A DNA stretch of 64,000 nt from Myxococcales bacterium (lineage in GTDB: Bacteria; Myxococcota; Myxococcia; Myxococcales; Myxococcaceae), in contig JACPVI010000076.1 of NCBI GenBank assembly GCA_016191815.1, positions 1-64,000 of the forward strand, read 5' to 3'. The position numbers and the translations under genes were made by a program. Below, piece after piece: positions 1 through 64,000 of this stretch; the stretch's first letter is position 1, and every line of letters begins with the position of its first letter. Under the pieces are notes generated by a model. That model saw only the letters and a program-made list of their open reading frames with translations. It searched no databases and was not told the origin of the DNA.

Positions 1-111
1 GAGCATCCCGACGTTCGATCACCCTCGAGCGATCGCGTCAAGAGCTGCAAAACGCCGATCACGTCGGCGTGGGCGGGCGCCGATTTTCAGGCTCCGCAGG
101 ATGCGAGCCGA

Positions 112-1824
112 TCAGACGCCCCGGTTCCCAACGCAGTAGTGGTAGCTCAGGTTCACCCCGATGGTGGTGCTGGTGACCTGCGTCGCGCAGCCCGCGGCGG
201 AGTAGAAGCTGCCCCCGTCCGAGGTGGTGGAGAGTAAAAGCGGCGTGGCCGCGGACACCGGCGAGGGGTTGCCGTAGGTGTCCTGGCTGCGGAGCTGGGT
301 GTAGCCCGAGCAGGCGCCGGCGGAGATGAACTGCGGCGCGGTCGAGAAGGCGAGCGCCGCCGGAGGCCCCGGGTTGACGGTTTCGTACTGGATGGCCTCG
401 AGGAACGGGACGCCCGCATCCACCACTTGGGCGAAGACCATCCGGTCGTAGGTGCGAACCGTCTTGAAGAATCCGCTGTAGCTGCTGCCCCCGTTGGGAA
501 GCACCGTGGCCGTCACCGGCGTCGAGCAGGTGGAATCGGAGTAGAAGGCGCCCGCATCGCTCCGCTCGAAGGCGCGGTAGTAGAAACCGGCGTCGTCCCG
601 CAGGTAGATGGACCGACCTAACCCGACCGCGAGGTCGGTGGGCGCGGGAACGCCATAGGCCTTGCCGGTCCCGTCCTGGGTTTGCACGGTCAGAGTCGGC
701 GAGCACACGTTGACGCTGGTGGTGACCGCGTTGTTGGTGAACACCAGCCGCACGTAGGCCTTCAAGTTGAGGCTGGCGCCCGTCAGGTTGGGTGCGCTGA
801 CGGAGACGGTGGGCCACCCGGGCTGGGTGTCGAGCCAGCGGAAGGGCTCCGAGTCGGTGCCGGCGGCGATGACGATGCTGGTCCTCGAGCCGCCGCAGTT
901 GGTGCTGGTGGAGAACTTCAAGCCCGCCGAGTTGGTCAGCAGCGTCACCGTGGTGCTGGCCGCCACCTTGGAAGGGTTGCCGTAGGCGTCCTGGGTGCGT
1001 GCCCGCAGCTCCGCCGAGCAGTCCGAGATGGCCGCCTGGGTGCCGTAGCCCTCGATGGCCAGCTTGGCGGGCGCGGCCGCGATCACGGTCTGCACCTGGG
1101 AGGCGGCGATGAAGGTCGGCTCGTCGATGGCCAGAGTGAAAATCTGGGCCCTGGTGGCGCTCCAGTAGAAGCTGGCCGAGGAGCTGCCCGCGGGAACGGT
1201 GACGGTGGTAGTGGCGAGGGCGCAGCCCGGGTCGGAGAAGAACGTCACCCCCTGCGAGGGGTAGAGCGAAAAGGTGGTCGAGGTGGGAACCGGTGCGGGG
1301 GCACCGGCGCTGGTCTGCGTCTCGAAGGTCACCGGCTGTGAGCAAGTGCCGGCGGTGACCGGCTGGGCCAGGGACTTGATGGCCAGCTGCGAGGAGAGCG
1401 CCGGTCCAGCGGTGAAGGCCGTCAGGCCGAGGTTGAATTGGTTCCACGCGCCCGGGCTCCCGGCGGACGGCGCGGTTCGCCACTGCCACTTGTACTGGGT
1501 GCCGGAGGTGAGGCCCGTCACCCTGGTCCAGGGAAACGGCTCGGTGCAGTTGGGCCGCGGAATCGACGGCGAGGAGTAGGTGGCCACGCCGGCGAAGGCC
1601 TGTCCGGTGGGCAACAGCTCGAATTCGAGCTTCAGGGTGCCGTTCTGGGTGCACTCGTAGGGGTTGGCGTTCAGCTCCACCGCCGGGCCCTCGGTGGTGA
1701 GACAGGAGGCGCCCGTGCACAGGGGCAAGGTGTTGAGATTGCGCTGCTGCCCCAGGGTGTGGAAGCCCAGCGCCGGAGTGGCGCCCAACAGGACTGCAGC
1801 TGTCGCCAGCCGGAAGCCCCCCAT
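112..1824 (-). CDS. Secreted protein with repeated Ig-like (filamin/invasin-like) domains
   Basis: This encodes about 570 residues, starting at an ATG preceded by a strong AGGAGG six bases upstream; a longer upstream reading frame exists but is not protein-like. Residues 1-20 form a signal peptide ending in ATPALG. An N-terminal fibronectin-like part (SGTQYKWQWR) is followed by at least three tandem beta-sandwich units. Each unit carries the phrase QDxYGNPS or QDGTGKAYG and a Cys pair, as in Ig-like domains of bacterial surface proteins. No catalytic motif is visible, so it is probably an extracellular or outer-surface structural or adhesive protein. It lies alone and transcribes toward the left window edge. 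The function is not known; the domain reading rests on motif resemblance only. Confidence 0.75.
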   Translation of the reverse strand: MGGFRLATAAVLLGATPALGFHTLGQQRNLNTLPLCTGASCLTTEGPAVELNANPYECTQNGTLKLEFELLPTGQAFAGVATYSSPSIPRPNCTEPFPWTRVTGLTSGTQYKWQWRTAPSAGSPGAWNQFNLGLTAFTAGPALSSQLAIKSLAQPVTAGTCSQPVTFETQTSAGAPAPVPTSTTFSLYPSQGVTFFSDPGCALATTTVTVPAGSSSASFYWSATRAQIFTLAIDEPTFIAASQVQTVIAAAPAKLAIEGYGTQAAISDCSAELRARTQDAYGNPSKVAASTTVTLLTNSAGLKFSTSTNCGGSRTSIVIAAGTDSEPFRWLDTQPGWPTVSVSAPNLTGASLNLKAYVRLVFTNNAVTTSVNVCSPTLTVQTQDGTGKAYGVPAPTDLAVGLGRSIYLRDDAGFYYRAFERSDAGAFYSDSTCSTPVTATVLPNGGSSYSGFFKTVRTYDRMVFAQVVDAGVPFLEAIQYETVNPGPPAALAFSTAPQFISAGACSGYTQLRSQDTYGNPSPVSAATPLLLSTTSDGGSFYSAAGCATQVTSTTIGVNLSYHYCVGNRGV

Positions 1825-1853
1825 GGCTCCTCCTGGAGGTGGCGGCTTGGACT

Positions 1854-2000
1854 TTAGCAGCGCTTGGTGAGCAGTAAGCCTTCGAGGCTGAGGACACGGA
1901 TCTTCGTTCCGTCGATCTCTACCTCTTCGACGTGTCACTTCAGCTCCTCCCACGGATGTCCACACGCGGCAGGAAGCACATCGACGAGCGGGCCGACCGA
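1854..2000 (-). pseudogene. Relic of a nucleotidyltransferase-family gene, C-terminal fragment
   Basis: The minus strand reads VGPLVDVLPAACGHPWEELK, then an in-frame TGA (1935-1937), then HVEEVEIDGTKIRVL and SLEGLLLTK, ending in TAA at 1854-1856. This resembles the C-terminal part of small nucleotidyltransferases of AbiEii/MNT type, which end in an IDG-x-x-I/V-x-V-L-x-x-E-x-L-L-x-x-K stretch. No start or catalytic GS...DxD part is present. The fragment is broken by a stop and cut off at about position 2000, where a different coding sequence on the plus strand begins. Confidence 0.5.
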
Positions 2001-2424
2001 CATCGATGCGCTGGTCGAGCTGAGGCACCTCCGGGGCGACACCTTCCGCGGCGGAGGGACGCCGCGCCGCGACTACCTGGTGTCCTTGGGAATCCCCGAG
2101 CCGGTGGAGGCGGCCCACGCCAGATCGGTGACGCTCTACCTCTTGGACCGCTCCGGCCTGCCCAAAGAGCCCAACCGGAGCGCCCTTTGGGAGACCGACG
2201 GAGGAACGTTCGTTTTTCGCTACACCCAGCCGGTGGAAGACGCAGGGGTCCTGGCCGTGACCGAGACGCACACCGTGGCGCAGATCCGCCCGGTGAAGCT
2301 CGAGCTGTCCAGCCCGGACGACATCATGAATGGCTGCTGCGCCGCGGTCGGGGGCACTCCCTGCCTCGTGGCGCTCGCCTTATATATGCTGAGGAATAGC
2401 AGGCCCCGAGGCCCGTTGGCCTGA
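1864..2424 (+). CDS. Hypothetical ORF, probably a 5'-truncated gene
   Basis: From about position 2000 to 2400 the plus strand has the strong third-position GC bias of the real genes here, for example around RRDYLVSLGIPEPVEAAHAR and DGGTFVFRYTQPVEDAG. The only in-frame ATG, at 1864, lies inside the antisense of the nucleotidyltransferase relic, and the first 45 residues look non-biological. The most likely reading is a gene that lost its 5' end by recombination at about 2000. The tail contains a short hydrophobic stretch (CLVALALYML). No family was recognised. It ends 6 bp before the DUF4175 gene but shares no obvious function with it. Confidence 0.35.
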   Translation: MVSSKPSRLRTRIFVPSISTSSTCHFSSSHGCPHAAGSTSTSGPTDIDALVELRHLRGDTFRGGGTPRRDYLVSLGIPEPVEAAHARSVTLYLLDRSGLPKEPNRSALWETDGGTFVFRYTQPVEDAGVLAVTETHTVAQIRPVKLELSSPDDIMNGCCAAVGGTPCLVALALYMLRNSRPRGPLA

Positions 2425-2430
2425 CGTCGC

Positions 2431-5400
2431 GTGTTTCCAGAGACCTCCAGCGCCCAGGGCCGCGAGAATCCGACCCCCCCTCCCCTTCCCGCGCGCCAGG
2501 AGGTCGGCCACGCCCGGCTGATCCGCGAGGTCCGCTCACACGCCCGCCGGCAGCTCTGGCTCCGCGGCGCGCTGTGGGGGATTTCCGCCGCGCTCTTGCT
2601 CCTCACTGCCGCCGCCTTCGCCGCCCTTGCCTCGCCGCTCGTTGGCCGGCTGCTCGCCTTTGCCGCCCCGCTGGCCTTCCTGGGGCTTTTGCTGTTCCAC
2701 GGAATTTGGGTGGCCTTCTCCCAGGTGGGGGACGATCCCAGGGCCGCGCGGCTCGCGGGCGGTCGGCTCCCTTCGCTCTCCTTCGATCTCCTCGCCGCGG
2801 TCGAGCTTCGGCGCGCCCTGGGGAGGGCCGACGGTTTCTCCAAGCAGCTCGCCCGCGCCTTTCTCGAGCAAGTCGACGCCCAGGCGGGAGCAGCGGACGT
2901 CCGCCTGGTGGTGGATGGAAGACGCGTGCGGCCTGCAGCGGCAGCTTTGAGCGGCGCCTTGCTGCTCGGTTGCGCCGCCATCGTGGCCTGGCCCTCGGCC
3001 TTCCTCCGGGGAGCCCGCGCGGCGCTGCGGGTGGAGGAGACCCCCGTCGGCCAGGCCCGCGAGCCCATCACCGGGGACGTGGAGCTGACCTACCGCTACC
3101 CCGCCTACACCGGGCTGGCCCCCCGCACCGTGCCCGGCACCAGCGGAGAGGTTTCGGCGCCGGCGGGCACCGAGGTGCAGATCTCCACCCGCGCCGACCG
3201 GGAGGTGGCGCGCGCCGAGCTGGTGGTGAACGGAAAGTCGGTGCCCCTCGGAGTGTCCGGGGGCAGGGACCTCTCGGGGAGCTTCGTGGTGGACAAGCCG
3301 GGCCACTACCACTTCGCCTTCCAAAAGCGCAGCGGGAAGGTGGCCGCGCGCGGGCCGGAGGTGCCGATCCACGTGGAGACCGACGCCGCGCCCCAGGTGA
3401 AGCTCGTCTCGCCGCTGGATGAGCTGGAGATCGACCCAGGCGAGAGCGTGACGCTCAGGTACGACGCCAGCGACGACTACGGGCTCTCCAAGCTGGAGCT
3501 GGTCTTCCGTCCGCCGGGGAAGAGCGAGGATCAGCGGGTCCCGCTCAAGCACGACGAGGGCAGGAGGTCCAAGGGCCAGTACGTCTGGGACGTGGGCGCG
3601 CTCGAGCTCGAGCCGGGCCAGCGCGTCACCTACTTCCTCGAGGTGCGCGACAACGACGAGGTGGAGGGGCACAAGAAGGGCGTCTCCCGCACTCAGTCGC
3701 TCAAGCTCTACAGCGCGGCGGAGCACCGGAGGGAGGCGGTGCGGAAAGCAGAGCGCCTGTGGGAACGGATGGTGCTGCACCTGGCCGACCGGCTGGAGGG
3801 GCCCGACCGCGCCCCGGAGAAGGACCTCGGCCGGGTCTCCGCCGCGCAGTCGGTGGACGCCTCGGCCTTCCAGCTCGCCACCGACCTCTTGGAGGCCGCC
3901 CGCGAGCTCTCTGCCCAGCGCGACTCGCCGGAGGAGCTGTACGCGGCGCTGGTCAACATCGGCGAGGCCACCCGGAAGATGGCGATGGGCACCTCCGATG
4001 CCCGGCGGATGTTCTTGCGCTTCCACCGCGCCCGCGGCCTGGAGCTGGACGGAGCGCGGAGGCTGGTCCAGGCGGCGGTGGCGGAGATAGCCGGCACCGA
4101 GCGCAACGTCCTCTATCTGGAGTCGCTCCTCGACCGGCAGAAGATGCGGGAGCTGCGCGAGCTGGCCTTGCAGCTCCAGCGCGACCGCCGCGAGCTGGCC
4201 TCGCTGATCGAGCAGTTCCGCCAGACCAAGGACGAGAAGCTCAAGGAGGACATCCTCCGCGAGGTGCAGAGGATGCGCGAGCGCATCGACGAGCTGATGC
4301 GGAGGATGGGCGAGCTGGCCAAGGGCATCCGCGACGAGCACTTGAACCAGGAGGCCCTGCGCGAGCTGATGCGCGAGCGCGACCTCTCCAGCGCGCTCGA
4401 CGAGATGGAGCGGCTCTTGCGCGAGGGGAAGGTGGAGGAGGCCCTGGCCAAGCTGCAGGAGCTGGCGATGCAGATGGAGGAGATGCTCCAGCAGCTCGAG
4501 GACGCCGAGGAGGACGCCGCCGCCGAGCAGAACCCCGAGCTGACCAGGAAGTTCCAAAAGTTCATCGACGAGCTTCGGGACACCGCCGCGGAGCAGAAGG
4601 AGCTGGCCGAGCGGACCAAGGAGATCCGCGACCGCTACAAGGAGCAGCTAAAGGAACGCCTCAGCCAGAGGGGAAAGACGCTCAAGGAAGAGCTCTTGCG
4701 GAAGGCCGAGGAGGTGGCCAAGGACTACCAGTCACTCTCGCCGGAGCAGCTCCCGCGGGCGGACCAGCACCTCGAGCTGGCGCAGTCGGAATTGGAGAAT
4801 CTCAAGAACGCGCTCAAGGTGGAGGACTACGATTTGGCCGCGCTGGCGGCGGCGCGCGCCAAGGAAGCGGCGAGGAGACTGGCCGATGAGGGCGACAACC
4901 AGCGCCGGCTCGACGAGCGTTTCCAGAACCCGCCGGAGGTGCAGCAGCAGTCCCGCAAGATGGCCGAACGGCTGCGCCACGATGCAACCAAGGTCGAGGA
5001 GATCGACCGCAAGTTGCAAGACCTCTTCCCTCCGCCGGGCTCGATGCTCAGCGAGGAGGACCGGGAGGAGCTTCGCCAGATGTCCGGCGAGCAGCGCGGG
5101 CTGGAGCGGCGCGCCCAGGGCCTCCAGCAGAGGATGGAGGAGATGGATCAGCTCGCTCCCATCTTCGGCGAGGAAGCGCAGGAGCAGATGGGGCAAATCT
5201 CCGAGCGGATGGGCGGCGCCTCCCAGAGGCTGGAGATGAGAGATCCCTCCCGCGGCCACGGCGAGCAGAAAGCCGCGCTGGATCAGCTCCAGCAGTTCCA
5301 GCGCCAGATGCAGCAGTCGAAGGGAAGGGGCGGCAAGGGCGGCGGGCTCCCCCTGCCGATGATGGCCGGGCGGAGGAGGGGCTGGGGGCACCACGACCAG

Positions 5401-5541
5401 GAGCGGGTGGAAATCCCCGACGAGGAACAGTTCCAGGCGCCCAAGGAGCTGCGCAAGGACCTGCTCGAGGCGATGAAGCAGGGTGCGCCCGACAGGTACC
5501 GGGACCAGGTGAAGCGCTACTACGAGGAGCTGGTGAAGTGA
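2431..5541 (+). CDS. DUF4175-type membrane protein with long coiled coil
   Basis: This encodes 1036 residues from a GTG start. Two hydrophobic segments lie near residues 46-66 and 70-92 and a third near 175-190. A beta-rich extracytoplasmic part with Ig-like sections follows (TYRYPAYTGLAPRTVPGTSG; LRYDASDDYGLSKLELVF). A very long charged coiled coil rich in Glu, Arg and Gln then runs from about 430 to 970, and a conserved tail ends RYRDQVKRYYEELVK. This architecture is that of DUF4175 proteins, whose genes often lie beside MoxR, DUF58 and BatA genes, as they do here. The biochemical role is unknown; the cluster suggests an envelope or complex-assembly function. Its last 4 bases overlap the next gene (GTGA), implying translational coupling. 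No convincing ribosome site precedes the GTG, so the exact start is uncertain. Confidence 0.8.
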   Translation: MFPETSSAQGRENPTPPPLPARQEVGHARLIREVRSHARRQLWLRGALWGISAALLLLTAAAFAALASPLVGRLLAFAAPLAFLGLLLFHGIWVAFSQVGDDPRAARLAGGRLPSLSFDLLAAVELRRALGRADGFSKQLARAFLEQVDAQAGAADVRLVVDGRRVRPAAAALSGALLLGCAAIVAWPSAFLRGARAALRVEETPVGQAREPITGDVELTYRYPAYTGLAPRTVPGTSGEVSAPAGTEVQISTRADREVARAELVVNGKSVPLGVSGGRDLSGSFVVDKPGHYHFAFQKRSGKVAARGPEVPIHVETDAAPQVKLVSPLDELEIDPGESVTLRYDASDDYGLSKLELVFRPPGKSEDQRVPLKHDEGRRSKGQYVWDVGALELEPGQRVTYFLEVRDNDEVEGHKKGVSRTQSLKLYSAAEHRREAVRKAERLWERMVLHLADRLEGPDRAPEKDLGRVSAAQSVDASAFQLATDLLEAARELSAQRDSPEELYAALVNIGEATRKMAMGTSDARRMFLRFHRARGLELDGARRLVQAAVAEIAGTERNVLYLESLLDRQKMRELRELALQLQRDRRELASLIEQFRQTKDEKLKEDILREVQRMRERIDELMRRMGELAKGIRDEHLNQEALRELMRERDLSSALDEMERLLREGKVEEALAKLQELAMQMEEMLQQLEDAEEDAAAEQNPELTRKFQKFIDELRDTAAEQKELAERTKEIRDRYKEQLKERLSQRGKTLKEELLRKAEEVAKDYQSLSPEQLPRADQHLELAQSELENLKNALKVEDYDLAALAAARAKEAARRLADEGDNQRRLDERFQNPPEVQQQSRKMAERLRHDATKVEEIDRKLQDLFPPPGSMLSEEDREELRQMSGEQRGLERRAQGLQQRMEEMDQLAPIFGEEAQEQMGQISERMGGASQRLEMRDPSRGHGEQKAALDQLQQFQRQMQQSKGRGGKGGGLPLPMMAGRRRGWGHHDQERVEIPDEEQFQAPKELRKDLLEAMKQGAPDRYRDQVKRYYEELVK

Positions 5542-7271
5542 GGCCGCTTGCCTCGGCGCTCCTGTTGCTCCTCGCCCTCCCGGCGCTCGGGGAGGAGCTG
5601 AGGGCGGAGGCCAAGGCGCGGATCCAGAACCTCGAGCAGCACCTGAACGACTGGGACATCGAGGGAGCCCGGAGCGAGCTGGCCGAGCTGGAGAAGCTGG
5701 TCCCACAGGAAGTCGAGCCCCTGCACTACTTCCGGGGCCGCCTCACCTTCGAGGAGGGCCGCTACCAAGAGGCGGTGGAGGAGCTGGAGCGCGCCCAAGT
5801 GGCGGAGAAGCCCGGCTCCTATCTCAAGCTCGCCAAGGACACCCGGGGGATCGTCCGCGACCACGCCCGCGCCGAGAGCGAGCACTTCGTCTTCTTCTAT
5901 CCCGCGGGGAAGGACGAGATTCTGGCGCCCTACGCGCTGGAGGCCTTGGAGTCCATCCGCTCGGCCCTGCTCCAGGACCTGGGCCACGCTCCCCCGGGCA
6001 AGGTTCGGGTGGAGGTGGTGAACGACGCCAACGAGCTTTCCAAGGTGTCGACCCTCACCAAGGAGCAGATCAAGACCACCGGCACCATCGCCATCTGCAA
6101 GTTCAACAAGCTGATGGTGACCAGCCCCAAGGCGGTGGTGCGCGGCTACGACTGGCTGGACACCCTCTCCCACGAGTACGTGCACCTGGTGGTGTCGCAG
6201 AAGAGCCGCAACACCGTGCCCATCTGGCTCCACGAGGGGCTGGCGAAGTACTTGGAGTCGCGCTGGCGGGGGAAGGCGGGGCAGGCGCTCACCCCGTCGG
6301 TTTTGGCGCTGCTCGGCTCGAGGGTGAGGAAGAACAAGCTCGTCCCCTTCGAGGCGATGCACCCTTCGATCGCGCTCTTGCCGACCGCGGAGGACGCCTC
6401 CACCGCCTTCGCCGAGGTGTTCTTCGCGGTGGAGCTGATCCACCGGGAGCGGGGCAACGAGGGCCTGAGGGCGATCATCGAGGAGCTGTCGCGGGGAAAG
6501 GACGACAAGCGCGCCATCGAGACCGCCACCGGCAAGAGCTTCGCCGCCTTCGAGAAGGCCTGGCTGGCGTACGTGCGGCGGCAGCCGTTTCCCAAGGAGC
6601 TCATCCCGATGTCGGCGCACGAGAAGAAGGAGCTGAGGGACGAGCTTTCCGCCATGGAGAAGGAAAAGAAGGGGCGGGAGATTTCCTTCGGCGACTTTGC
6701 CGAGGTGGAGGAGGTGGAGGCGCGCAAGCTCGCCCACCTAGGAGAGCTGCTCCGCGAGCGGAACCGGGTCCCCGCGGCCGCCGAGGAGTACGGCAAGGCC
6801 CACGCGCTGGTGGGAAATCGCTACGAGTCCGTCTCCAACAAGTACGCGCTCGCGCTGCTCGAGCTGGGGCGCCTCGAAGAGGCGGAGAAGGTGCTGTTGG
6901 GCTCGCTCACCTCCCACCCAGCCACCGCCTCCACCCACGTGCACCTGGGGAGGATCCACCTGCGGCGGAAGGAGTGGCAGAAGGCCCGCGACGCCTACCT
7001 CTCGGCGCTGGCGGCGGACCCGTTCGACCCGGAGATCCACTTCGCCCTCTTCGCGGCGCACGACTCGTTGGGGAAGAAGGAGCTGGCGGAGCGAAACCGG
7101 AAGGCCGCGGCGCGGCTCACTGGCGTCAGGCCCGATGAGGTCCCCAAGTACGCGCGCACCCTTGCCAAGGATTCAGGGAACCTGGCCGACCCGAGCCTGC
7201 CCGCGACCCAGGCGTCCCCGGCGCCTGATGCCGGCCGCATCGTCGAGCCACCGGCGACGCCCACCCGGTAG
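5538..7271 (+). CDS. Secreted TPR protein with gluzincin peptidase (peptidase MA-like) domain
   Basis: The GTG start overlaps the stop of the upstream DUF4175 gene by 4 bases. The 577 residues begin with a signal peptide (LASALLLLLALPALG). TPR-like helices are followed by a zinc metallopeptidase core with HEYVH at 212-216 and a downstream HEG at 232-234, the pattern of gluzincins of the peptidase MA-like family. More TPR units lie in the C-terminal third (AAEEYGKAHALVGNRYESV; AREAY-type repeats), and a Pro/Ala-rich tail ends the protein. A periplasmic or outer-membrane-facing peptidase or scaffold is likely. The substrate is unknown. Position and overlap tie it to the DUF4175-MoxR-DUF58-BatA cluster. 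Confidence 0.82.
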   Translation: MRPLASALLLLLALPALGEELRAEAKARIQNLEQHLNDWDIEGARSELAELEKLVPQEVEPLHYFRGRLTFEEGRYQEAVEELERAQVAEKPGSYLKLAKDTRGIVRDHARAESEHFVFFYPAGKDEILAPYALEALESIRSALLQDLGHAPPGKVRVEVVNDANELSKVSTLTKEQIKTTGTIAICKFNKLMVTSPKAVVRGYDWLDTLSHEYVHLVVSQKSRNTVPIWLHEGLAKYLESRWRGKAGQALTPSVLALLGSRVRKNKLVPFEAMHPSIALLPTAEDASTAFAEVFFAVELIHRERGNEGLRAIIEELSRGKDDKRAIETATGKSFAAFEKAWLAYVRRQPFPKELIPMSAHEKKELRDELSAMEKEKKGREISFGDFAEVEEVEARKLAHLGELLRERNRVPAAAEEYGKAHALVGNRYESVSNKYALALLELGRLEEAEKVLLGSLTSHPATASTHVHLGRIHLRRKEWQKARDAYLSALAADPFDPEIHFALFAAHDSLGKKELAERNRKAAARLTGVRPDEVPKYARTLAKDSGNLADPSLPATQASPAPDAGRIVEPPATPTR

Positions 7272-7372
7272 CCGCCGGGGGCTGGTCTGCCGCGGACATT
7301 GCCGGTAGGCTTCCGGCCTCGGCGCAAGCGATCCGGAGCCCGACCGCCAGCGCCTCGCACTGGGCGCCGCGC

Positions 7373-8497
7373 TCAGGGAGCGCAGGACTTGGCGCCGCCC
7401 TTGTACAGCTGCGGCACGCAGATGCTGAGCGAGACGTTGCCGCTCTCGTAAAGGCAGCAGTACATGGCGCTCGGTTCGGAGGCGCAGTCGGCGTTGCCCT
7501 GGCAAGCCCGGGCCTGGCCCGAGCCGGGGCAGCTCGACGGGAAGGAGAAGGCGCAGCTAGCGCCGCAACCGGCCGAGGCCGAATCCAGGGGACAGAAGGG
7601 GAAGCCACCCGCGCCCAGGGAGAACTGGGCGCAGCAGACCGGAGCGCCACCGGTGGAGCAGTCCTCGGGACCGTCGCAGTCCACCGAGGTGCCGGAGCAG
7701 GCGGCCAGGCACTGCAGCGCGTAGCCGCCGTCGCCGATCACCACGCAGCACTTGTCGCCCCCGCCGCACCAGGTGCCGCCGCAGTCCACCACTCCCACCC
7801 CGCCATCGGGAGGAGGGCAGCGGCCGGTGTCCACCACGCAGGAGCCCCCGCACAGCCGATAGCCCGTGTTGCAGCGCAAACCGCAGGCGCCGTTGAGGCA
7901 GGTGGCGGTGGCGTTGGCCTGGGTGGGGCAAGGGGTGCAGGAGCTGCCGCAGGAGTCCACGCTGGTGTCGCTCGCGCACTGGTTGCCGCAGCGGTGAGTC
8001 CCGCCCGCGCATGCCTCGCACTGGTGGGTGGCCACCTTGCAGACTTCGTTCTGGGCGCACTGCGCCTCGGAAGCGCAGCCGGGCTCGCAGCGCCCGGTCG
8101 CCAAGTCGCAGTACGTCTTCCCGGTGCAGCCGGCGGTGCGGCAATCCGAGAGTGGCAGGCAGCTTCCCTGCTCGCACTTCTCGCTGGAGCCGCAGGCCCG
8201 GCCGCAGGAGCCACAGTGGGCCAGGTCGCTGCTGGTGTCCACGCAGCTCCCGCCGCAGCTCACCCGACCCGAAGAGCAACCGCCGGCGGTCGCGCACTGG
8301 CCTCCGATGCAGCTTTGGCCCGAAACACAGCCAAGGCAGGTCGCCCCTCCCCTGCCGCAGGCGGTGACGTCCTGGACGGTGACGCACTCGTTGCCCCGGC
8401 AGCATCCGGTGCAGGTGGCGGCACCGCAGACGCCGGAGGAAGAAGGACCGCAGGCGGCCAGCAACCCGACCGCGCCGAGAAGCGCCAAGCACCGCAT
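7373..8497 (-). CDS. Cys-rich lipoprotein with Stig1-like repeats
   Basis: This encodes 374 residues from an ATG with GGAGG upstream. The signal ends in a lipobox (GLLAAC, Cys16), so it is predicted to be lipid-anchored. The mature protein is very rich in cysteine. It includes a Stig1-like unit (CGGSCVDTSSDLAHCGSCG), a Cys-rich stretch shared by many myxobacterial secreted proteins (GCTGKTYCDLATGRC), and CGGTWCGGGDKCC further on. A long upstream in-frame extension exists but runs antisense to nothing meaningful and lacks a signal. It faces the DUF4175 operon tail to tail and is followed on the same strand by no other gene. The function is unknown; disulfide-stabilised surface domains are the safest description. 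Confidence 0.75.
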   Translation of the reverse strand: MRCLALLGAVGLLAACGPSSSGVCGAATCTGCCRGNECVTVQDVTACGRGGATCLGCVSGQSCIGGQCATAGGCSSGRVSCGGSCVDTSSDLAHCGSCGRACGSSEKCEQGSCLPLSDCRTAGCTGKTYCDLATGRCEPGCASEAQCAQNEVCKVATHQCEACAGGTHRCGNQCASDTSVDSCGSSCTPCPTQANATATCLNGACGLRCNTGYRLCGGSCVVDTGRCPPPDGGVGVVDCGGTWCGGGDKCCVVIGDGGYALQCLAACSGTSVDCDGPEDCSTGGAPVCCAQFSLGAGGFPFCPLDSASAGCGASCAFSFPSSCPGSGQARACQGNADCASEPSAMYCCLYESGNVSLSICVPQLYKGGAKSCAP

Positions 8498-8616
8498 GGA
8501 GACCTCCGGGGCCGTGGCCCCAGCCCAGGCCACGGCGACGGCCCTGTACCATCCCGCCGCACCTGCGGCAAACGGCGCAGGCCCGGGCAACCAAACGCGA
8601 TGGTCAGCCTCGGCGC

Positions 8617-10086
8617 TCAGTTGCAGGTGAACAGGGCGTTGCAGGTGCCCGAGCAACACTGGGCGCTCAACAGGCAGCCGCCCCCGGAGAGGATGCAGCA
8701 GGTGCCCGACTGGCACTGCCCGGAGCAGCAGTCGCTGCTGGAGGTGCAGGAGGTGCCTGAATACTTGCAGCACTTGCTTCCGCTGCAGGTGCCCTCGCAA
8801 CACTCCGAGGCGGAGGTGCAGGCCGCCGCCAGCGCCTTGCAGCAGACGCCTCCGGTACAGCCGCCGCTGCAGCAGTCGGAGGGAACGCCGCAAGAGGCGC
8901 TGAGCGGCTTGCAGCAGGTGCCCGCAGTGCAGGTGCCGCCGCAGCACTCGGTGCCGGATCCGCAGCTGGCCCCGTTGCCGCGGCAGCACTGTCCCCCCTG
9001 GCAGCTTCCACCGCAGCACTCGGCGCCGCCGGCGCAGGAGCCGCCGTTGGGCTTGCAGCACAGCCCGCCGGTGCAGGCGCCCCCGCAGCAGTCGGCGCCG
9101 GAACTGCAGGCCGCGCCGTTGGCCTTGCAGCAGAGGCCGCCGGTGCACGCGCCGCCGCAGCACTCACCGCCCGCGCCACAGGAGGCGCCGGTGGGCTTGC
9201 AGCACAGCCCTCCGGTACAAGCGCCGCCGCAGCATTCGGTCCCGGAGGCGCAGGAGCTTCCGCTGGCCTTGCAACAACGCCCGCCGGCGCAGGCCACCCC
9301 TCCACAGCAGTCGCCGGCTCCCTCGCAAGCGCTCCCCAACGGACCGCAGTCGCAGAGGTTGGCCGTGCACCCGCCGGAGCAACACTCGGCGGCGCTGGAG
9401 CAACCCTGGCCGGGCTTGGTGCAGCACTGCGAGGACGCCGAGCACACCTCGCCCGCGCAGCAGGAGGAACTGGTGGAGCAGCTCGCACCCGGCTCTCCGC
9501 AGGTCGGTGCGCAAAGGCCGTTCGAGCAGAAGCCCGAGCAGCAGTCGGTGAAGAGCGTGCATGCGGAGCCGTTGGCGCGGCAGGCCCGGCAAACTCCCCG
9601 GTAGCAGAGCAGCGCCGGACAGCAGCCGGCGCCGCAGGTCTCCCCGTCGGCCTGGCACGCCGCGCAGACTCCATTGTTGCAGCGAAGGCTGCAGCAGTCC
9701 TGGATGCTGGTACAGGCCGCTCCGCCGCGGCCGCAGCTGCCCGCGTCGGTGGAACCACCGCCGTCCTTGCCGCCGTCCGGCTCGCCTCCGTCGGAGGAAC
9801 CGCCGCCTCCTCCCGAGCCACCGCCTCCGCCGCCTCCGGTGCCGCCTCCGCTCTTGAGGCAAAGGCCGCCCGAGCAGACTTCGCTGCCGGGGCACACCGT
9901 GCACTCCGCGCCGTTCGTCCCGCACTCGGTATTCAGCTGTCCGGCGCGGCAGTTTCCGGAAGTGTCACAGCAACCGCTGCAGCTTCCTGGCCCGCACCGC
10001 CGCGAGTTTCCACAGCCTGGCGCCAGCCACAGGGCCGCCACCCACAGAGCCGCGACGACGGGGACGCTTCGCACGCGGATTGCCAC
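8617..10086 (-). CDS. Secreted protein with tandem knottin-like Cys repeats
   Basis: This encodes 489 residues from a GTG start; a second GTG a few codons downstream is also possible. Residues 7-24 form a signal sequence ending LAPGC, which may be a weak lipobox. A Cys-containing head is followed by a Gly/Ser/Asp linker (about 80-116). About 15 tandem repeats then run to the C-terminus with a period near 24 residues and the pattern C-x6-C-x5-CC-x3-C-x4-C, for example CCKPTGASCGAGGECCGGAC. This spacing is that of inhibitor-cystine-knot frameworks. No enzyme motif is visible. It is divergent from moxR (160 bp between starts) and sits beside another Cys-rich lipoprotein, from which it is separated by 119 bp. 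The role is unknown. Confidence 0.8.
   Translation of the reverse strand: MAIRVRSVPVVAALWVAALWLAPGCGNSRRCGPGSCSGCCDTSGNCRAGQLNTECGTNGAECTVCPGSEVCSGGLCLKSGGGTGGGGGGGSGGGGGSSDGGEPDGGKDGGGSTDAGSCGRGGAACTSIQDCCSLRCNNGVCAACQADGETCGAGCCPALLCYRGVCRACRANGSACTLFTDCCSGFCSNGLCAPTCGEPGASCSTSSSCCAGEVCSASSQCCTKPGQGCSSAAECCSGGCTANLCDCGPLGSACEGAGDCCGGVACAGGRCCKASGSSCASGTECCGGACTGGLCCKPTGASCGAGGECCGGACTGGLCCKANGAACSSGADCCGGACTGGLCCKPNGGSCAGGAECCGGSCQGGQCCRGNGASCGSGTECCGGTCTAGTCCKPLSASCGVPSDCCSGGCTGGVCCKALAAACTSASECCEGTCSGSKCCKYSGTSCTSSSDCCSGQCQSGTCCILSGGGCLLSAQCCSGTCNALFTCN
8620..9714 (-). repeat. About 15 tandem in-frame repeats of roughly 72 bp
   Basis: The repeats encode the 24-residue Cys units of the knottin-like protein. 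Central copies are nearly identical at the protein level (ECCGGACTGGLCCK recurs), while the outer copies are diverged. This suggests expansion by internal duplication. Confidence 0.8.
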
Positions 10087-10246
10087 TCTACCGCAGTCGG
10101 ACGGCCCGGGCCGTCACCCACCCCTCCCGGCGGGCAGAGGAGCTTGGCGGAATTTCGCTCCGTGCCCAAGGTTGCCTGCCCGCTAGCCGAAAGCGAGCCG
10201 CATGAGCCCTGGCCCATCGAGCGCCGGCCGACTACAAGTGGTCCCC

Positions 10247-11263
10247 ATGGAAGACGCAGCAGAGAAGGCGGAACCAAAGGGGGACGACCTCCGCTCGGTC
10301 GAGGAGCTGGCCTCCGCGCGGAAGAAAATCCTCGAGCAGATCGAAAAACGGGTGGTGGGCCAGCGCGAGGTGGTGGACCACCTCCTCGTCTCGCTCTTCT
10401 CCCGCGGCCACTGCCTCTTCGTGGGCGTGCCGGGCCTGGCGAAGACGCTGCTCATCTCCACCTTGGCCGACGTGCTCAACCTCTCCTTCAACCGCATCCA
10501 GTTCACTCCCGACTTGATGCCCTCGGACATCACCGGGACCGACATCCTCGAGGAGGACCGCGCCACCGGCCGCCGCGAGTTCCGCTTCGTGCGCGGGCCC
10601 CTCTTCGCCAACATCGTCCTCGCCGACGAGGTGAACCGCACCCCGCCGAAGACCCAAGCCGCGCTCTTGCAGGCGATGCAGGAGTACCGGGTCACCGCCG
10701 GCGGCCGCACCTACCCCTTGGACCTGCCCTTCCTGGTCTTCGCCACCCAAAACCCCATCGAGCAGGAGGGCACCTACCCGCTCCCGGAGGCGCAGCTCGA
10801 CCGCTTCATGTTCCTGGTCGACGTGGGCTACCCCTCCGCGGAGGAGGAAGTGCAGATCGTCAAGACCACCACCGTGGGCACCCAGCCCGCGCTGGAGAAA
10901 GTGCTCTCCCCGGGGCAGATCAGCTCGCTGCAGGATTTGGTGCGGCGGGTGCCGGTGCCCGAGCACGTGGTGCGCTACGCGGTGGAGCTGGTCCGGCACA
11001 CCCGCCCCAAGGAGAACGGCGCCCCGGACTTCATCCAAAGCAACGTGGCCTGGGGAGCGGGGCCGAGGGCGAGCCAGTACCTGGTGATCGGCGCCAAGGC
11101 GCGGGCCATCCTCTCCGGGCGCTTCGCGGCGAGCGTGGACGACATCCGCGCGCTCGCCAAGCCGGTGCTCCGCCACCGGGTGCTCCCCAACTTCCACGCC
11201 GAGTCCGAAGGGGTGACCAGCGTGAAGCTGGTGGAGCAGATCCTCTCCATCGTGAAGGCGTAG
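10247..11263 (+). CDS. MoxR-family AAA+ ATPase
   Basis: This encodes 338 residues from the ATG at 10247; an upstream ATG at 10202 would add 15 residues that look non-conserved. The protein has a Walker A GVPGLAKT at about 60-67, a Walker B VLADEVNR, the MoxR signature ATQNPIEQEGTYPLPEAQLD, and the C-terminal lid domain. MoxR ATPases act as chaperone-like assembly factors, usually with VWA-domain partners encoded downstream. That is the case here: DUF58 begins at the very next base and the BatA-like gene follows. The enzyme is cytoplasmic. The cluster resembles the aerotolerance (Bat) type. Its client is not known. Confidence 0.93.
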   Translation: MEDAAEKAEPKGDDLRSVEELASARKKILEQIEKRVVGQREVVDHLLVSLFSRGHCLFVGVPGLAKTLLISTLADVLNLSFNRIQFTPDLMPSDITGTDILEEDRATGRREFRFVRGPLFANIVLADEVNRTPPKTQAALLQAMQEYRVTAGGRTYPLDLPFLVFATQNPIEQEGTYPLPEAQLDRFMFLVDVGYPSAEEEVQIVKTTTVGTQPALEKVLSPGQISSLQDLVRRVPVPEHVVRYAVELVRHTRPKENGAPDFIQSNVAWGAGPRASQYLVIGAKARAILSGRFAASVDDIRALAKPVLRHRVLPNFHAESEGVTSVKLVEQILSIVKA

Positions 11264-12148
11264 GTGCAGCTGCTCAACGCCCAGACCCTGGCCAGGCTCT
11301 CCGGGGTGAAGTTGCGCGCCCGGGCGGTGATGGAGGGCGTCCTCTCCGGCCTGCACAAGAGCCCCCATCAGGGCCAGAGCGTGGAGTTCTCCGAGCACAA
11401 GGAGTACGCCCCCGGCGACGAGCTGCGCCACCTCGACTGGAAGGCCTTCGGGAAGTTCGACAAGTTCTACATCAAGCGCTTCGAGCACGAGACCAACCTC
11501 CGGGCGGTGATGCTGATCGACGCCTCCGCCTCGATGGGCTACTCGAGCGGCGGGCTCTCCAAGCTGGAGGTGGCAAAGGTGCTGGCCGGCACCTTGGCCT
11601 ACCTGCTGGTGCGCCAGCAGGACGCCGCCGGGCTGGCGGTGACCCACGGCTCTTCTTGCTCGGACCTGCCGCCCCGCTCCGCCGCCGGCCACCTCACCAC
11701 CTTGCTCGAGACGCTCGAGGGCCTCTCCCCCCAAGGCACCACCGACCTCGCCGCCGCCGCCGACCACCTGGCGGAGAAAGTCACCCGCCGCTCGCTCCTC
11801 TGCGTCTTCTCGGACCTCTTCGACGACCGGCCGGACGGGCTCAGGCGCCTGCTCCAGCTCAGGGCGCGGAAGAACGACCTCGCCGTCTTCCATCTCGTGG
11901 ACCCTTCAGAGCTGAGCTTTCCCTTCGATGACCCCACCCTCTTCCTCTCGATGGAGGACGAGCGCCGCCTGGAGGTGAACCCGAGGGAAATCAAGCAGAG
12001 CTACCTCGAAGAGCTTGGCGCCTTCCTCGCCGAGTCGCGGAAGGCGTGCGCGGAGGCGGACGTGGACTACGAGCTGGTCCGCACCGACGAGCCCTTGGAC
12101 TCGGTGCTCTTGCGCTTTCTGGCGCGAAGGCAAGGGAGGCGGCGGTGA
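11264..12148 (+). CDS. DUF58 domain protein (MoxR partner, VWA-like fold)
   Basis: The GTG start directly follows the TAG of moxR with no gap. The 294 residues carry the DUF58 hallmark around EYAPGDELRHLDWKAFGK and a VWA-like metal-site region with DASASMGY (the DxSxS motif). The protein continues through a Rossmann-like VWA domain and has no membrane segment or signal, so it is probably cytoplasmic and works with MoxR. Its TGA overlaps the GTG of the next gene, so moxR, DUF58 and the BatA-like gene are almost certainly one transcript. Confidence 0.92.
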   Translation: MQLLNAQTLARLSGVKLRARAVMEGVLSGLHKSPHQGQSVEFSEHKEYAPGDELRHLDWKAFGKFDKFYIKRFEHETNLRAVMLIDASASMGYSSGGLSKLEVAKVLAGTLAYLLVRQQDAAGLAVTHGSSCSDLPPRSAAGHLTTLLETLEGLSPQGTTDLAAAADHLAEKVTRRSLLCVFSDLFDDRPDGLRRLLQLRARKNDLAVFHLVDPSELSFPFDDPTLFLSMEDERRLEVNPREIKQSYLEELGAFLAESRKACAEADVDYELVRTDEPLDSVLLRFLARRQGRRR

Positions 12149-14238
12149 CTTTCGCCAATCCCTGGCTGCTCCTCGGGGCCAGCGCCGCCCTCGTCCCGCT
12201 ACTGGTGCACCTGTTCGACCGGCGGCGGCCGAGGCCGCACCCTTTCGGGGCCATCTCCTTCGTGCTCCGGAGCCAGCGGCGCACCGCCTCGAGGCTCAAG
12301 CTCAAGCGGCTCATCCTCTATTGCCTGCGGACGCTCATCCTCCTCGCCTTGCCTGTGGCCCTCGCGCGGCCGGAGTGGAGGCGGGAGGTCGGGGCCTCGG
12401 CCTCGGCGCGGGGTCCGGCGGCCACCTCCATCGTCCTCGACTCCTCGCTGTCGATGCGCTGGTCCGACGGCAAGTCGCTCTTCCTGCGCGGCCGCGAGGA
12501 GGCGCGCGAGGCCTTGAGGGACCTCCTCCCCGAGGAGCCCGCCAACGTCGTCCTGTGCGGGCCCCTGGTGAGCCCACCGCCTCCTCCCACCTCCGACCGG
12601 GCGCAGCTTAGGGCCCAACTCGACGAAGCCGAGCCGAGCTACGGGCCCTCCGACCTTGTGCGGTGCATGGAGCTGGGGGCGCGCTCCTTGGAGGAGAGCC
12701 CGCTGCCTTCGAAGCGGCTGGTGGTCATCTCCGACTTCACCCAGGGCTCGCTCAGGCTCGAGGCTCCCCCGCCCACGGTGGCCGGGCCCAAGGGAGAGCG
12801 AATTCGCCCGGAGGTGGTGCTTCGGGACGCCGCCCGAGGGGAGCAGGCCCTTCCCAACCGCGCGGTGGTGGACCTCAAGGTAGAACCCGCCCTGCAGGTC
12901 GGCCCGAGGGCTTTCCAGTTCACCTTCACGGTGCGGAACTTCTCCTCGGAGCCGGTGAAGGACCTCGAGGCCTCGCTCAAGGTGGAGGGCCAGGTGGTGG
13001 CCAAAGGGTTTCTGGACATCTCCGGGGGAGGGACCGCCCAGAAGTCGCTCACCCACCGCTTCGACTCGGGCGGCCTCTTCACCGGGGAAGTCTCCATCTC
13101 CGCCGACGCCTTGGCCGAGGACGACCGGCGGGCCTTCGTCTTGAACGCTCCCAAGGAGCTGCGGGCGCTGGTGGTGAACGGGTCGCCGAGCACGGTGCGC
13201 TACCGGGACGAGGCCTTCTTCGTGGAGGCGGCGCTCACCGCCCCTGGCTCGCCGCTTCACGCCGCCGTGCGGGACGTGGACTCCGCCTTCCGGGAGGACT
13301 TCTCCAGCTACCAGGTGGTGCTCCTGCTCAACGTCCCGGCGCCCACCAAGGAGCAATCCGAGCGGCTAGGCGAGTACGTGCGGCAAGGAGGGAGCCTGTT
13401 CCTCTCGATGGGAGACAACGTCGCGCCGGAGACCTACAACCAGCGGCTGGGCGCTGTGTTGCCGCGGCGGCTGAGAGACGTGAAGACGTCGGTGGACCCT
13501 TCGGAGCTGGACGCCGCCGCCCGGGCCGCCAAGCTGGCCAACTTCTCCTCGGAGCACCCGGTGTTCACGCCTTTCACCGGCAGGGCCCGGGAAGGACTGA
13601 TGAGCTCGCGCTTCTACCGATACGTGCTGCTCGAGGCCGAAGCGGTGCAAAAGGGGGAGATAGGGGCGGTGCTGGCCACCCTGGAGGACGGGGCGCCCGC
13701 GGTGGCGGTGGCGGCGAGGGGCCGGGGGAGGGTGATGCTCTTCACCTCCACCGTGGACCGCGACTGGGGGGACTTCGCCATCCGCACCAGCTTCCTCCCG
13801 CTGATGCAGCGCTTCTGCGCCTTCCTGGCCGGCTCTCTCGATGAGCGCGAGGAGCATCGGCCGAGGGTGGGAGAGACCTTGTCCCTCCGGCTGCCAAAGG
13901 AGCCAGAGGTGGAGAGGGTGGCGTCGCCCTCCGGCGGGGAGGTGCCGCTCTCATCGGAACCCGACGGGCCGGTGCAAGTCGGCCCCATCGCGGAGCCGGG
14001 AGTGCACACCGCGTTCGACTCTTCGGGTCGGCCCCTCGCCGCCTTCGCCGCGGTGCTGGACCCCTCGGAGAGCGACCTCACCCGCATCCGCCGGGAGGAG
14101 CTGACCCAGCACTTCGGGGAGGACACGGTCCGCACCGCCGGGGGCCAAGGCGCGGAGAGGAAGGCGCCATTCTGGACCTGGCTCATCGTGGCCGCGGCGG
14201 CGGCCTTCCTCCTGGAGGGAGTGCTGCTTCGTAGGTGA
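12145..14238 (+). CDS. BatA/VWA-like membrane protein
   Basis: This encodes 697 residues from the GTG that overlaps the DUF58 stop (GTGA) and has GGGAGG upstream. It begins with the N-terminal double-transmembrane region typical of BatA proteins (FANPWLLLGASAALVPLLVH, then LYCLRTLILLALPVALARPE). A VWA domain with DSSLSMRW (DxSxS) follows, then beta-rich domains and a glutamine-amidotransferase-like section near LGEYVRQGGSLFLSMGDN. The last helix (WLIVAAAAAFLLEGVLLRR) anchors the C-terminus. Together with MoxR and DUF58 it forms the usual inner-membrane complex of this family. The physiological role is inferred from the family only. Confidence 0.88.
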   Translation: MTFANPWLLLGASAALVPLLVHLFDRRRPRPHPFGAISFVLRSQRRTASRLKLKRLILYCLRTLILLALPVALARPEWRREVGASASARGPAATSIVLDSSLSMRWSDGKSLFLRGREEAREALRDLLPEEPANVVLCGPLVSPPPPPTSDRAQLRAQLDEAEPSYGPSDLVRCMELGARSLEESPLPSKRLVVISDFTQGSLRLEAPPPTVAGPKGERIRPEVVLRDAARGEQALPNRAVVDLKVEPALQVGPRAFQFTFTVRNFSSEPVKDLEASLKVEGQVVAKGFLDISGGGTAQKSLTHRFDSGGLFTGEVSISADALAEDDRRAFVLNAPKELRALVVNGSPSTVRYRDEAFFVEAALTAPGSPLHAAVRDVDSAFREDFSSYQVVLLLNVPAPTKEQSERLGEYVRQGGSLFLSMGDNVAPETYNQRLGAVLPRRLRDVKTSVDPSELDAAARAAKLANFSSEHPVFTPFTGRAREGLMSSRFYRYVLLEAEAVQKGEIGAVLATLEDGAPAVAVAARGRGRVMLFTSTVDRDWGDFAIRTSFLPLMQRFCAFLAGSLDEREEHRPRVGETLSLRLPKEPEVERVASPSGGEVPLSSEPDGPVQVGPIAEPGVHTAFDSSGRPLAAFAAVLDPSESDLTRIRREELTQHFGEDTVRTAGGQGAERKAPFWTWLIVAAAAAFLLEGVLLRR

Positions 14239-14265
14239 GTGCCAGCCTGCGATAGGGTGTCGGCG

Positions 14266-15351
14266 ATGGACGAGCTTCGCCGCCAGTGCGCGAGGATGCT
14301 GATGGTCGGGTTCATGGGCCGCGACCCGGACGCCGACTTCCACGCGCTGGTGGAGGAGGGAATCTTTGGCGCCGTCCTCTTCCGGCGGAACTTCGAGAGT
14401 CCCCGCGAGGCGGCCGGGTTGTGCCGCGCGCTCAAGGAGCGGGCCGCTCGCCCCTTCCTCCTGGGGGTGGACCAGGAGGGCGGCCGGGTGGCGCGGCTGC
14501 GCGGGCCGCCCTTCACTGCCTTGCCCCCCATGCGGGAGATTGGCGCCAAAGCTGACGCTGCGCTGGCGGAGCGCGTCGGGCGGTTGCTCGCCTTCGAGCT
14601 GCGGGCGGTGGGCTTCGACTGGGACTTCGCGCCGGTCCTCGACGTGGACACCAACCCGCAAAACCCGGTCATCGGCGACCGCGCGTTCGGCGCGGGGCCG
14701 GAGCTGGTGTCGAAGATGGGCCTTGCCCTCTCGCGCGGGCTGGAGGGGAGCGGAGTGGCCTCCTGCGCCAAACACTTCCCGGGACACGGAGACACCGTGC
14801 AGGACTCGCACCTGGTGCTTCCGCGCCTGCCACACGGGCTCGAGCGGCTGAGGAAAGTGGAGCTGCCTCCCTTCGCGGACTATGCGAGGGCTCATCTCGC
14901 CTCGGTGATGACCGCGCACGTGATTTTCGAGGCGGTGGACCATGCGGTGCCCGCCACCATGAGCCGGAAGGCCGTGGACGGCATCCTCCGACGCGAGCTG
15001 GGGTTTGGCGGCGTGGTGGTGAGCGACGACTTGGAGATGAAGGCCATCGTCGACCACTACTCGGTGGGCGAGGCCGCGGTGGCCTCGGCCGTCGCGGGGG
15101 CGGACTTGCTCCTCGTGTGCCACCGGGCGGCGGCGCAGCGGGAGGCCATCGAGGGGTTGGTAAGGGCGGTGGAGTCGGGCCGGTTGAGCCGCTCCCGAGT
15201 CGAGGAGGCGAATCGGCGGCTCGATTTCCTGGAGCGGCGCTTCTCCCATCCCGCCGAGGACCGCTGGTCGACGCTGGGCAACGCGGAGCACCGCGAGCTG
15301 GCCCGGGGACTCTCCGCCCAGGAGGTGGGCGAAGACCCGACCGAATCGTGA
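14266..15351 (+). CDS. nagZ: Beta-N-acetylhexosaminidase, GH3 family
   Basis: This encodes 361 residues, starting at the ATG at 14266, 28 bp after the BatA-like gene. The GH3 core has LLGVDQEGGRVARL, the signature KHFPGHGDTVQDSH (K169-H170...), and VVSDDLEMKAI carrying the nucleophile Asp near 254-255. NagZ removes N-acetylglucosamine from muropeptides during peptidoglycan recycling. The protein lacks a signal peptide, which agrees with the usual cytoplasmic location. Its place behind the MoxR-BatA genes again points to envelope maintenance. The C-terminus (ARGLSAQEVGEDPTES) is short and polar. Confidence 0.93.
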   Translation: MDELRRQCARMLMVGFMGRDPDADFHALVEEGIFGAVLFRRNFESPREAAGLCRALKERAARPFLLGVDQEGGRVARLRGPPFTALPPMREIGAKADAALAERVGRLLAFELRAVGFDWDFAPVLDVDTNPQNPVIGDRAFGAGPELVSKMGLALSRGLEGSGVASCAKHFPGHGDTVQDSHLVLPRLPHGLERLRKVELPPFADYARAHLASVMTAHVIFEAVDHAVPATMSRKAVDGILRRELGFGGVVVSDDLEMKAIVDHYSVGEAAVASAVAGADLLLVCHRAAAQREAIEGLVRAVESGRLSRSRVEEANRRLDFLERRFSHPAEDRWSTLGNAEHRELARGLSAQEVGEDPTES

Positions 15352-15403
15352 GGGCTTCGGGCGGCCCGGTCCGGGCCGGCGTGACGGCGAATCGGCTGAA
15401 TGG

Positions 15404-15910
15404 TCAGGGAGCGGCGACTCCCAGGCCCGGCGGCTGAGGGCGCGACGGCTTCACCGGCGCAAGCGAGAGGTCGACGTTCTGGAACACCACCTCTCCCTCT
15501 CCCTGGAAGGTGAGCGGGTTTTTCTCGTAGGCGGCCTGACCGACCACCTGGCCCTTCTCGTCCAGGGCGAGGGAGCAGATGTGGCCCTGGGCGCCCTGGG
15601 GAGTGAAGACTTCGAGGAAGAAGCCATCCGGCAGCTCCGGCGGAAGGTCGGTGGCGCCGAACTGGGAGATGGTGGCTGAGCCGCAGGCCTCCTTGGCCAC
15701 GTAGATGACGTAGCGCCTGGCCTTCACTCGGCTGCGGTCGAGCTTCCCGAACAGCTCCACCTCCGCGTACTCGGGGAGGGCGGCGTTCGGGAGAGCAGGC
15801 GCTGGCGCAGGCGCCGGGGCGGGCGCGGGGGCCTGCTTGGAGGCGGCTTCCTCGCGGCGGCAGCCGGCTCCCATGGAAAGAACGAGCAAGGCGGGCAGGG
15901 CGAGTCTCAT
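15404..15910 (-). CDS. Putative lipoprotein, unknown family
   Basis: This encodes 168 residues from the ATG at 15910; the longer reading frame has no signal. The N-terminus (RLALPALLVLSMGAGCRREE) is a signal ending in a probable lipid-attachment Cys, followed by a (PA)n linker of about eight repeats. A small globular domain follows, with Cys residues in KEACGSATISQF and GHICSLALDEKG. No family was recognised. It lies 10 bp downstream of the selenoprotein stop on the same strand and so is probably co-transcribed with it. The two periplasmic cysteines could form a disulfide, but nothing proves a link to the redox neighbour. Confidence 0.7.
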   Translation of the reverse strand: MRLALPALLVLSMGAGCRREEAASKQAPAPAPAPAPAPALPNAALPEYAEVELFGKLDRSRVKARRYVIYVAKEACGSATISQFGATDLPPELPDGFFLEVFTPQGAQGHICSLALDEKGQVVGQAAYEKNPLTFQGEGEVVFQNVDLSLAPVKPSRPQPPGLGVAAP

Positions 15911-15920
15911 CTGGCGGATC

Positions 15921-16466
15921 CTAGCGAGCCGCGCGCTTGGCGGCCTGCAAGACTTCCTCGGTGGGCGGCACATCGCCGGAGAAGGAGGAGGGGTGGAAGA
16001 GCACCGGCTCGCCGCCGCGCTTCACCACCAAGACTCCACCCTGTTGGAAGGGGTCTCCCTCGATCCAGTAGTGGATGTAGCCGCGGAGGGCCGCGCGGGC
16101 GTAGGCCTTGAGCGCCGGCGGGCGAAGGACGGTGAGGAGCCCGCGGGCGAAGCCCAGCCGCCGGTACGTCTGCTCCTCGGGGTCCACCCACACGTCGGAC
16201 TGGATGCCCGCCCTCCGCCGGAAGCGCGCCGCCTGGCGGACGCTGCCAGTGCCGAGGAACACCAGCCGGGTGCCGGCCGCCCCAAGCTCTTGCTCGTGCG
16301 GGCGGAACTCCGCCGCGTGCGCGAAGCAGAGCATTCAGCCGAAGTGCCGGAGGAACACCAGCACCGCCGGCGCATCCTCCCAGGCGGTGGAGACGCGCAC
16401 CGGCAGCCCGGTGTGATCGCGAAGCTCGATGGCGCCGAGCGCCGAGGTGTCCGGTGCGGAATCCAC
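15921..16466 (-). CDS. Peroxiredoxin-like (AhpC/TSA_2) selenoprotein, Sec44 encoded by TGA
   Basis: The reading frame from the GTG at 16466 runs through an in-frame TGA (16335-16337) to a TAG at 15921, giving 181 residues. Before the TGA it reads EDAPAVLVFLRHFG and after it MLCFAHAAEFRPHEQEL. AhpC/TSA_2 (PRXL2-like) proteins have FLRHFG-C-x-x-C at this point, so the TGA replaces the first redox Cys and creates U44-x-x-C47. The remaining thioredoxin-fold part (FLGTGSVRQAARF; VWVDPEEQTYRRLG) and the C-terminal FHPSSFSGD are intact. A hairpin 25 nt after the TGA fits the bacterial SECIS consensus. GAGG precedes the GTG. The gene lies 34 bp downstream of the GMC oxidoreductase. The family is thought to act in thiol redox or peroxide chemistry; the substrate is unknown. 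A nonsense mutation is the alternative, but it would have to hit exactly this codon. Confidence 0.85.
16298..16316 (-). promoter_or_regulatory. Candidate bacterial SECIS hairpin of the peroxiredoxin-like gene
   Basis: On the minus strand GGCGG-AGTT-CCGCC forms five perfect G-C pairs closing a tetraloop whose second base is G. Two further pairs are possible across a one-base bulge. The loop begins 25 nt after the TGA. Bacterial SECIS elements lie immediately 3' of the UGA, with the loop about 16-37 nt away and a G among the first loop bases, so spacing and loop both fit. Confidence 0.65.
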
Positions 16467-16500
16467 GAGGGCATCCTCGCACGCGCTGGAGAAGGAAGCG

Positions 16501-18075
16501 CTACCCCTTGGCGATGGATTCCCACTCGCCCAGAAGGTGCCGGGCGGCGACGTAGCTAAAAGCCATGATGGTCTCCGAGGGGTCCACGCTCACCGCGGTG
16601 GGAAACGCCGAGGGGTCGCAGACGAACAGCCCCTTCACCGAATGGGCCTCGCCGGTGCAGGAGACTACCGAGCGGGAGGGGTCCTTCCCCATCCGGCACA
16701 TCCCCGATGGGTGAGGCGCGGCGAACATCATGGTGCCGAGGTCCACCCGGTCGATCGAGGCCAGTTCCTCGAGGTCGCGGATCCGCGTGCCCTTCGCGTC
16801 GGGGACGATGACTTCCTTCGCTCCCCCGTGGAGCAGGATGGTGGCCTGCTTCTTGAGAGAATCGCGGATGGTCAGCTCGTCCTGCTCGGCCATCTCCCAG
16901 TGCCAGACCGGGTGCCCCTCCTCGTCCAAGGTGGCGCGGCCGGTGGCAACGTCGTCCACCCAGGCGATGCAGCCGCCGATCTGGTGTGCCCGCTCCATCA
17001 GCGCGCGGTGGTCCTTCCCGAAGGAGGGCAACAGCGCCGCCAGGGTGGCCGGGGCGAGCTGGGTGGGGTGGAGGAGGTAGCCGCCCTCCACGTACCGGCC
17101 GCCGTCCATCCGGGCGAGGCGGAAGTCCATCACTCCGGTGCCGGCGGGGATGTTGCGCCACATCACGATGTCCTCGTCGAAGAGCGCGAAGGCCTGGGCC
17201 ACCGGGTTGACCATCAGGTTCTTCCCCAGCTGCCCGGATGGATCCGGCATCCTGGAGCGCATCAGCAAGGGGGCGGTGTTGAAGCCGCCCGCCGCCACCA
17301 CCACCACCTTGCTCCGCACCCGCGCCCTTCGGCCGGAGGGCTTGCAGGTGCGCCGGTCGATGAAGCGGGCGGCGACGCCAATGGCGCGGCCGCCCTCGAT
17401 GAGGATCTGCTCCGCCTCGCAGTCGGCGAAGATGCGGGCGCCGGCCGCGAGCGCCACCGGAAGGTGAGTCACCAGCTGGCTTTGCTTGGCGTCGTAGGCG
17501 CAGCCCTGAGCACAGTAGCCCGAGCCGATGCAGTTCTTCCGCGCCTGCAGCACGCGCTCGGTGTGGTATCCGGCCTTCTTGGCGCCGAGGTCGAAGAGCT
17601 GGTTCATCCGGTTGAGCCGGATGTCCTCCGCGGCGTGGACGTTGAGGTCTCGCTCCACCTGCTCGAAGAAGGGGACCAGCTCCTCGTAGGAGTGGCCCTC
17701 CACTCCGAACTCCCGCTCCCACTTCTCGCAGCGGTCCTTCGGGGTGCGCCAGGTGTCGGCCCAGTAGTGCACCGAGGCGCCGCCCACGCAGTTTCCGTAG
17801 GTGAGCGCGAGCTGGCCGTCGCTGGAGGAGTGCAGCCCGCGGCCGCCGTCGATGCGGGCCATCATGTCGTCCTCGCGCTGGTCGAAGTCGCCGTGGTCCA
17901 TGAGGTAGAAGCCGCCGCGCTCCAGCATGAGGACGCTCTTGCCGGCCCGGGCCAGCTCCTTGGCCACCACCGCCCCGCCGCAGCCGGTGCCGATGACGCA
18001 GGCGTCGACGGTCTCCTCGTAGTCGCGGGAGGCCCGGTCGTACTCCAGCACCCGTTCCTTGAGGGCGTCGTCCAC
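16501..18075 (-). CDS. GMC-family FAD-dependent oxidoreductase (dehydrogenase large subunit)
   Basis: This encodes 524 residues from a GTG whose G is the last base of the upstream TAG; AGGAGG lies upstream. The FAD-binding Rossmann motif is CVIGTGCGGAVVAKELARAG at about 27-46. Mid-protein there is a Cys cluster (NCIGSGYCAQGC), and the C-terminal GMC domain has HPSGMCRMG and VSVDPSETIMAFSYVAARHL. The start-stop overlap with a gluconate-2-dehydrogenase subunit-3-like gene identifies it as the catalytic subunit of a membrane or periplasmic sugar/alcohol dehydrogenase-like complex. The third, cytochrome c, subunit of classical GADH is not present here. The protein has no signal of its own and could be carried out by the Tat signal of its partner. 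The substrate cannot be read from the sequence. Confidence 0.85.
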   Translation of the reverse strand: MDDALKERVLEYDRASRDYEETVDACVIGTGCGGAVVAKELARAGKSVLMLERGGFYLMDHGDFDQREDDMMARIDGGRGLHSSSDGQLALTYGNCVGGASVHYWADTWRTPKDRCEKWEREFGVEGHSYEELVPFFEQVERDLNVHAAEDIRLNRMNQLFDLGAKKAGYHTERVLQARKNCIGSGYCAQGCAYDAKQSQLVTHLPVALAAGARIFADCEAEQILIEGGRAIGVAARFIDRRTCKPSGRRARVRSKVVVVAAGGFNTAPLLMRSRMPDPSGQLGKNLMVNPVAQAFALFDEDIVMWRNIPAGTGVMDFRLARMDGGRYVEGGYLLHPTQLAPATLAALLPSFGKDHRALMERAHQIGGCIAWVDDVATGRATLDEEGHPVWHWEMAEQDELTIRDSLKKQATILLHGGAKEVIVPDAKGTRIRDLEELASIDRVDLGTMMFAAPHPSGMCRMGKDPSRSVVSCTGEAHSVKGLFVCDPSAFPTAVSVDPSETIMAFSYVAARHLLGEWESIAKG

Positions 18076-18659
18076 TACGCCTCCTGCCGGAGCGGGTTGG
18101 AGTCGGCCTCGGGCGGCGCGCGCACCGAGACGAACGGGCCCTGGTAGCCGACCTTCGGCCAGCAGCGCTCGTCGCAGTAGTAGAAGAAGAGCGTCATCGC
18201 CTTGAGCGCGGCGAAGCACTGCCGCTCGAGGCCGGCGCCCTCGGCCATCTTCGCGAGGCGGGCGTGCTGCTCTTCGGCGGAGAGCTTGGTGAAGCGGGTG
18301 AAGGAGAGCCGGAAGACGCCGCCGTGCTCGAGGAGGAAGAGCACCGCCTTGAAGTCGGAATGCATCTTCGCGGTGTGGAAGGAGAGCTCCCGGTCGATGC
18401 GCTCGGCGATGCGGGCCTCGCGGGCTTTGGGCCAACCTTCGGAGTCGGGCACCAGTCGGTCGACCGCGGCGAAGAGCACCGCCAGCTCCTTCTCGCTCAA
18501 GACTGTGGGCCGCACGCCCTTGGGGAGGAGGGCGCGGTAGTGCTCGTCCGAGCCAAAGAGGAGGAGTGCCGAGCCGCCGGCCAAGGCGAGCCCGGCCGCG
18601 CCGGAGACCTGGAGGATCCGCCTCCGCGAGAGAGGCGAGCGCTGGGAGGGAGGGCCCAT
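18075..18659 (-). CDS. Gluconate 2-dehydrogenase subunit 3-like protein, Tat signal
   Basis: This encodes 194 residues. The N-terminus has a twin-arginine motif (SPLSRRRILQVSGAAG) followed by a weakly hydrophobic stretch (LALAGGSALLLFG), as expected for a Tat substrate. The rest matches the small-subunit family in pattern: LSEKELAVLFAAVDRLVPDS near the start of the domain, and LKAMTLFFYYCDERCWPKVGYQGP at the end (quoted in part). It partners the GMC subunit, whose start shares one base with this gene's stop. The likely role is export and stabilisation of the FAD subunit. Confidence 0.82.
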   Translation of the reverse strand: MGPPSQRSPLSRRRILQVSGAAGLALAGGSALLLFGSDEHYRALLPKGVRPTVLSEKELAVLFAAVDRLVPDSEGWPKAREARIAERIDRELSFHTAKMHSDFKAVLFLLEHGGVFRLSFTRFTKLSAEEQHARLAKMAEGAGLERQCFAALKAMTLFFYYCDERCWPKVGYQGPFVSVRAPPEADSNPLRQEA

Positions 18660-18671
18660 GGAGGCCGGAGC

Positions 18672-19175
18672 TTACGCCTTCTCCCGCGGGCACTCATGTC
18701 GTCTGTGCGAACCTCGCTCGCACCTCTTCCGCGGCGGGGCGCGCCGCGGCTCCGACGGGTGCTGCGCGTCCTCCAACGCGTGGAGCTGGCGCCGGCACTC
18801 CGCCAGCCGTCGCACCATATCTTCTCGCTGCCCCCCGGAGGCTTGGCCAAGCGCTTGCGCCAGCTTCGCGCACTCTTCGCGCTTGGCGGCAAGCTCCGGC
18901 CCGCCGGCGGCGCCTGCGGAGGCAAGCGGCCGCCCGATGCGGCTCGCCCTCCCCCGCTCGATGGCGCCTTCGAGCCTCCGCGCCTCCACCGAGGCCCGCG
19001 AGCCCTCCGGCACCCTCCTCAGCTCGGCCAGCACCTCATCGAAGGCGGGGTCCTCCAGCCGCCGCCCCTCGGCGAGCAGCGCCTCGTAGCGGACACGCGC
19101 CCGCTCGAATACCTGTGCGCCCTCGTCGCGGCATCCGGACAACAGCATCAGCAGCGCCAGGAGCGCCCGCGTCAC
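18672..19175 (-). CDS. Small lipoprotein with helical Cys-containing domain
   Basis: This encodes 167 residues from the GTG at 19175, which overlaps the upstream stop (GTGA) and has AGGAAGA before it. The signal RALLALLMLLSGC ends in a clear lipobox (LSGC). The mature part is charged and helical, with spaced Cys residues (KREECAKLAQ; RLAECRRQLHALEDAQ), and ends in a basic tail (RRAPPRKRCERGSHRRH). No family was recognised. It is embedded in the operon that runs from the S1/P1-like gene to the GMC and selenoprotein genes. Confidence 0.7.
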   Translation of the reverse strand: MTRALLALLMLLSGCRDEGAQVFERARVRYEALLAEGRRLEDPAFDEVLAELRRVPEGSRASVEARRLEGAIERGRASRIGRPLASAGAAGGPELAAKREECAKLAQALGQASGGQREDMVRRLAECRRQLHALEDAQHPSEPRRAPPRKRCERGSHRRHECPREKA

Positions 19176-20305
19176 CTGGTCTTCCTGCGAGCGAGCGCCA
19201 AGCCGAGCGCAAACACCGGCCAGGCCAGGGCAGCGAGCGGCCCGCCACAGCCACATCCCTCCGGAGGCGGCGGAGGTGGTGGTGGAGGCGGAGGCGGCGG
19301 CCAGTTGGCAGTCCCGAAACCTCCGTCAGCGCCAGCATCGCCTGGCTGCGTCCCCGCATCGGTCGAAGAGCCGCCATCGGCGGCCGGCGTCCCCGAATCC
19401 GGAGGGGGCTTCCACCACCCGAAAGGCACCGGATAGCCCCGCAGGACCACCTCTCCTTGCGGCAGCGCGGTGGAGCACCCCGCCTGCATCCCGGTGAGGG
19501 TGGGCCTGCCCGCATCCACCCAGGCGGTGCCGACGAGGCTGCCGAAGAGGGTCAAAGCGTCGCCCCATCTCCTTGCGGTGAGGTCCTTCACCGAGGCGTA
19601 GAAGGCCGCCATGTCGTAGGTGCCGCCGGCGCCGGCGGCTTGGTCGGCGGCGATGAGCTGCGGCACCAGCCCATTCCCCACGATGATGATGTCGAAGAGG
19701 TGGTTTCTCGCATCGGCGCGGCCCACCGTCCCCAGGTAGCTCGCCGAGAGCAACGTCACCCCGTCGAGGTTCGACTGGATGGAGAGCATGTCCGACTCCC
19801 ATCGGGCGTGGAGCCCGTTGGGGTCGAAGTTCTTGGTGTCGTGGAGCAGCGAGAAGGCGTCGGTGACGTAGTGCGAGTAGTGGGCGAGCGTGGCGAGGAT
19901 GGTGGGCGTGTCCTTCGAGCGGAAGGCCTCCACCAGCTTCTGCTGGTACTCCTCCGCGCGCCAGGGCACCCGCCCGTTCTTCTCCGCGTACTGGCCGAAC
20001 CGCGCCTGCACCGAGGCCCACTCCCGCGGGTAGCTCTCGATCGGAGTGGCCCAGTCGATTTCCAGATAGTGGCGCGGCCACTCGGCGGGGTCGTACTTGG
20101 GATTGCTGGTGAGCCGCCAGCGGTCCGGGTCCGCCGCCGCGTCCTGGAAGGAATAGGTCTGGTTCGCCTGGATGAACTGGCGCAGGCAGCCCTGCGGGAG
20201 GGCATCCTGCATCTGGCGGGCGAGCCGGCGGTGGCCGTCGAAACCCCAGCCGAGCGCGGAGGCCGGCGCGAGCAGGGCAAAAAGCCACATCCACTTCCAA
20301 CGCAT
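19172..20305 (-). CDS. S1/P1 nuclease / zinc phospholipase C-like secreted protein, MYXO-CTERM
   Basis: This encodes 377 residues starting with a signal (MWLFALLAPASALG), after which the mature protein would begin WGFDGHRR. An N-terminal Trp and a nearby His are the first zinc ligands in the S1/P1 nuclease and phospholipase C superfamily. Further candidate ligands are in LAHYSHYVTDAFSLLHD (His and Asp) and DMLSIQSN. A Pro/Asp/Gly-rich linker with a run of 13 prolines leads to a C-terminal GCGCGG motif, a hydrophobic helix and ARRKTR, a typical MYXO-CTERM. It is thus probably surface-anchored and processed. Phosphodiesterase activity is inferred; the full ligand set was not verified. It is the first gene of its operon. 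Confidence 0.75.
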   Translation of the reverse strand: MRWKWMWLFALLAPASALGWGFDGHRRLARQMQDALPQGCLRQFIQANQTYSFQDAAADPDRWRLTSNPKYDPAEWPRHYLEIDWATPIESYPREWASVQARFGQYAEKNGRVPWRAEEYQQKLVEAFRSKDTPTILATLAHYSHYVTDAFSLLHDTKNFDPNGLHARWESDMLSIQSNLDGVTLLSASYLGTVGRADARNHLFDIIIVGNGLVPQLIAADQAAGAGGTYDMAAFYASVKDLTARRWGDALTLFGSLVGTAWVDAGRPTLTGMQAGCSTALPQGEVVLRGYPVPFGWWKPPPDSGTPAADGGSSTDAGTQPGDAGADGGFGTANWPPPPPPPPPPPPPEGCGCGGPLAALAWPVFALGLALARRKTR

Positions 20306-20373
20306 CGCGCGCTCCGCGGCCCCTTGAGACGCCCCCGGTTGTAGCGCCCCCGGCGCCCCGGAGCCAAGTCGGC

Positions 20374-20412
20374 CCTCACCCTGGGCCCCTGCCTCTCGCG
20401 GGAGAGTGGAGG
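20374..20412. repeat. Degenerate REP-like palindrome
   Basis: The stretch contains CCCTCACCCTGGGCCCCTGC followed by CTCTCGCGGGAGAG, an inverted repeat (CTCTC...GAGAG) in a CCCTCTCCC-like setting. It resembles the palindrome at 49481-49501 and lies between divergent genes. Confidence 0.45.
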
Positions 20413-20418
20413 CTGTCT

Positions 20419-21081
20419 GTGGCGAACCGATACCGCGGCGGGCTACCGTGCGCCCCCGTGCTCCTCCTTCTCTCCTTCGCCGTCGGCCTTCTCCAGGGGC
20501 TGCTCCATGCGGTGGGGCCGGACCACTGTGCCGCGGTGGTGACCCTCGGAGGGACGGGGGCCCGCCGCCGGGTGCTCAAAGTGGCGCTCCGGTTCGCCGC
20601 GGGCCACGCGCTCGCGCTCGGAGGGCTGGCCGGGCTGTGCCTCGCCGCCGGCGTCGGGCTCTCCGAGGCCTTCGAACGCTGGACCGAAGTCCTGGGGGGC
20701 GTGTTGCTCATCGCCCTCGGCGCCGCCGCGCTGCTCTTCCCCGGAGCGCTCCGCCACGGCCACCCGCACCTGGGAAACCACGGGCCGGCCCACGTCCATC
20801 AACGCCTGCCCATCGCCGCCGGGGCGCTTCTTGCGCTCTCGGGTCTCCGCTCGCTCATGCTCGCGCTGCCGCCACTCATGGTCGGTGGAAGCCTCAGCCT
20901 CTCCGGCTGGGCCTACCTACCGGGGTTTGCCCTCGGAGTGCTCGGAGGGATGGGAGCAGTGGGGCTCCTCTGGGCCGAGGCCTCCGCGCGGCTGGGAGAG
21001 AAGGCGGCCGGATCGGTGGAGCGGGCGGCAGCGCTCTTCACCGCCGCGCTCGGGGGCGCATGGATCGTCCTCAGGCTCTGA
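20419..21081 (+). CDS. Nickel/cobalt transporter-like membrane protein (NicO/UreH type)
   Basis: This encodes up to 220 residues from a GTG at 20419; a second GTG at 20458 would begin right at the first membrane segment. About six hydrophobic helices are visible. The first carries LLHAVGPDHCAAV, the HxxxxDH signature of Ni/Co permeases of the NicO/UreH group. A His-rich loop (RHGHPHLGNHGPAHVHQR) lies mid-protein, as in many metal exporters and importers of this family. It stands alone between divergent and convergent genes. Direction of transport and metal cannot be decided from sequence. Confidence 0.78.
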   Translation: MANRYRGGLPCAPVLLLLSFAVGLLQGLLHAVGPDHCAAVVTLGGTGARRRVLKVALRFAAGHALALGGLAGLCLAAGVGLSEAFERWTEVLGGVLLIALGAAALLFPGALRHGHPHLGNHGPAHVHQRLPIAAGALLALSGLRSLMLALPPLMVGGSLSLSGWAYLPGFALGVLGGMGAVGLLWAEASARLGEKAAGSVERAAALFTAALGGAWIVLRL

Positions 21082-21091
21082 GGCGGGCGCG

Positions 21092-22408
21092 CTACTGCCG
21101 CCGCTCGAGGATGCTGAGCGAGGTCATCGCGCACAAGAAAGCCTGCACCACGCCCTCCGGGCGCTTGGAGAGCGCCACCAGCTCGCCCACGTTGTGGGTG
21201 CCGTCCACCTTGGGAAGCAGCTCCGCCTCCCACTTCTCCAGCTCCACGTCGCTCAACTGATAGGCGGGCTGTAGCGAGGGCAGAAACCGCTCCTCGGGTT
21301 TGATCAGCCGGCGGAGCCGATCCGGCTTGTACAGCTTCTTGATGCCCCGGACGATCAGGTTGGCCGGGTGGATGTCCAGCTTGATCGACTCGGCGCTCAC
21401 CTTGTCGCGGAAGCTCATCACGAACGAGCCGTCCTCCCAGGCGAACAGCGAGTAGATGATCGCCTTCACCTGCTGGCCCACGTAGTAGAGCCGTTCGGTG
21501 TCGCGCAAAAGACCGCGCTCCACCAGCACGTCTCCGGTCCGGCGCTTGGTGGCCGCCGCTACCGCCGCCGCGTCCTGGAGCTGATCCGTCTTGATCTTCC
21601 CCACCCGGGAGAGGAACTGCCCAAAGCGGTCAGTGACCAGGTTGGAGAGCGCGAAGACCGGCGTGCCCTTCTCGAAGTAGACCACCTTCTTCACCTTCCC
21701 CCGCTGCACGCCCAGCTCGCCGGTCTCCTTGGCCAAATAGAAGGCGGTGATGAGTGAAGGAAGGTTGTCCCTAAGGTCGCCTCGCCGGCTGCGCGGGTCT
21801 TGGGCCCGGGTGGGAGGCGCGAGCGCCGGCTTTCCGGGGGGCGGAGGGCGCACCTGCGCCTGCCCGGGCACGGTGCGGTGGGCGGTGAGGTTGGCCCCGT
21901 GCAGCACCGCGCTGATGTTGTCCCCGCCGGTCACCCGGATCCGGCCGGTCAGCTCCATGGTGTCCTGCGGCTGGTCCTCCTCCACGTCGATGTCCAGCTC
22001 CACCTCGAAGGCGTCCTCGATGGAGCGCGCCGCCGGCTTCTCCGGAGGGACGATGCGGGACACCACCTCGAGGAGCTTCTTGGCCTCGAAGGGCTTCTCG
22101 AAGTAGGCCGCCGCGTCGTATTTGATCTTCGCCTCTTGGGCGTGCCGCCCGCCCTTGAACACCCCGGTGATGAAGATGAGCGGAAGCCGCGGCTGCTCTT
22201 TCCTCAGCGCTTCCGCCAGGTGGTAGCCCATCATGTCCGGCAACAGCACGTCGAGGACCGCCACCACCGGCTTGAATTCGCGCGCCAGCTCCACCGCCTG
22301 GCGGCCCTTGCCGGCGGCCTGAACCTCGTAGCCGCCATCCTCGAGCAGTTGATGCAGCAGCGACAGCAACTCCTGGTTGTCGTCCACCAGCAGAATGCGC
22401 GGAGCCAT
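21092..22408 (-). CDS. Response regulator with DUF4388 (PATAN) domain
   Basis: This encodes 438 residues. The N-terminal receiver domain has ILLVDDNQ, phospho-acceptor VLDVLLPDMMGY and a conserved Lys in FEKPFEAKKLLE. A linker rich in Pro is followed by a DUF4388-type domain with GDLRDNLPSLITAFYLAKET and KKVVYFEKGTPVFALSNL. The C-terminal helical part (LSDVELEKWEAELLPKVDG) continues the family pattern. Such regulators are common in myxobacteria, and their outputs are protein interactions rather than DNA binding. No kinase gene is adjacent. It converges on the NicO-like gene, with 10 bp between the stops. Confidence 0.85.
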   Translation of the reverse strand: MAPRILLVDDNQELLSLLHQLLEDGGYEVQAAGKGRQAVELAREFKPVVAVLDVLLPDMMGYHLAEALRKEQPRLPLIFITGVFKGGRHAQEAKIKYDAAAYFEKPFEAKKLLEVVSRIVPPEKPAARSIEDAFEVELDIDVEEDQPQDTMELTGRIRVTGGDNISAVLHGANLTAHRTVPGQAQVRPPPPGKPALAPPTRAQDPRSRRGDLRDNLPSLITAFYLAKETGELGVQRGKVKKVVYFEKGTPVFALSNLVTDRFGQFLSRVGKIKTDQLQDAAAVAAATKRRTGDVLVERGLLRDTERLYYVGQQVKAIIYSLFAWEDGSFVMSFRDKVSAESIKLDIHPANLIVRGIKKLYKPDRLRRLIKPEERFLPSLQPAYQLSDVELEKWEAELLPKVDGTHNVGELVALSKRPEGVVQAFLCAMTSLSILERRQ

Positions 22409-22485
22409 GAGAGGCCCACCTTAGCAGACGGACCGCTGGTGCGGCCGCGCGGCGAAATGGCTCGGCCCTCGGCTATGGTGGGCGG

Positions 22486-22836
22486 GTGGGCAAGGCGGCC
22501 ACAGCCGCAGCGATCGCGGTGCTCATCGGCTCTTCGGCGCTCGCCGACGGCGGCGTGGTGGAGTCTCTCCCCGACGCCTCCTTGCCCGATGCCTCGGTCG
22601 GAGAAGGCGGGGCCGATCGGGACAACCCCGAAGGAGAGGACTCCGCCGGCCGTACCCCAGCCTTCTGCCGAAGCTCCAAGGACTGCGAGCGCGGCTTCGC
22701 CTGCGAGAACAACCGCTGCGTCTTCAAAGGCTACCGAAAGGCCGAGAGCCAAGGCTGTCTGATCGGCGCCGAGGCCCTCGCTGTCGCCGGGGCCGCCGGG
22801 TTGGTCCTATGCCTGCGAAGAAGCTCAAGGCGGTGA
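22486..22836 (+). CDS. Small secreted protein with Cys motif and MYXO-CTERM-like tail
   Basis: This encodes 116 residues from a GTG start. A signal peptide (AATAAAIAVLIGSSALADGG) is followed by an Asp/Pro/Glu-rich stretch, then a four-Cys motif FCRSSKDCERGFACENNRC of a type common in myxobacterial extracellular proteins. A tail with GCLIGAEALAVAGAAGLVLC then RRSSRR resembles a MYXO-CTERM sorting signal with a single GC. No enzyme motif is present. It is divergent from the DUF4388 response regulator, with 77 bp between starts. Confidence 0.65.
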   Translation: MGKAATAAAIAVLIGSSALADGGVVESLPDASLPDASVGEGGADRDNPEGEDSAGRTPAFCRSSKDCERGFACENNRCVFKGYRKAESQGCLIGAEALAVAGAAGLVLCLRRSSRR

Positions 22837-22860
22837 AAGAACAGTGGTTTTTCCACGGCT

Positions 22861-22875
22861 GTCAACTCGGTTGAC
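22861..22875. promoter_or_regulatory. Perfect inverted repeat, possible operator
   Basis: GTCAAC-TCG-GTTGAC is a perfect 6-bp dyad with a 3-base spacer. It lies about 100 bp upstream of the transglutaminase-elicitor-like gene and just after the preceding gene. A repressor or activator site is a reasonable guess; no cognate regulator was identified. Confidence 0.35.
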
Positions 22876-22941
22876 CATCCCGCCCCGGCCGCCAGGCAAC
22901 TGTGTGCGGCGGTCACCGACAATGTAGGCACACTGCCCACT

Positions 22942-22968
22942 GGCGCCTTCGGGTGCCTCCTCGAGGAG
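22942..22968 (+). promoter_or_regulatory. Leader hairpin and self-complementary Shine-Dalgarno
   Basis: GGCGCC-TTCG-GGTGCC (22942-22957) can form a UUCG tetraloop hairpin. It runs directly into the 12-base palindrome CTCCTCGAGGAG (22957-22968), which contains the GAGGAG ribosome site of the ATG at 22977. The two structures share one base, so they could be mutually exclusive. Confidence 0.4.
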
Positions 22969-22976
22969 ATGTCGAG

Positions 22977-24698
22977 ATGAGCGTTTCCGGAATCAACGAC
23001 AAGGTGAGGACCTCCCTTTCCGACAACAAGATCTCCTTTCGCGAGGCGATGGACATCTACAGCGCGGCTCGGGACGGGGGCCTGATCGACGCCCAGGAGA
23101 AGGCGGCGCTGGTTTCGGTCCTGCGCGAGCACGGCGGGAAGATGGATTTCGTCTCTCGCTTCTATTTCAAGTTCCTGGTGGATCGGATCCGCGTCCCGAC
23201 CCAGCCGCAGCCTCCTCCGCAGCCTCCTCCGCAGCCGCCGCCGCAGACGGACGGCCAGCGGGTGGAGTCGGCGATCAACGCCGCCGCCTCGGACGGGAAG
23301 ATCACCCTCCCCGAGGTGGAGCGCTTCCTTGCGGACGCCCAGGCCAACGGCCTCTCCCAGGCGGAGAAGACGGCGCTGACCGCCGGGCTCCGGCTCCACG
23401 AAGGCAAGTTCGACGCCGACGCGAAGGCCAAGCTGCAGACGGCGCTGGGCATCGCCCCGCCGCCTCCCGCGGCCACCGAGCCGGAGAAGGCGACCTACGA
23501 AGCTCGCCGCACGCCTTGGACCACCACCTACTGGCCGATGGCCGGGAGCGGCAACTCCGACGGCTCGCCGGGCAGCAACCTCTGGGCGAAGAGCGGCGCA
23601 TTGGACAAGTTCGACTCGGTGCGCAAGGCGCGCGGCGAGGCCACCGGCGCCCGGGACTTCGAGCTCAAGCCGGCCTTGAACTGGCTGGTGGGGAAGGAGT
23701 CCGGCCACTACATCCCGAACAGCACCCTGAGCGAGAAGGACGCCGAGCGGACCACCGGAGTGGACTTCAACAACAACGGGAAGATCGACGACAACGTGGA
23801 GTGGGACTTCCTCGACTCGCGCGGGCAGTTCGGCACCGACGGGAAGAAGGACGGCACCATGTCGGTGGGCTGGTGGGGCAGCTGCGACAAGGTGGCGCGG
23901 GCCGGCATCCTCTTCGCCGAGCCGATGAAGGAGGTCACCGTCAACGGCGTCACCTTCAGTCCGCAGGACATCAAGGGGCTGCTCACGGTGCTGGCCGACA
24001 GCCAGGGCGGGGGCTCCGACTTCGTGGGCAACCGCTACGACGCGCGGCCGGACATCGTGGTGCTGAGGAACGGCTCCCGGGTGCAGGGCACCATTACCTC
24101 GGAGGTGGACTGGTACGGCACCGGCACCAGCCGGCCCAGCGGCGACGACTACCGCTCGCCCGGGAAGCTCCCCGCCGAGGTGAAGGTCCGGCTGATGGAC
24201 GGCACCGAGAAGACCTACAAGGCCGAGGAGCTGCGGTCGGTGATGCGCGAGGACAAGCGCGACGACGCCGCCCTCTTCCACACCACCATCAAGGACTGGC
24301 TCTCCTCCGGCCGCTCGGCGGTGATGGACAAGGACTCCGGCGAGCACGTGTGGAACTACAACTTCCACAAGGCGGACGACACCATCTACAAGGACGGGCT
24401 CAAGCCCTCCTGGGCGCCGGCAGAGCTCAAGGAAGGCTTCAACGGCCCGCCGACGGGAGGGAAGATCACCTACGTCGACCGGACGGTGCACCTCGGCGGC
24501 GGCGGCGGCACCGAGAACTACCGCTACTGGCTCGAGGAGAAGAACGGCAAGGTGGTGAACAGCGGCTGGGTGTCGGGCAACAGCCCCGACTTCCTCTGGA
24601 GGCCGCAGTCCGAGCCCGCCTTCACCGGCCGCAACGAGCGGAACCCGTTCGTGGATCCGAAGCTGGTGAAGGAGATCTACGAGAAGTCCATCGAGTAG
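22977..24698 (+). CDS. Transglutaminase-elicitor-like protein
   Basis: This encodes 573 residues from the ATG at 22977, with GAGGAG upstream; there is no signal peptide. Two similar helical modules (about 15-70 and 95-155, each with DNKISFREA or DGKITLPEV and xxAEKTAL) are joined by (PQP)n linkers. The catalytic part has GWWGSCDKVARAGILFAEP (candidate nucleophile Cys303), EVTVNGVTFSPQDIKGLL, and FHTTIKDWL with VWNYNFHKAD. This succession resembles bacterial proteins of the transglutaminase elicitor (TGase_elicitor) family. A Ca-binding-like loop DFNNNGKIDDN lies at 263-273. Protein cross-linking or amidase-like activity is inferred only. Absence of a signal suggests another export route or an intracellular role. 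A strong terminator follows. Confidence 0.65.
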   Translation: MSVSGINDKVRTSLSDNKISFREAMDIYSAARDGGLIDAQEKAALVSVLREHGGKMDFVSRFYFKFLVDRIRVPTQPQPPPQPPPQPPPQTDGQRVESAINAAASDGKITLPEVERFLADAQANGLSQAEKTALTAGLRLHEGKFDADAKAKLQTALGIAPPPPAATEPEKATYEARRTPWTTTYWPMAGSGNSDGSPGSNLWAKSGALDKFDSVRKARGEATGARDFELKPALNWLVGKESGHYIPNSTLSEKDAERTTGVDFNNNGKIDDNVEWDFLDSRGQFGTDGKKDGTMSVGWWGSCDKVARAGILFAEPMKEVTVNGVTFSPQDIKGLLTVLADSQGGGSDFVGNRYDARPDIVVLRNGSRVQGTITSEVDWYGTGTSRPSGDDYRSPGKLPAEVKVRLMDGTEKTYKAEELRSVMREDKRDDAALFHTTIKDWLSSGRSAVMDKDSGEHVWNYNFHKADDTIYKDGLKPSWAPAELKEGFNGPPTGGKITYVDRTVHLGGGGGTENYRYWLEEKNGKVVNSGWVSGNSPDFLWRPQSEPAFTGRNERNPFVDPKLVKEIYEKSIE

Positions 24699-24731
24699 TC
24701 CCAGTGGCTCGATGAGAGCCGTGGGTGGGGT

Positions 24732-24766
24732 GAAGGGCGGCCAGCTCCGGTCGCCCTTCTTTTTTT
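24732..24766 (+). terminator. Rho-independent terminator
   Basis: GAAGGGCG (24732-24739) pairs with CGCCCTTC (24752-24759) around a 12-base loop and is followed by a run of eight T. It lies 33 bp after the stop of the transglutaminase-like gene and abuts the stop of the convergent zinc-ribbon gene. Confidence 0.85.
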
Positions 24767-25083
24767 CATTCGCCCCGCAGCCGCGCCAGCCGCTCGTCGA
24801 CGGTGCCGCCCATCGGGTGAGGCTCCGGCGCAGGGAGCGAGCGCGAGGAGGCGAACCGCCAGACGTTGTTGATGAGGAAGATGGGGGTGAGGATGAACGA
24901 GATGATGCCCCACCAGCCGAAGAACAAGGTGATGAGCGTCATCTCCCAGAAGTACCTCCCGATGCATCCCCGGCACAGCTGACCCTTGATCGACTTCCCG
25001 AACCGCATCACCAAGGCGCCGATGTTCTGGTACAGCTCGACGTACTTGGTCTCGCTGATGGCACCGCAAGCCTCGCAGTACAT
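24766..25083 (-). CDS. Small zinc-ribbon membrane protein
   Basis: This encodes 105 residues from the ATG at 25083, with GGAGGGAG upstream. It opens with a zinc-ribbon half (MYCEACG) and a second CxxC (LCRGCIGRYFW). One long hydrophobic region, probably two helices, follows (LITLFFGWWGIISFILTPIF). The C-terminal cytosolic tail is charged (GGTVDERLARLRGE). No defined function is known for such proteins. It is monocistronic, between convergent neighbours. Confidence 0.7.
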   Translation of the reverse strand: MYCEACGAISETKYVELYQNIGALVMRFGKSIKGQLCRGCIGRYFWEMTLITLFFGWWGIISFILTPIFLINNVWRFASSRSLPAPEPHPMGGTVDERLARLRGE

Positions 25084-25244
25084 TTGCTCCCTCCGGTTGG
25101 TCGGTTGACCCCGGCCGGCCACCAGATGAGCAAGGAAACGGACGGGCGCGCCGCCGCGGCGCGTCACAGCCGCGCGGGGCGGGTTGTGGCTTCGAGGGGC
25201 AAGCGTCGAGCCCCCCCGGCCGACTGCACTGCCGGCCGCTGAAG

Positions 25245-26279
25245 TCAGTGCAGCCGTCGGAAGGAGTGAGTCTTCACCACCAGGAAGACCCTTTGCCCCG
25301 CGGCCAGCCCAAGCGCGCTGGAGGCGTCCGAGGTCAGCTTCGCCACGAAGGGGACGCCGGAGGCATCCGCGCGAACGAGCACCTCGTCGGCCGCGCCTTC
25401 GAGCGAGGTGAGCGTCGCTTCCAGCACGTTCCTCGCCGAGATGCCGGTGAGCGGCTGGGTGGAGACGAGCACGTCCTCGGCGGGGACGGCGTAGGCCGCC
25501 CGCGCGCCCTCGGGAATCCCGGAAGCGGGCACCGAGAGCCGCAGCTTCTCCACCTCCAGGCGCCCGCCTCGGATAGTTCCGTCCAGCACGTTCTCGAAGG
25601 TGGCGGAGGGATCGGCCTTGCGGAGCGCGCCCAAGTCGAGGGCCCCCCGCGGCGAGCCGCGAAAGATGACTTCCCCCCTCTCCAGCACCAGCGCCTCGTC
25701 GGCGAGCGCCCAGGCCTCGCCGAGGTTGTGGGTGACGTAGAAGAGCGGCACCTTCGCCAGGTCGCGCACCTTGAGGAGGTAGGGGATGATTCGCTCCTTG
25801 AGCTCCACGTCCAGCGCGGCCAAGGGCTCGTCGAGCAAGAGCAGCCTGGGCGAGATGGCCAGCGCACGGCCGAGGGCGACTCTCTGCCGTTCTCCTCCGG
25901 AGAGCGTGGATGGATGGCGGTCGAGGAGCGGATCCAGCTCCAGCATCACCGCCGCCTCCTCCAGCGAGCGCCAGGTGGTGCCCCGCCCGAAGGAGAGATT
26001 CTCCCCCGCGGTGAGGTGGGGGAAGAGCAGCGCGTCCTGGGGCACGTAGCCGACCCGGCGGCGCTCTGGAGGGAGGTCCGTTCCGGCGGCGGAGTCGAGC
26101 AGCACCTCGCCGTCGATGGCGATGCGCCCGCGCGCAGGGCGGAGCCCGGCGATCGCCTCGAGGAGGGAGGTCTTCCCGGAGCCCGACCTCCCCATCACCG
26201 CGATGAACCTCGACTCGAGCTTGGCCTTGACGCGCAGCTCGAAGTCCGCGAGGCGAACGGCGAGGTCCAACTCGATCAT
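25245..26279 (-). CDS. modC: Molybdate ABC transporter ATP-binding protein
   Basis: This encodes 344 residues. The ATG overlaps the TGA of modB (ATGA). The ABC ATPase has Walker A GRSGSGKTS, a Q-loop region VGYVPQDALLFPHLT, the signature LSGGERQRVALGRAL and Walker B LLLLDEPLAALD. The C-terminal part (GISARNVLEATLTSLEG; VAKLTSDASSALGLAAGQ) is a TOBE/Mop molybdate-binding domain, which distinguishes ModC from other ABC proteins. It energises molybdate uptake through ModB. A molybdopterin enzyme is encoded at 59.6-62.3 kb and would use the cofactor. Confidence 0.93.
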   Translation of the reverse strand: MIELDLAVRLADFELRVKAKLESRFIAVMGRSGSGKTSLLEAIAGLRPARGRIAIDGEVLLDSAAGTDLPPERRRVGYVPQDALLFPHLTAGENLSFGRGTTWRSLEEAAVMLELDPLLDRHPSTLSGGERQRVALGRALAISPRLLLLDEPLAALDVELKERIIPYLLKVRDLAKVPLFYVTHNLGEAWALADEALVLERGEVIFRGSPRGALDLGALRKADPSATFENVLDGTIRGGRLEVEKLRLSVPASGIPEGARAAYAVPAEDVLVSTQPLTGISARNVLEATLTSLEGAADEVLVRADASGVPFVAKLTSDASSALGLAAGQRVFLVVKTHSFRRLH

Positions 26280-26950
26280 CTCGCCAGCCTCCGGGCGCGC
26301 TCGCGCGTCACCCACTCGGTGCCCCAGATGGCCAGGAAGGCGAGCGCGGTGGAGAGCGCCACCAGCCTCATCGCCTCGGCGTCGCGGCCGAGCTGGACTC
26401 GGTGGAAGATGGCCAGGGACAGGGTCTGGGTGCGGCCGGGAATGTTTCCGGCCACCAGGATGGTGGCGCCGAACTCGCCCAGGGCGCGAGCGAAGGCGAG
26501 CAAGGCCCCCGCCAGGATTCCGCGCCAGGCGAGCGGCAGCTCCACCCGGGCCAGGACTCCGAGGCGGCCGTGGCCCAGAGTGCGGGCGATGGCGGACAGC
26601 CGCGGGTCCACCTCCTCGAAGGCGGTGCGGGCCGAGCGCACCAGCAAGGGGAAGGACATCACCGATGCGGCCAGCACCACCGCCTTCCAGGTGAAGACCA
26701 CCTCCAGTCCAATGGCGTCCAGCGCGCTTCCCAGCGGACCCATGCGTCCGAACAGCTCGAGGAGCAAAAGGCCGACGGCGGTGGGAGGCAGGACCAGCGG
26801 CAGGGCGAGGGCGGTCTCCAAAAGGCTCCTGCCGCGGCCCCGCCAGTGGGCGAGGAGCAACGCCACCGCGACGCCGAAGGGGAGGATGAACGCCGTCGCG
26901 CACGCCGCCACCGCGAGGGTGAACGCCAACAGGCCGAGGTCGCCCGCCAC
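26276..26950 (-). CDS. modB: Molybdate ABC transporter permease
   Basis: This encodes 224 residues from a GTG. Five to six hydrophobic helices surround the permease motif EFGATILVAGNIPGRTQTL, whose EFGA...G core is typical of ModB and related oxyanion permeases. It is coupled to modC by a 4-base overlap. No periplasmic binding protein (modA) lies next to it in this window, so modA must be elsewhere or replaced. No molybdenum-cofactor riboswitch or ModE-like palindrome was seen upstream. Confidence 0.92.
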   Translation of the reverse strand: MAGDLGLLAFTLAVAACATAFILPFGVAVALLLAHWRGRGRSLLETALALPLVLPPTAVGLLLLELFGRMGPLGSALDAIGLEVVFTWKAVVLAASVMSFPLLVRSARTAFEEVDPRLSAIARTLGHGRLGVLARVELPLAWRGILAGALLAFARALGEFGATILVAGNIPGRTQTLSLAIFHRVQLGRDAEAMRLVALSTALAFLAIWGTEWVTRERARRLAR

Positions 26951-27040
26951 GGTGCGAGTGATAGCCGTTCCGGCGGGTCCTCCGAAGAAAATCGGCGCAG
27001 GCCCGCCGAGGAGCCCGCGCGACGGTCCTGCCCGCGCTCA

Positions 27041-27084
27041 GACTCGGGTTTCGCCCTTTTCCGCCCAAGGGCGAAACCCGAGTC
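27041..27084. terminator. 18-bp perfect hairpin at the end of the CHRD gene
   Basis: GACTCGGGTTTCGCCCTT (27041-27058) is the exact reverse complement of 27067-27084, with an 8-base loop. The right arm overlaps the TGA of the CHRD gene (27083-27085). It lacks a T-run on the minus strand, so it could be a factor-dependent or bidirectional transcription block or an mRNA 3'-end stabiliser rather than a classical terminator. Confidence 0.55.
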
Positions 27085-27937
27085 AGAGCTGCTGGATTGG
27101 CTGGAGCTGGGCGCGGATCTCCCCAGTGGGATTTCCGAGGGTGTGGACGTTGACGTAGTACCCGCCGGTCTCCAGCGTGGCCCGCTGCTCGTCGGTGAGC
27201 GAGATGGCGAGGCGGAAGCTGCCGCTCTTCCGGTCGAGGGAAGGAAGGACCTCGAGGTTGAAGACGATGGGGCCGTTCTGTCCGGCGGGCGCCTGGTGCA
27301 CGTGGACGGAAGTCCCTCCCACGTCCAACAGCGGGGTCAGCAGCGCCTGGAACCGGCCGGTGAGCACCAGCACGTTGCCGACCAACTCCACGCTGGCGGT
27401 CCCCGAGGCGGTGGTGGCCACCGGCGGGACCCCGCTGGCGCCGGAGAGCGAGCTCTCGAAGACCACCCGGCGGGGTGGGGTCGCCGTGAGCTGGGCGCGT
27501 AGCTCTCCGCCCGGGTGGTCGGCGGTGTGGAGGTTGACGTAGAAGCGGCCGGCGTTGAAGGCGGCCACTTGCTGGTCGTTGAGGGTGGCGGACAGCCCGA
27601 AGGAGCCGCTGCGGCGGTCCGGGCTGGTCACCTCGAGGTTCATCACGATGGGGCCGTTCTCTCCCGGCGGCGCCTCGTGGATGTGCCCGGGCGAGCCCTG
27701 GACTTCGCGGAGATCGCTCGAGAGGTTGGCGAAGCTCCCCGAAAGCTCGATCTGATTCCCCCTGAGGGTCGCGCTGACGTCGCCTTGGGCGCTGGTGGCG
27801 ACCGGCGGCACCTCGTTGGCGCCGGACAGAGCGGCCTCGAGAGTGACTGGCGCCGGCGGGGGCCGCTCGGGCCCGCACCCCAAGGCGACAACGGTGAGCG
27901 CAGCCACCGCGCCCGCAATCCAGATCGACCGGCACAT
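27083..27937 (-). CDS. Lipoprotein with two CHRD domains
   Basis: This encodes 284 residues from the ATG at 27937, with GGGAGGGG upstream. The signal ends VVALGC, a good lipobox. The mature protein has two tandem CHRD (chordin-type) domains, recognisable by [20 protein letters not shown] and [20 protein letters not shown] at their starts, [15 protein letters not shown] and [19 protein letters not shown] in the middle, and [19 protein letters not shown] and [19 protein letters not shown] at their ends. The duplication is obvious. Bacterial CHRD proteins have no established activity. It is isolated; modB lies downstream on the same strand beyond a strong hairpin. Confidence 0.9.
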
Positions 27938-28142
27938 GGCCCCTCCCTTCCTCGGCTGCCGCGTGATGCGGCGCCCATGGTTGCGGCCAAGCTTGTGGAT
28001 GGTGGCCGCGTGCGGCACCGCGCGAGGACCGGGCCGGCTGGGCGCCAGCCGCCTAGGCGGCGAGGCGCAAGGAGCGGATCGGCCGAGGTTGCTTTCCGGG
28101 CGGTGCCGGCATAGGTCACCACTCCTTTCGCGGAGGCGTCGC

Positions 28143-29567
28143 ATGGCGGACAAGCTCATCCCCCGGGAGAAGGGTTTCTCCGAGTGGTACGTGGACCTGG
28201 TCCAGAAGGCGAAGCTGGCCGACTACTCCGACGTGAAGGGCTGCATGGTGATCCGCCCCAACGGCTTCGCGCTCTGGGAGAGCATCCAGCGCGCGCTGGA
28301 CAAGATGTTCAAGGACACCGGGCACCGGAACGCCTATTTCCCGCTGCTCATCCCGCTCTCCTATCTGAAGAAGGAGGCCGAGCACGTGGAGGGCTTCAAC
28401 CCTCAGCTGGCGCTGGTGACGGTGGCCGGGGGCAAGCAGCTCGAGGAGCCGTACGCCATTCGCCCGACCTCCGAGACGATCATCAACGCCACCTTCGCGA
28501 AGTGGATCCAGAGCTATCGGGACTTGCCGCTCTTGATCAACCAGTGGTGCAACGTGATGCGGTGGGAGATGCGGACCCGCCTCTTCCTCCGCACCACGGA
28601 GTTCCTCTGGCAGGAGGGGCACACCTGCCACGAGACGGAGGAGGAGGCGGAGCGCGAGACGCGGCAGATGCTGGAGATCTACCGGACCTTCGCCGAGGAG
28701 CACATGGCGATGCCGGTGCTGGCGGGGCGGAAGTCGGAGAGCGAGAGATTCGCGGGGGCGCTGAGGACCTACTCCATCGAGGCGATGATGCAGGACAAGA
28801 AGGCGCTGCAGGCGGGGACCTCCCACAACCTGGGGCAGAACTTCGCCAAGGCCTTCAACACGCAGTTCTTGGGCCGGGACGGGCAGCAGCATTACGTCTG
28901 GCAGACCTCCTGGGGCGTCTCCACGCGGCTGATCGGCGGGCTGATCCTCACCCACTCGGACGACAGTGGGCTGGTGGTGCCTCCGAAGCTTGCGGCGAGC
29001 CACGTGGTGATCATCGTGATCGGCAAGGGGGAGGAGCGGGCGCGGGTGGTGGAGCGGGCGCAAGCGCTCGCGGCGGACCTGAGGCGGGTGGGGCTCGGGG
29101 TGAGCGTGGACGACGACGAGAGCAAGAGCCCGGGCTTCAAGTACTTCGAGTACGAGCTGCAGGGAGTGTGTCTCAGGGTGGAGCTGGGGCCGAAGGACCT
29201 GGCGAAGGAGCAATGCGTGATGGTGCGGCGGGACACTCGGGTGAAGGAATTCGCCCCGCTGTCGGGAGCGGTGGCGCGCGCCCAGGCTTTGCTCGAGTCG
29301 ATGCAGAAGGACCTGTTCGCGAGGGCGAAGCAGTTCCGCGACGAGCACACCTTCGAGGTGAACACCTACGACGAGCTGAAGGCGCGGGCAGACGACGGCT
29401 TCATGCTGGCGCACTGGTGCGAGAAGCCCTCCTGCGAGGCGAAGGTGAAGGAGGACACCAGCGCCACCACGCGGTGTCGGCCGTTCGCGCTGGAGCAGGT
29501 GCCGGGCAAGTGCGTGGTGTGCGGCGAGCCGTCGCCGGGGCGGATGGTGGTCGCGAAGGCGTACTAG
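28143..29567 (+). CDS. proS: Prolyl-tRNA synthetase, archaeal/eukaryotic type
   Basis: This encodes 474 residues from the ATG at 28143, with GGAGG upstream. The class II motifs are present: [35 protein letters not shown] (motif 2) and [15 protein letters not shown] (motif 3). The short length and the Cys-containing C-terminal zinc domain (CEKPSC...TTRC...KCVVCG) are features of the archaeal-like form, not of the long E. coli form with a YbaK insertion. It charges tRNA-Pro in the cytoplasm. The gene stands alone between divergent neighbours. No T-box or other leader was recognised. Confidence 0.96.
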
Positions 29568-29728
29568 TCGAGCGTCGAGGGTCGAGCGCGGAGTGGACCT
29601 TCGTCGAGCGGCCGTCCAGCGCCTGCCCGCTACGGGTCGACCGCGGGCGCCGTGCGGTCGACTGTAGACTCGGAGCGATCGACAGACGCCAGACGTCTCC
29701 GCTCGACGCTCGACGCTCGACCCTCGAC
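29567..29728. repeat. Heptanucleotide GTCGAGS repeats in inverted arrangement
   Basis: Directly after proS, GTCGAGC, GTCGAGG and GTCGAGC stand in tandem (29567-29588). At 29700-29728 four such units stand in the opposite orientation. The two arrays can pair over at least 15 bases (29574-29588 with the right array) and enclose about 110 bp. The convergent lipoprotein gene ends 6 bp beyond. It may act as a bidirectional end structure. Confidence 0.5.
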
Positions 29729-29734
29729 TGTGGA

Positions 29735-30187
29735 CTACGGAATCATCTGCGTGCACAGGCCATCGACGCAGGCGAGCCCGGCGCAGCAGCCGAGCTGGCC
29801 ATGGCCACACGCCGAGTTGAGCGGCAGGCAGGTGGGCCCGGCGTCCACCGGAGCGGGCGCAGGACTGGCTCCCGCGTCCACAGGCGCCGTTCCACCGTCA
29901 GCCGCGCCGCACGCGCCCGACGAGTCCCCGTGATGCGCCGCATGCGCTTTCTCGGCGGGCTGCCCCACGCAGATGGTGTGCGCGTTCGCCGGGTTCCCCG
30001 GCGGGATGTGGCAGATCAATACCTTCCCCGCTGGACAGGTCGGACCGCCGCCTCCAGGTCCCGAACTCAGCGGCTCCTGTTCCGTCCCCGTCAGGTAGAG
30101 CGTCGGATCTCCGTCGATGATCCCGTAGCACCCCACCAATGTCCCCGCCGACAGAATCACCGCGAGCCATGCCTGCGGACGGATCAT
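29735..30187 (-). CDS. Cys-rich lipoprotein with ICHxPPGN motif
   Basis: This encodes 150 residues from the ATG at 30187, with GGAGG upstream. The signal RPQAWLAVILSAGTLVGC ends in a lipobox. The core motif KVLICHIPPGNPANAHTICV followed by AHAAHHGDSSG is widespread in secreted bacterial proteins, though its function is unknown. An Ala/Pro/Asp linker leads to a six-Cys tail (CLPLNSACGHGQLGCCAGLA), similar in style to the knottin-like repeats at 8.6-10.1 kb. It is divergent from the fabG-like gene. Confidence 0.75.
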   Translation of the reverse strand: MIRPQAWLAVILSAGTLVGCYGIIDGDPTLYLTGTEQEPLSSGPGGGGPTCPAGKVLICHIPPGNPANAHTICVGQPAEKAHAAHHGDSSGACGAADGGTAPVDAGASPAPAPVDAGPTCLPLNSACGHGQLGCCAGLACVDGLCTQMIP

Positions 30188-30426
30188 CGCGCACCTCCAA
30201 CAAGCTCCATTGCATCGGGCGTACCCGCCTAAGGGCGCATGATTTCGACCGGCTTGGAGCCACCGCGCTCCAGGCTTCGCCTCGCTCTGTCCGAAACCGC
30301 GCCAGAACCCTGCACCGCCACCTGCGCTCTCGCCCACCTCTTCACGCCCGGGCGACACCTGCTTAGCTTGACCCTCATCAATCGTTGTAGCCCAAAAGGA
30401 CTTGGGCGCGACCGACGGAGGCGGAG

Positions 30427-31164
30427 ATGGCAGACAGGACGGCGCTGGTGACTGGAGCCTCCGGAGCACTTGGACAGGCAATTGCCGAGCGGCTGGCGGA
30501 GGACGGTTTTCGTCTGGCGCTTCACTACTGCACCAAGCCGGAGCGCGTGCGCGAGCTGGCCGCGAGCTTGTCCGGCCGGGGCGTGCGCGTCTTCGCGGTG
30601 CAGGCCGACATCTCCCGGGAGGAGGAGGTGTTCTCCATGGTGGACGCGGCGGAGAAGGAGCTGGGCCCACTCTCGCTGGCGGTCAACAACGCCGGGCTGG
30701 TCCGCGACCGCACCATCGGCAAGCTGTCTGCCGATGACTGGACCGTGGTGCTGGACACCAACCTCCGCGGCGCTTTCCACCTCTGCAAGGCGGTGGTGGG
30801 CGGAATGCGGGCGCGGCGATTTGGCCGAATCGTCAACATCAGCTCCATCGTCGGGGCGACGGGCAACTACGGGCAGACGAACTACGCCGCCTCAAAGGCC
30901 GGGCTGATCGGCCTCACCAAGAGCCTGGCGCGAGAAGTCGCCAAGGATCAGGTCACCGTCAACGCCATCTGCCCGGGCTTCATGGACACCCCGATGGTCA
31001 GAGGCGTGCCCGAGGGGGTCCAGCAGAAGCTGGAGGCCCAAATCCCGCTCGGCCGCTTCGGCGAGCCTTCCGCCGTCGGAGAGGCGGTGGCTTTCCTCGC
31101 CGGCCCGGGCGGCGACTACATCACCGGCCAGGTGCTCCATGTGAATGGCGGCATGTACATGTGA
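30427..31164 (+). CDS. fabG: 3-oxoacyl-ACP reductase-like short-chain dehydrogenase
   Basis: This encodes 245 residues; GGAGGCGGAG precedes the ATG. It is a classical SDR with cofactor motif TGASGALG, NNAG (AVNNAGLVRDRT), catalytic Ser/Tyr/Lys in INISS-like NISSIVGATGNYGQTNYAASK (shown in part: Ser, Tyr and Lys of YAASK), and C-terminal YITGQVLHVNGGMYM. These are FabG hallmarks; NADPH-dependent reduction of 3-oxoacyl-ACP in fatty acid synthesis is the default assignment. It stands alone, away from other fab genes, so an accessory or polyketide/PHA-related reductase is also possible. Confidence 0.85.
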   Translation: MADRTALVTGASGALGQAIAERLAEDGFRLALHYCTKPERVRELAASLSGRGVRVFAVQADISREEEVFSMVDAAEKELGPLSLAVNNAGLVRDRTIGKLSADDWTVVLDTNLRGAFHLCKAVVGGMRARRFGRIVNISSIVGATGNYGQTNYAASKAGLIGLTKSLAREVAKDQVTVNAICPGFMDTPMVRGVPEGVQQKLEAQIPLGRFGEPSAVGEAVAFLAGPGGDYITGQVLHVNGGMYM

Positions 31165-31321
31165 GCCCCTGCCCTCCCGGTTTCCCGCGACGAAGCCGGG
31201 GGCCAAGCTGCGAACGCTCGCGGCCCCGCGCCACTTCCGGCAGCCGCACTCTACGGAGAGCCGCGCGCGGGACGGAGAGCCGTCGACAGGCAGCCCGCGC
31301 TCTGTCCGTCGCATGCCCCGG

Positions 31322-33355
31322 TCACGTCGATCCGCCCCGCGGCGGGCCGAGACGCCGCGCCCGCGACGGCCAGCGCGCCGGGAGCAGTCCCACGCCCATG
31401 GAGAGCCAGACGAGCACGAGCAGCGCGCCTCCCGCCTCGCCCGTCGCACAGCCGCACTGGACCCCGAAGCCCCGCTCCGGGGGGCAGCTCACCTCGACGT
31501 CGAACGGGTGCACCGCGTACCCCTGGCGCCCGATCACGATGAGCTCGAGCGGGTGAACGCCCACCTCTTCCCGCGAAGGCGTCCAGCGGATCTCGCCCGA
31601 GGCGGGGTCGGCCGAAAGCTCGGCGGGAAGCGTTCTCCCGTCACGCGCCGCCACGCGGAAGCTGAAGGGGCCCTCGCCGGAAACCACTGGCGGCTCTCCT
31701 GCCCGGTAGGGAACCGCGCAGGTCGCGGCGGTCTTCGGAGACCAGCGGATGCGCGGGCCGGCGCCTCCGTCGCCTTCCGGGAGGAGGTACCCGCCGTCGC
31801 AGGCGCTCAGCTCGTCGGGGCCGGCGCGGTCCACCGCCACCATTTGGTAGGGCCCGAGCCTGGCCGGGACCACCGCCCTTCGAATGACGATGCCTCCGAC
31901 GAACTTCACCCGCACCACGTAGGGCCGCCACGGCCCCATGGGCAGCCCGAAGTGGACGAGCGCCGGAGCTTGGGAGCCGCGTCCCGAGCCTCCGCTGACC
32001 TCGCGCTCACCGCTGCGGCGTACGCCGTCGCAGTCCTCGAGGTGCATGGTGGCCCCGAGCTCATCGCGCGCCGTGGCCGCTCCGCTGGTGCGGAGCGCTC
32101 GCACCATCAGGTAGTTCTTGTCATCGGTTTCGTTGCGCCACAACTCGTTGCCGCCGCTCTGGTTGATGCTGACGTCCAAGTCGCCGTCCCGGTCGTAGTC
32201 GACCAGCACCGCGGCCGTTCCCCTGCCCGCCCCGGTGATGCCGAGGTTGTTCAGGCGCAGCCCGAGCGAAGCGGGGTCGTCGTTTAGAAAGAGCAGGTCG
32301 TTGACGGTTCCCGCCAAGAAGAGGTCGAGGTCGCCGTCGTTGTCGACGTCGCCGCAAGCCACGCCTTCGACGGTGTCGGTGGCGATGCCGCCCGGCTCTC
32401 CGGACGGCGCGAACGCGCCACCCTGGTCTTGGATCCAGATCTCGTTCGGTCGCTGGGTGGAGTAGTCGCTGTAGAAGACATCGAAGTCGCCGTCCTCGTC
32501 GAAGTCGCAGAAGGCGACGCCGCCCTTGTTCTCGTTGAGAGAGTACCCATAGAAGGAGTTGTTCGCGGTGAAGGTACCTCCTTGGTTGGTCCACAGCTGC
32601 GCGGGTGCGCCGGCGCCGCCGGAGTAGCGGACGAATATGTCCACGTCGCCGTCGGCGTCGTAGTCGGCGACGGCGAGGAAATCCCCGCCGCGATCGGTCA
32701 GCGGGAGTCCGAGGGGCGACGAGGGCGGGTTGGCCTGCTGGAACCCGAGCCAACTGCCGCCAAGGTTGCGGAAGACCTCGATCGCTCGAGGGACGGCAGT
32801 CGCCCCGCTGTTCTGAACCACCAGGTCCAGCCAGCCGTCGGCGTCGAAGTCCATGAGCCCGAGGCCTTCGGTGTTGAACCCACCGTCGGCGCCAATCACC
32901 AGGCTGGGACTCCCCTGGAGACCGAGCCGGAAGGGAGGCGAGCCGGCGGGGCCGGAGCTCAAGTAGACCTCGATCCGGCTGGTGGTGTTTCGGGCGAGGT
33001 CCAGGTCGCCGTCGTTGTCGAGGTCTCCACACACCACCGAGCGCTCGGCCCAGCTCGAGAGGAAGTGCGGGGCGTTGGTCGCCGTCACCTCGGTGAAGAG
33101 CGGAGCGCCGCCGGAGCAGTCGCTCAGGTAGAGCTTCCCGCTCACTCCACCGTCCAGGAGAATATCGGCGGTGTTCACCGCCAGGTCCGGGCAACCATCT
33201 GCGTTGAAGTCCCCCCAGGCAAGCCCGCCGAACTTCTCACCTCCGGTGTCCACGCGCGCCGTGGCGGCCACCTCGGTGAAGGAGGTGGCTGCGAGCACCG
33301 GTTGCACGGCGAGCGCGAACGCCGCCAGGGCGGCGGGGGTCCCTGGCCGACTCAT
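31322..33355 (-). CDS. FG-GAP/VCBS repeat protein with MYXO-CTERM-like tail
   Basis: This encodes 677 residues from the ATG at 33355; upstream frame extension is not protein-like. A signal peptide (LAAFALAVQPVLAATS) is followed by seven FG-GAP-type repeats, each with a Ca-binding loop such as DFNADGCPDLAVN, DLDNDGDLDL, DFDADGWLDL or DYDRDGDLDV, folding into a predicted beta-propeller. An ASPIC/UnbV-like part (LGATMHLEDCDG) and an Ig-like cadherin-style domain (LSADPASGEIRWTPSREEV) come next. The tail has CGCATGEAGGALLVLVWLSM and an Arg-rich end, like MYXO-CTERM. A surface-displayed binding or adhesion protein is likely. Confidence 0.85.
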   Translation of the reverse strand: MSRPGTPAALAAFALAVQPVLAATSFTEVAATARVDTGGEKFGGLAWGDFNADGCPDLAVNTADILLDGGVSGKLYLSDCSGGAPLFTEVTATNAPHFLSSWAERSVVCGDLDNDGDLDLARNTTSRIEVYLSSGPAGSPPFRLGLQGSPSLVIGADGGFNTEGLGLMDFDADGWLDLVVQNSGATAVPRAIEVFRNLGGSWLGFQQANPPSSPLGLPLTDRGGDFLAVADYDADGDVDIFVRYSGGAGAPAQLWTNQGGTFTANNSFYGYSLNENKGGVAFCDFDEDGDFDVFYSDYSTQRPNEIWIQDQGGAFAPSGEPGGIATDTVEGVACGDVDNDGDLDLFLAGTVNDLLFLNDDPASLGLRLNNLGITGAGRGTAAVLVDYDRDGDLDVSINQSGGNELWRNETDDKNYLMVRALRTSGAATARDELGATMHLEDCDGVRRSGEREVSGGSGRGSQAPALVHFGLPMGPWRPYVVRVKFVGGIVIRRAVVPARLGPYQMVAVDRAGPDELSACDGGYLLPEGDGGAGPRIRWSPKTAATCAVPYRAGEPPVVSGEGPFSFRVAARDGRTLPAELSADPASGEIRWTPSREEVGVHPLELIVIGRQGYAVHPFDVEVSCPPERGFGVQCGCATGEAGGALLVLVWLSMGVGLLPARWPSRARRLGPPRGGST

Positions 33356-33457
33356 GCGTCCATTATTGGCACCGCGGTCCCGGAACAGCGAGCGGACCCC
33401 GCTCACGCGGCCGGCGCGCAGGCGGTGCGCTAGCTTCCCATACCGCCGGAGGGCCGA

Positions 33458-34039
33458 ATGCGCCTGTTCATCGCGGTCGACCTGGGAGAGGAGCTGTTGG
33501 CCAAGCTGGAGCGGGAGACCGCCTCGCTCCGCCGGCGGGCGCCGCAGGCAAAGTGGGTGCGGACCGAGGCCACCCATCTCACCCTCGCCTTCCTGGGAGA
33601 GGTAGACGAGGGCCGGGTGCCGGAGCTCTCGCGCGCGCTCGGGGAGGTCGCCTCCCGCCACGCGCCGTTCACCCTCCGGGTCCGAGGGGGCGGCGCCTTC
33701 GGCAACCCGAAGAAACCCCGGGTGCTGTGGCTCGGCCTCCGCGGAGACGAAGCCGCGCTGTCGGCACTTCAGGCCGACCTCCAAGACGCGCTCGAGCCGC
33801 TCGGCTTTCCGCCGGAGGAACGCGAATTCAAGCCGCACCTCACCGTTGCCCGCGCGCGCGAGGCGGGAGGGGAGCCGACCTTCGCTCGGCTCGCCGCAGA
33901 GCTGGAGCGGATGGACCTCGGCGAAACGCGCGTGGAGCGCGTGGCGCTCTTCCAAAGCCAGCTCACGCCCCAGGGGGCGCACTACACCGTGCTCGCCGCC
34001 TCGCCGCTCACGGCCAGCTCCCAGGGGAAAGGGGAATGA
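33458..34039 (+). CDS. thpR: RNA 2',3'-cyclic phosphodiesterase (2'-5' RNA ligase family)
   Basis: This encodes 193 residues from the ATG at 33458. The two catalytic HxTx motifs of the 2H phosphoesterase superfamily are visible: THLTLAFLGEV near 45 and PHLTVARAR near 127. The N-terminus MRLFIAVDLGEELLAKL and the length are typical of ThpR/LigT. Such enzymes hydrolyse 2',3'-cyclic phosphate RNA ends and ligate tRNA halves in vitro; the cellular role is unclear. It is divergent from the FG-GAP gene, with 102 bp between starts. Confidence 0.92.
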   Translation: MRLFIAVDLGEELLAKLERETASLRRRAPQAKWVRTEATHLTLAFLGEVDEGRVPELSRALGEVASRHAPFTLRVRGGGAFGNPKKPRVLWLGLRGDEAALSALQADLQDALEPLGFPPEEREFKPHLTVARAREAGGEPTFARLAAELERMDLGETRVERVALFQSQLTPQGAHYTVLAASPLTASSQGKGE

Positions 34040-34366
34040 GACGGCCGTCGCCGCTCAGCTCGGCTTCGCCTCCTGGGCACGGCGTCCGGCGGGAAGGGCG
34101 TCGGGCATCGCGGGAACGATGCGCACTGGGCGGACGACGCCGGTGTCCGGGCTGGTCGCGGCGCTCGGGGCTCGCCGGCGGTAGCAGTGACAAACGAGCA
34201 GCAGCCGAAGCGCCGTGCTCAGGCCGAGCAGGATTTGTAGCTATCTCTACCCACGCGTTCAACCCGGTCGCCCCCGTGGTGGGGCGGCCGGCCACAGCGG
34301 GTCAGGCCGCCTTCTGGCCGTAGCTGCACGCCCTGCGCATGTGGAGCTTGTCGCATGGTCGCAGGG
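34040..34366. other. Gap without recognisable gene
   Basis: This stretch lies between the convergent thpR and the large fusion gene. Short reading frames on both strands show no recognisable motif or signal. No terminator, tRNA or palindrome of note was seen. Confidence 0.6.
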
Positions 34367-37300
34367 TCACCGCCGGCGCTGCGACCGTCCACTCCGAGCG
34401 GCTGCCGCGAGCGAGAGCATCGCAACGACGACGAACGGGAGCGTCCCGCCTCCGCCACTGCACCCGCAGCCCTTCTTCTTCGGTGGGCCATCCCCCGCGT
34501 CCGGCTGGCCGGCGTCCTCATCGGAAGGAGTACCCGCGTCCTCCCCCGCGTCGGTCCCGGCGTCGGGAAGCTCGAGGCAGGCGTCATCCACCTTGCCGTT
34601 GCAGTCCTCGTCGCGGCTGTCGCAATACTCCTGCGAGGGCGTCACCTCACCGACACAGCCGCTGTACCCACCATCGACGCACAGCCTCGCCCCGCCGTGG
34701 CAGACCCCCGCGTCGCGGGTGGCCACCGGCCGCCCGGTGTAGCAGGCGCGCGAATCGCCAATCCGGCAGGAGCAGCCCTCATCCACCGTGCCGTCGCAGT
34801 TGTCGTCGGAGCCGTTGCAGACTTCCGCCGCCGGGGCCTTGGGGGTGCAGGGATTCGGCGAGCCCAGCCGGCACTTCTGCCCGTAGGTGACACAGGCGCC
34901 GGTGCCACAGCGCTCCCAGCCCAGCTCGTCGTTCTCGTCCAAGAGCGTGTCGCAGTCGTTGTCCACTCCGTCACAGACCTCGGGCGATGGGCCCACCTCT
35001 CCCACGCAAACACCCCACCCGGCGTCCGCCTGGCAGGCCTGCAGCCCCGGCTTGCACGGAAGCTTCGGGCTGGCCAGCCCGCCGTCGGGAGTCCGCAGCG
35101 AATAGGAGAAGCACGACCTCACGCGGCCGACGCCGCCGCCGTCGGGTTGCCGGCAGTCGAAGCCATCGTCCACCAGCCCGTTGCAGTCGTTGTCCTTGAA
35201 GTCCAAGAGCTCGGCCTCCGGCGCCCCCGGAGTGCAGCTTCCCGGCTGTCCGCTCTCGCACCCGACCGCGGTGCGGAAGCACTCGCCCAATCCACACGAA
35301 AGCATCGGGAACCCGTCGTCCACCACTCCGTCGCAGTCGTTGTCCACCCCGTCGCAAAGCTCGGTCTGCGGCGCCTGGACGGAGAGGCACTGCAGCCTCC
35401 CCGAGACGCACTGCATCTTCCCCGCCTTGCAGGGGCCGCGCTCGGCGGGCACGGTGCAGCTCGCGTTGCCGCCGGGGTTTCCCTCGTCGGTCTGGCCGTC
35501 GCAGTCGTTGTCCAGCCCGTCGCAGGCCTCCGGGAAGGGGCCGATCATGTCGCGGCAGGCGCTCCAGAAGCCGCTCTTGCAGACCTGGTAGCCCTGGCGG
35601 CACTCGCCGAACTTCAGGGTGCCTTGGTCGGCGGTGTAGCAGGAGCGCTGGGCACCGGCGATGCAATCCTGGACGCCCGTCTCGCAGTCCGCGGCCTTCT
35701 GCGGGGAAGGGTCGTACGCCACCGGGCAATTCGAGGTCGCTCCCAACGCCACCTGGAGCGAGCCCACCGTGGGGTAGGTGTGCCGCCCGCCGTCGCCGTC
35801 GAGGAAGAGGAAGTAGTACGGGTGGCAGCCATCGGGCAGCACGTCCGGGTCCAAAAAGTGCGCCTCGTAGGTGCCGTTGTCCTCGAAGCCCCAGGCCTTC
35901 TCCAAATCGAAGCAGTGCCCGTTCACCACCACCACCGAGCGGAGCGGCGACTTCCCGGAGGAGTCGTAATAGCTGGAGGCGAAGTACAGCGCCGAGGTGT
36001 TTGCCGGGTTCGGCGGGCGGAACATCGCGCTCGCGGCGGGAATCCGCGATGGCGTCACCGGGGCGTTGCCGAACGCCTGGACCCAGTACCATCCCGGGCA
36101 TCCCTGGACGGTGGAGTCGAAGGCGCCCGCGCCGAACTGGGTGTGCTGAGCGTACATCGCCTGCCGGTTGCTGTCCGACTGCATGAAGGCGCACCAGGCG
36201 TCGTAGGCGCTTCCTTGCCCCTGGGCGATGTTCTCCCCGGAGAACGAGCCGAAGCCGAAGAGGAGAAAGCGCGACTGGGCGCTCGCCCCGCTGCCGGCGT
36301 CGCAGGTCTTGTTGCAGCCGGTGCCGGAGCACGAGCCAGCAGAGAGACAGGCCACCGCCCCCGCGCCGGCGTCGCCCAGCTCGCAGCAGCTTTCGTGCTG
36401 GAAGCAGCCAATCTCCGCTAGGTGCCTCGCGGTGTAGCGGGCGCCCACTCCGGCCGGGTGCTCCCACACCAGCGGCACCTTCTTCACGTTGGGCCCGACT
36501 TCGCTCGTCCAGTCGCCGCACTCGTTGCCGTTCGGCGTTTGGGCGCTGTGGCGTGCCTGGTTTACCAGCACGTGAAGCATCCGTTCCTGGTCGTTGGGGT
36601 AACCGGATTGCACTTCGCCCACTTCGGAGCGAAGCACCGCGGGCCCGGCGGACTGCGTGCGCGGCGAGCTCGGCGGGTTTTCCACCAACCGCCCCTCGTT
36701 GCACGCGGCGAGGAAGCTCGCCAAGAGCGCCGCCGCGGCTCCTCTCCCCCGGCGCCCAAGTCCGAGCAAGAGGACGAGCGCGAAGGGGGCGAGTCCGCCC
36801 GCGGAGCCGCAGCCGCATCCCTTCGGCTTGTCCGGAGGCGGAGGCGGAGGTTGCTCCACCGCCGCCACCACCTTCACCGGGACGCTCGCCGACTCGAGGC
36901 CGCTCTGGGCGGTGACGGTGAAGGTGCCCTCCGCCGCTCCGGCGGTGAAAAGGCCGCTCGAGTCAATCTGCCCCCCGCCGCTCGCCGACCAATCCACCGC
37001 CGGAGCCGGCGACACCTCGGCGCCGGTCTGGTCCAGCCCTCTGGCCGAGAACTGCACGGTGCCTCCCGGCGCCACCGCGGCGTCCTGGGGAGTCACCTCC
37101 AGCCGGCTCAGCCCGCGCGCCGACACCACCGTCACGAAGCTCGAGGCGGAAAGCCCGCGCTGATCCTTCGCCTCCACCTGGAGGTTGTAGGTGCCCTCCT
37201 TGGCGAAGGTGGCCACCGAAGTCTTCGCGGCGTTGCCGCCGTTGGGCTTGAAGGTCACCGGCCCGATGGGGGCAATGGCCGACCAGCTATAGGTGAGGTT

Positions 37301-40300
37301 GGCCTCTCCCTCGTCGTCGTCGGCGAGCACGGTGAGGAGCGTGGCGTCTCCCGCGACCGGATTGGGGCTCGCGGCCGCCTGCTGCACGATGCGGGGCACC
37401 GGCCCCACCACCACTTTCACCTGCGCGGTGCCGCTCTTGCCCTCGGCCAGGGCAGTCACCACCCAGTCTCCGGGCGCGGTGGCGGTGAGCTTCCCGGTCG
37501 CGCCGATGGTGCCGCCGCCGCTGACCGACCAGTCCGCCAGCCCTCCGAAATCGATTGCCCCGCCGAACTGATCCGAAAGGCTCGCGGCGAACTGCCGCTC
37601 GGAGCCCACCTCCACCGTGGCGCTCTGGGGGCTCACCGAGAGGGCGGTGGGGGTCTGCGCCACCAGGACGCTCACTCCCGCGGTGGCCTTTAGCCCGCCC
37701 AAGTCCTCCAGCGTCACCTCGAAGGAGTAGCCGCCCGCCTGGGTGAAGCTCGCCTGGGTGGACTTGGCGGAGTTGGCCCCGTTGCGGCTGAAGCTCACCG
37801 CCGCCGGGCCGAACAGCGTCCGCCAGGTATAGGTGAGGTTCTGCTCCCCGTCGTCGTCCGCGCCCAGGGTGTTGAGCGTCACCGAGCTTCCCGAAACCGG
37901 GTTCTCCGCCACGTGGGGCGGCACCGCCACGGTGGGCGGATCATTCGGATTCAGCACCGCGAAGTCGTTGCCGGTGGAGTCGGCGGAGGCGATGGTCACC
38001 GAGAGAGTGGCGGGCGCGAAGGTGTAGCCCGGCTTGGAGGGCGTGACGGTGTACGTCCCGGGCGGCACGCCCACGATGACGTAGGCGCCCGCGGAGTCGG
38101 TCGCCCCGCCGCGGGTGCCGTCGCTCACCGCGGCGCCCGGAAGCGGCTTGGGGCCCTCGGTGATGGTGCCGCGGATGAGGTAGCTCGTCCCGCCGGTGGC
38201 GGCGAAGTTCTTCCCCGCGAGGTTGGTGTTGGTCACCGCCACCGGGTTGGTGAAGGAGGGAGTGATGGTGAGGTTGGGCGCGGCGGCCCAGAGGTTCCAG
38301 CTCCCCGGCGGAACCTTGGCGAGCGTGTACACCCATTTCCCCGCGGAGAGCGCGGTCTGCGCCACCCGCGTCCCATCGGTGACGGTGTGCGGCCCTGCCG
38401 CCCCGCTCACCTCCCCGGAGACGTCGAACACCAGCTCGTAGAAGTTCCTCCCGCTCAGGTTGAAGCCGTTCACCAGCACCGGGTTGGAAAAGCCCAAAGG
38501 CTCGAAGGAGCGCCCCGGCGCGGAGGCGGTCAACGCGTAGCTTCCGTTGGGGACGCCGCCGATGAGGTAATCGCCGCTCGCGTTGGTGACCGCCGAGTAG
38601 GTACCGGCGCTCACCGTGACTCCGGGCGCTCCCACCCCGGCGCTCGTCACCCTTCCGCCGATGAAGTAGGTGGCCCTGGAGGCAGTGAAGTTCACCCCGT
38701 AGACGCCGCTTGCCCCCACCACCACCGGGTTGGAGAAGCCGGAGGGAGTGAGGGTCCACCCGGCCTTCACCGCGGAGACGGTGTAGCTCCCCGGGGAGAC
38801 GCCCACCAGGTTGTAGCCGCCGGAGGAATCGGTCCAGGTGAAGCGGCCGCCCGCGGCCACCCGCACGTTCTCCACTCCTTGCCCGTTCGAGCCGTCCTTC
38901 ACTGCGCCGCTGATCCTCTGGGCGGTGGGGCTGCCCACCCGCACCAAGCTGGAGGCCGCCGCCACTCCGCCCTTCATGTCGCTCACCGTCACGTGGGCTA
39001 CCACCTCGCGGTCGGTGCTCCAGCTCCGCACCTGGGTGGGGCTGTTGGTGGAGAGGCTTAAGTCGCCGAAGTCCCAGAAGTAGGACAGCCCATCGCCGTT
39101 GGGGTCCGTCGCGGTGGCGGTGAAAGTCACCGCGGTGCCCTTGGCCACCTGGCTCGCGCTGGCGGTCAGGGAGGCGGTGGGAGGCAGGTTCCCGGCGAAG
39201 GGACCGATGTTGACGGTGACGTCCAAGGACTCCGGAGAGGTGCCGCCCTTGGCGGTGGGGGTGAGGTAGACGCTCGCGGTGGCATCGCCGAAGGTGCGCC
39301 CGATGGCCAGGGGGGAGTCGTTGGCGCTTTGAGTCCACGGCGTCAGGTCGAGCAGGTTGGAGGACTTGGCCACCGAGTAGCCCCAGTTGATGGAGGCGCC
39401 GTTCTGCAGGGAGCCTCCTCCTTGGGGGCGGAACTCCACCCAGTAGGCCTTGGAGGCGCTGATCGGCACCGCGAGCGCCTTGAGCCCGCCCACGGTGTAG
39501 GCCTCGAGGTCGAAGATGCGGAAAGCGTTGCTGGAGGTGATGCTGGCCACCTCCGCGGGCGAGAGCCAGTCGAGGTCGGATTTGTACCAGGCGTTGTAGT
39601 GGCCCGAGCCGCCGCCCATGATTTCGTAGGGGTTGCCGTACTCCACGCTGTAGCCGTTGCCGATGATGGTCTCTCCCGAGGCCTGCCAGAAGTTGGCGTG
39701 GTACAGCCCCAGGTTGTGGCCCAGCTCGTGGGCGGAGGTGCGCAGCCCGAAGGAGCCGTTCAGCCAGGTGCCGCGCTGGCCGATGTAGCCCTGCCCGGCC
39801 CAGCCCCAGCTCGGCATCTTCTGGAAGGCGACCACGTCGAGGTCGTAGCTGGTGCCCACGTAGCCGGCGTTGCTGGCGGCGCTGCGGGCGTCCTGCATGA
39901 GCTGGGTGTCGGCGCCGTTGCCGTCGTACCAGCTCTTCGGCTGCGGCATCCGCAAGGTGGAGGGGAAGGTGGCCATCACGCTCATCTTGTTGAAGGAGGA
40001 GGCCTTGAAGTGGTTGTTGAGGTCGGTGGCGTACTGCTGCGCCTGGGCGAGGGTGAGCGGGTCTCCCGGCGCGTCGGTGAAGTCCACCCGGAGGTAGAGC
40101 AGCTTCTTCTGCCCGGTGGTCCACGGGGAGGCCTGGGGGCCGGCCGGATTGGGCGACAGCTCTTCCCCCTCGAGCGCGTCTTTCAGATCCTTCGCCTCGC
40201 GCTGGCTGCAGAGGAGATGAACCGCGTCTCCCGCGTGGTAGGCGAGAGCCTCCTCCACCGCGCAGCCGCGCGGTCCGATGCGCGGAAGCTCTGGCTCCTC

Positions 40301-40855
40301 ACCCATCTCGAGCGGGCGGAGGGGCGACTCGGAAACCGCCATCCGTCCGTCCACCGCGATTCCATGCAGGCGAAGCCGCTCCTTGCTCCTCACCGACAGC
40401 CTGCGCCCGAAGGTGAAGGCCCGGAAGCGCTCTCCAGCCACCACCGCGTAGTGGCGGATCAGCTCGGCGTCGGCGGCCGGCTCTCCTTCGAACCAGACTC
40501 CGATGACGTCCCAGCGGGCGACGGCGTCGATCCGGCGCTCGAGGCCGGTCCGGACGGACTCCGGCAGCTCGGCGGCGAGCTTCGGGGAGAGGGATGCGCT
40601 CAGGGCGCGCTCCGGATCCGACGCGATGAGCTCGTGCAGCTCGAGGAGGCGCGAGCGGGCGAGGAGTCTTCCCTCCTCCTCCAGCTCACTCCGGGCGGGG
40701 GCTTCGGCGGCGAAGTAGCGCTCGGTCCATTCCAGGAAGCGGCGGTGCTCTGGCGCGGCCGCAACGTCCGGGTGGGAGGGCGGGAGCTCGCGCCGCTCGA
40801 TACAGGCCACCGCCAGGGCAGCCAGCGCCGCCACGGAGAGGATGGTTCTGTTCAT
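34367..40855 (-). CDS. M6-type metalloprotease fused in frame to a CAP/MopE-repeat protein
   Basis: The frame encodes 2162 residues from the ATG at 40855, with GAGGAG upstream. Part 1: lipoprotein signal (LAALAVAC), zinc protease with HELGHNLGLYH at 376-386, PKD-type domains (FTATATDPNGDGLSYFWDFG), four or so carboxypeptidase-regulatory-like repeats (GVSPGSYTVSA; GVPNGSYALTA; GVPPGTYTVTP), further Ig-like domains, then a MYXO-CTERM with GCGCG at about 1346-1350. Part 2 follows without a stop: a second lipoprotein-type signal (ALLASFLAAC, Cys1385), a CAP domain (HVLVNQARHSAQ; GENIAQGQGSAYDAW), at least six MopE-like CDGxDNDCDG motifs, and a second MYXO-CTERM (KKKGCGCSGGGG). Each part would be a complete secreted protein. 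Fusion, separate internal initiation (a TTG is available) or a lost stop are all possible. Confidence 0.8.
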   Translation of the reverse strand: MNRTILSVAALAALAVACIERRELPPSHPDVAAAPEHRRFLEWTERYFAAEAPARSELEEEGRLLARSRLLELHELIASDPERALSASLSPKLAAELPESVRTGLERRIDAVARWDVIGVWFEGEPAADAELIRHYAVVAGERFRAFTFGRRLSVRSKERLRLHGIAVDGRMAVSESPLRPLEMGEEPELPRIGPRGCAVEEALAYHAGDAVHLLCSQREAKDLKDALEGEELSPNPAGPQASPWTTGQKKLLYLRVDFTDAPGDPLTLAQAQQYATDLNNHFKASSFNKMSVMATFPSTLRMPQPKSWYDGNGADTQLMQDARSAASNAGYVGTSYDLDVVAFQKMPSWGWAGQGYIGQRGTWLNGSFGLRTSAHELGHNLGLYHANFWQASGETIIGNGYSVEYGNPYEIMGGGSGHYNAWYKSDLDWLSPAEVASITSSNAFRIFDLEAYTVGGLKALAVPISASKAYWVEFRPQGGGSLQNGASINWGYSVAKSSNLLDLTPWTQSANDSPLAIGRTFGDATASVYLTPTAKGGTSPESLDVTVNIGPFAGNLPPTASLTASASQVAKGTAVTFTATATDPNGDGLSYFWDFGDLSLSTNSPTQVRSWSTDREVVAHVTVSDMKGGVAAASSLVRVGSPTAQRISGAVKDGSNGQGVENVRVAAGGRFTWTDSSGGYNLVGVSPGSYTVSAVKAGWTLTPSGFSNPVVVGASGVYGVNFTASRATYFIGGRVTSAGVGAPGVTVSAGTYSAVTNASGDYLIGGVPNGSYALTASAPGRSFEPLGFSNPVLVNGFNLSGRNFYELVFDVSGEVSGAAGPHTVTDGTRVAQTALSAGKWVYTLAKVPPGSWNLWAAAPNLTITPSFTNPVAVTNTNLAGKNFAATGGTSYLIRGTITEGPKPLPGAAVSDGTRGGATDSAGAYVIVGVPPGTYTVTPSKPGYTFAPATLSVTIASADSTGNDFAVLNPNDPPTVAVPPHVAENPVSGSSVTLNTLGADDDGEQNLTYTWRTLFGPAAVSFSRNGANSAKSTQASFTQAGGYSFEVTLEDLGGLKATAGVSVLVAQTPTALSVSPQSATVEVGSERQFAASLSDQFGGAIDFGGLADWSVSGGGTIGATGKLTATAPGDWVVTALAEGKSGTAQVKVVVGPVPRIVQQAAASPNPVAGDATLLTVLADDDEGEANLTYSWSAIAPIGPVTFKPNGGNAAKTSVATFAKEGTYNLQVEAKDQRGLSASSFVTVVSARGLSRLEVTPQDAAVAPGGTVQFSARGLDQTGAEVSPAPAVDWSASGGGQIDSSGLFTAGAAEGTFTVTAQSGLESASVPVKVVAAVEQPPPPPPDKPKGCGCGSAGGLAPFALVLLLGLGRRGRGAAAALLASFLAACNEGRLVENPPSSPRTQSAGPAVLRSEVGEVQSGYPNDQERMLHVLVNQARHSAQTPNGNECGDWTSEVGPNVKKVPLVWEHPAGVGARYTARHLAEIGCFQHESCCELGDAGAGAVACLSAGSCSGTGCNKTCDAGSGASAQSRFLLFGFGSFSGENIAQGQGSAYDAWCAFMQSDSNRQAMYAQHTQFGAGAFDSTVQGCPGWYWVQAFGNAPVTPSRIPAASAMFRPPNPANTSALYFASSYYDSSGKSPLRSVVVVNGHCFDLEKAWGFEDNGTYEAHFLDPDVLPDGCHPYYFLFLDGDGGRHTYPTVGSLQVALGATSNCPVAYDPSPQKAADCETGVQDCIAGAQRSCYTADQGTLKFGECRQGYQVCKSGFWSACRDMIGPFPEACDGLDNDCDGQTDEGNPGGNASCTVPAERGPCKAGKMQCVSGRLQCLSVQAPQTELCDGVDNDCDGVVDDGFPMLSCGLGECFRTAVGCESGQPGSCTPGAPEAELLDFKDNDCNGLVDDGFDCRQPDGGGVGRVRSCFSYSLRTPDGGLASPKLPCKPGLQACQADAGWGVCVGEVGPSPEVCDGVDNDCDTLLDENDELGWERCGTGACVTYGQKCRLGSPNPCTPKAPAAEVCNGSDDNCDGTVDEGCSCRIGDSRACYTGRPVATRDAGVCHGGARLCVDGGYSGCVGEVTPSQEYCDSRDEDCNGKVDDACLELPDAGTDAGEDAGTPSDEDAGQPDAGDGPPKKKGCGCSGGGGTLPFVVVAMLSLAAAARSGRSQRRR

Positions 40856-41014
40856 GGTGCAGCTCCTCAAGCCGCCGGCCGAACGGCGCACGATACAACT
40901 TCGCCCGCCGGCAGGTCACGGCAGCGAAAACGCTCTGCGCAGGGGGAGAGGGCGAGGGGAAGGGGACACCTCGGCCAGCTTGACCATGGATGGGACCACT
41001 CCTACCGTCGCGGC

Positions 41015-41375
41015 ATGGACGAGGGGCGAATCCGTTGGCACCAAGTGACACCGGCGGAGCGCGAACGAATCCGCGAAGCAGCAGCTCAGGTGCTCGAGCG
41101 TCGTCCCTGGGTCAAGGCCGCCTGGTTGTACGGCTCCGCCGCGCGAGGTGACCGCCCGTCGCGCGATATCGACATCGGCGTCTTGGCCGACCCCGTCCCG
41201 CACTCGCGTGAGCCGGTTCAGATTGCCGGCGAGCTCGCCGCCGCGACGGGCATCAGCGAGGTGGACTTCGATGTCCGAGAAGTCAACGCCGGAAGCCCTG
41301 TCCATGTGGCTGGACTTCAAACCGGTCTGGGAGCGGGTCCGCTCCCAGGTGCTCCAGCGGTGGTCCCGTGAGTGA
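41015..41375 (+). pseudogene. MNT-type nucleotidyltransferase with frameshift and internal deletion
   Basis: From the ATG at 41015 the frame gives a good N-terminal nucleotidyltransferase: AWLYGSAARGDRPSRDIDIG carries GS...R and the DxD metal site, followed by ISEVDFDVREVNAG. The same frame then degenerates and stops at 41371. In another frame the DNA reads EALSMWLDFKPVWERVRSQV, ending RWSRE at a TGA (41373-41375), a plausible C-terminus for this family (LDFKP motif). About 30 residues expected between the parts are missing. This indicates a deletion with frameshift near 41280-41310. MNT proteins usually work with a HEPN-type partner in toxin-antitoxin modules. Confidence 0.6.
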
Positions 41376-41460
41376 GAAGCAGCTAGAGGTACTGCTCAAG
41401 GCGATCGAGCTCATCGAGCGTTTCGCGCTCAGGCCTCCGCCAGCGGCAGCCGCACCGTGA
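41368..41460 (+). pseudogene. Truncated partner ORF of the nucleotidyltransferase
   Basis: A GTG at 41368 overlaps the end of the nucleotidyltransferase and opens VSEKQLEVLLKAIELIERF. This helical start is compatible with a HEPN/HepT-like partner. After 30 codons it runs into the 3' end of the opposite-strand histidine kinase and stops. No full partner gene is present, so the cassette is probably dead. Confidence 0.35.
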
Positions 41461-43792
41461 AGGTGGTGCCGGAGCCGGAGGCGCTCCTCACCTCTATCTC
41501 CCCGCCGTGGGCGTCGATGATCCGCTTCACCACCGCCAGCCCGAGCCCAGTGCCGCTCGCCTTGGTGGTGAAGAAAGGCTCGAAGATGCGGCCGAGGTGC
41601 TGCGGGGGAATCCCCACCCCTTCGTCGCTCACCTCCACCCGCATCACCCGGGCGCCCTCCGGCTCCGGGCCCTTCGCGCACACCGTCACCCGCCCCCGCT
41701 TCGGCATCGCCTGGATGGCGTTGATGATCAGGTTCACCAGCGCTTGCCGGAGCATGTCCGAGTCCGCCCCCACCGGGGGCAAGCCCGGCGGAACTTCGGT
41801 GTGTATCTCCACTCCGCCCGCGGCCACCGCCGCCACCGCGGTCTCCACCGCGCTGGCGATCGCCGACGACACCTCCACCGGACGGAGCTGCGCGTCGTAG
41901 GGGCGCACGAAGTCCAATAGCTCGCCCACGATGCGGTTGAGCCGGTCGGCCTCCTCGCCCACGATGCGCAAGAGCAGCTCCGCGTCCCCGCTGGGCTTGA
42001 GAATCTTCCTCAGCGAGCCCAGGGAATTGAAGATGACGCCCAGCGGGTTTCGCACCTCGTGCGCCATCACCGCCGCCAGCTCGCCCAGCGCCGCCAGCCG
42101 CTCGTGGCGCACCAGTTGGTCCTGCGCGCGCTCCAGCTGGTCGTACGAGCGCTTGAGGTCGTCGTAGAGCTGCGCATTGGCCACCGCGGCGGCCACCTGG
42201 TTCGCCACCGCCAGAGTCCGGTCCACCTCGCCTTGGCTGAACCGGCGGCCCTCGCGGGTCTCCCCCAGCACCATCGCCCCCAGGGCCCGCCCGTCCGCCA
42301 CCAGCGGGACCGCCAACAGCGCCCGGTGCCCGAAGCTGTTCGCCAGCCGGCGCGACACCCGCGGGTCTGCCCGGACATCCTCGATCGCCACCGGCGCCCG
42401 CCTCCGCACCGCCTCCGCCGCCGCCGAAGGCTCGCTCATCTCCAGCCGAAAGCTCTTCGCCGCCGGATGATCCACATTGGTGGCCGCCATCCGGAGGAAG
42501 GTGCCGGTCTCGTCCAAGAGCACCAGGAAGACGTTGGGCACCTCGGCGATCCGCGAGAGCTGCCGCACCGCGGTGGACATCACCGCTGACAGCTCCAGGT
42601 GTTGGGCGATGAGCGCCCCCAGCTCGTTGATGGCGGAGAGGTCGCACACCCGCCGACGTTCCTCCTCGAAGAGCCGAGCGTGCTCCACCGCCGCTCCGAG
42701 CTGGGCGGCGCAGCTTTCCACCAGCTGCACCTCCTCGTCGGAGAAGCGCCTCTCGTCGGCGCGGGCCACCGAGAGCGTGCCGAGCAGGCCGTCGCCGCGG
42801 ACCAACGGAGTGGCCAGCACGAACCGGATTCCGTGGCGATTGGCCACCGGGCGTACGGTCTCCGGGAGTTGCTCGGCGGCGGCGATCATCGTCCTCCGCT
42901 CATTGGCCGAACGGCTGATGAGGGTGCTCCCGTCGAGCGGCGGCGATTGGAGCGCCGGCTCGAGCACCAGTCCCTTCACCTCGGCGCTGGTCCGGATTCC
43001 CGCCCGCTGGAGCCTCCCCTCTTCCAGGAGGTGGAGCATCGCGATGTCCGCCGGGAGCGCCTCCACCACCCGCACCAGCGCCCGGTCCACCAGGGTGGCG
43101 ACCTCCTTGGTCTCGGTGGCGATGCGGGTGAGGTCCAGCATCAGCGAGAGCTGCCGCACCCGCCGCTGGGACTCGGAGTGCCCCGAGGCGGCCACCGCCC
43201 GGATGGCCTCCAGCTCCCGGTCGCGCCCCCGAAGCTCCTCCAGCGCGTCGGCCACCTCGAGCGCCGAGCCGACCTGGGCGGCGAAGAGGCTCAACGCCGG
43301 GGCGTCGTCCTCGGTGATATCGGCGGCAACCACGCCCACGAATCCCCACGGCCTGCCGCGGACCTCCAGCGGGGAAATCAGACAGCGCTCACATCCGGCG
43401 GAGGCGAGCGCGCCGGCGACCAGCGCCGGGTCGAGCTTCAGGCTCTCCCAAACCCACTGCGCCCACACCGCAAGGTCGGGGCAGTAGACCGGTCGCTTGG
43501 TGTCGAGGGTCTGTGCCCCCACCCCCGGAATCATCGGGCCACCCATCCCGATGAGCCGGCGGCCGAGGAGCCGCTCCAGCTCCGGAAGCTCGGGGGCCCA
43601 GACCACCACCACTCGCTCGGCCTCCAAGCGAGCGACGCCGAGCTTCATCCCAAGCTCGAGCAGCCCGCGGCCGGCGGTATCGAGGACTTGAGATACGGTG
43701 CGGGCCTGCTGCACTCTGGCGGCAACCTCCGTGAGCGCGCCGAGGAGGGACTCCCCTCTGGGCGCGCCGGTCTTGGCGGCGCAGTCCTTCAC
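41429..43792 (-). CDS. Multi-GAF sensor histidine kinase
   Basis: This encodes 787 residues from the GTG at 43792, which overlaps the stop of the upstream DUF4139 gene (GTGA). A divergent N-terminal sensory domain is followed by a coiled linker and two GAF domains (PLVRGDGLLGTLSVARADER; LLAVPLVADGRALGAMVLGE). The transmitter has H-box LAAVMAHEVRNPLGVIFNSL, N-box LVNLIINAIQAMP, G1 VSDEGVGIP, F-box IFEPFFTTK and G2 GTGLGLAVV. It lacks transmembrane segments and a receiver, so it is a soluble kinase. No response regulator gene adjoins it. Coupling to two MuiA-like envelope proteins suggests it monitors or follows an envelope-related signal; this is inference. Confidence 0.9.
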   Translation of the reverse strand: MKDCAAKTGAPRGESLLGALTEVAARVQQARTVSQVLDTAGRGLLELGMKLGVARLEAERVVVVWAPELPELERLLGRRLIGMGGPMIPGVGAQTLDTKRPVYCPDLAVWAQWVWESLKLDPALVAGALASAGCERCLISPLEVRGRPWGFVGVVAADITEDDAPALSLFAAQVGSALEVADALEELRGRDRELEAIRAVAASGHSESQRRVRQLSLMLDLTRIATETKEVATLVDRALVRVVEALPADIAMLHLLEEGRLQRAGIRTSAEVKGLVLEPALQSPPLDGSTLISRSANERRTMIAAAEQLPETVRPVANRHGIRFVLATPLVRGDGLLGTLSVARADERRFSDEEVQLVESCAAQLGAAVEHARLFEEERRRVCDLSAINELGALIAQHLELSAVMSTAVRQLSRIAEVPNVFLVLLDETGTFLRMAATNVDHPAAKSFRLEMSEPSAAAEAVRRRAPVAIEDVRADPRVSRRLANSFGHRALLAVPLVADGRALGAMVLGETREGRRFSQGEVDRTLAVANQVAAAVANAQLYDDLKRSYDQLERAQDQLVRHERLAALGELAAVMAHEVRNPLGVIFNSLGSLRKILKPSGDAELLLRIVGEEADRLNRIVGELLDFVRPYDAQLRPVEVSSAIASAVETAVAAVAAGGVEIHTEVPPGLPPVGADSDMLRQALVNLIINAIQAMPKRGRVTVCAKGPEPEGARVMRVEVSDEGVGIPPQHLGRIFEPFFTTKASGTGLGLAVVKRIIDAHGGEIEVRSASGSGTTFTVRLPLAEA

Positions 43793-45351
43793 GTTCCTCC
43801 CGAGTCGTAGCTGGAGGGGACCTCCACGAGGAACGCCAGCTCGAGCTTCCGCTTGTCCGAAGGCTTGAGCGCTACTTTCCAGGTGGCGATGCCCTCCGGG
43901 CGGCGCAGCTCGTAGCCGGAGCTGGTGGTGGAGGCGATCTCCACCCGCACCTCGTCCAGCTCGGAGACCGGCAGGTGCTCGGAAAGCTCCACCTCCGCGG
44001 CCGCACGCCCGTAGTTGGCCAGCTCGAAGCGGTAGGCGTATCGGAACCTTCGCTTTCCCCCGAACAGCCCGGCCTCGCGCTGCACCTCCTCCACCACCGA
44101 GCGCTTGACCCGCAAGGACTCCTCCACCCCGAAGGTGAGGTGGAAGGCGGCTCCTTCTGCCACCCTCTCGAGCGAATAGCGGGCGATGAAGCCGCCTCGG
44201 CGGAAGACATCTACCGGGCCGGGCAGGAGCGGATAGGGAGCGGAGTTGGAGAGGTCCGCCACCCGGAAGACGAACGGGGCCAGCTTGGGCGCGCTCCGGT
44301 AGGCGAACGATGCCCTGAGGCGAGTCCCCCCGACTCGGAGCCGGACCGGAGTGCCGCTCCCGGGGACGTCGGCCGGCTCGGGAACCGAAAGCTGCACCGA
44401 AAGCCCCTGCGACTTCGCCCTGAGCCGCCCCTCCCCGGCCGGCGCGTCGGCCCTTCCTGTCTCGGCGCGCTCGAGGTGCTCCTCCCTTCGCACCAGCACC
44501 TTCTTCTCCTCCTTCCGCTCCTCGGCGAAGACCTTGAGCGCGCTCAGCTCCGGCGGAGTGGCGTTCTGCGAGGGAAGCGCGGTGGAGAGGACCAGCTCCA
44601 CGCCCTTCCAATCCTCGCCGGTGGACTGCCGGACGGTGGCGAAGGCGGACAGCTCCACCGCGCCGCCCGCCTCGTCTGCCCGGGCCTCGTAGGCGGGCTC
44701 CCAGGAGGCGCCGCCCACCACGTACAAGAGCTCCACCTTGGAGGTGGCTCCCGAAGGGCAGCTCACCAAAACCTCGGCCAGGTGCTCGGTGCGCATGGCG
44801 GCGGCGGAGAGCCGCGCCTGCTTCCTTCGGAGCTCCGCGAGCTTGTGGCCAATCTCGCGCTGCTTCTGCGCCGCTGACTGCGCCTCCTGGGCTCCGAGGA
44901 GCCGGGCAGCGAGCGAGGCATCGAAAGCCGAGGCCCAGCCCTTCGGCTCGGGCTTGGCCTCGGCCATCTCGCGCGAGACTTGGGCCACCGCCACCTGGGC
45001 ATACTCCGCGCCGAGCCGGGAAGCCGAATCGGCGCGATTGCGCTCGTCGGCCGCCTGGGCGTTCTCCTGCTCGAGGCGGCGGATCTCCTTCTCCACCTCC
45101 GCCAGCTCGGGCCCGTACTGCCGCTCGCGGGCGCGCTCCTCGGCGCGCAGCCCCTCGATGGAGGCGCCCTCGGCGCGGGCGCGGAAGGAGCCCGGATCGG
45201 CGGCGGGCGGAATGCCCTCGAAGAGGGCGGCGGCCTTGGCCCCGCAAGGGACGGTGGCCGAGCGCGTCACCTGGGCGCGGTCGGGGAACACCACCACCGC
45301 GCTCACCTTGGAGGCGGAGAGGAGCGAGACGACCAGGATGGCCGGTTCCAT
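43789..45351 (-). CDS. MuiA-like DUF4140/DUF4139 protein, second paralogue
   Basis: This encodes 520 residues. The N-terminal region has the DUF4140 opening VVVFPDRAQVTRSATVP. A coiled coil (about 70-160) is followed by the DUF4139 beta domain with WEPAYEARADEAGGAVELSA and RQSTGEDWKGVELVLSTALP. The C-terminus has ELSEHLPVSELDEVRVEI. The MuiA (mucoidy inhibitor A) family has no proven biochemical function. A short hydrophobic N-terminus (ILVVSLLSASKVSA) may be a signal. It begins 9 bp after its paralogue, and its stop overlaps the histidine kinase start, so the three genes form an operon. Confidence 0.85.
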   Translation of the reverse strand: MEPAILVVSLLSASKVSAVVVFPDRAQVTRSATVPCGAKAAALFEGIPPAADPGSFRARAEGASIEGLRAEERARERQYGPELAEVEKEIRRLEQENAQAADERNRADSASRLGAEYAQVAVAQVSREMAEAKPEPKGWASAFDASLAARLLGAQEAQSAAQKQREIGHKLAELRRKQARLSAAAMRTEHLAEVLVSCPSGATSKVELLYVVGGASWEPAYEARADEAGGAVELSAFATVRQSTGEDWKGVELVLSTALPSQNATPPELSALKVFAEERKEEKKVLVRREEHLERAETGRADAPAGEGRLRAKSQGLSVQLSVPEPADVPGSGTPVRLRVGGTRLRASFAYRSAPKLAPFVFRVADLSNSAPYPLLPGPVDVFRRGGFIARYSLERVAEGAAFHLTFGVEESLRVKRSVVEEVQREAGLFGGKRRFRYAYRFELANYGRAAAEVELSEHLPVSELDEVRVEIASTTSSGYELRRPEGIATWKVALKPSDKRKLELAFLVEVPSSYDSGGT

Positions 45352-45360
45352 TTCGGGCCT

Positions 45361-47298
45361 CTACTGCTGGTGCATCCGCCAGCCCTTGGGGCGGCGGATG
45401 GAGTAGGTGAAGGACACCGACGACTTGCCCTGCGGGGGAATGTTGAGCCGCCACTCCAGCGAGCCTTTGAGCTTGTCCTGGATGGCATAGGGCTTGGTCT
45501 CGAGCAGCTTCACTTCCACGTGCTCGTCGTCGGTGAGCGGCCACTGGTCGAGGATCCGCACCGCCACCGGGACCCGGTAGGGGTTGGCGAGCTCGGTGGT
45601 AACCACATAGAGGTTGATCTCGTCTTTGCCGATGAAGCCTTGCTCGGCTTGCTTGAGCTCCACGTTCCGGATCGGCCTGAGCGCCCGGTCGAGGCCGAGC
45701 GGGAGGGTGAAGGCCTCCCCTGGAGCGACCAGCTGCAGCTGCGCGTTGCCGGCAGGATCGTCGCCCACGAAGAGGCTGGCGCTGCCGCCGGGCAAGACCT
45801 GCGAGGAGGGGCTCTTGATCTCCGCCACCAGGTAGGCCTCGGAGGCGAGGGCGGGGAAGAGCTTGCGCTCCACCGACACCGGCCAGGTCTCGCTGAACAG
45901 GGCCACTCTCCGGGCGCCCTTGCCGGAGCGGACGGTCTCGCGCCGCAGCGAAGCGAAAGAGAGGTCATACCCGCCGGCGAGCGAGGCGGGGAGATCCGCC
46001 GCGTAGCTCGGCCGCCGGTACGCGGGCGGAGGCGAGAGGCTCATCTCCATCGCCGGAGCGGGGCGGTCCTTGCCGCCTCGAGCGACGCCGCGCTCTCGGG
46101 CGGGGGTGCTCTCGGTCATCTCCCCTCCGAGGATGGTCTCCTCCTCGGGCTCGGCCACTTCCAAGTCCATCCCGTACTGCGCTGACGGCGCGGCGGGAGC
46201 GTACGAGGGAGCCGGAGGAGGAGGCGCTGCCGCCTGTGGCCGCGCGCTGCGGCGCTCGGCGAGCTTCTCTTCCCTTCGCCGCTCGTAATCCGGCCGCGGC
46301 TTGGCGGGCTGCGCGGTGCCCGACGGCTCGGCCTTGACGGCGAGGCCCGCGGCGCCGAGGAGCCTCTGTCTCAAGAGCTCTTCCTCGCTCTCCTTGGCCT
46401 CGAGTGGCGGCGCGGGCGGAGGCAGCTTCAAGAGCTCCTGCGGCCGCCTCGGCGTGGGGATGAAGCGATCGCGCTCGCCGATCTTCCAGGAGGCGACCTT
46501 GGGCATGGTGGCCGAGGTGGCCGGCACCGCGGTGGAGAGGGTGAGCTGCGCGTCGCCCCAGTCTTCGCCCGTCTCCTGGCTCACCAGTCCGGCGAAGCGG
46601 ATCTCCACCTTGCCCAGGTCGGGCAATAGCTGGAGGTCGTAGACCGGGTGCCAGCGGGCGCGGAGGGCGAGGTAGCTCAGCTCGATTCTCGCGGCGCCGT
46701 TGCCAAAGAGGTGTGCGGTCACCCGGTAGCCGGTCCTCCTCCGGGTGCCGCCCAAGATGCGGGCCTTCTCCAAGAGGGCGGAGCGCTGGTCCTCGAGTTG
46801 CTGGATCCGCACCGACAGCTCCCGCTCGCGCACTTGCAACTTCGCCGACTGCTCCCGCACGAAGGAGACCGCGGCCGTCCACCCCGAGGAGTTGAGGCGG
46901 GGACGAGGCCTTAGCGGCTCTCCTTCGGGAACCGCCGGGTCGAGCGAGGCCAGCGCTTGCAGCTGGGCGCGGTGGGCGGCGAGCTCGGCGCGGGCGAGCG
47001 CGAGTTGATCTCCCAGCTTGTCCAGCTCGCCGAGGAGCTTTCGGGCCTCGTCGGGCTCGAGCTGATCATCGTCCAAATGGGCAATGTCCACCCTCCGCAC
47101 CTCGGCGCCGGTCGCCTCCACCCGGATGGAGGAGGGATCCACCGTGTCGAGCAAGAGGGGCAGCTCCAGCGTCACCTCGCCGGAGACCGGAAGGCTGGCG
47201 GCCCGGGTCACCCTGGCCCGATCGCTGTAGACGGTCACCTTCTGGACCGGTGCCTCCAGCGCGCCGAGCGCAGCCAGTGCAAGGCAGGCCTTGAACAT
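45361..47298 (-). CDS. MuiA-like DUF4140/DUF4139 protein, first paralogue
   Basis: This encodes 645 residues from an ATG with GGAGGTGAG upstream. A signal peptide (KACLALAALGALEAPVQ) precedes the DUF4140 part (VTVYSDRARVTRAASLPVSG), a coiled-coil section (about 85-185), and the DUF4139 domain (ARWHPVYDLQLLPDLGKVEI; SQETGEDWGDAQLTLSTAVP). A disordered insertion of about 150 residues rich in Pro, Ala, Glu and Arg splits the DUF4139 domain. The end is ILDQWPLTDDEHVEVKLLET and related strands. It is longer than its neighbour but has the same order of parts. Two adjacent divergent copies suggest a heteromeric pair. Confidence 0.87.
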   Translation of the reverse strand: MFKACLALAALGALEAPVQKVTVYSDRARVTRAASLPVSGEVTLELPLLLDTVDPSSIRVEATGAEVRRVDIAHLDDDQLEPDEARKLLGELDKLGDQLALARAELAAHRAQLQALASLDPAVPEGEPLRPRPRLNSSGWTAAVSFVREQSAKLQVRERELSVRIQQLEDQRSALLEKARILGGTRRRTGYRVTAHLFGNGAARIELSYLALRARWHPVYDLQLLPDLGKVEIRFAGLVSQETGEDWGDAQLTLSTAVPATSATMPKVASWKIGERDRFIPTPRRPQELLKLPPPAPPLEAKESEEELLRQRLLGAAGLAVKAEPSGTAQPAKPRPDYERRREEKLAERRSARPQAAAPPPPAPSYAPAAPSAQYGMDLEVAEPEEETILGGEMTESTPARERGVARGGKDRPAPAMEMSLSPPPAYRRPSYAADLPASLAGGYDLSFASLRRETVRSGKGARRVALFSETWPVSVERKLFPALASEAYLVAEIKSPSSQVLPGGSASLFVGDDPAGNAQLQLVAPGEAFTLPLGLDRALRPIRNVELKQAEQGFIGKDEINLYVVTTELANPYRVPVAVRILDQWPLTDDEHVEVKLLETKPYAIQDKLKGSLEWRLNIPPQGKSSVSFTYSIRRPKGWRMHQQ

Positions 47299-47409
47299 CT
47301 CTCACCTCCGGGGTCCCGAGCTTCCGGGAGGGGGCAGCGTAGGCCAACTCGGCGCCTGCCGCCGCATCGAGCGTCAGCGCTCCGCCCCCCACGTCCGTCA
47401 CGCGGCAGG

Positions 47410-47446
47410 TATGGTGTTTTATAAACTAATGGGTTAAAAATCACGC
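47410..47446 (+). promoter_or_regulatory. AT-rich leader of the DUF4143 ATPase gene
   Basis: The stretch just upstream of the ATG (GTTTTATAAACTAATGGG, then TTAAAAATC) is the most AT-rich short segment noticed in this GC-rich window. It contains TATAAA as a possible -10 element. It may be the promoter, or a trace of foreign DNA brought in with the gene. Confidence 0.4.
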
Positions 47447-48646
47447 ATGAAGACCTATCCCAGAGAGATCGCGGCGCGCCTCGTTCGGGCCGCGCGCAGC
47501 TTCAGCGCGCTGATCCTCACCGGCCCGCGCCGCGCCGGCAAGACGCACCTTCTCCGCGCCGCGTTTCCCCGGGCTGGCTACCAGCTACTCGAATCGCCCG
47601 AAGTCCTGGACCGCGTTCGCGACGACCCGCGCGGATGGCTCGAGAGCCTCAAGCCCCCGGTCATTCTCGACGAGATTCAGAACACCCCCGAGCTTTTCCC
47701 CTGGGTGCGCAGCTTCATCGACGCCCGGCCGGCCAAGAAGGGGCAGTGGCTCATCACCGGTTCGCAGGACTTCTCCCTGATGGCCCATGTCACCGAATCG
47801 ATGACTGGCCGCGCTGCCATTTTCCACCTCCTACCGCTCTCCCTGCGAGAGCTGGGCAAGTGGAACCTGCTGCGCGGCGGCTTCCCGGAAGTGTGGCTCA
47901 AGCCCTCGGGGGCTTCGGTGTGGTTCGCCTCCTACCTCGAGACCTACCTCGAGCGCGACGTGCGCCAATTGATCGCGGTGAGGGACCTCGTCACCTTCCG
48001 GCGCTTCCTGGCCCTGCTCGCCAGCCGGCACGGACAGGTGCTCAATCGCTCCGACATGGCTGCGCCGCTCGGCGTCTCGGTGCCTACCATCTCGCACTGG
48101 CTGAGCGCCCTGGAGACGACCGGACAGATCGCTCTGCTCCCGCCCTACTTCGAGAGCTTCGGCAAGCGACTGGTGAAGTCCCCCAAGGTGTACTGGCTCG
48201 ACTCGGGGCTGGTCTGCCACCTCTTGGGGCTGGACACGCCGGCCGAGCTCGAAAAGTCGCCGTTCCTGGGCGCGGTGTTCGAGGGGTTCGTCGCCGCGGA
48301 GCTGATCAAGAACCAGATCAACGCAGGGCGTCGCCGTGAGCTGTACTACTTCCGAGACGAGCGCGGCCTGGAGGTCGACTTCGTCGAGCCGCGCCCAGGG
48401 GGTTACCTGCGACTCATCGAGGCAAAGTGGACGAGGACGGTGACGCCCACGCTGGCCTATCCGCTGAAGCGGCTGCTGGAAGCGATCGGCGAAGGCAAGA
48501 CCGAGGCAGTGGTCGTCCATCGCGGGTCGAAGTCGGCTCCTCCCTCCGCGGTGGTTTCACGCGGGGTTCTCGCCCTGTCGGTCGAACAGCTCCTGCTCGA
48601 GGCCCCTCGGCCAGAATCCGCGACCGCGCGGCCCGCAAATGGCTGA
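47447..48646 (+). CDS. ATP-binding protein of the AAA/DUF4143 family
   Basis: This encodes 399 residues from the ATG at 47447. Walker A is LTGPRRAGKTHLLRAAFP near 24-40, and a Walker B/sensor region PPVILDEIQNTPELFPWVRS follows, then ITGSQDFSLM. The C-terminal DUF4143 domain includes SYLETYLERDVRQL, LGVSVPTISHWLSALETTG and a nuclease-like LEVDFVEPRPGGYLRLIEAK. Such ATPases are widespread, often patchily distributed between strains, and their function is not established. The isolated position and AT-rich leader suggest horizontal acquisition. Confidence 0.88.
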   Translation: MKTYPREIAARLVRAARSFSALILTGPRRAGKTHLLRAAFPRAGYQLLESPEVLDRVRDDPRGWLESLKPPVILDEIQNTPELFPWVRSFIDARPAKKGQWLITGSQDFSLMAHVTESMTGRAAIFHLLPLSLRELGKWNLLRGGFPEVWLKPSGASVWFASYLETYLERDVRQLIAVRDLVTFRRFLALLASRHGQVLNRSDMAAPLGVSVPTISHWLSALETTGQIALLPPYFESFGKRLVKSPKVYWLDSGLVCHLLGLDTPAELEKSPFLGAVFEGFVAAELIKNQINAGRRRELYYFRDERGLEVDFVEPRPGGYLRLIEAKWTRTVTPTLAYPLKRLLEAIGEGKTEAVVVHRGSKSAPPSAVVSRGVLALSVEQLLLEAPRPESATARPANG

Positions 48647-48714
48647 TCGACGCCCTCGTCGTGCCTGCGGTGCCGGCGCGAGCCTTGGGCTTCGATCTCG
48701 GAGGGCGCACCGCT

Positions 48715-49785
48715 TCATCTCCATTTCGCGAGATTCATCGCGTACGAGGCTTCGCCCACCAGGAGAAGCCCTTCCTCGTGCGCGCGCTCCAGCGCCACCC
48801 TCGGGCCCGCCGCCACGATGGCCACCGGCCGGTCGGTCGCCAGCACCACGTAGCGAAACTCGGAGCCCGCTGCTTCCAGCACCGCATTCAAGAGCCCCAC
48901 CGAGGAGTCGAGGTCGTACCAGCGCCCGAAATTGAGCGCGGCAGTCGAGTGGCGCTCGCCGCGAAAGTACACCCGGAGCAGGTAATCGTGACCCGCCCTC
49001 GCCCCAGCTTCGCCCCCGTGTGCCAGTTGTTCGACCTCTGCTGCCTCCAGCTCCCTTCCCACCAGGGGCAACAACACCCGGAGCAGCCGGTCGTGCTCGC
49101 AGGGCAGCGCGGCGCAGCTCGGGTCCACTGCCGCCAGCTTTCCGGCGAGCAGCAGCGCCTGCCGCGCGCCGGCGGCGGATTCGAGCCCCTTGGCATCGAC
49201 CAGGCCCAGCCCCGACAGGTGACTCCCGAGCTCCCCCTCCGCCGGGAAGCGCGAGAGTGCCGACACCAGCTCCGACAGCAGCGGGGGAAGCCCCTCCCTG
49301 CCTTGAAGCCGGCGCGCGGTGGCCGCGGCGGCGATCCGGTCCAGCCGGGCGAGCGAGTCGAGGCAACTGGCCCGCCCTTCCTCGGCGCACTTCCCGAGCT
49401 CGGAGATCACCTCTGCTCCACCACCGGCAGCATGGGCAGGGGGCCCTTGCCCGTACAGGGGCGCGGAGGAGCGCCCCCGGCCCTCTCCCGGAGGGAGAGG
49501 GAATTCCCTCTCGCGCGTGCGCGTGCGCTCCACCTCCGCGATGAGGAAGAGCTCCCCGTTGGGCCGCAGCGCCGGCCGGGCGAGGCGGCGGGCCTGCTGC
49601 TCCTCCTGCCAGGTGGAGCGATCTTCCACCCTCTCCCCCTCCGCCGCCGGGCCGGGCCGGAGCAGGTAATAGGCGCCGAGGAGGGCACCCGCGAACAAGA
49701 ACGCCACCAGAAACAGCCGCTGCTTGGACCGGGCCAGCGCCGCGGCCGGATCGAAGGCTTTGCGCATGCGCGGGTTGTACGCCAC
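48715..49785 (-). CDS. Membrane-anchored hypothetical protein carrying a palindromic-repeat insertion
   Basis: This encodes 356 residues from a GTG; an ATG six codons downstream is an alternative. A single N-terminal helix (QRLFLVAFLFAGALLGAYYL) anchors a soluble domain with no recognised family. Four cysteines are visible (KCAEEGRASCLDS; PSCAALPCEHD). Residues about 94-118 (EFPLPPGEGRGRSSAPLYGQ and following) look foreign and are encoded by a REP-like palindrome, so an element has been absorbed into the frame. It is convergent with the DUF4143 gene. Helix-rich C-terminal parts continue to the end. Confidence 0.65.
   Translation of the reverse strand: MAYNPRMRKAFDPAAALARSKQRLFLVAFLFAGALLGAYYLLRPGPAAEGERVEDRSTWQEEQQARRLARPALRPNGELFLIAEVERTRTREREFPLPPGEGRGRSSAPLYGQGPPAHAAGGGAEVISELGKCAEEGRASCLDSLARLDRIAAAATARRLQGREGLPPLLSELVSALSRFPAEGELGSHLSGLGLVDAKGLESAAGARQALLLAGKLAAVDPSCAALPCEHDRLLRVLLPLVGRELEAAEVEQLAHGGEAGARAGHDYLLRVYFRGERHSTAALNFGRWYDLDSSVGLLNAVLEAAGSEFRYVVLATDRPVAIVAAGPRVALERAHEEGLLLVGEASYAMNLAKWR
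49481..49501. repeat. REP-like palindrome inside a coding region
   Basis: CCCTCTCCC-GGA-GGGAGAGGG has 9-bp perfect arms. It sits within the hypothetical membrane protein gene and is translated as PLPPGEGRG. Similar palindromes are common between genes of GC-rich proteobacteria. GC-rich flanks extend it on the left. Confidence 0.7.
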
Positions 49786-49867
49786 GGCGCGACGCCCGCG
49801 CTAGACGGCGATCAGCTCCCCGTAACCGCCCGCGACGTTCGCTCGGCGACCGGCTAGCGTGGCTCCA

Positions 49868-50248
49868 ATGCGCTCCAGCTTCGACACCGACGATGCCTTC
49901 TTGACCACCTTCGACGCGGAGATCTCCAGAGCGGGGCTGCTCGTGCGCGGCGCGGAGATGGCCAACGGGCAGGCCGGAGCCTCGTGCACGGTCGAGGTGC
50001 AGGTCGCCGGGCGGCCGCCCGTCGAGGTCCGCGCGCGCGTCGCGGCCGTCGTGCCGAGCGTCGGGGTGGCGGTGCTGTTCGACGGCGTGCCCGCGCTGGG
50101 TCCGGACGTCACTCGACCGTCAGCGGGACCTCGTAGATCTCGTCCGCGGCGTGTCCGGAGGCCTGGTGGACGCGCTGGACGGCGTCCTTGCTCGGACCCT
50201 CGGAAAGGCAGAAGACCTTGCCGCTCCTCGGGTCGGCCCAGGCCTTGA
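49868..50248 (+). CDS. PilZ-like fragment, probably 3'-truncated
   Basis: From the ATG at 49868 the frame reads a PilZ-like pattern: FDAEISRAGLLVRGAEMANG, then GRPPVEVRARVAAVVPSVGV. This keeps high third-position GC to about position 50110. Beyond that it overlaps the opposite-strand DUF4242 gene for 140 bp and becomes Arg/Pro-rich nonsense. The gene may have lost its 3' end. The RxxxR c-di-GMP motif of true PilZ domains is not seen, so it may not bind the nucleotide. Confidence 0.4.
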   Translation: MRSSFDTDDAFLTTFDAEISRAGLLVRGAEMANGQAGASCTVEVQVAGRPPVEVRARVAAVVPSVGVAVLFDGVPALGPDVTRPSAGPRRSRPRRVRRPGGRAGRRPCSDPRKGRRPCRSSGRPRP

Positions 50249-50363
50249 TGAAGTGCACCCCTTTTTCCTTCCGCTCGTTCTCCAGGTCCTTCTGGTGCGC
50301 TTCCCGAAGCTGCTCGCGAGTCAGGTCCTTCATCCCCGTGTGCACGTCCATGAACTGCGCCAT
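50109..50363 (-). CDS. DUF4242 (SCO4226-like) small protein
   Basis: This encodes 84 residues from the ATG at 50363, with AGGGAGG upstream. The pattern MAQFMDVHTGMKDLTREQLR, FIKAWADPRSGKVFCLSEGP, and SKDAVQRVHQASGHAADEIY is that of DUF4242 ferredoxin-like-fold proteins. A Streptomyces member (SCO4226) is described as nickel-binding; the role in other bacteria is unknown. It is a stand-alone cytoplasmic protein. The 238 bp between it and the CheB gene hold no recognisable gene. Confidence 0.85.
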   Translation of the reverse strand: MAQFMDVHTGMKDLTREQLREAHQKDLENERKEKGVHFIKAWADPRSGKVFCLSEGPSKDAVQRVHQASGHAADEIYEVPLTVE

Positions 50364-50601
50364 CGAAGCCTCCCTTGCCCGACAATCGGGCGACATCGAT
50401 ACGGTGCGCACTGCCGGTTCCCGGCGTACCCGCGCCCAAGCTGGGGGCCAGGCACTCACCCCGCGCGCCGCCGGCCTGCCGCCTTCGGCATGAGCGTCAG
50501 CCTCACCGCCGCGCCAGCCGCAGCTTGGCCCTGGACGCACTGGTCGTCGACCTCGCCGCCCGACGAAGCCAGCGCTCCCAGCGCTCCCAGCGGCCGCAGC
50601 T

Positions 50602-52029
50602 TCAGCCCAACAGCTCCCGCACCCTCGCGAGGAGCGCCGCGCCGCCAGCGCCCTTCTCGATGAAGCCATCGGCGCCGCACTCGCGGGCCTTGGCCTCCAG
50701 TTCCTCGGAGGGACGGTCGGAGTACAAGAGCAGCAGCGTCTCTCCGCTCAGGCCGTGCTGGCGGATGATGCTCGCCACCCGGTCGCCGCCCAGCGCCGGC
50801 ATGCACAGGTCGATCAGCACCAGGTCCGGCCGCTCGCGCCGCACTGCCCGCGCCACCTCGAGCGGGTTCTCCAGCGTCGTCACCTGGAAGCCGGCCTCCT
50901 CGAGCACTCCGCGGGCCGCCTCGAGCACCACCGGGCTGTCGTCCACCACCAGCACCTTGGCGAAGCTGCCGCCCACCCGCGGCGGGGCGGAAGAGGTGGC
51001 GGCGCTGGAGCACTCCGCCAAGAGCCGGCCGATCTCCGCGGCGGGGAGGATGAAGTCCGCCGCCCCAAGCTCGATCGCGGCGCGCGGCATCCCGTAGACC
51101 GCGGAGGTCTGCTTGTCCTGCGCGGCGGTGAGCGCCCCGGCCTGATGGAGCGCCATCAACCCCTCGGCGCCGTCCGCGCCCATCCCGCTCAGGAGCACTC
51201 CCACCGAGGACGCCCCCAGCGCCTTGGCCATCGAATGGAACAGCCGGTCCGCGGAGGGCGAGTGCAGGGCGTCCGGCGGAGGCGGCAAGAGCTTGAGGCG
51301 CCCGCCGCGCGTCACCACCAGGTCCTTCCCCTGAGGAGCAACCCGCACCTCCCCGGGAGAAAGCAGCTCGCCGTCCGTGGCAATCCTCAGCGGCAACCGC
51401 GACCGCTTGGCGAGCCAGACCGCGAAGCTCTCGTGGAAGTAGGGGTGCATGTGCTGCACCACCAGGACCGACAATGGAAAGTCCTTGGGCAGGGCGCCGA
51501 GCATGTCTGAGAGCGCGGTGGGCCCGCCGGTGGAGGCGCCGACGCCCACCAACTCCGGCCGCGCCCGGAGGCGCAGCGCGGGCCTGGCGCGCGAGGGAGC
51601 CACCGACTCGGGCGCCGCCTGGAGCGGCACCGTGGACAGCGACCTCACCCGGGCGACCAGCGCCCTCGCCTCTGGCCCCCGCGGGTCCGACCAGGCCGCC
51701 TTGGGCAAGAGCTCCAGCGCGCCGCGGGAGAGCGAGGCGAAGGTCATGTCGACTCCGTCGAGCTGTGGGCGGTCGGTCACCACCAGGATGCGGGTCGGAT
51801 GGTGGCGCATGATCCACTCGATCGTCTCCAGCCCGCCCATGCGGGGCATCTGGAGGTCCAGCGTCACCAAGTTGGGCTGAAGCGAGGCCACCAGGCGGGT
51901 CGCCTCCACGCCGTCGGAGGCTTCTCCGACCACCTCGATGTCCCCCTCCGCCTCGAGCGCCGCGCGGATGGCGTCGCGGCAGATGTCGGAGTCGTCCACC
52001 ACCAGGATGCGGATGACCTTGGGGGGCAT
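50602..52029 (-). CDS. cheB: CheB methylesterase with receiver domains at both ends
   Basis: This encodes 475 residues from the ATG at 52029; a GTG four codons upstream is possible. The N-terminal receiver has RILVVDDSD and acceptor Asp58 in VTLDLQMPRMGG. The CheB catalytic domain has GVGASTGGPTAL (Ser), VVQHMHPYFHESFA (His) and LLSGMGADGAEGL (Asp). A second receiver (KVLVVDDSPVVLEA; LVLIDLCMPALGGD) ends the protein, which is unusual because CheB normally has only one. It would demethylate or deamidate chemoreceptors under double phospho-control. It follows the response regulator and histidine kinase genes on the same strand, suggesting one signalling unit, although no CheA, CheR or receptor is in the window. 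Confidence 0.9.
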   Translation of the reverse strand: MPPKVIRILVVDDSDICRDAIRAALEAEGDIEVVGEASDGVEATRLVASLQPNLVTLDLQMPRMGGLETIEWIMRHHPTRILVVTDRPQLDGVDMTFASLSRGALELLPKAAWSDPRGPEARALVARVRSLSTVPLQAAPESVAPSRARPALRLRARPELVGVGASTGGPTALSDMLGALPKDFPLSVLVVQHMHPYFHESFAVWLAKRSRLPLRIATDGELLSPGEVRVAPQGKDLVVTRGGRLKLLPPPPDALHSPSADRLFHSMAKALGASSVGVLLSGMGADGAEGLMALHQAGALTAAQDKQTSAVYGMPRAAIELGAADFILPAAEIGRLLAECSSAATSSAPPRVGGSFAKVLVVDDSPVVLEAARGVLEEAGFQVTTLENPLEVARAVRRERPDLVLIDLCMPALGGDRVASIIRQHGLSGETLLLLYSDRPSEELEAKARECGADGFIEKGAGGAALLARVRELLG

Positions 52030-52096
52030 GGGCGGCACCACGATAGCAGCCGCCAGCCGAGCCGGCGTCCGCTACGCAAGACCGGCCTCGCCAGCG

Positions 52097-53833
52097 CTAT
52101 CGAGGCAGCCTGACCACGAAGGTGGAGCCGCGGCCCGGCTCGGAGCGCACCTCGATTTCTCCTCCCGATCGCCGCACGATGCCGTAGGCCGCCGTCAGCC
52201 CGAGGCCCAGGCCCCGGCCCACCCCGCGAGTGGTGAAGAACGGCTCGAAGATGCGCGGGAGATGCTCCGGGGCGATGCCGCAGCCCTCGTCCGCCACCTC
52301 GATCAGCACCTCCTCCCCTGACCGGCGCGTGCGGACGTGCACTCGCTCCGCTCCCTTCACCGCCTGCCTCGCGTTCTTGAGCAACTGGGTGAGGACCTGA
52401 TCGAGCTCCAGTGGCGCGAGCTTGGCCGGACCGGTCGCCTGAAGGTCCAGCACCACTGCCTCCGCCCGGTCACCGAACACCGCTCGCACCACCCGGGTGA
52501 CCGAGTCGTTGGCGGAGCAGCTCTGATCGCTCCCGACGTGCGGCTTGGCCAGCTCGCCCAAGGAGCGGACGATCTCCCGCACTCGCTGGGCCCCCTCCAG
52601 GGACTCCTCCAGCATCTGCTCGCCCTCCTCGACGGCCTCGAGGTCGACCGCCGGCCGGCCGCCACCTGTCAGGCCTTCGCGGGCCTCGGCCATCACCTGC
52701 CGGAGGGTGTTCAGATTCGAGGTGAGGAAGGCGAGCGGGTTGTTGATTTCATGCGCCGCCCCTGCGGCCAGCTGGGCGACCGCGGCCATCCGCTCCGCTT
52801 CCCGTTGCTTCTCCTCGAGCTTTCGCTGGGCGGTGAGGTCGCGGTAGTGCACCACCACTGCAGGCTCGGCCGGCTCCTCGGAGAGCCGGTGAGTGGAGAC
52901 CTGGTAGGCGCACCCACTGCCCACCCTCACCTCGCCGTGGGTCACCCCCGAGCTCTTGGCGGCGAGCGGACAGCCCGGGCAGGGAGTGGCGCGCTTGGCG
53001 TAGACCTCGTGGCAGCTCGAGCCCGCAAGCTGCGTCACCGGCAGCCCGACCCTCGCGGCGTAGGCCCGGTTGGCGCGCCGGATGCGGAAGCCGTCGATCA
53101 CCGCGATGGGGTCGGCGATGGCATCGATGGTGCGCATCCACTCCTCGCGGGCGCGGGCGATCTGCCTGGTGCGCTCCTCGACCTTCCGCTCCAGCTCGGC
53201 GTTGGCTGCGAGGAGGCCCTCCTGCGCGCGCCGCAGCTCGGCGGTGATCTGCGCGTTGTGCACCGCGATGGCCACGTGGGTGGCGAAGTCCATCAGCCGC
53301 TCGAGGTGCGGCGGCCCGAATGGCGCGCACCTGTCCGAGCGGACCGCCTCGATCACGCCCAGCACGTCCCCCCCCATCAAGAGAGGCGCCGCGACGACTG
53401 ACTTGGTGCGGAACCCGCTGCGCTCGTCCGCGCTCGGGTCGAAGAAGGGGCATTCCGCCGTATCGACGACCAAGAACGGCGCGGCCAGGCGCGCCACCCT
53501 CCCGACCACCCCTCGGGTCTTGGCAAGGCGGAGCTGCTCGAGCTCCTGGCCGGCCCCCTCGGCCTGCGCGAAGGTGAGCTCCCCGGTCGACGGATCTACC
53601 AGCAGCAAGCGGGCGCCCTCGGCCTCGCACAGCTCTCGCACCCTGGCGGTGGCGACCTTGATGATTCCCGGGACCGTGAGCTGCGCGGCGATGAGCTGGG
53701 CGAAGCGGCTGACCAGCTCTGCACCTTGAGCCCTGGCCAAGAGGGCTTTGGCCAGCCTTCCCCTCGAGCTCGCGGCCCCTGCTTCCCGCCCGGAGGCCTC
53801 GCCCACGGTCCCGCCTGCCTGCGGGGCATCCAT
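52097..53833 (-). CDS. GAF-PAS sensor histidine kinase
   Basis: This encodes 578 residues from the ATG at 53833, 2 bp after the stop of the response regulator. A GAF domain (TRGVVGRVARLAAPFLVVDT; SVVAAPLLMGGDVLGVIEAV) is followed by a coiled linker and a PAS domain containing four cysteines (SSCHEVYAKRATPCPGCPLA), which may bind metal or sense redox. The transmitter has H-box LAAGAAHEINNPLAFLTSNL, N-box LLKNARQAVKG, G1 VADEGCGIAP, F-box RIFEPFFTT and G2 GRGLGLGLTAAYG. No transmembrane helix is present. Its partner is most likely the adjacent regulator. Confidence 0.9.
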   Translation of the reverse strand: MDAPQAGGTVGEASGREAGAASSRGRLAKALLARAQGAELVSRFAQLIAAQLTVPGIIKVATARVRELCEAEGARLLLVDPSTGELTFAQAEGAGQELEQLRLAKTRGVVGRVARLAAPFLVVDTAECPFFDPSADERSGFRTKSVVAAPLLMGGDVLGVIEAVRSDRCAPFGPPHLERLMDFATHVAIAVHNAQITAELRRAQEGLLAANAELERKVEERTRQIARAREEWMRTIDAIADPIAVIDGFRIRRANRAYAARVGLPVTQLAGSSCHEVYAKRATPCPGCPLAAKSSGVTHGEVRVGSGCAYQVSTHRLSEEPAEPAVVVHYRDLTAQRKLEEKQREAERMAAVAQLAAGAAHEINNPLAFLTSNLNTLRQVMAEAREGLTGGGRPAVDLEAVEEGEQMLEESLEGAQRVREIVRSLGELAKPHVGSDQSCSANDSVTRVVRAVFGDRAEAVVLDLQATGPAKLAPLELDQVLTQLLKNARQAVKGAERVHVRTRRSGEEVLIEVADEGCGIAPEHLPRIFEPFFTTRGVGRGLGLGLTAAYGIVRRSGGEIEVRSEPGRGSTFVVRLPR

Positions 53834-53835
53834 GG

Positions 53836-54369
53836 CTACACCACCGCGGTGAGCGGCTCGGCGTCGTCGATGAGGATGGCGCCTTCGGCGTCGCGCCTCA
53901 CCTCTCCGATTCCGGGGTAGTCGCGCTCGATCACCTTGATGAGGTCGTACTGCCGCCTCACCGTCGCGAGCAGCTTCCGGTTCTCCCGCTCCAGGTCCAG
54001 CCGCTCGAAGGCGAGGTAGAGAGTCACCTTGAGCTCGGTGTCGTCCCAGGGCTTGGTGAGGAAGCGGTAGATCTCGCCGTGGTTGATGCTGTCGATGGCG
54101 GTCTGCATGTCGGCATGGCCGGTGAGCATCATTCGGACGCAGTCCGGGTAACGGTCGCGGACGATCTTCAGGAACTCCAGGCCAGTCATGGTGGGCATCA
54201 TGTGGTCGGAGATCACCAGGTCCACCGGCGTGGTCTTCAACAGCTCGAGGGCTGCCTGGGGATCAGTGACGGTGCGAAGCTCGTAGCCCTCCCTCCTCAG
54301 GCTCCGTCGCAGCGCGTTGCACACGTTCTCCTCGTCATCGACGATCAGGATCCGGCGTGGGGCGTTCAT
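53836..54369 (-). CDS. Response regulator with RpfG-like receiver, no recognised output domain
   Basis: This encodes 177 residues from the ATG at 54369, with AGGAGAG upstream. The receiver has ILIVDDEENVCNALRRSLRR, acceptor Asp in LVISDHMMPTMTGLEFL and FLTKPWDDTELKVTL. The FLTKPWDD sequence is characteristic of regulators that pair with hybrid or HD-GYP systems. A coiled-coil tail (RLDLERENRKLLATVRRQYD) and a short acidic C-terminus follow. The gene overlaps the matrixin fusion by 35 bp and is followed at once by its presumed kinase. Confidence 0.9.
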   Translation of the reverse strand: MNAPRRILIVDDEENVCNALRRSLRREGYELRTVTDPQAALELLKTTPVDLVISDHMMPTMTGLEFLKIVRDRYPDCVRMMLTGHADMQTAIDSINHGEIYRFLTKPWDDTELKVTLYLAFERLDLERENRKLLATVRRQYDLIKVIERDYPGIGEVRRDAEGAILIDDAEPLTAVV

Positions 54370-55651
54370 CGGGCTCTCCTCTGGGCTCGGTTCGCTCCTG
54401 GTTCAAGCCCGAGGCCAGCGGAAGGGCCAATGGTTGAGCGGCCTTGACGCCTACCGAAAGGGTCAGCCGCGACCGGGAGGTATTTGGCGACCCGGGGAGG
54501 AGGGCGAGCCCGCGAGCGAAGGCCAGGAAGTCCGCCGGATCGCCGAGGCGGTAGAGGCGAGTCCCCGCCACCTCTCCTCCGAAGACGATTCCGGCCACCT
54601 CTCCCATGGCAGGCAGCGGCTGTCCGTCGATGAGCTGCTCGAGGTGGCCGTACCGGCCTCCCGGCACCCTGACGGTGATGCGCTCTGCGCAGCTGCCCTT
54701 GAGACACTGCCTCACCTGGAGGACCACCTCGGTCCAGAGCAGGCGCCCTCCTCGAACCGGAGGGAGCGTCCGCGAAGAAACGATTTCGCCGGTAGCCACC
54801 ACCGCCGCGGTCGAGACCGGCGCATCGGCGCGGCGGGGCGGGGAGGCTAGCGCGAGTGCCGGCGCCAGGAGCACGATGACCGTCAGCAGCCCGGGCATCC
54901 CCGGCCTCGACTGGGCTCGGCCCGCACGGACGCCCAGCGCCAGCACCAGCCAAAGCGCCCACGGGAGGGGCGAGGCGCCGGCCTGAGAACATCCGACCGG
55001 GGGCTCATCGGACGTCACCTCCGCGTCCTCCGGCAAGGCGGCATAGAGGTGGGCGAGCCCCTCCGAGTCGTCCCGGCTGAGGCTTCGCTTGTTCACCTCA
55101 CCCTTCTTGGCGAGCGGGAACATCACCGCCTCCGGGAGGTCCGGGTTGTGGGCGAGGCCAAGCGCATGGCCCAGCTCGTGGGTGAGGGTGTTCTGGACGT
55201 CGTCGTGCTCGCTGTGTGGGTCCGCTTTCGGGAGCGCCTTGAACTTGCGCGCTGGGTTGAACGCGATGTCCGCGTCGATGATGGAGTGGGTGCGGAGGTC
55301 GACGGTGACCACCGTCACCGCGATGGCACCCTTGTCGAACTCCCACTTGGCGGGGAAGACGAGCTCGCTTTGGTTTCGCGAAGGCTGGTCGAAGTCGTAC
55401 CCCACGCCGGAGGTCTCTCCCGCCCGGAGCGCCAGCGACAAGCTGGGGGCTCCGCGGTCCATCGCCTCGACGGCGGCCTGGGCGGAGGCGAAGGCGAGCG
55501 GCTCGTCGAGGAGCAGCGCCGCGCCGCGGTCGATGACGAACTCCGCGCGTCGCTGCCATCGCACTTCGGACCCGGTGGAGTCCCGTTTCAGCTCGTAGGC
55601 GCCCGCGGCGGTGGCGGTGAGGAGCGAAAGGGCGGCGACGCGGCATGCCAT
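54335..55651 (-). CDS. Matrixin-type metalloprotease fused in frame to a second secreted protein
   Basis: This encodes 438 residues from the ATG at 55651. Part 1: signal (VAALSLLTATAAGAYELKRD), matrixin-like protease with HELGHALGLAHN at 158-169 and a downstream Met-turn (AVMFP), and a MYXO-CTERM-like end (VGCSQAGASPLPWALWLVLA, then RAGRAQSR). Without a stop it continues into Part 2 at Met252: a signal peptide (PGLLTVIVLLAPALALA) and a domain with VVATGEIVSSRTLPPVRGGR and CLKGSCAERITVRVPGG. A GAGG ribosome-site-like sequence precedes the internal ATG at 54898, so Part 2 could also be made separately (187 residues). The 3' end overlaps the response regulator gene by 35 bp. Confidence 0.8.
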   Translation of the reverse strand: MACRVAALSLLTATAAGAYELKRDSTGSEVRWQRRAEFVIDRGAALLLDEPLAFASAQAAVEAMDRGAPSLSLALRAGETSGVGYDFDQPSRNQSELVFPAKWEFDKGAIAVTVVTVDLRTHSIIDADIAFNPARKFKALPKADPHSEHDDVQNTLTHELGHALGLAHNPDLPEAVMFPLAKKGEVNKRSLSRDDSEGLAHLYAALPEDAEVTSDEPPVGCSQAGASPLPWALWLVLALGVRAGRAQSRPGMPGLLTVIVLLAPALALASPPRRADAPVSTAAVVATGEIVSSRTLPPVRGGRLLWTEVVLQVRQCLKGSCAERITVRVPGGRYGHLEQLIDGQPLPAMGEVAGIVFGGEVAGTRLYRLGDPADFLAFARGLALLPGSPNTSRSRLTLSVGVKAAQPLALPLASGLNQERTEPRGEPDERPTPDPDRR

Positions 55652-55829
55652 GCCCGGTCCAGGAGCAACGCCCGTGCCCCTCCAAGGGCCCGGGAACCGT
55701 GGGCTATCGAGTGAGTCCGCCGCACCCGCGGGGGTCGTCGCGACCCTGTACGGGCCTGCGTACACGCAGGTGACCTTCCGCGGGTCAGGCAGAGAGGAAC
55801 TGCCTCTTCAACCGGGTGTCGAACCGCGC

Positions 55830-57899
55830 ATGCGAACGCTCTCGCTCCTCTCCGTGATCGGCCTCTCCTTGGGCTGCACGCCCGAAACCTTCAGCTCGTT
55901 CGAGGCGGGCTCCGGCGAACCCGCCGGGATCCGCGAGCTGCTCGAGCAGTCCCACGAGGTCCACCTCCGGCAGGAGCGCGGCGAGGCCCGCCTCACGGTG
56001 ACCAGGCTGATCCGGAACCTCGGCGCTAGCCACGCATGGGCGGATCAGCGCCTTGCGGTGCCACACGGAGCGGCCGCGAAGACGCTTCGGGTGTCGGCAG
56101 GGGGACAGTCGGCCGAGGCCGAGTTGCTGCGGAGCGAGTCAGCTATCTCCCGGTGGGAGGAGCTGCTCTCTATGGGCGAAGCTGTCCCGCAGCCCGTGGC
56201 GCTGTTGGAGCTGGAGCCCGGCGGAGGCCTGTCGCTCAGCCTGTTCGGAATCGCGCCCGGAGGCACCGCCGCAGTCCAGTACGAGCTTGTGGCCCCGCTG
56301 GAATACGCCGACGGCGAGTGGCGGCTCGACTACCCGCTGGATGACGAGCAGGACTGGTCGCTGGCGAAGCCCACCTTCCCTTCCTTGGCCTCGAGCTGGC
56401 GTGTCGAGGAGGTGCCTGAGGAGGAGAACCCGGACGAGCCTTGCCTTCCCTGCTCGCCTCGCGCGATGAGGCTCTCCTCCGCGCGGTGGGGCATGGCGAT
56501 GGTCGAGGCTCGGTGGGCCACCTTCGCGCCTGGGCCGGAGAGAGCCATCTGGCGCCTGGAGGTGGACGCCGCCAAGGTGCTCGAGCCCACCCCGGCGCGG
56601 CCGAACGTGGCTTTCGTCATCGACGCCTCGTGCTCGGAGGGCCCCGAAGGAATCGCAGCCCAGCTCGAGCTATTGCCGGGCTACCTGGCCAATGCCCCGG
56701 ACGCGCGGGTGGAGGTAGTGCTCTTCCGCCGCCGCGCCGAACGGCTGTTCGGCCGACTCGTCCCCGCTGGAGAGGTGGCGGCGCTCTTGGCGGCGCTCCC
56801 GCCGGAGCGGCTGGCTCCCGGCAACGGCTCGAATTTGGACCTGGGGGCGGCCGAAGCTGCGCTCGCACTCGAGGGCGAGGGCGGTGTCTCCCGGATCGTC
56901 CTTCTCACCGACGGGATGCTCAAGGAGGCGTTGCAGGCACCTGAGCTGGTGGCGGCGCTGGCAAAGGCGCCAAAGGGCACGGTGGTGCACGCGGTGCTCC
57001 GGGACGGGCTGGACCGCGAGTCGGAGCTGTCCGAGGAGCGGCTGGAGGAGGAGACGCTGGCCCCGGTGGCGGAGGCCTACGGCGGGGTGGCGCTCCAGGT
57101 GTCCGGCCGCGCGGCCGGGCAAGAGCCGCTCGCGGCGGCGATGCTCGGGCTGGTCCGGCCATTCCGCATCGACGCCCTCTCGGTGGAGGCACCCGGGATG
57201 GAGAACGACGAGATAGAGGTGGACCGCATCCTGCGCGAGGGCGGCTCCCTCCGCCTCACCGCGCTTGCGGAACGGCCTCCCCAGCGGGTGATGCTGCGCG
57301 GCAAGGTGTGGGCGCGAAAGCTCGAGCTGCCGCTCTACGGCGGCGGAGATCTCGCCGACCGGCTGCCGGCGCTCGCCATCGGCCTGGACGAAGTCCGCGG
57401 GCAGCTCCGCGACTCCGAGGAGGAGGCGGCCGCCTGGAGCGCGCGGGTGGTCTCCTCGGCGACCTCGCTTTTGGCCACCGCGCCGACCGCCGCCCCTTCG
57501 CTCGCCGGCAGCGACACCTTCAATTTGGGCAGCATCACGGGCTCGAGCTGCTGCGGCTGGGGCGTCGGCTGCAGAGGTGTCGGCTGGGGAGCGGGCCACC
57601 GGGTCGACTGGGAGCGACTGCGGGTGCTGCTCGCGGGGGGAATCGCCGCCTGCGCGCGCGCCCATGGCCTCGCGGGCCTCTCCACATCACTGCGCATCGA
57701 GCTCACCGGCTTCGAGGTGGTGGACGTGCGGGCGCTCTCCGCGCCGAGCCCGGAGCTCGCTTCATGCGTCGAGGAGTCCGCTTGGGGGCTCGACCTGCGG
57801 CGGGCTGGCTTCTCCGCCTTTGGAAGCCGCGAGCTGTCGCTGGAGGTGAATGCCACCGGAGCCACCGGAGCCTACGTTGACTCCCCAGTTGGGAGGTGA
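55830..57899 (+). CDS. VIT/VWA-type lipoprotein
   Basis: This encodes 689 residues from the ATG at 55830; no strong ribosome site is visible. The signal ends LGLSLGC-like (VIGLSLGC), a lipobox. The N-terminal half reads as a VIT-like domain (RLIRNLGASHAWADQRLAVP; LFGIAPGGTAAVQYELVAPL). The VWA part has NVAFVIDASCSEGPEG, where the DxSxS metal motif is altered, and RIVLLTDGMLK. A Gly/Cys/Trp-rich stretch (SSCCGWGVGCRGVGWGAGH) recurs in related myxobacterial proteins. A C-terminal TonB-like segment (AGGIAACARAHGLAGL) ends it. It is 13 bp upstream of the selenocysteine rhodanese and likely co-transcribed. Confidence 0.8.
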   Translation: MRTLSLLSVIGLSLGCTPETFSSFEAGSGEPAGIRELLEQSHEVHLRQERGEARLTVTRLIRNLGASHAWADQRLAVPHGAAAKTLRVSAGGQSAEAELLRSESAISRWEELLSMGEAVPQPVALLELEPGGGLSLSLFGIAPGGTAAVQYELVAPLEYADGEWRLDYPLDDEQDWSLAKPTFPSLASSWRVEEVPEEENPDEPCLPCSPRAMRLSSARWGMAMVEARWATFAPGPERAIWRLEVDAAKVLEPTPARPNVAFVIDASCSEGPEGIAAQLELLPGYLANAPDARVEVVLFRRRAERLFGRLVPAGEVAALLAALPPERLAPGNGSNLDLGAAEAALALEGEGGVSRIVLLTDGMLKEALQAPELVAALAKAPKGTVVHAVLRDGLDRESELSEERLEEETLAPVAEAYGGVALQVSGRAAGQEPLAAAMLGLVRPFRIDALSVEAPGMENDEIEVDRILREGGSLRLTALAERPPQRVMLRGKVWARKLELPLYGGGDLADRLPALAIGLDEVRGQLRDSEEEAAAWSARVVSSATSLLATAPTAAPSLAGSDTFNLGSITGSSCCGWGVGCRGVGWGAGHRVDWERLRVLLAGGIAACARAHGLAGLSTSLRIELTGFEVVDVRALSAPSPELASCVEESAWGLDLRRAGFSAFGSRELSLEVNATGATGAYVDSPVGR

Positions 57900-57912
57900 T
57901 GGGATTCGCCCC

Positions 57913-58506
57913 ATGCGTGACCCCAAGGGCTTCTCCTCATGGAGCGGGTGTTGGGGGCGAGGGGCGGTTCTCTCGGCAGTGCTTCTGGCTGCGGCCATCG
58001 CCAAGGCGGGTGGCAGCGACCCGGAGGTCATCGACGCGGACGCGCTCAAATCGCGCCTGGCTGCGGCCAAGGCCCCGCTGGTGATCGACGTGCGCACGCC
58101 CGAGGAGTACGCCAAGCAGCACCTCCCCGGCGCCATCAACGTGCCCTGGAGCGACGAGGCCGAGGCCTTCGTCAAGGCGCTCCCGCCCGAGGCGAAGGCG
58201 GAGGTCATCTTCTATTGCAACGGCCCTACTTGAGGGAAGAGCCGCGCTGCCGCGGTCGCGGCACTTGACGCTGGCTTCAAGAAGGTCATTCGGTTCTCCG
58301 AAGGGGTCTCCGCGTGGAAGGCCAAGGGCTATTCGTTTGACACGAGCTCGGTGAAACCGGCAGCCGCCGACGTAGCCAAGAAGGGTTCGGGCAAGGACGC
58401 CGCGCCGGGCGAAGCGGGGTGTTGCCCGGAAGCGGAACCGGGCGGAGCCAAGAAGCCTCCAGAGAAGTCCGCCCCCGCCAAGGCCCCACCGGCCAAGGCG
58501 CCGTAG
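57913..58506 (+). CDS. Exported rhodanese-like selenoprotein, Sec107 encoded by TGA
   Basis: The frame from the ATG at 57913 passes an in-frame TGA (58231-58233) and ends at TAG (58504-58506), giving 197 residues. A signal peptide (GAVLSAVLLAAAIAKAGG) is followed by a rhodanese domain: PLVIDVRTPEEYAKQHLPGA, then AEVIFYCNGPT-TGA-GKSRAAAV. In this rhodanese group the loop reads CNGPxCxxS, so the TGA stands for the second, catalytic Cys. After it the fold completes normally (LDAGFKKVIRFSEGVSAWKA). A Lys/Pro/Ala-rich tail with a Cys pair (GEAGCCPEAE, 170-171) closes the protein. A SECIS-like hairpin starts 14 nt after the TGA. A sulfur or selenium transferase in the periplasm is inferred; no partner is known. 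A conventional stop would leave a broken rhodanese. Confidence 0.85.
58248..58263 (+). promoter_or_regulatory. Candidate bacterial SECIS hairpin of the rhodanese gene
   Basis: TGCCGC-GGTC-GCGGCA forms six perfect pairs and a GGTC tetraloop beginning 20 nt after the TGA. A G among the first two loop bases and a GU step match the bacterial SECIS consensus. The segment is also coding, as bacterial SECIS elements are. Confidence 0.65.
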
Positions 58507-58543
58507 ACGCTAGTTTAGAAGCCGCAGCGAGCGACCTGCACCG

Positions 58544-59557
58544 TCATGCGCCCAGGCGTGCGAGGTGCGACTGGACCGCGCGCGAAAGCCCGCCGGGCTC
58601 ATATCCGCCTTCGAGGACCGAGACGACGCGCCCACCGGCATGCTGCCGCGCGATCTCGACGACCGTATCGGTGAGGTCTGCGAAATCGGCGTCGGTGAGC
58701 GTGAACCCTCCAAGCGGATCGCCAGCGCGCGAGTCGAAGCCGGCGGAGATCATCACCAACTGGGGCTTGAACCGTTCGGCGGCCGGGACGAGCACCTCGC
58801 GAAACGCGGCGACGATCTGCTTTCGCCCGGAACCGGCCGGGAAGGGCCGGTTGAAGATGAGGCCGCGCGCCTTGCCGTCGCCATTCTCGCTCGGGCTGCC
58901 GGTGCCGGGATACCAGGGATGCTGGTGGGTGTCGAAGAAGAGCACCGAGCCATCGCTCCAGAACACGCTCTGCGTGCCGTTGCCGTGGTGGACGTCCCAG
59001 TCGGCGATGAGGATCCGCTCGACACCGTGCTTCCGCCTGGCATGGCGGGCGCCGATCGCCACGTTGTTGAAGACACAGAACCCCATGCCGCGGCTCTCTG
59101 ACGAGTGGTGACCGGGCGGGCGCACCGCGCAGAACGCGCGCCTGGCGCGCCCGCTGATGACCGCGTCGACGCCTGAAACCACCGCGCCCGCGGCCGCGAG
59201 CGCCGCGGCCAGCGTTCCAGGCGAGAGGTCGGTATCGCCGGTGCTGAGCGTCCGGCGTCCCGCGGCCACCTCCGCGCGAACCTTGGCGAGATACTCAGGG
59301 GTGTGGACGAGGAGGACTTCCTCGTCCGTCGCCGGGCGCGGAGCCTCGATTGAGAGCTTCCGCTCCCGGAGGGCGCTCATCACCTCCTCCAGCCGAGCCG
59401 GCCTCTCCGGGTGGCCGGTGGGAGGCTCGTGCCGAAGTGTCTCGGCGTCGTAGAAGACTCGCATCGCGGGACCCCTTGAGAGACCCAGCCCACCATCGAC
59501 CCCGAAGAGCAGCAAGGCACCCGACGCCCGATGCAGGAGCTCTCGGCGGCCGACCAT
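58544..59557 (-). CDS. Histone deacetylase-like (class II/AcuC-type) amidohydrolase with Tat-like leader
   Basis: The catalytic domain starts MRVFYDAETLRHEPPTGHPE and has the deacetylase hallmarks RPPGHHSSESRGMGFCVFNN, ILIADWDVHHGNGTQ, SVLFFDTHQHPWYPGTG and MISAGFDSRAGDPLGG, containing the zinc Asp-His-Asp set. Such enzymes act on acetyl-lysine, acetylpolyamines or similar amides. From the ATG at 59557 an N-terminal GRRELLHRASGALLLFGVDG precedes the domain and resembles a twin-arginine signal, which is odd for this family. A later ATG at 59464, with AAGGGG upstream, would give a 306-residue cytoplasmic protein. It ends convergently 38 bp from the rhodanese gene. Confidence 0.88.
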   Translation of the reverse strand: MVGRRELLHRASGALLLFGVDGGLGLSRGPAMRVFYDAETLRHEPPTGHPERPARLEEVMSALRERKLSIEAPRPATDEEVLLVHTPEYLAKVRAEVAAGRRTLSTGDTDLSPGTLAAALAAAGAVVSGVDAVISGRARRAFCAVRPPGHHSSESRGMGFCVFNNVAIGARHARRKHGVERILIADWDVHHGNGTQSVFWSDGSVLFFDTHQHPWYPGTGSPSENGDGKARGLIFNRPFPAGSGRKQIVAAFREVLVPAAERFKPQLVMISAGFDSRAGDPLGGFTLTDADFADLTDTVVEIARQHAGGRVVSVLEGGYEPGGLSRAVQSHLARLGA

Positions 59558-59610
59558 GACCCCGCCAGTGTAGTGCGCGGGGAAGATCGCCGTCTCGAAG
59601 ACCACCGAAG

Positions 59611-62343
59611 TCAGAGGCGATTGATCCTGACCTTCATCTCTTTGTGGATGGCCATGCCGGACAGTCGCTCCGATTCCGGCTGGAGGAAAATATTGTCCGA
59701 CACCCCGCGCCCCCGGGCGAGGCGCCCCATGAACTTGGCGCCGTAGCCATGGTGCAGGCCCACTGCTTCCGGATGGATGCCGTCAGTCAGGTGAACTCGG
59801 ACCGTGCCCTTTCCGTAGGGAGAGGCGAGCTCCACTTCTTCGCCTTCCTCGAGCCCGATGGACGCTCCCGTCTCCCGGTTGACCCACAGGAAGTTTTCCG
59901 GCTTCAACCCCATGAGCCAAGGGTTGTTCTGGGTGCGCGTGTGCGTGTGCTCAGCCTGCTTCCAGGTGACCAGGTAGAAGGGATAGGCATCGCCTGGCAC
60001 GGTCTCGGGCGGGAAGTATTCCGGGAAGCCCGAGTAGCGTTGCCCGGTCCGGTGGTTGATGAGCCCGGCGAGCAACTCGGACCTGAACTCTACCTTCCCG
60101 GATGGGGTCGAAAACCCGGGTCTGTTCCCTGCGTTCGCCGTGTACTTGCGATACTGGGTTTCGTTTCCAACCCAGACGGCTCCAGGAAGACTCTTGAGCT
60201 CGCCTAGCCCTATCCCGATGCTTCGCTTGAGGGCTTGATCGAGGTAGCTCTCGTAGCTCAGCTCGAAGCCCGTTAGGCCCAGGCGCCGGGCAAGACCGAT
60301 GATGAAATCGGGCTCCGTGGGCTGGCCGAAGCGTGGGGGGAGCACCGCCTGCCGGAGCCCGACCGCGGCGTAGTTGACCCAGAAGACGGCGAGATCCGTC
60401 CGCTCCAGGAAGACAGTTCCCGGAATCACGAAGTCGGCCAGGGCCGCCGTGTCACTCATCATCGTGTCGATGGCTACGACGAGCTCCAGCTCCTTTCGGT
60501 GAAGAGCTTCGATGGTTCGCTCCTGGCTCGGAATGGAGAGGACGATGTTCTGGAAGTTCAGGATCAGCGCCCGAGGTTGGTACGGGGTCCCCTCCAGGAC
60601 GGCGCGAATGGCCTCGGTGTAGACGCCTGATTCGTGCCCAAGCGGGTATCGGCTTCCTGCTCCGTCGACCCGCTCCTGCTGGATCCGGGGCCAATCGGGA
60701 TGTGGAGCACGCCGGAGGAGAGCACATCGCTCAGAGGGAATGTGGAGTCCCCCGCGCTCGTCCAGCATCCCCACCAGGCCGTTGAGGAGCATGATGGCGT
60801 AGATCGCCAGAGTGCCGTTCGAATGGTGCTCGGGACCCGACCAACCGTCGATGGCGCATGGCTTGGTCGTGCCGATCTTTCGCGCGAGCTCGACGATGGT
60901 CGACGCGGAGATACCGGTGATCTCCTCCGCCCACTGGGGCGTCTTGTCCTTCAGCCATTGGCAGAACTCCCCGAACCCCGTGCTCCATCGGGCGGCGAAG
61001 CCCTCGTCGTAGAGCCTTTCGGCGATCAGGACTTGGGCGAGGGCCAGCGCCAGGGCAGCGTCGGTCCCCGGGCGAATGGGAATCCATTGGTTTGCCTTGG
61101 CTGCGGTGTCGCTCAGGACCGGATCGATCACCACGAGCTCCGCGCCGCGCTCCTTCGCCCGCATGAGATCCGGGACGAGGTGAGACCACTTGATTGCCGC
61201 CACCGGGTTCCAGCCGAAGAGAACCGCCAGGCGCGTCTGCGAGAGATCAGCGAGCGGACGCGGGTGGCCGAACGCGAGGGTTGCACCGGCTTTTCTGGCC
61301 ACGTCGCAAAGGTTGGAGTGCATCATGAAGTTGGGAGTCCCGAAGGCCTGGCAAAAGTCCTTCTGGATGTCCACGTAGGAGGCGTCCTCTGACATCCAGA
61401 GGAGCGTGTGGGGGCCGTACCGATCTCGGATAGCCCGGAGCCTCTCGGCGATCTCCTGGTAGGCCTCTTCCCACGAGATCGAAGCCCATCGCCCCTCCCC
61501 TCTCTCTCCCAGCCGCTTGAGAGGAGTCCGCACCCGGTCGGGATCGTCAAGAGCTGCCGCGGCGGCGTACCCTTTGGCGCAGAGCTTGGCCGCATAGGGA
61601 CTCGCCGCTACCTCTTCCCGGAAGACGCGGGAGTTGTTGCTCACGTTGTTGGGACAGGCCGGGTTCGGCCGGACATCGGTAACCCGCGAACCCTCCAGCC
61701 GCACCAGGACGCCGCACTGGCTTCCGCAGATCATGCACAGCGTGGGGGTGTACCGAGCGAGCAGCGCTCGATAGCGCTCGTTTTCGAGGCGGCGGGAAGG
61801 GCCGAGGCGAGTCCGGTAGTAGAGGTTCGGTTCAGAAATCGAGGAGGCGGGTATTCCGGGGAGGTCTCTCGTGAGCCCGGAAAAGTCGAAGTCTTCCTTG
61901 GTGCCGTACTGGAGAGCCCCGGACATGCAGGCCGTGACGCAGGCGGGGTCGAGTCCCTGGGCGATCTTGTCGATGCAGAAGGAGCACTTCGCTACGGTAC
62001 CCGCCCGGCGGTCATAGCTGATGGCGTCGTAGGGACAGGCGAAGGTGCAGTAGCGGCAGCCCATGCAGCGCTCGGGACGGTGAATGACCACGCCGGTGGC
62101 CGGGTCCTTTTGGAGCGCGTTCGTCGGGCAGGCACGGACGCAAGGAGCACTCTCGCAGTGGTTGCAGGCCATCGACACGAAGCGACGCCTGGGAGTTGGG
62201 TAGGCCCCTGACTCGAGAATCCGAACCTTCCGGAAACGGATCTCGGGCTCCTCGATGCCGTTCGAACGCTTGCACGCCGTCTCGCAGGCCCGGCACTTCA
62301 CGCACCGCTCTACGTCCTTCACGAAGACGAGCTTGCGATTCAT
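59611..62343 (-). CDS. Fused ferredoxin-type and molybdopterin oxidoreductase (DMSO/polysulfide reductase family)
   Basis: This encodes 910 residues from the ATG at 62343. The first 190 residues are a DmsB/PsrB-like electron-transfer domain with four Cys clusters (CVKCRACETACK; CNHCESAPCVRACP; CMGCRYCTFACP; CSFCIDKI...CVTAC). The catalytic molybdopterin part begins with a [4Fe-4S] site (CMICGSQCG...LCAKG) and a candidate Mo-ligand Cys in HSNLCDVARK, as in polysulfide/thiosulfate reductases. The C-terminal cofactor domain (SPYGKGTVRVHLTDGIHPEA) is complete. Two subunits that are normally separate are fused, Fe-S first, and no Tat signal is present, so the enzyme may face the cytoplasm. It lies 13 bp after the DmsC-like anchor gene. 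The substrate is unknown. Confidence 0.88.
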   Translation of the reverse strand: MNRKLVFVKDVERCVKCRACETACKRSNGIEEPEIRFRKVRILESGAYPTPRRRFVSMACNHCESAPCVRACPTNALQKDPATGVVIHRPERCMGCRYCTFACPYDAISYDRRAGTVAKCSFCIDKIAQGLDPACVTACMSGALQYGTKEDFDFSGLTRDLPGIPASSISEPNLYYRTRLGPSRRLENERYRALLARYTPTLCMICGSQCGVLVRLEGSRVTDVRPNPACPNNVSNNSRVFREEVAASPYAAKLCAKGYAAAAALDDPDRVRTPLKRLGERGEGRWASISWEEAYQEIAERLRAIRDRYGPHTLLWMSEDASYVDIQKDFCQAFGTPNFMMHSNLCDVARKAGATLAFGHPRPLADLSQTRLAVLFGWNPVAAIKWSHLVPDLMRAKERGAELVVIDPVLSDTAAKANQWIPIRPGTDAALALALAQVLIAERLYDEGFAARWSTGFGEFCQWLKDKTPQWAEEITGISASTIVELARKIGTTKPCAIDGWSGPEHHSNGTLAIYAIMLLNGLVGMLDERGGLHIPSERCALLRRAPHPDWPRIQQERVDGAGSRYPLGHESGVYTEAIRAVLEGTPYQPRALILNFQNIVLSIPSQERTIEALHRKELELVVAIDTMMSDTAALADFVIPGTVFLERTDLAVFWVNYAAVGLRQAVLPPRFGQPTEPDFIIGLARRLGLTGFELSYESYLDQALKRSIGIGLGELKSLPGAVWVGNETQYRKYTANAGNRPGFSTPSGKVEFRSELLAGLINHRTGQRYSGFPEYFPPETVPGDAYPFYLVTWKQAEHTHTRTQNNPWLMGLKPENFLWVNRETGASIGLEEGEEVELASPYGKGTVRVHLTDGIHPEAVGLHHGYGAKFMGRLARGRGVSDNIFLQPESERLSGMAIHKEMKVRINRL

Positions 62344-62356
62344 GGTGCCGCGTGGC

Positions 62357-63211
62357 CTAGACGTAAAGGGTTCCGAACCGACCCGCGGGCGACGACGAGG
62401 AATAGAAGAGCATTCGTCCCGAAAGCTCGCCCATGGCCAAGACGGCCAGGAGAATTCCCTGGGACCTCGTGCCCGCCAGCAAGAGCACGAGCGGAAGAAC
62501 GATGCCCAAAAGCACCCGCAGCAGGAAGAGGAGTGGTTCAGCCGAGAGAATGGACTCCCTCTTGATGGTGGAGACGATCCGCGGCCAGAGGCGAAAGCGC
62601 TTGATGTGCCAGAGCTGGACCAGGGCCAGGGCCAAAAGGGTCAGGCCGGTGTTGAAGACAGCCGCCCTGGTGTACTCACCGCCGGTCAGCTGAAGAAAGA
62701 TGGGAAGCCCCAAAAGGTTCGCCGTACCCGCGAAGCTCAGCACGGTGACCAGGCTCATCCACATGGGACGGCTTGGGAGGAGGTAGACCCCCGTCATGGC
62801 CGCGAGGAGCAGCAGTGCCGATGCCGCCTCCGTCCCGAGCGCCACGCGGAGGGTGAGCCCGGAGGGGGCTTGTCTCCACAAGAGAAAAGCCGTTCCGCCC
62901 AGCGCCAGGGCAAGAATCCCTGCCGAGGCGATCTCGCGACTGAGCCAGGAGTGGGAAACCCCGGCGATCGCTCGGTAGGCCGCTCTCCTTCGACCGAGGT
63001 GAAAGAAAGAAATCCCCTGTGCGAGTACGAGCAAGAGCAGCAGCAGGAGGTGTGGCGCGGCTGAGCTCGCCGCCGGTGTTCTCTCGGACAGGCCAGAGAT
63101 GGCCAGGTACGTGGTGGCCCCGACTGCGCTCTGGCCAATGAGCGTGAAGAACACCAAGGAGAGCTCCCACTCGCTCTTGGGGTAGCCGTGGCGTGGCGCA
63201 GATCGGCTCAT
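62357..63211 (-). CDS. DmsC-like membrane anchor of a molybdoenzyme
   Basis: This encodes 284 residues from the ATG at 63211. About eight hydrophobic helices are seen. HSWLSREIASAG in the middle is the DmsC signature, and the N-terminus EWELSLVFFTLIGQSAVGAT is typical of the family. It should transfer electrons between the quinone pool and the Fe-S domain of the fused enzyme encoded 13 bp downstream. Together they form an oxidoreductase of the complex iron-sulfur molybdoenzyme group with only two polypeptides. Confidence 0.88.
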   Translation of the reverse strand: MSRSAPRHGYPKSEWELSLVFFTLIGQSAVGATTYLAISGLSERTPAASSAAPHLLLLLLLVLAQGISFFHLGRRRAAYRAIAGVSHSWLSREIASAGILALALGGTAFLLWRQAPSGLTLRVALGTEAASALLLLAAMTGVYLLPSRPMWMSLVTVLSFAGTANLLGLPIFLQLTGGEYTRAAVFNTGLTLLALALVQLWHIKRFRLWPRIVSTIKRESILSAEPLLFLLRVLLGIVLPLVLLLAGTRSQGILLAVLAMGELSGRMLFYSSSSPAGRFGTLYV

Positions 63212-63249
63212 TCGACGAGGGCTCGAGCCCGGTCTACTTCGCCCCTGGC

Positions 63250-64000
63250 TCAGCTTCGAGGGAATGACTCGAGCTCCACTGGGCGAAGGTCGCGCGAGCT
63301 CACATGGGGGCGCGGCCGGGCGTCGGTGCGCGGTCCCAAGTAAGAGGCGAGCCGCAGCAAGTCCGCGAAGACGCTCCCCGCGATGACGTCGGCGCTCGCC
63401 CCGGGCCCCTGGAGGATCAGCGGCTGGCCGCGCGATCGATCCGTATGGATGATGACGGTGCTGGCGTGTCCCCCGATGCTCGAGAAGGGATGCGAACGCG
63501 GGTAGGAGCGCAACTCCGCCCGTGCCGCGCCATCGGCCGTCAGCAGGCCGGCGTAGCGAAGGACTTCGCCCTTCCCCTCCGCCTCTCGGGCGCGGGCTGC
63601 GATGGTTTCATCGACGCTCTGAAAGTGCTTGAGCGACTGCTCCGACCCGATCTCCCCGTGCTGCCCGGGAGGAAGGAACCCCTCGGCGACGACGTCCCGA
63701 AGCTCGAGGCGCACCCCGACCTCGCGCGCCAAGATCACCAGCTTTCGGGCGGCGTCGAGGCCGGAGAGATCCTCCGTGACGTTCGGCTGCGTATACCCGA
63801 GCCGTTGCGCCCGAAGGATGAGGTCCGAGAACGACGCTCCCTGCGTCCAGGAGTTGAAGACGAAGGGCACGGCCCCCGCCAAGACGGTCTCGATGCGTAC
63901 GATCCGATCTCCGGTCTGAATGAGATCGCGGAGGCTGTTGATCACCGGCAGACCGGGCCCGACCGTGGCTTCGGAGAAGAAGTGGGTGTAGGTCTGGCGC
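63250..64000 (-). CDS. Homoserine dehydrogenase, C-terminal part, cut by window edge
   Basis: The frame enters from the right edge as TYTHFFSEATVGPGLPVINS and continues LRDLIQTGDRIVRIETVLAG, FNSWTQGASFSDLILRAQRL, and LGYTQPNVTEDLSGLDAARK, the substrate-binding and catalytic region of homoserine dehydrogenase. It ends at 63250. The form with GASFSDLILRAQRLGYTQPN is close to the dehydrogenase half of bifunctional aspartokinase-homoserine dehydrogenases (ThrA/MetL). The N-terminal part, and hence whether a kinase is fused, lies outside. The enzyme makes homoserine for threonine and methionine synthesis. It is upstream of the DmsC-like gene on the same strand, with 38 bp between. Confidence 0.9.
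   Translation of the reverse strand, partial: RQTYTHFFSEATVGPGLPVINSLRDLIQTGDRIVRIETVLAGAVPFVFNSWTQGASFSDLILRAQRLGYTQPNVTEDLSGLDAARKLVILAREVGVRLELRDVVAEGFLPPGQHGEIGSEQSLKHFQSVDETIAARAREAEGKGEVLRYAGLLTADGAARAELRSYPRSHPFSSIGGHASTVIIHTDRSRGQPLILQGPGASADVIAGSVFADLLRLASYLGPRTDARPRPHVSSRDLRPVELESFPRS

Follow-up and report, generated by a model that had tools for sequence, protein, structure and literature searches.

A probable selenocysteine codon in the lengthened active-site loop of a predicted exported rhodanese-like protein from a myxobacterium

Does a TGA codon in the middle of a rhodanese-like gene end the protein, or is it read as selenocysteine (Sec), and what would the residue do at that place in the active site? 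The question is raised by an open reading frame near one end of the window, by which we mean the whole stretch of 64,000 nucleotides analysed here (contig JACPVI010000076.1 of a Myxococcales bacterium). A preliminary description, made from the letters of the window, had noted the in-frame TGA and an intact downstream half of the domain. Both are borne out: the frame runs on to a TAG at 58504–58506, 91 codons past the TGA, and when the TGA is read as Cys the Pfam Rhodanese model (PF00581) spans residues 42–138 without a break, at 69 bits against a gathering cut-off of 22.2. The codon lies in the context FYCNGPT-U-GKSRAAA, and the closest homologues of the protein are about 40% identical to it. 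An Rfam scan of the window gave no match. The features of the locus are collected in Table 1.

Table 1. Features of the rhodanese-like gene; positions are those of the window.
Feature	Position	Strand	Basis
Sec-containing rhodanese-like open reading frame, 197 aa with UGA taken as Sec	57913..58506	+	single in-frame TGA; PF00581 match (Pfam, E=5e-19) runs through it
Predicted signal peptide, residues 1–32 (h-region AVLSAVLLAAAIA, A-K-A cleavage motif)	57913..58008	+	inspection of the translated sequence; crude hydropathy rule
TGC codon, Cys102, at the canonical catalytic (persulfide) Cys position	58216..58218	+	aligned with the YCxGxxRS Cys of PDB 6mxv and 1yt8
In-frame TGA, predicted Sec107	58231..58233	+	38 distinct homologues have TGA at this codon, 50 have TGC/TGT
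SECIS-like hairpin (stem of 6 bp, loop GGTC)	58248..58263	+	loop 20 nt after the TGA; agrees with the bSECIS model of PMC13188914
Tail at the C-terminus, rich in Ala, Pro and Lys and containing a Cys-Cys pair	58345..58503	+	absent from the aligned homologues (alignment)

Decoding of a UGA as Sec calls first for the machinery. The search of the host genome (6.77 Mb, 98.8% complete) that the preliminary description had proposed found all of it: SelA (570 bits), SelB (334 bits), SelD (363 bits; L042, G000:C6:22128-23057) and a tRNA-Sec with the anticodon TCA (77.9 bits). SelD is itself a selenoprotein: an in-frame TGA occupies its usual Sec/Cys position (SRCAG-U-AAKI), so that recoding of UGA is evident elsewhere in this genome. 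A second Sec rhodanese is also encoded in it, on contig 22 (L133, G000:C22:155000-163000, minus-strand open reading frame with its start near 3990; L059). Its motif is AYCSGPR-U-PRSSEAV, and a hairpin, GGAGGC-CGTGC-GCCTCC, follows with its loop 17 nt after the TGA. This second protein lacks an export signal by the crude hydropathy rule, groups with proteins carrying AYCRGPYC, and is probably cytoplasmic.

Homologues were searched with a four-sequence profile in 145 genomes of the same order, and the codon aligned with U107 was read in each. It is TGA in 38 distinct homologues and TGC or TGT in 50, and some genomes carry two Sec/Cys homologues. The Cys five residues before this position is kept in every homologue, in the TGA and the Cys forms alike. 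SelA was found in 34 of the 35 genomes with a TGA form, the exception being a genome that is 61% complete; among genomes with Cys forms only, 16 have SelA and 10 do not (Fisher p=0.0005, phylogeny ignored). For instance, within one family (f7), the two genomes of genus g32 carry Cys and have no detectable SelA, whereas genera g38, g43 and g44 carry TGA and, apart from the 61%-complete genome, have SelA. Relatives with a true stop and nothing conserved beyond it had been named as evidence that would speak against Sec; instead, the TGA homologues keep the downstream part of the domain. A scan of a genome collection gave two relatives, and only that from Desulfobulbaceae, a Cys form, spans the U107 codon.

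A tree of 88 rows needs eight changes between the Sec and Cys labels, and its well-supported branches force at least six of them. On this tree, therefore, Sec and Cys have been exchanged repeatedly at the U107 position, in one direction or both. The window gene forms a long branch near the Cys forms with CNGPxC. This position does not suffice to show that the gene acquired its Sec independently, since the test does not reject (p-AU 0.27) a tree that unites the gene with the nearest Sec clade.

The perfect 6-bp hairpin with a GGTC loop described earlier downstream of the TGA was found, formed by TGCCGC (58248–58253), GGTC (58254–58257) and GCGGCA (58258–58263). The bacterial SECIS model has a stem of 4–16 bp and a loop of 3–9 nt, with G in the first two positions, 16–37 nt after the UGA (PMC13188914). 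With 6 bp, GGTC and 20 nt, the hairpin fits this model. Taken alone it is weak evidence and was rejected as stand-alone proof, because 32% of random synonymous recodings, with local codons and the same residues, place an equal stem in the allowed position (p=0.32); the recoded stretch is alanine-rich. What lifts the hairpin above chance is its conservation together with the TGA in 38 distinct homologues. A strong GC-rich stem with a G-containing loop that starts 17–22 nt after the TGA is present in 38 of 38 TGA genes. All seven pairs of the commonest register can form in 27 of 36 distinct TGA sequences but in only 1 of 50 Cys sequences, and 93% of the pair cells in that register are paired in the TGA set against 55% in the Cys set. 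The register of the window gene is slightly shifted, with the loop at 20, and so are those of L070 and L072. Apparently the sole Cys gene with all seven pairs is L075 (G076). It adjoins Sec genes in the tree, with a support of only 85/58, and may be a Sec-to-Cys reversion that retains a fossil SECIS hairpin. The complete Sec machinery, the exchange of TGA and TGC among homologues and the conserved SECIS-like hairpin together argue for decoding of UGA codon 107 as Sec, to which we assign a probability of roughly 0.93.

The place of the Sec in the active site is different from that first proposed. The TGA had been put at the catalytic Cys, and the suggested alignment with Cys-containing rhodaneses did not uphold this: the TGA does match a Cys of the homologues, but not the catalytic one. 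In the alignments with 6mxv and 1yt8, it is Cys102 that pairs with the canonical catalytic Cys (YC/NC), and U107-G108 fall in a two-residue gap; together with the invariance of Cys102 among the homologues, this rules out Sec as the replacement of the canonical Cys. The loop reads C-x7-S where canonical single-domain sulfurtransferases have C-x5-S, and thus departs from the canonical length. By alignment, then, Cys102 and the predicted Sec107 make up a C-x4-U pair, with the Sec second, and the active-site loop that holds them is lengthened. A C-x4-C pair also occurs in the AYCRGPYC proteins, which are related to ArsR-rhodanese fusions. An AlphaFold model built from a two-row alignment is of low confidence (pLDDT 52, residues 103–106 below 50); it would place a strand at 97–101, a loop and a helix from 108, in agreement with a rhodanese loop.

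The N-terminus of the window protein, with R16, the hydrophobic core AVLSAVLLAAAIA and an A-K-A motif, resembles a signal peptide, and we infer, as did the preliminary description, that the protein is exported. The periplasm had been called an unusual place for such an enzyme. To the contrary, 36 of the 38 TGA homologues, the window protein included, have a signal- or lipoprotein-like N-terminus by the crude hydropathy rule, and predicted export is typical of the family. The surroundings of the gene yielded no conserved sulfur-pathway neighbour, and no adjacent gene points to a particular substrate. A gene of the histone-deacetylase family (58544–59605, minus strand; Pfam E=1.5e-95) lies next to it. 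Beyond, at 59611–63211 on the minus strand, a molybdopterin oxidoreductase fused to a 4Fe-4S subunit and then a DmsC-like anchor make up an operon of the DMSO-reductase type. A link of the rhodanese to this operon was considered and rejected: the two are convergent, the histone-deacetylase-like gene stands between them, and the arrangement is not conserved in homologues.

Sec rhodaneses as such are known. Their occurrence in the Sargasso Sea set has been reported (PMC1088965), and five forms have since been catalogued, of which form 1 is represented by WP_010941598.1, a PF00581 rhodanese-like selenoprotein with UxxS (PMC13188914). The window protein can be likened to form 1 by motif only, having likewise a single Sec followed by xxS (U107-G-K-S110). 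Its best NCBIfam match is TsoB (NF045694, E=1.3e-17), which was matched by all four members scanned, and the UxxxxU spacing of TsoB equals that of Cys102-x4-Sec107. TsoB, however, has two Sec and a fused DsbD-like part, whereas the window protein has Cys at the first position, one Sec, no fusion and 197 residues; its score of 63 bits, against a cut-off of 805, leaves it outside that family. LYCAU (NF041203, CxU), a rhodanese-related selenoprotein, is likewise small and bears Sec next to the YC cysteine of its active-site loop, but its Sec comes two residues after the Cys and that of the window protein five (C-x4-U), and the window protein scores 39 bits where the cut-off is 115. The literature searched gave neither a tested function for any catalogued Sec rhodanese form nor a paper that brings together myxobacteria, selenoproteins and SECIS.

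What chemistry would such a loop support? A Cys at the persulfide position with a selenol five residues on suggests that one residue accepts and the other resolves. SelB and tRNA-Sec would decode UGA 107, directed by the hairpin just downstream. Polysulfide, thiosulfate or a protein persulfide would donate sulfane sulfur, or a sulfur species in oxidised form, to Cys102. Attack on the bound species by the selenolate of Sec107 could then set sulfide free and join the two residues in a Cys-Sec selenenylsulfide. The pair would be recycled by thiol reduction in the envelope, plausibly through a system of the DsbD type; a DsbD_TM protein is encoded in the same genome. We give redox-pair chemistry of this kind about an even chance, on the geometry of the motif and the TsoB fusion, and the protein would then serve the cell envelope as a couple of Cys and Sec for redox or sulfane-sulfur chemistry.

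Alternatively, as the preliminary description implied, the protein could be a plain thiosulfate or polysulfide sulfurtransferase of the PspE or Sud type, whose Sec would carry the transferred sulfur or selenium in the form of a perselenide. PspE is a small, single-domain, exported rhodanese; the window protein shares this build, with its export predicted and Cys102 at the YC position, and has the rhodanese fold match and a similarity to PspE models, at a score below the cut-off. PspE has the canonical short loop, with neither Sec nor a second loop Cys. Plain sulfur transfer is nevertheless the unlikelier reading, at well below an even chance, since the Sec stands off the canonical persulfide position, Cys102 is kept in all homologues, and canonical loops offer nothing that corresponds to the second Cys/Sec. 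Improbable in turn is an enzyme resembling Cdc25 or arsenate reductase, or another oxyanion reductase, with a Cys/Sec pair in a lengthened loop of the rhodanese fold. The loop indeed exceeds that of canonical rhodaneses by about two residues, a weak similarity to CDC25A exists (E=0.001), and C-x4-C is common to cytoplasmic ArsR-rhodanese fusions; but the C-x5-R signature is absent, the predicted location is outside the cytoplasm, and there are no arsenic or phosphatase neighbours within the window. That the gene is a recently inactivated rhodanese, its TGA a true stop arising by TGC-to-TGA mutation or sequencing error and its product a fragment of 106 residues, is highly improbable: one base change would suffice, a close orthologue for a selection test is absent and the window hairpin alone lies within chance, yet the same codon is TGA in 38 homologues nearly confined to SelA-containing genomes, these homologues have an intact downstream domain and the conserved hairpin, the Sec machinery is complete, and 90 codons stay open past the TGA.

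With UGA 107 read as Sec, the exported C-x4-U architecture, its wide spread in the order and the repeated exchange of Cys and Sec appear little described. We tentatively suggest, at odds clearly below even, that these exported rhodaneses make up a large and so far undescribed branch in myxobacteria. In this branch Sec and the second, loop-extension Cys of C-x4-C would have replaced each other several times (six forced changes or more), and a selenium-dependent chemistry of persulfides or disulfides, distinct from ordinary sulfur transfer, would take place in the cell envelope. As standard gene calling ends a gene at UGA, the Sec rhodanese genes would be cut short by it across the order. Homologues with an invariant catalytic Cys and either Sec or Cys at one loop position form a natural series for testing what selenium contributes to rhodanese chemistry.
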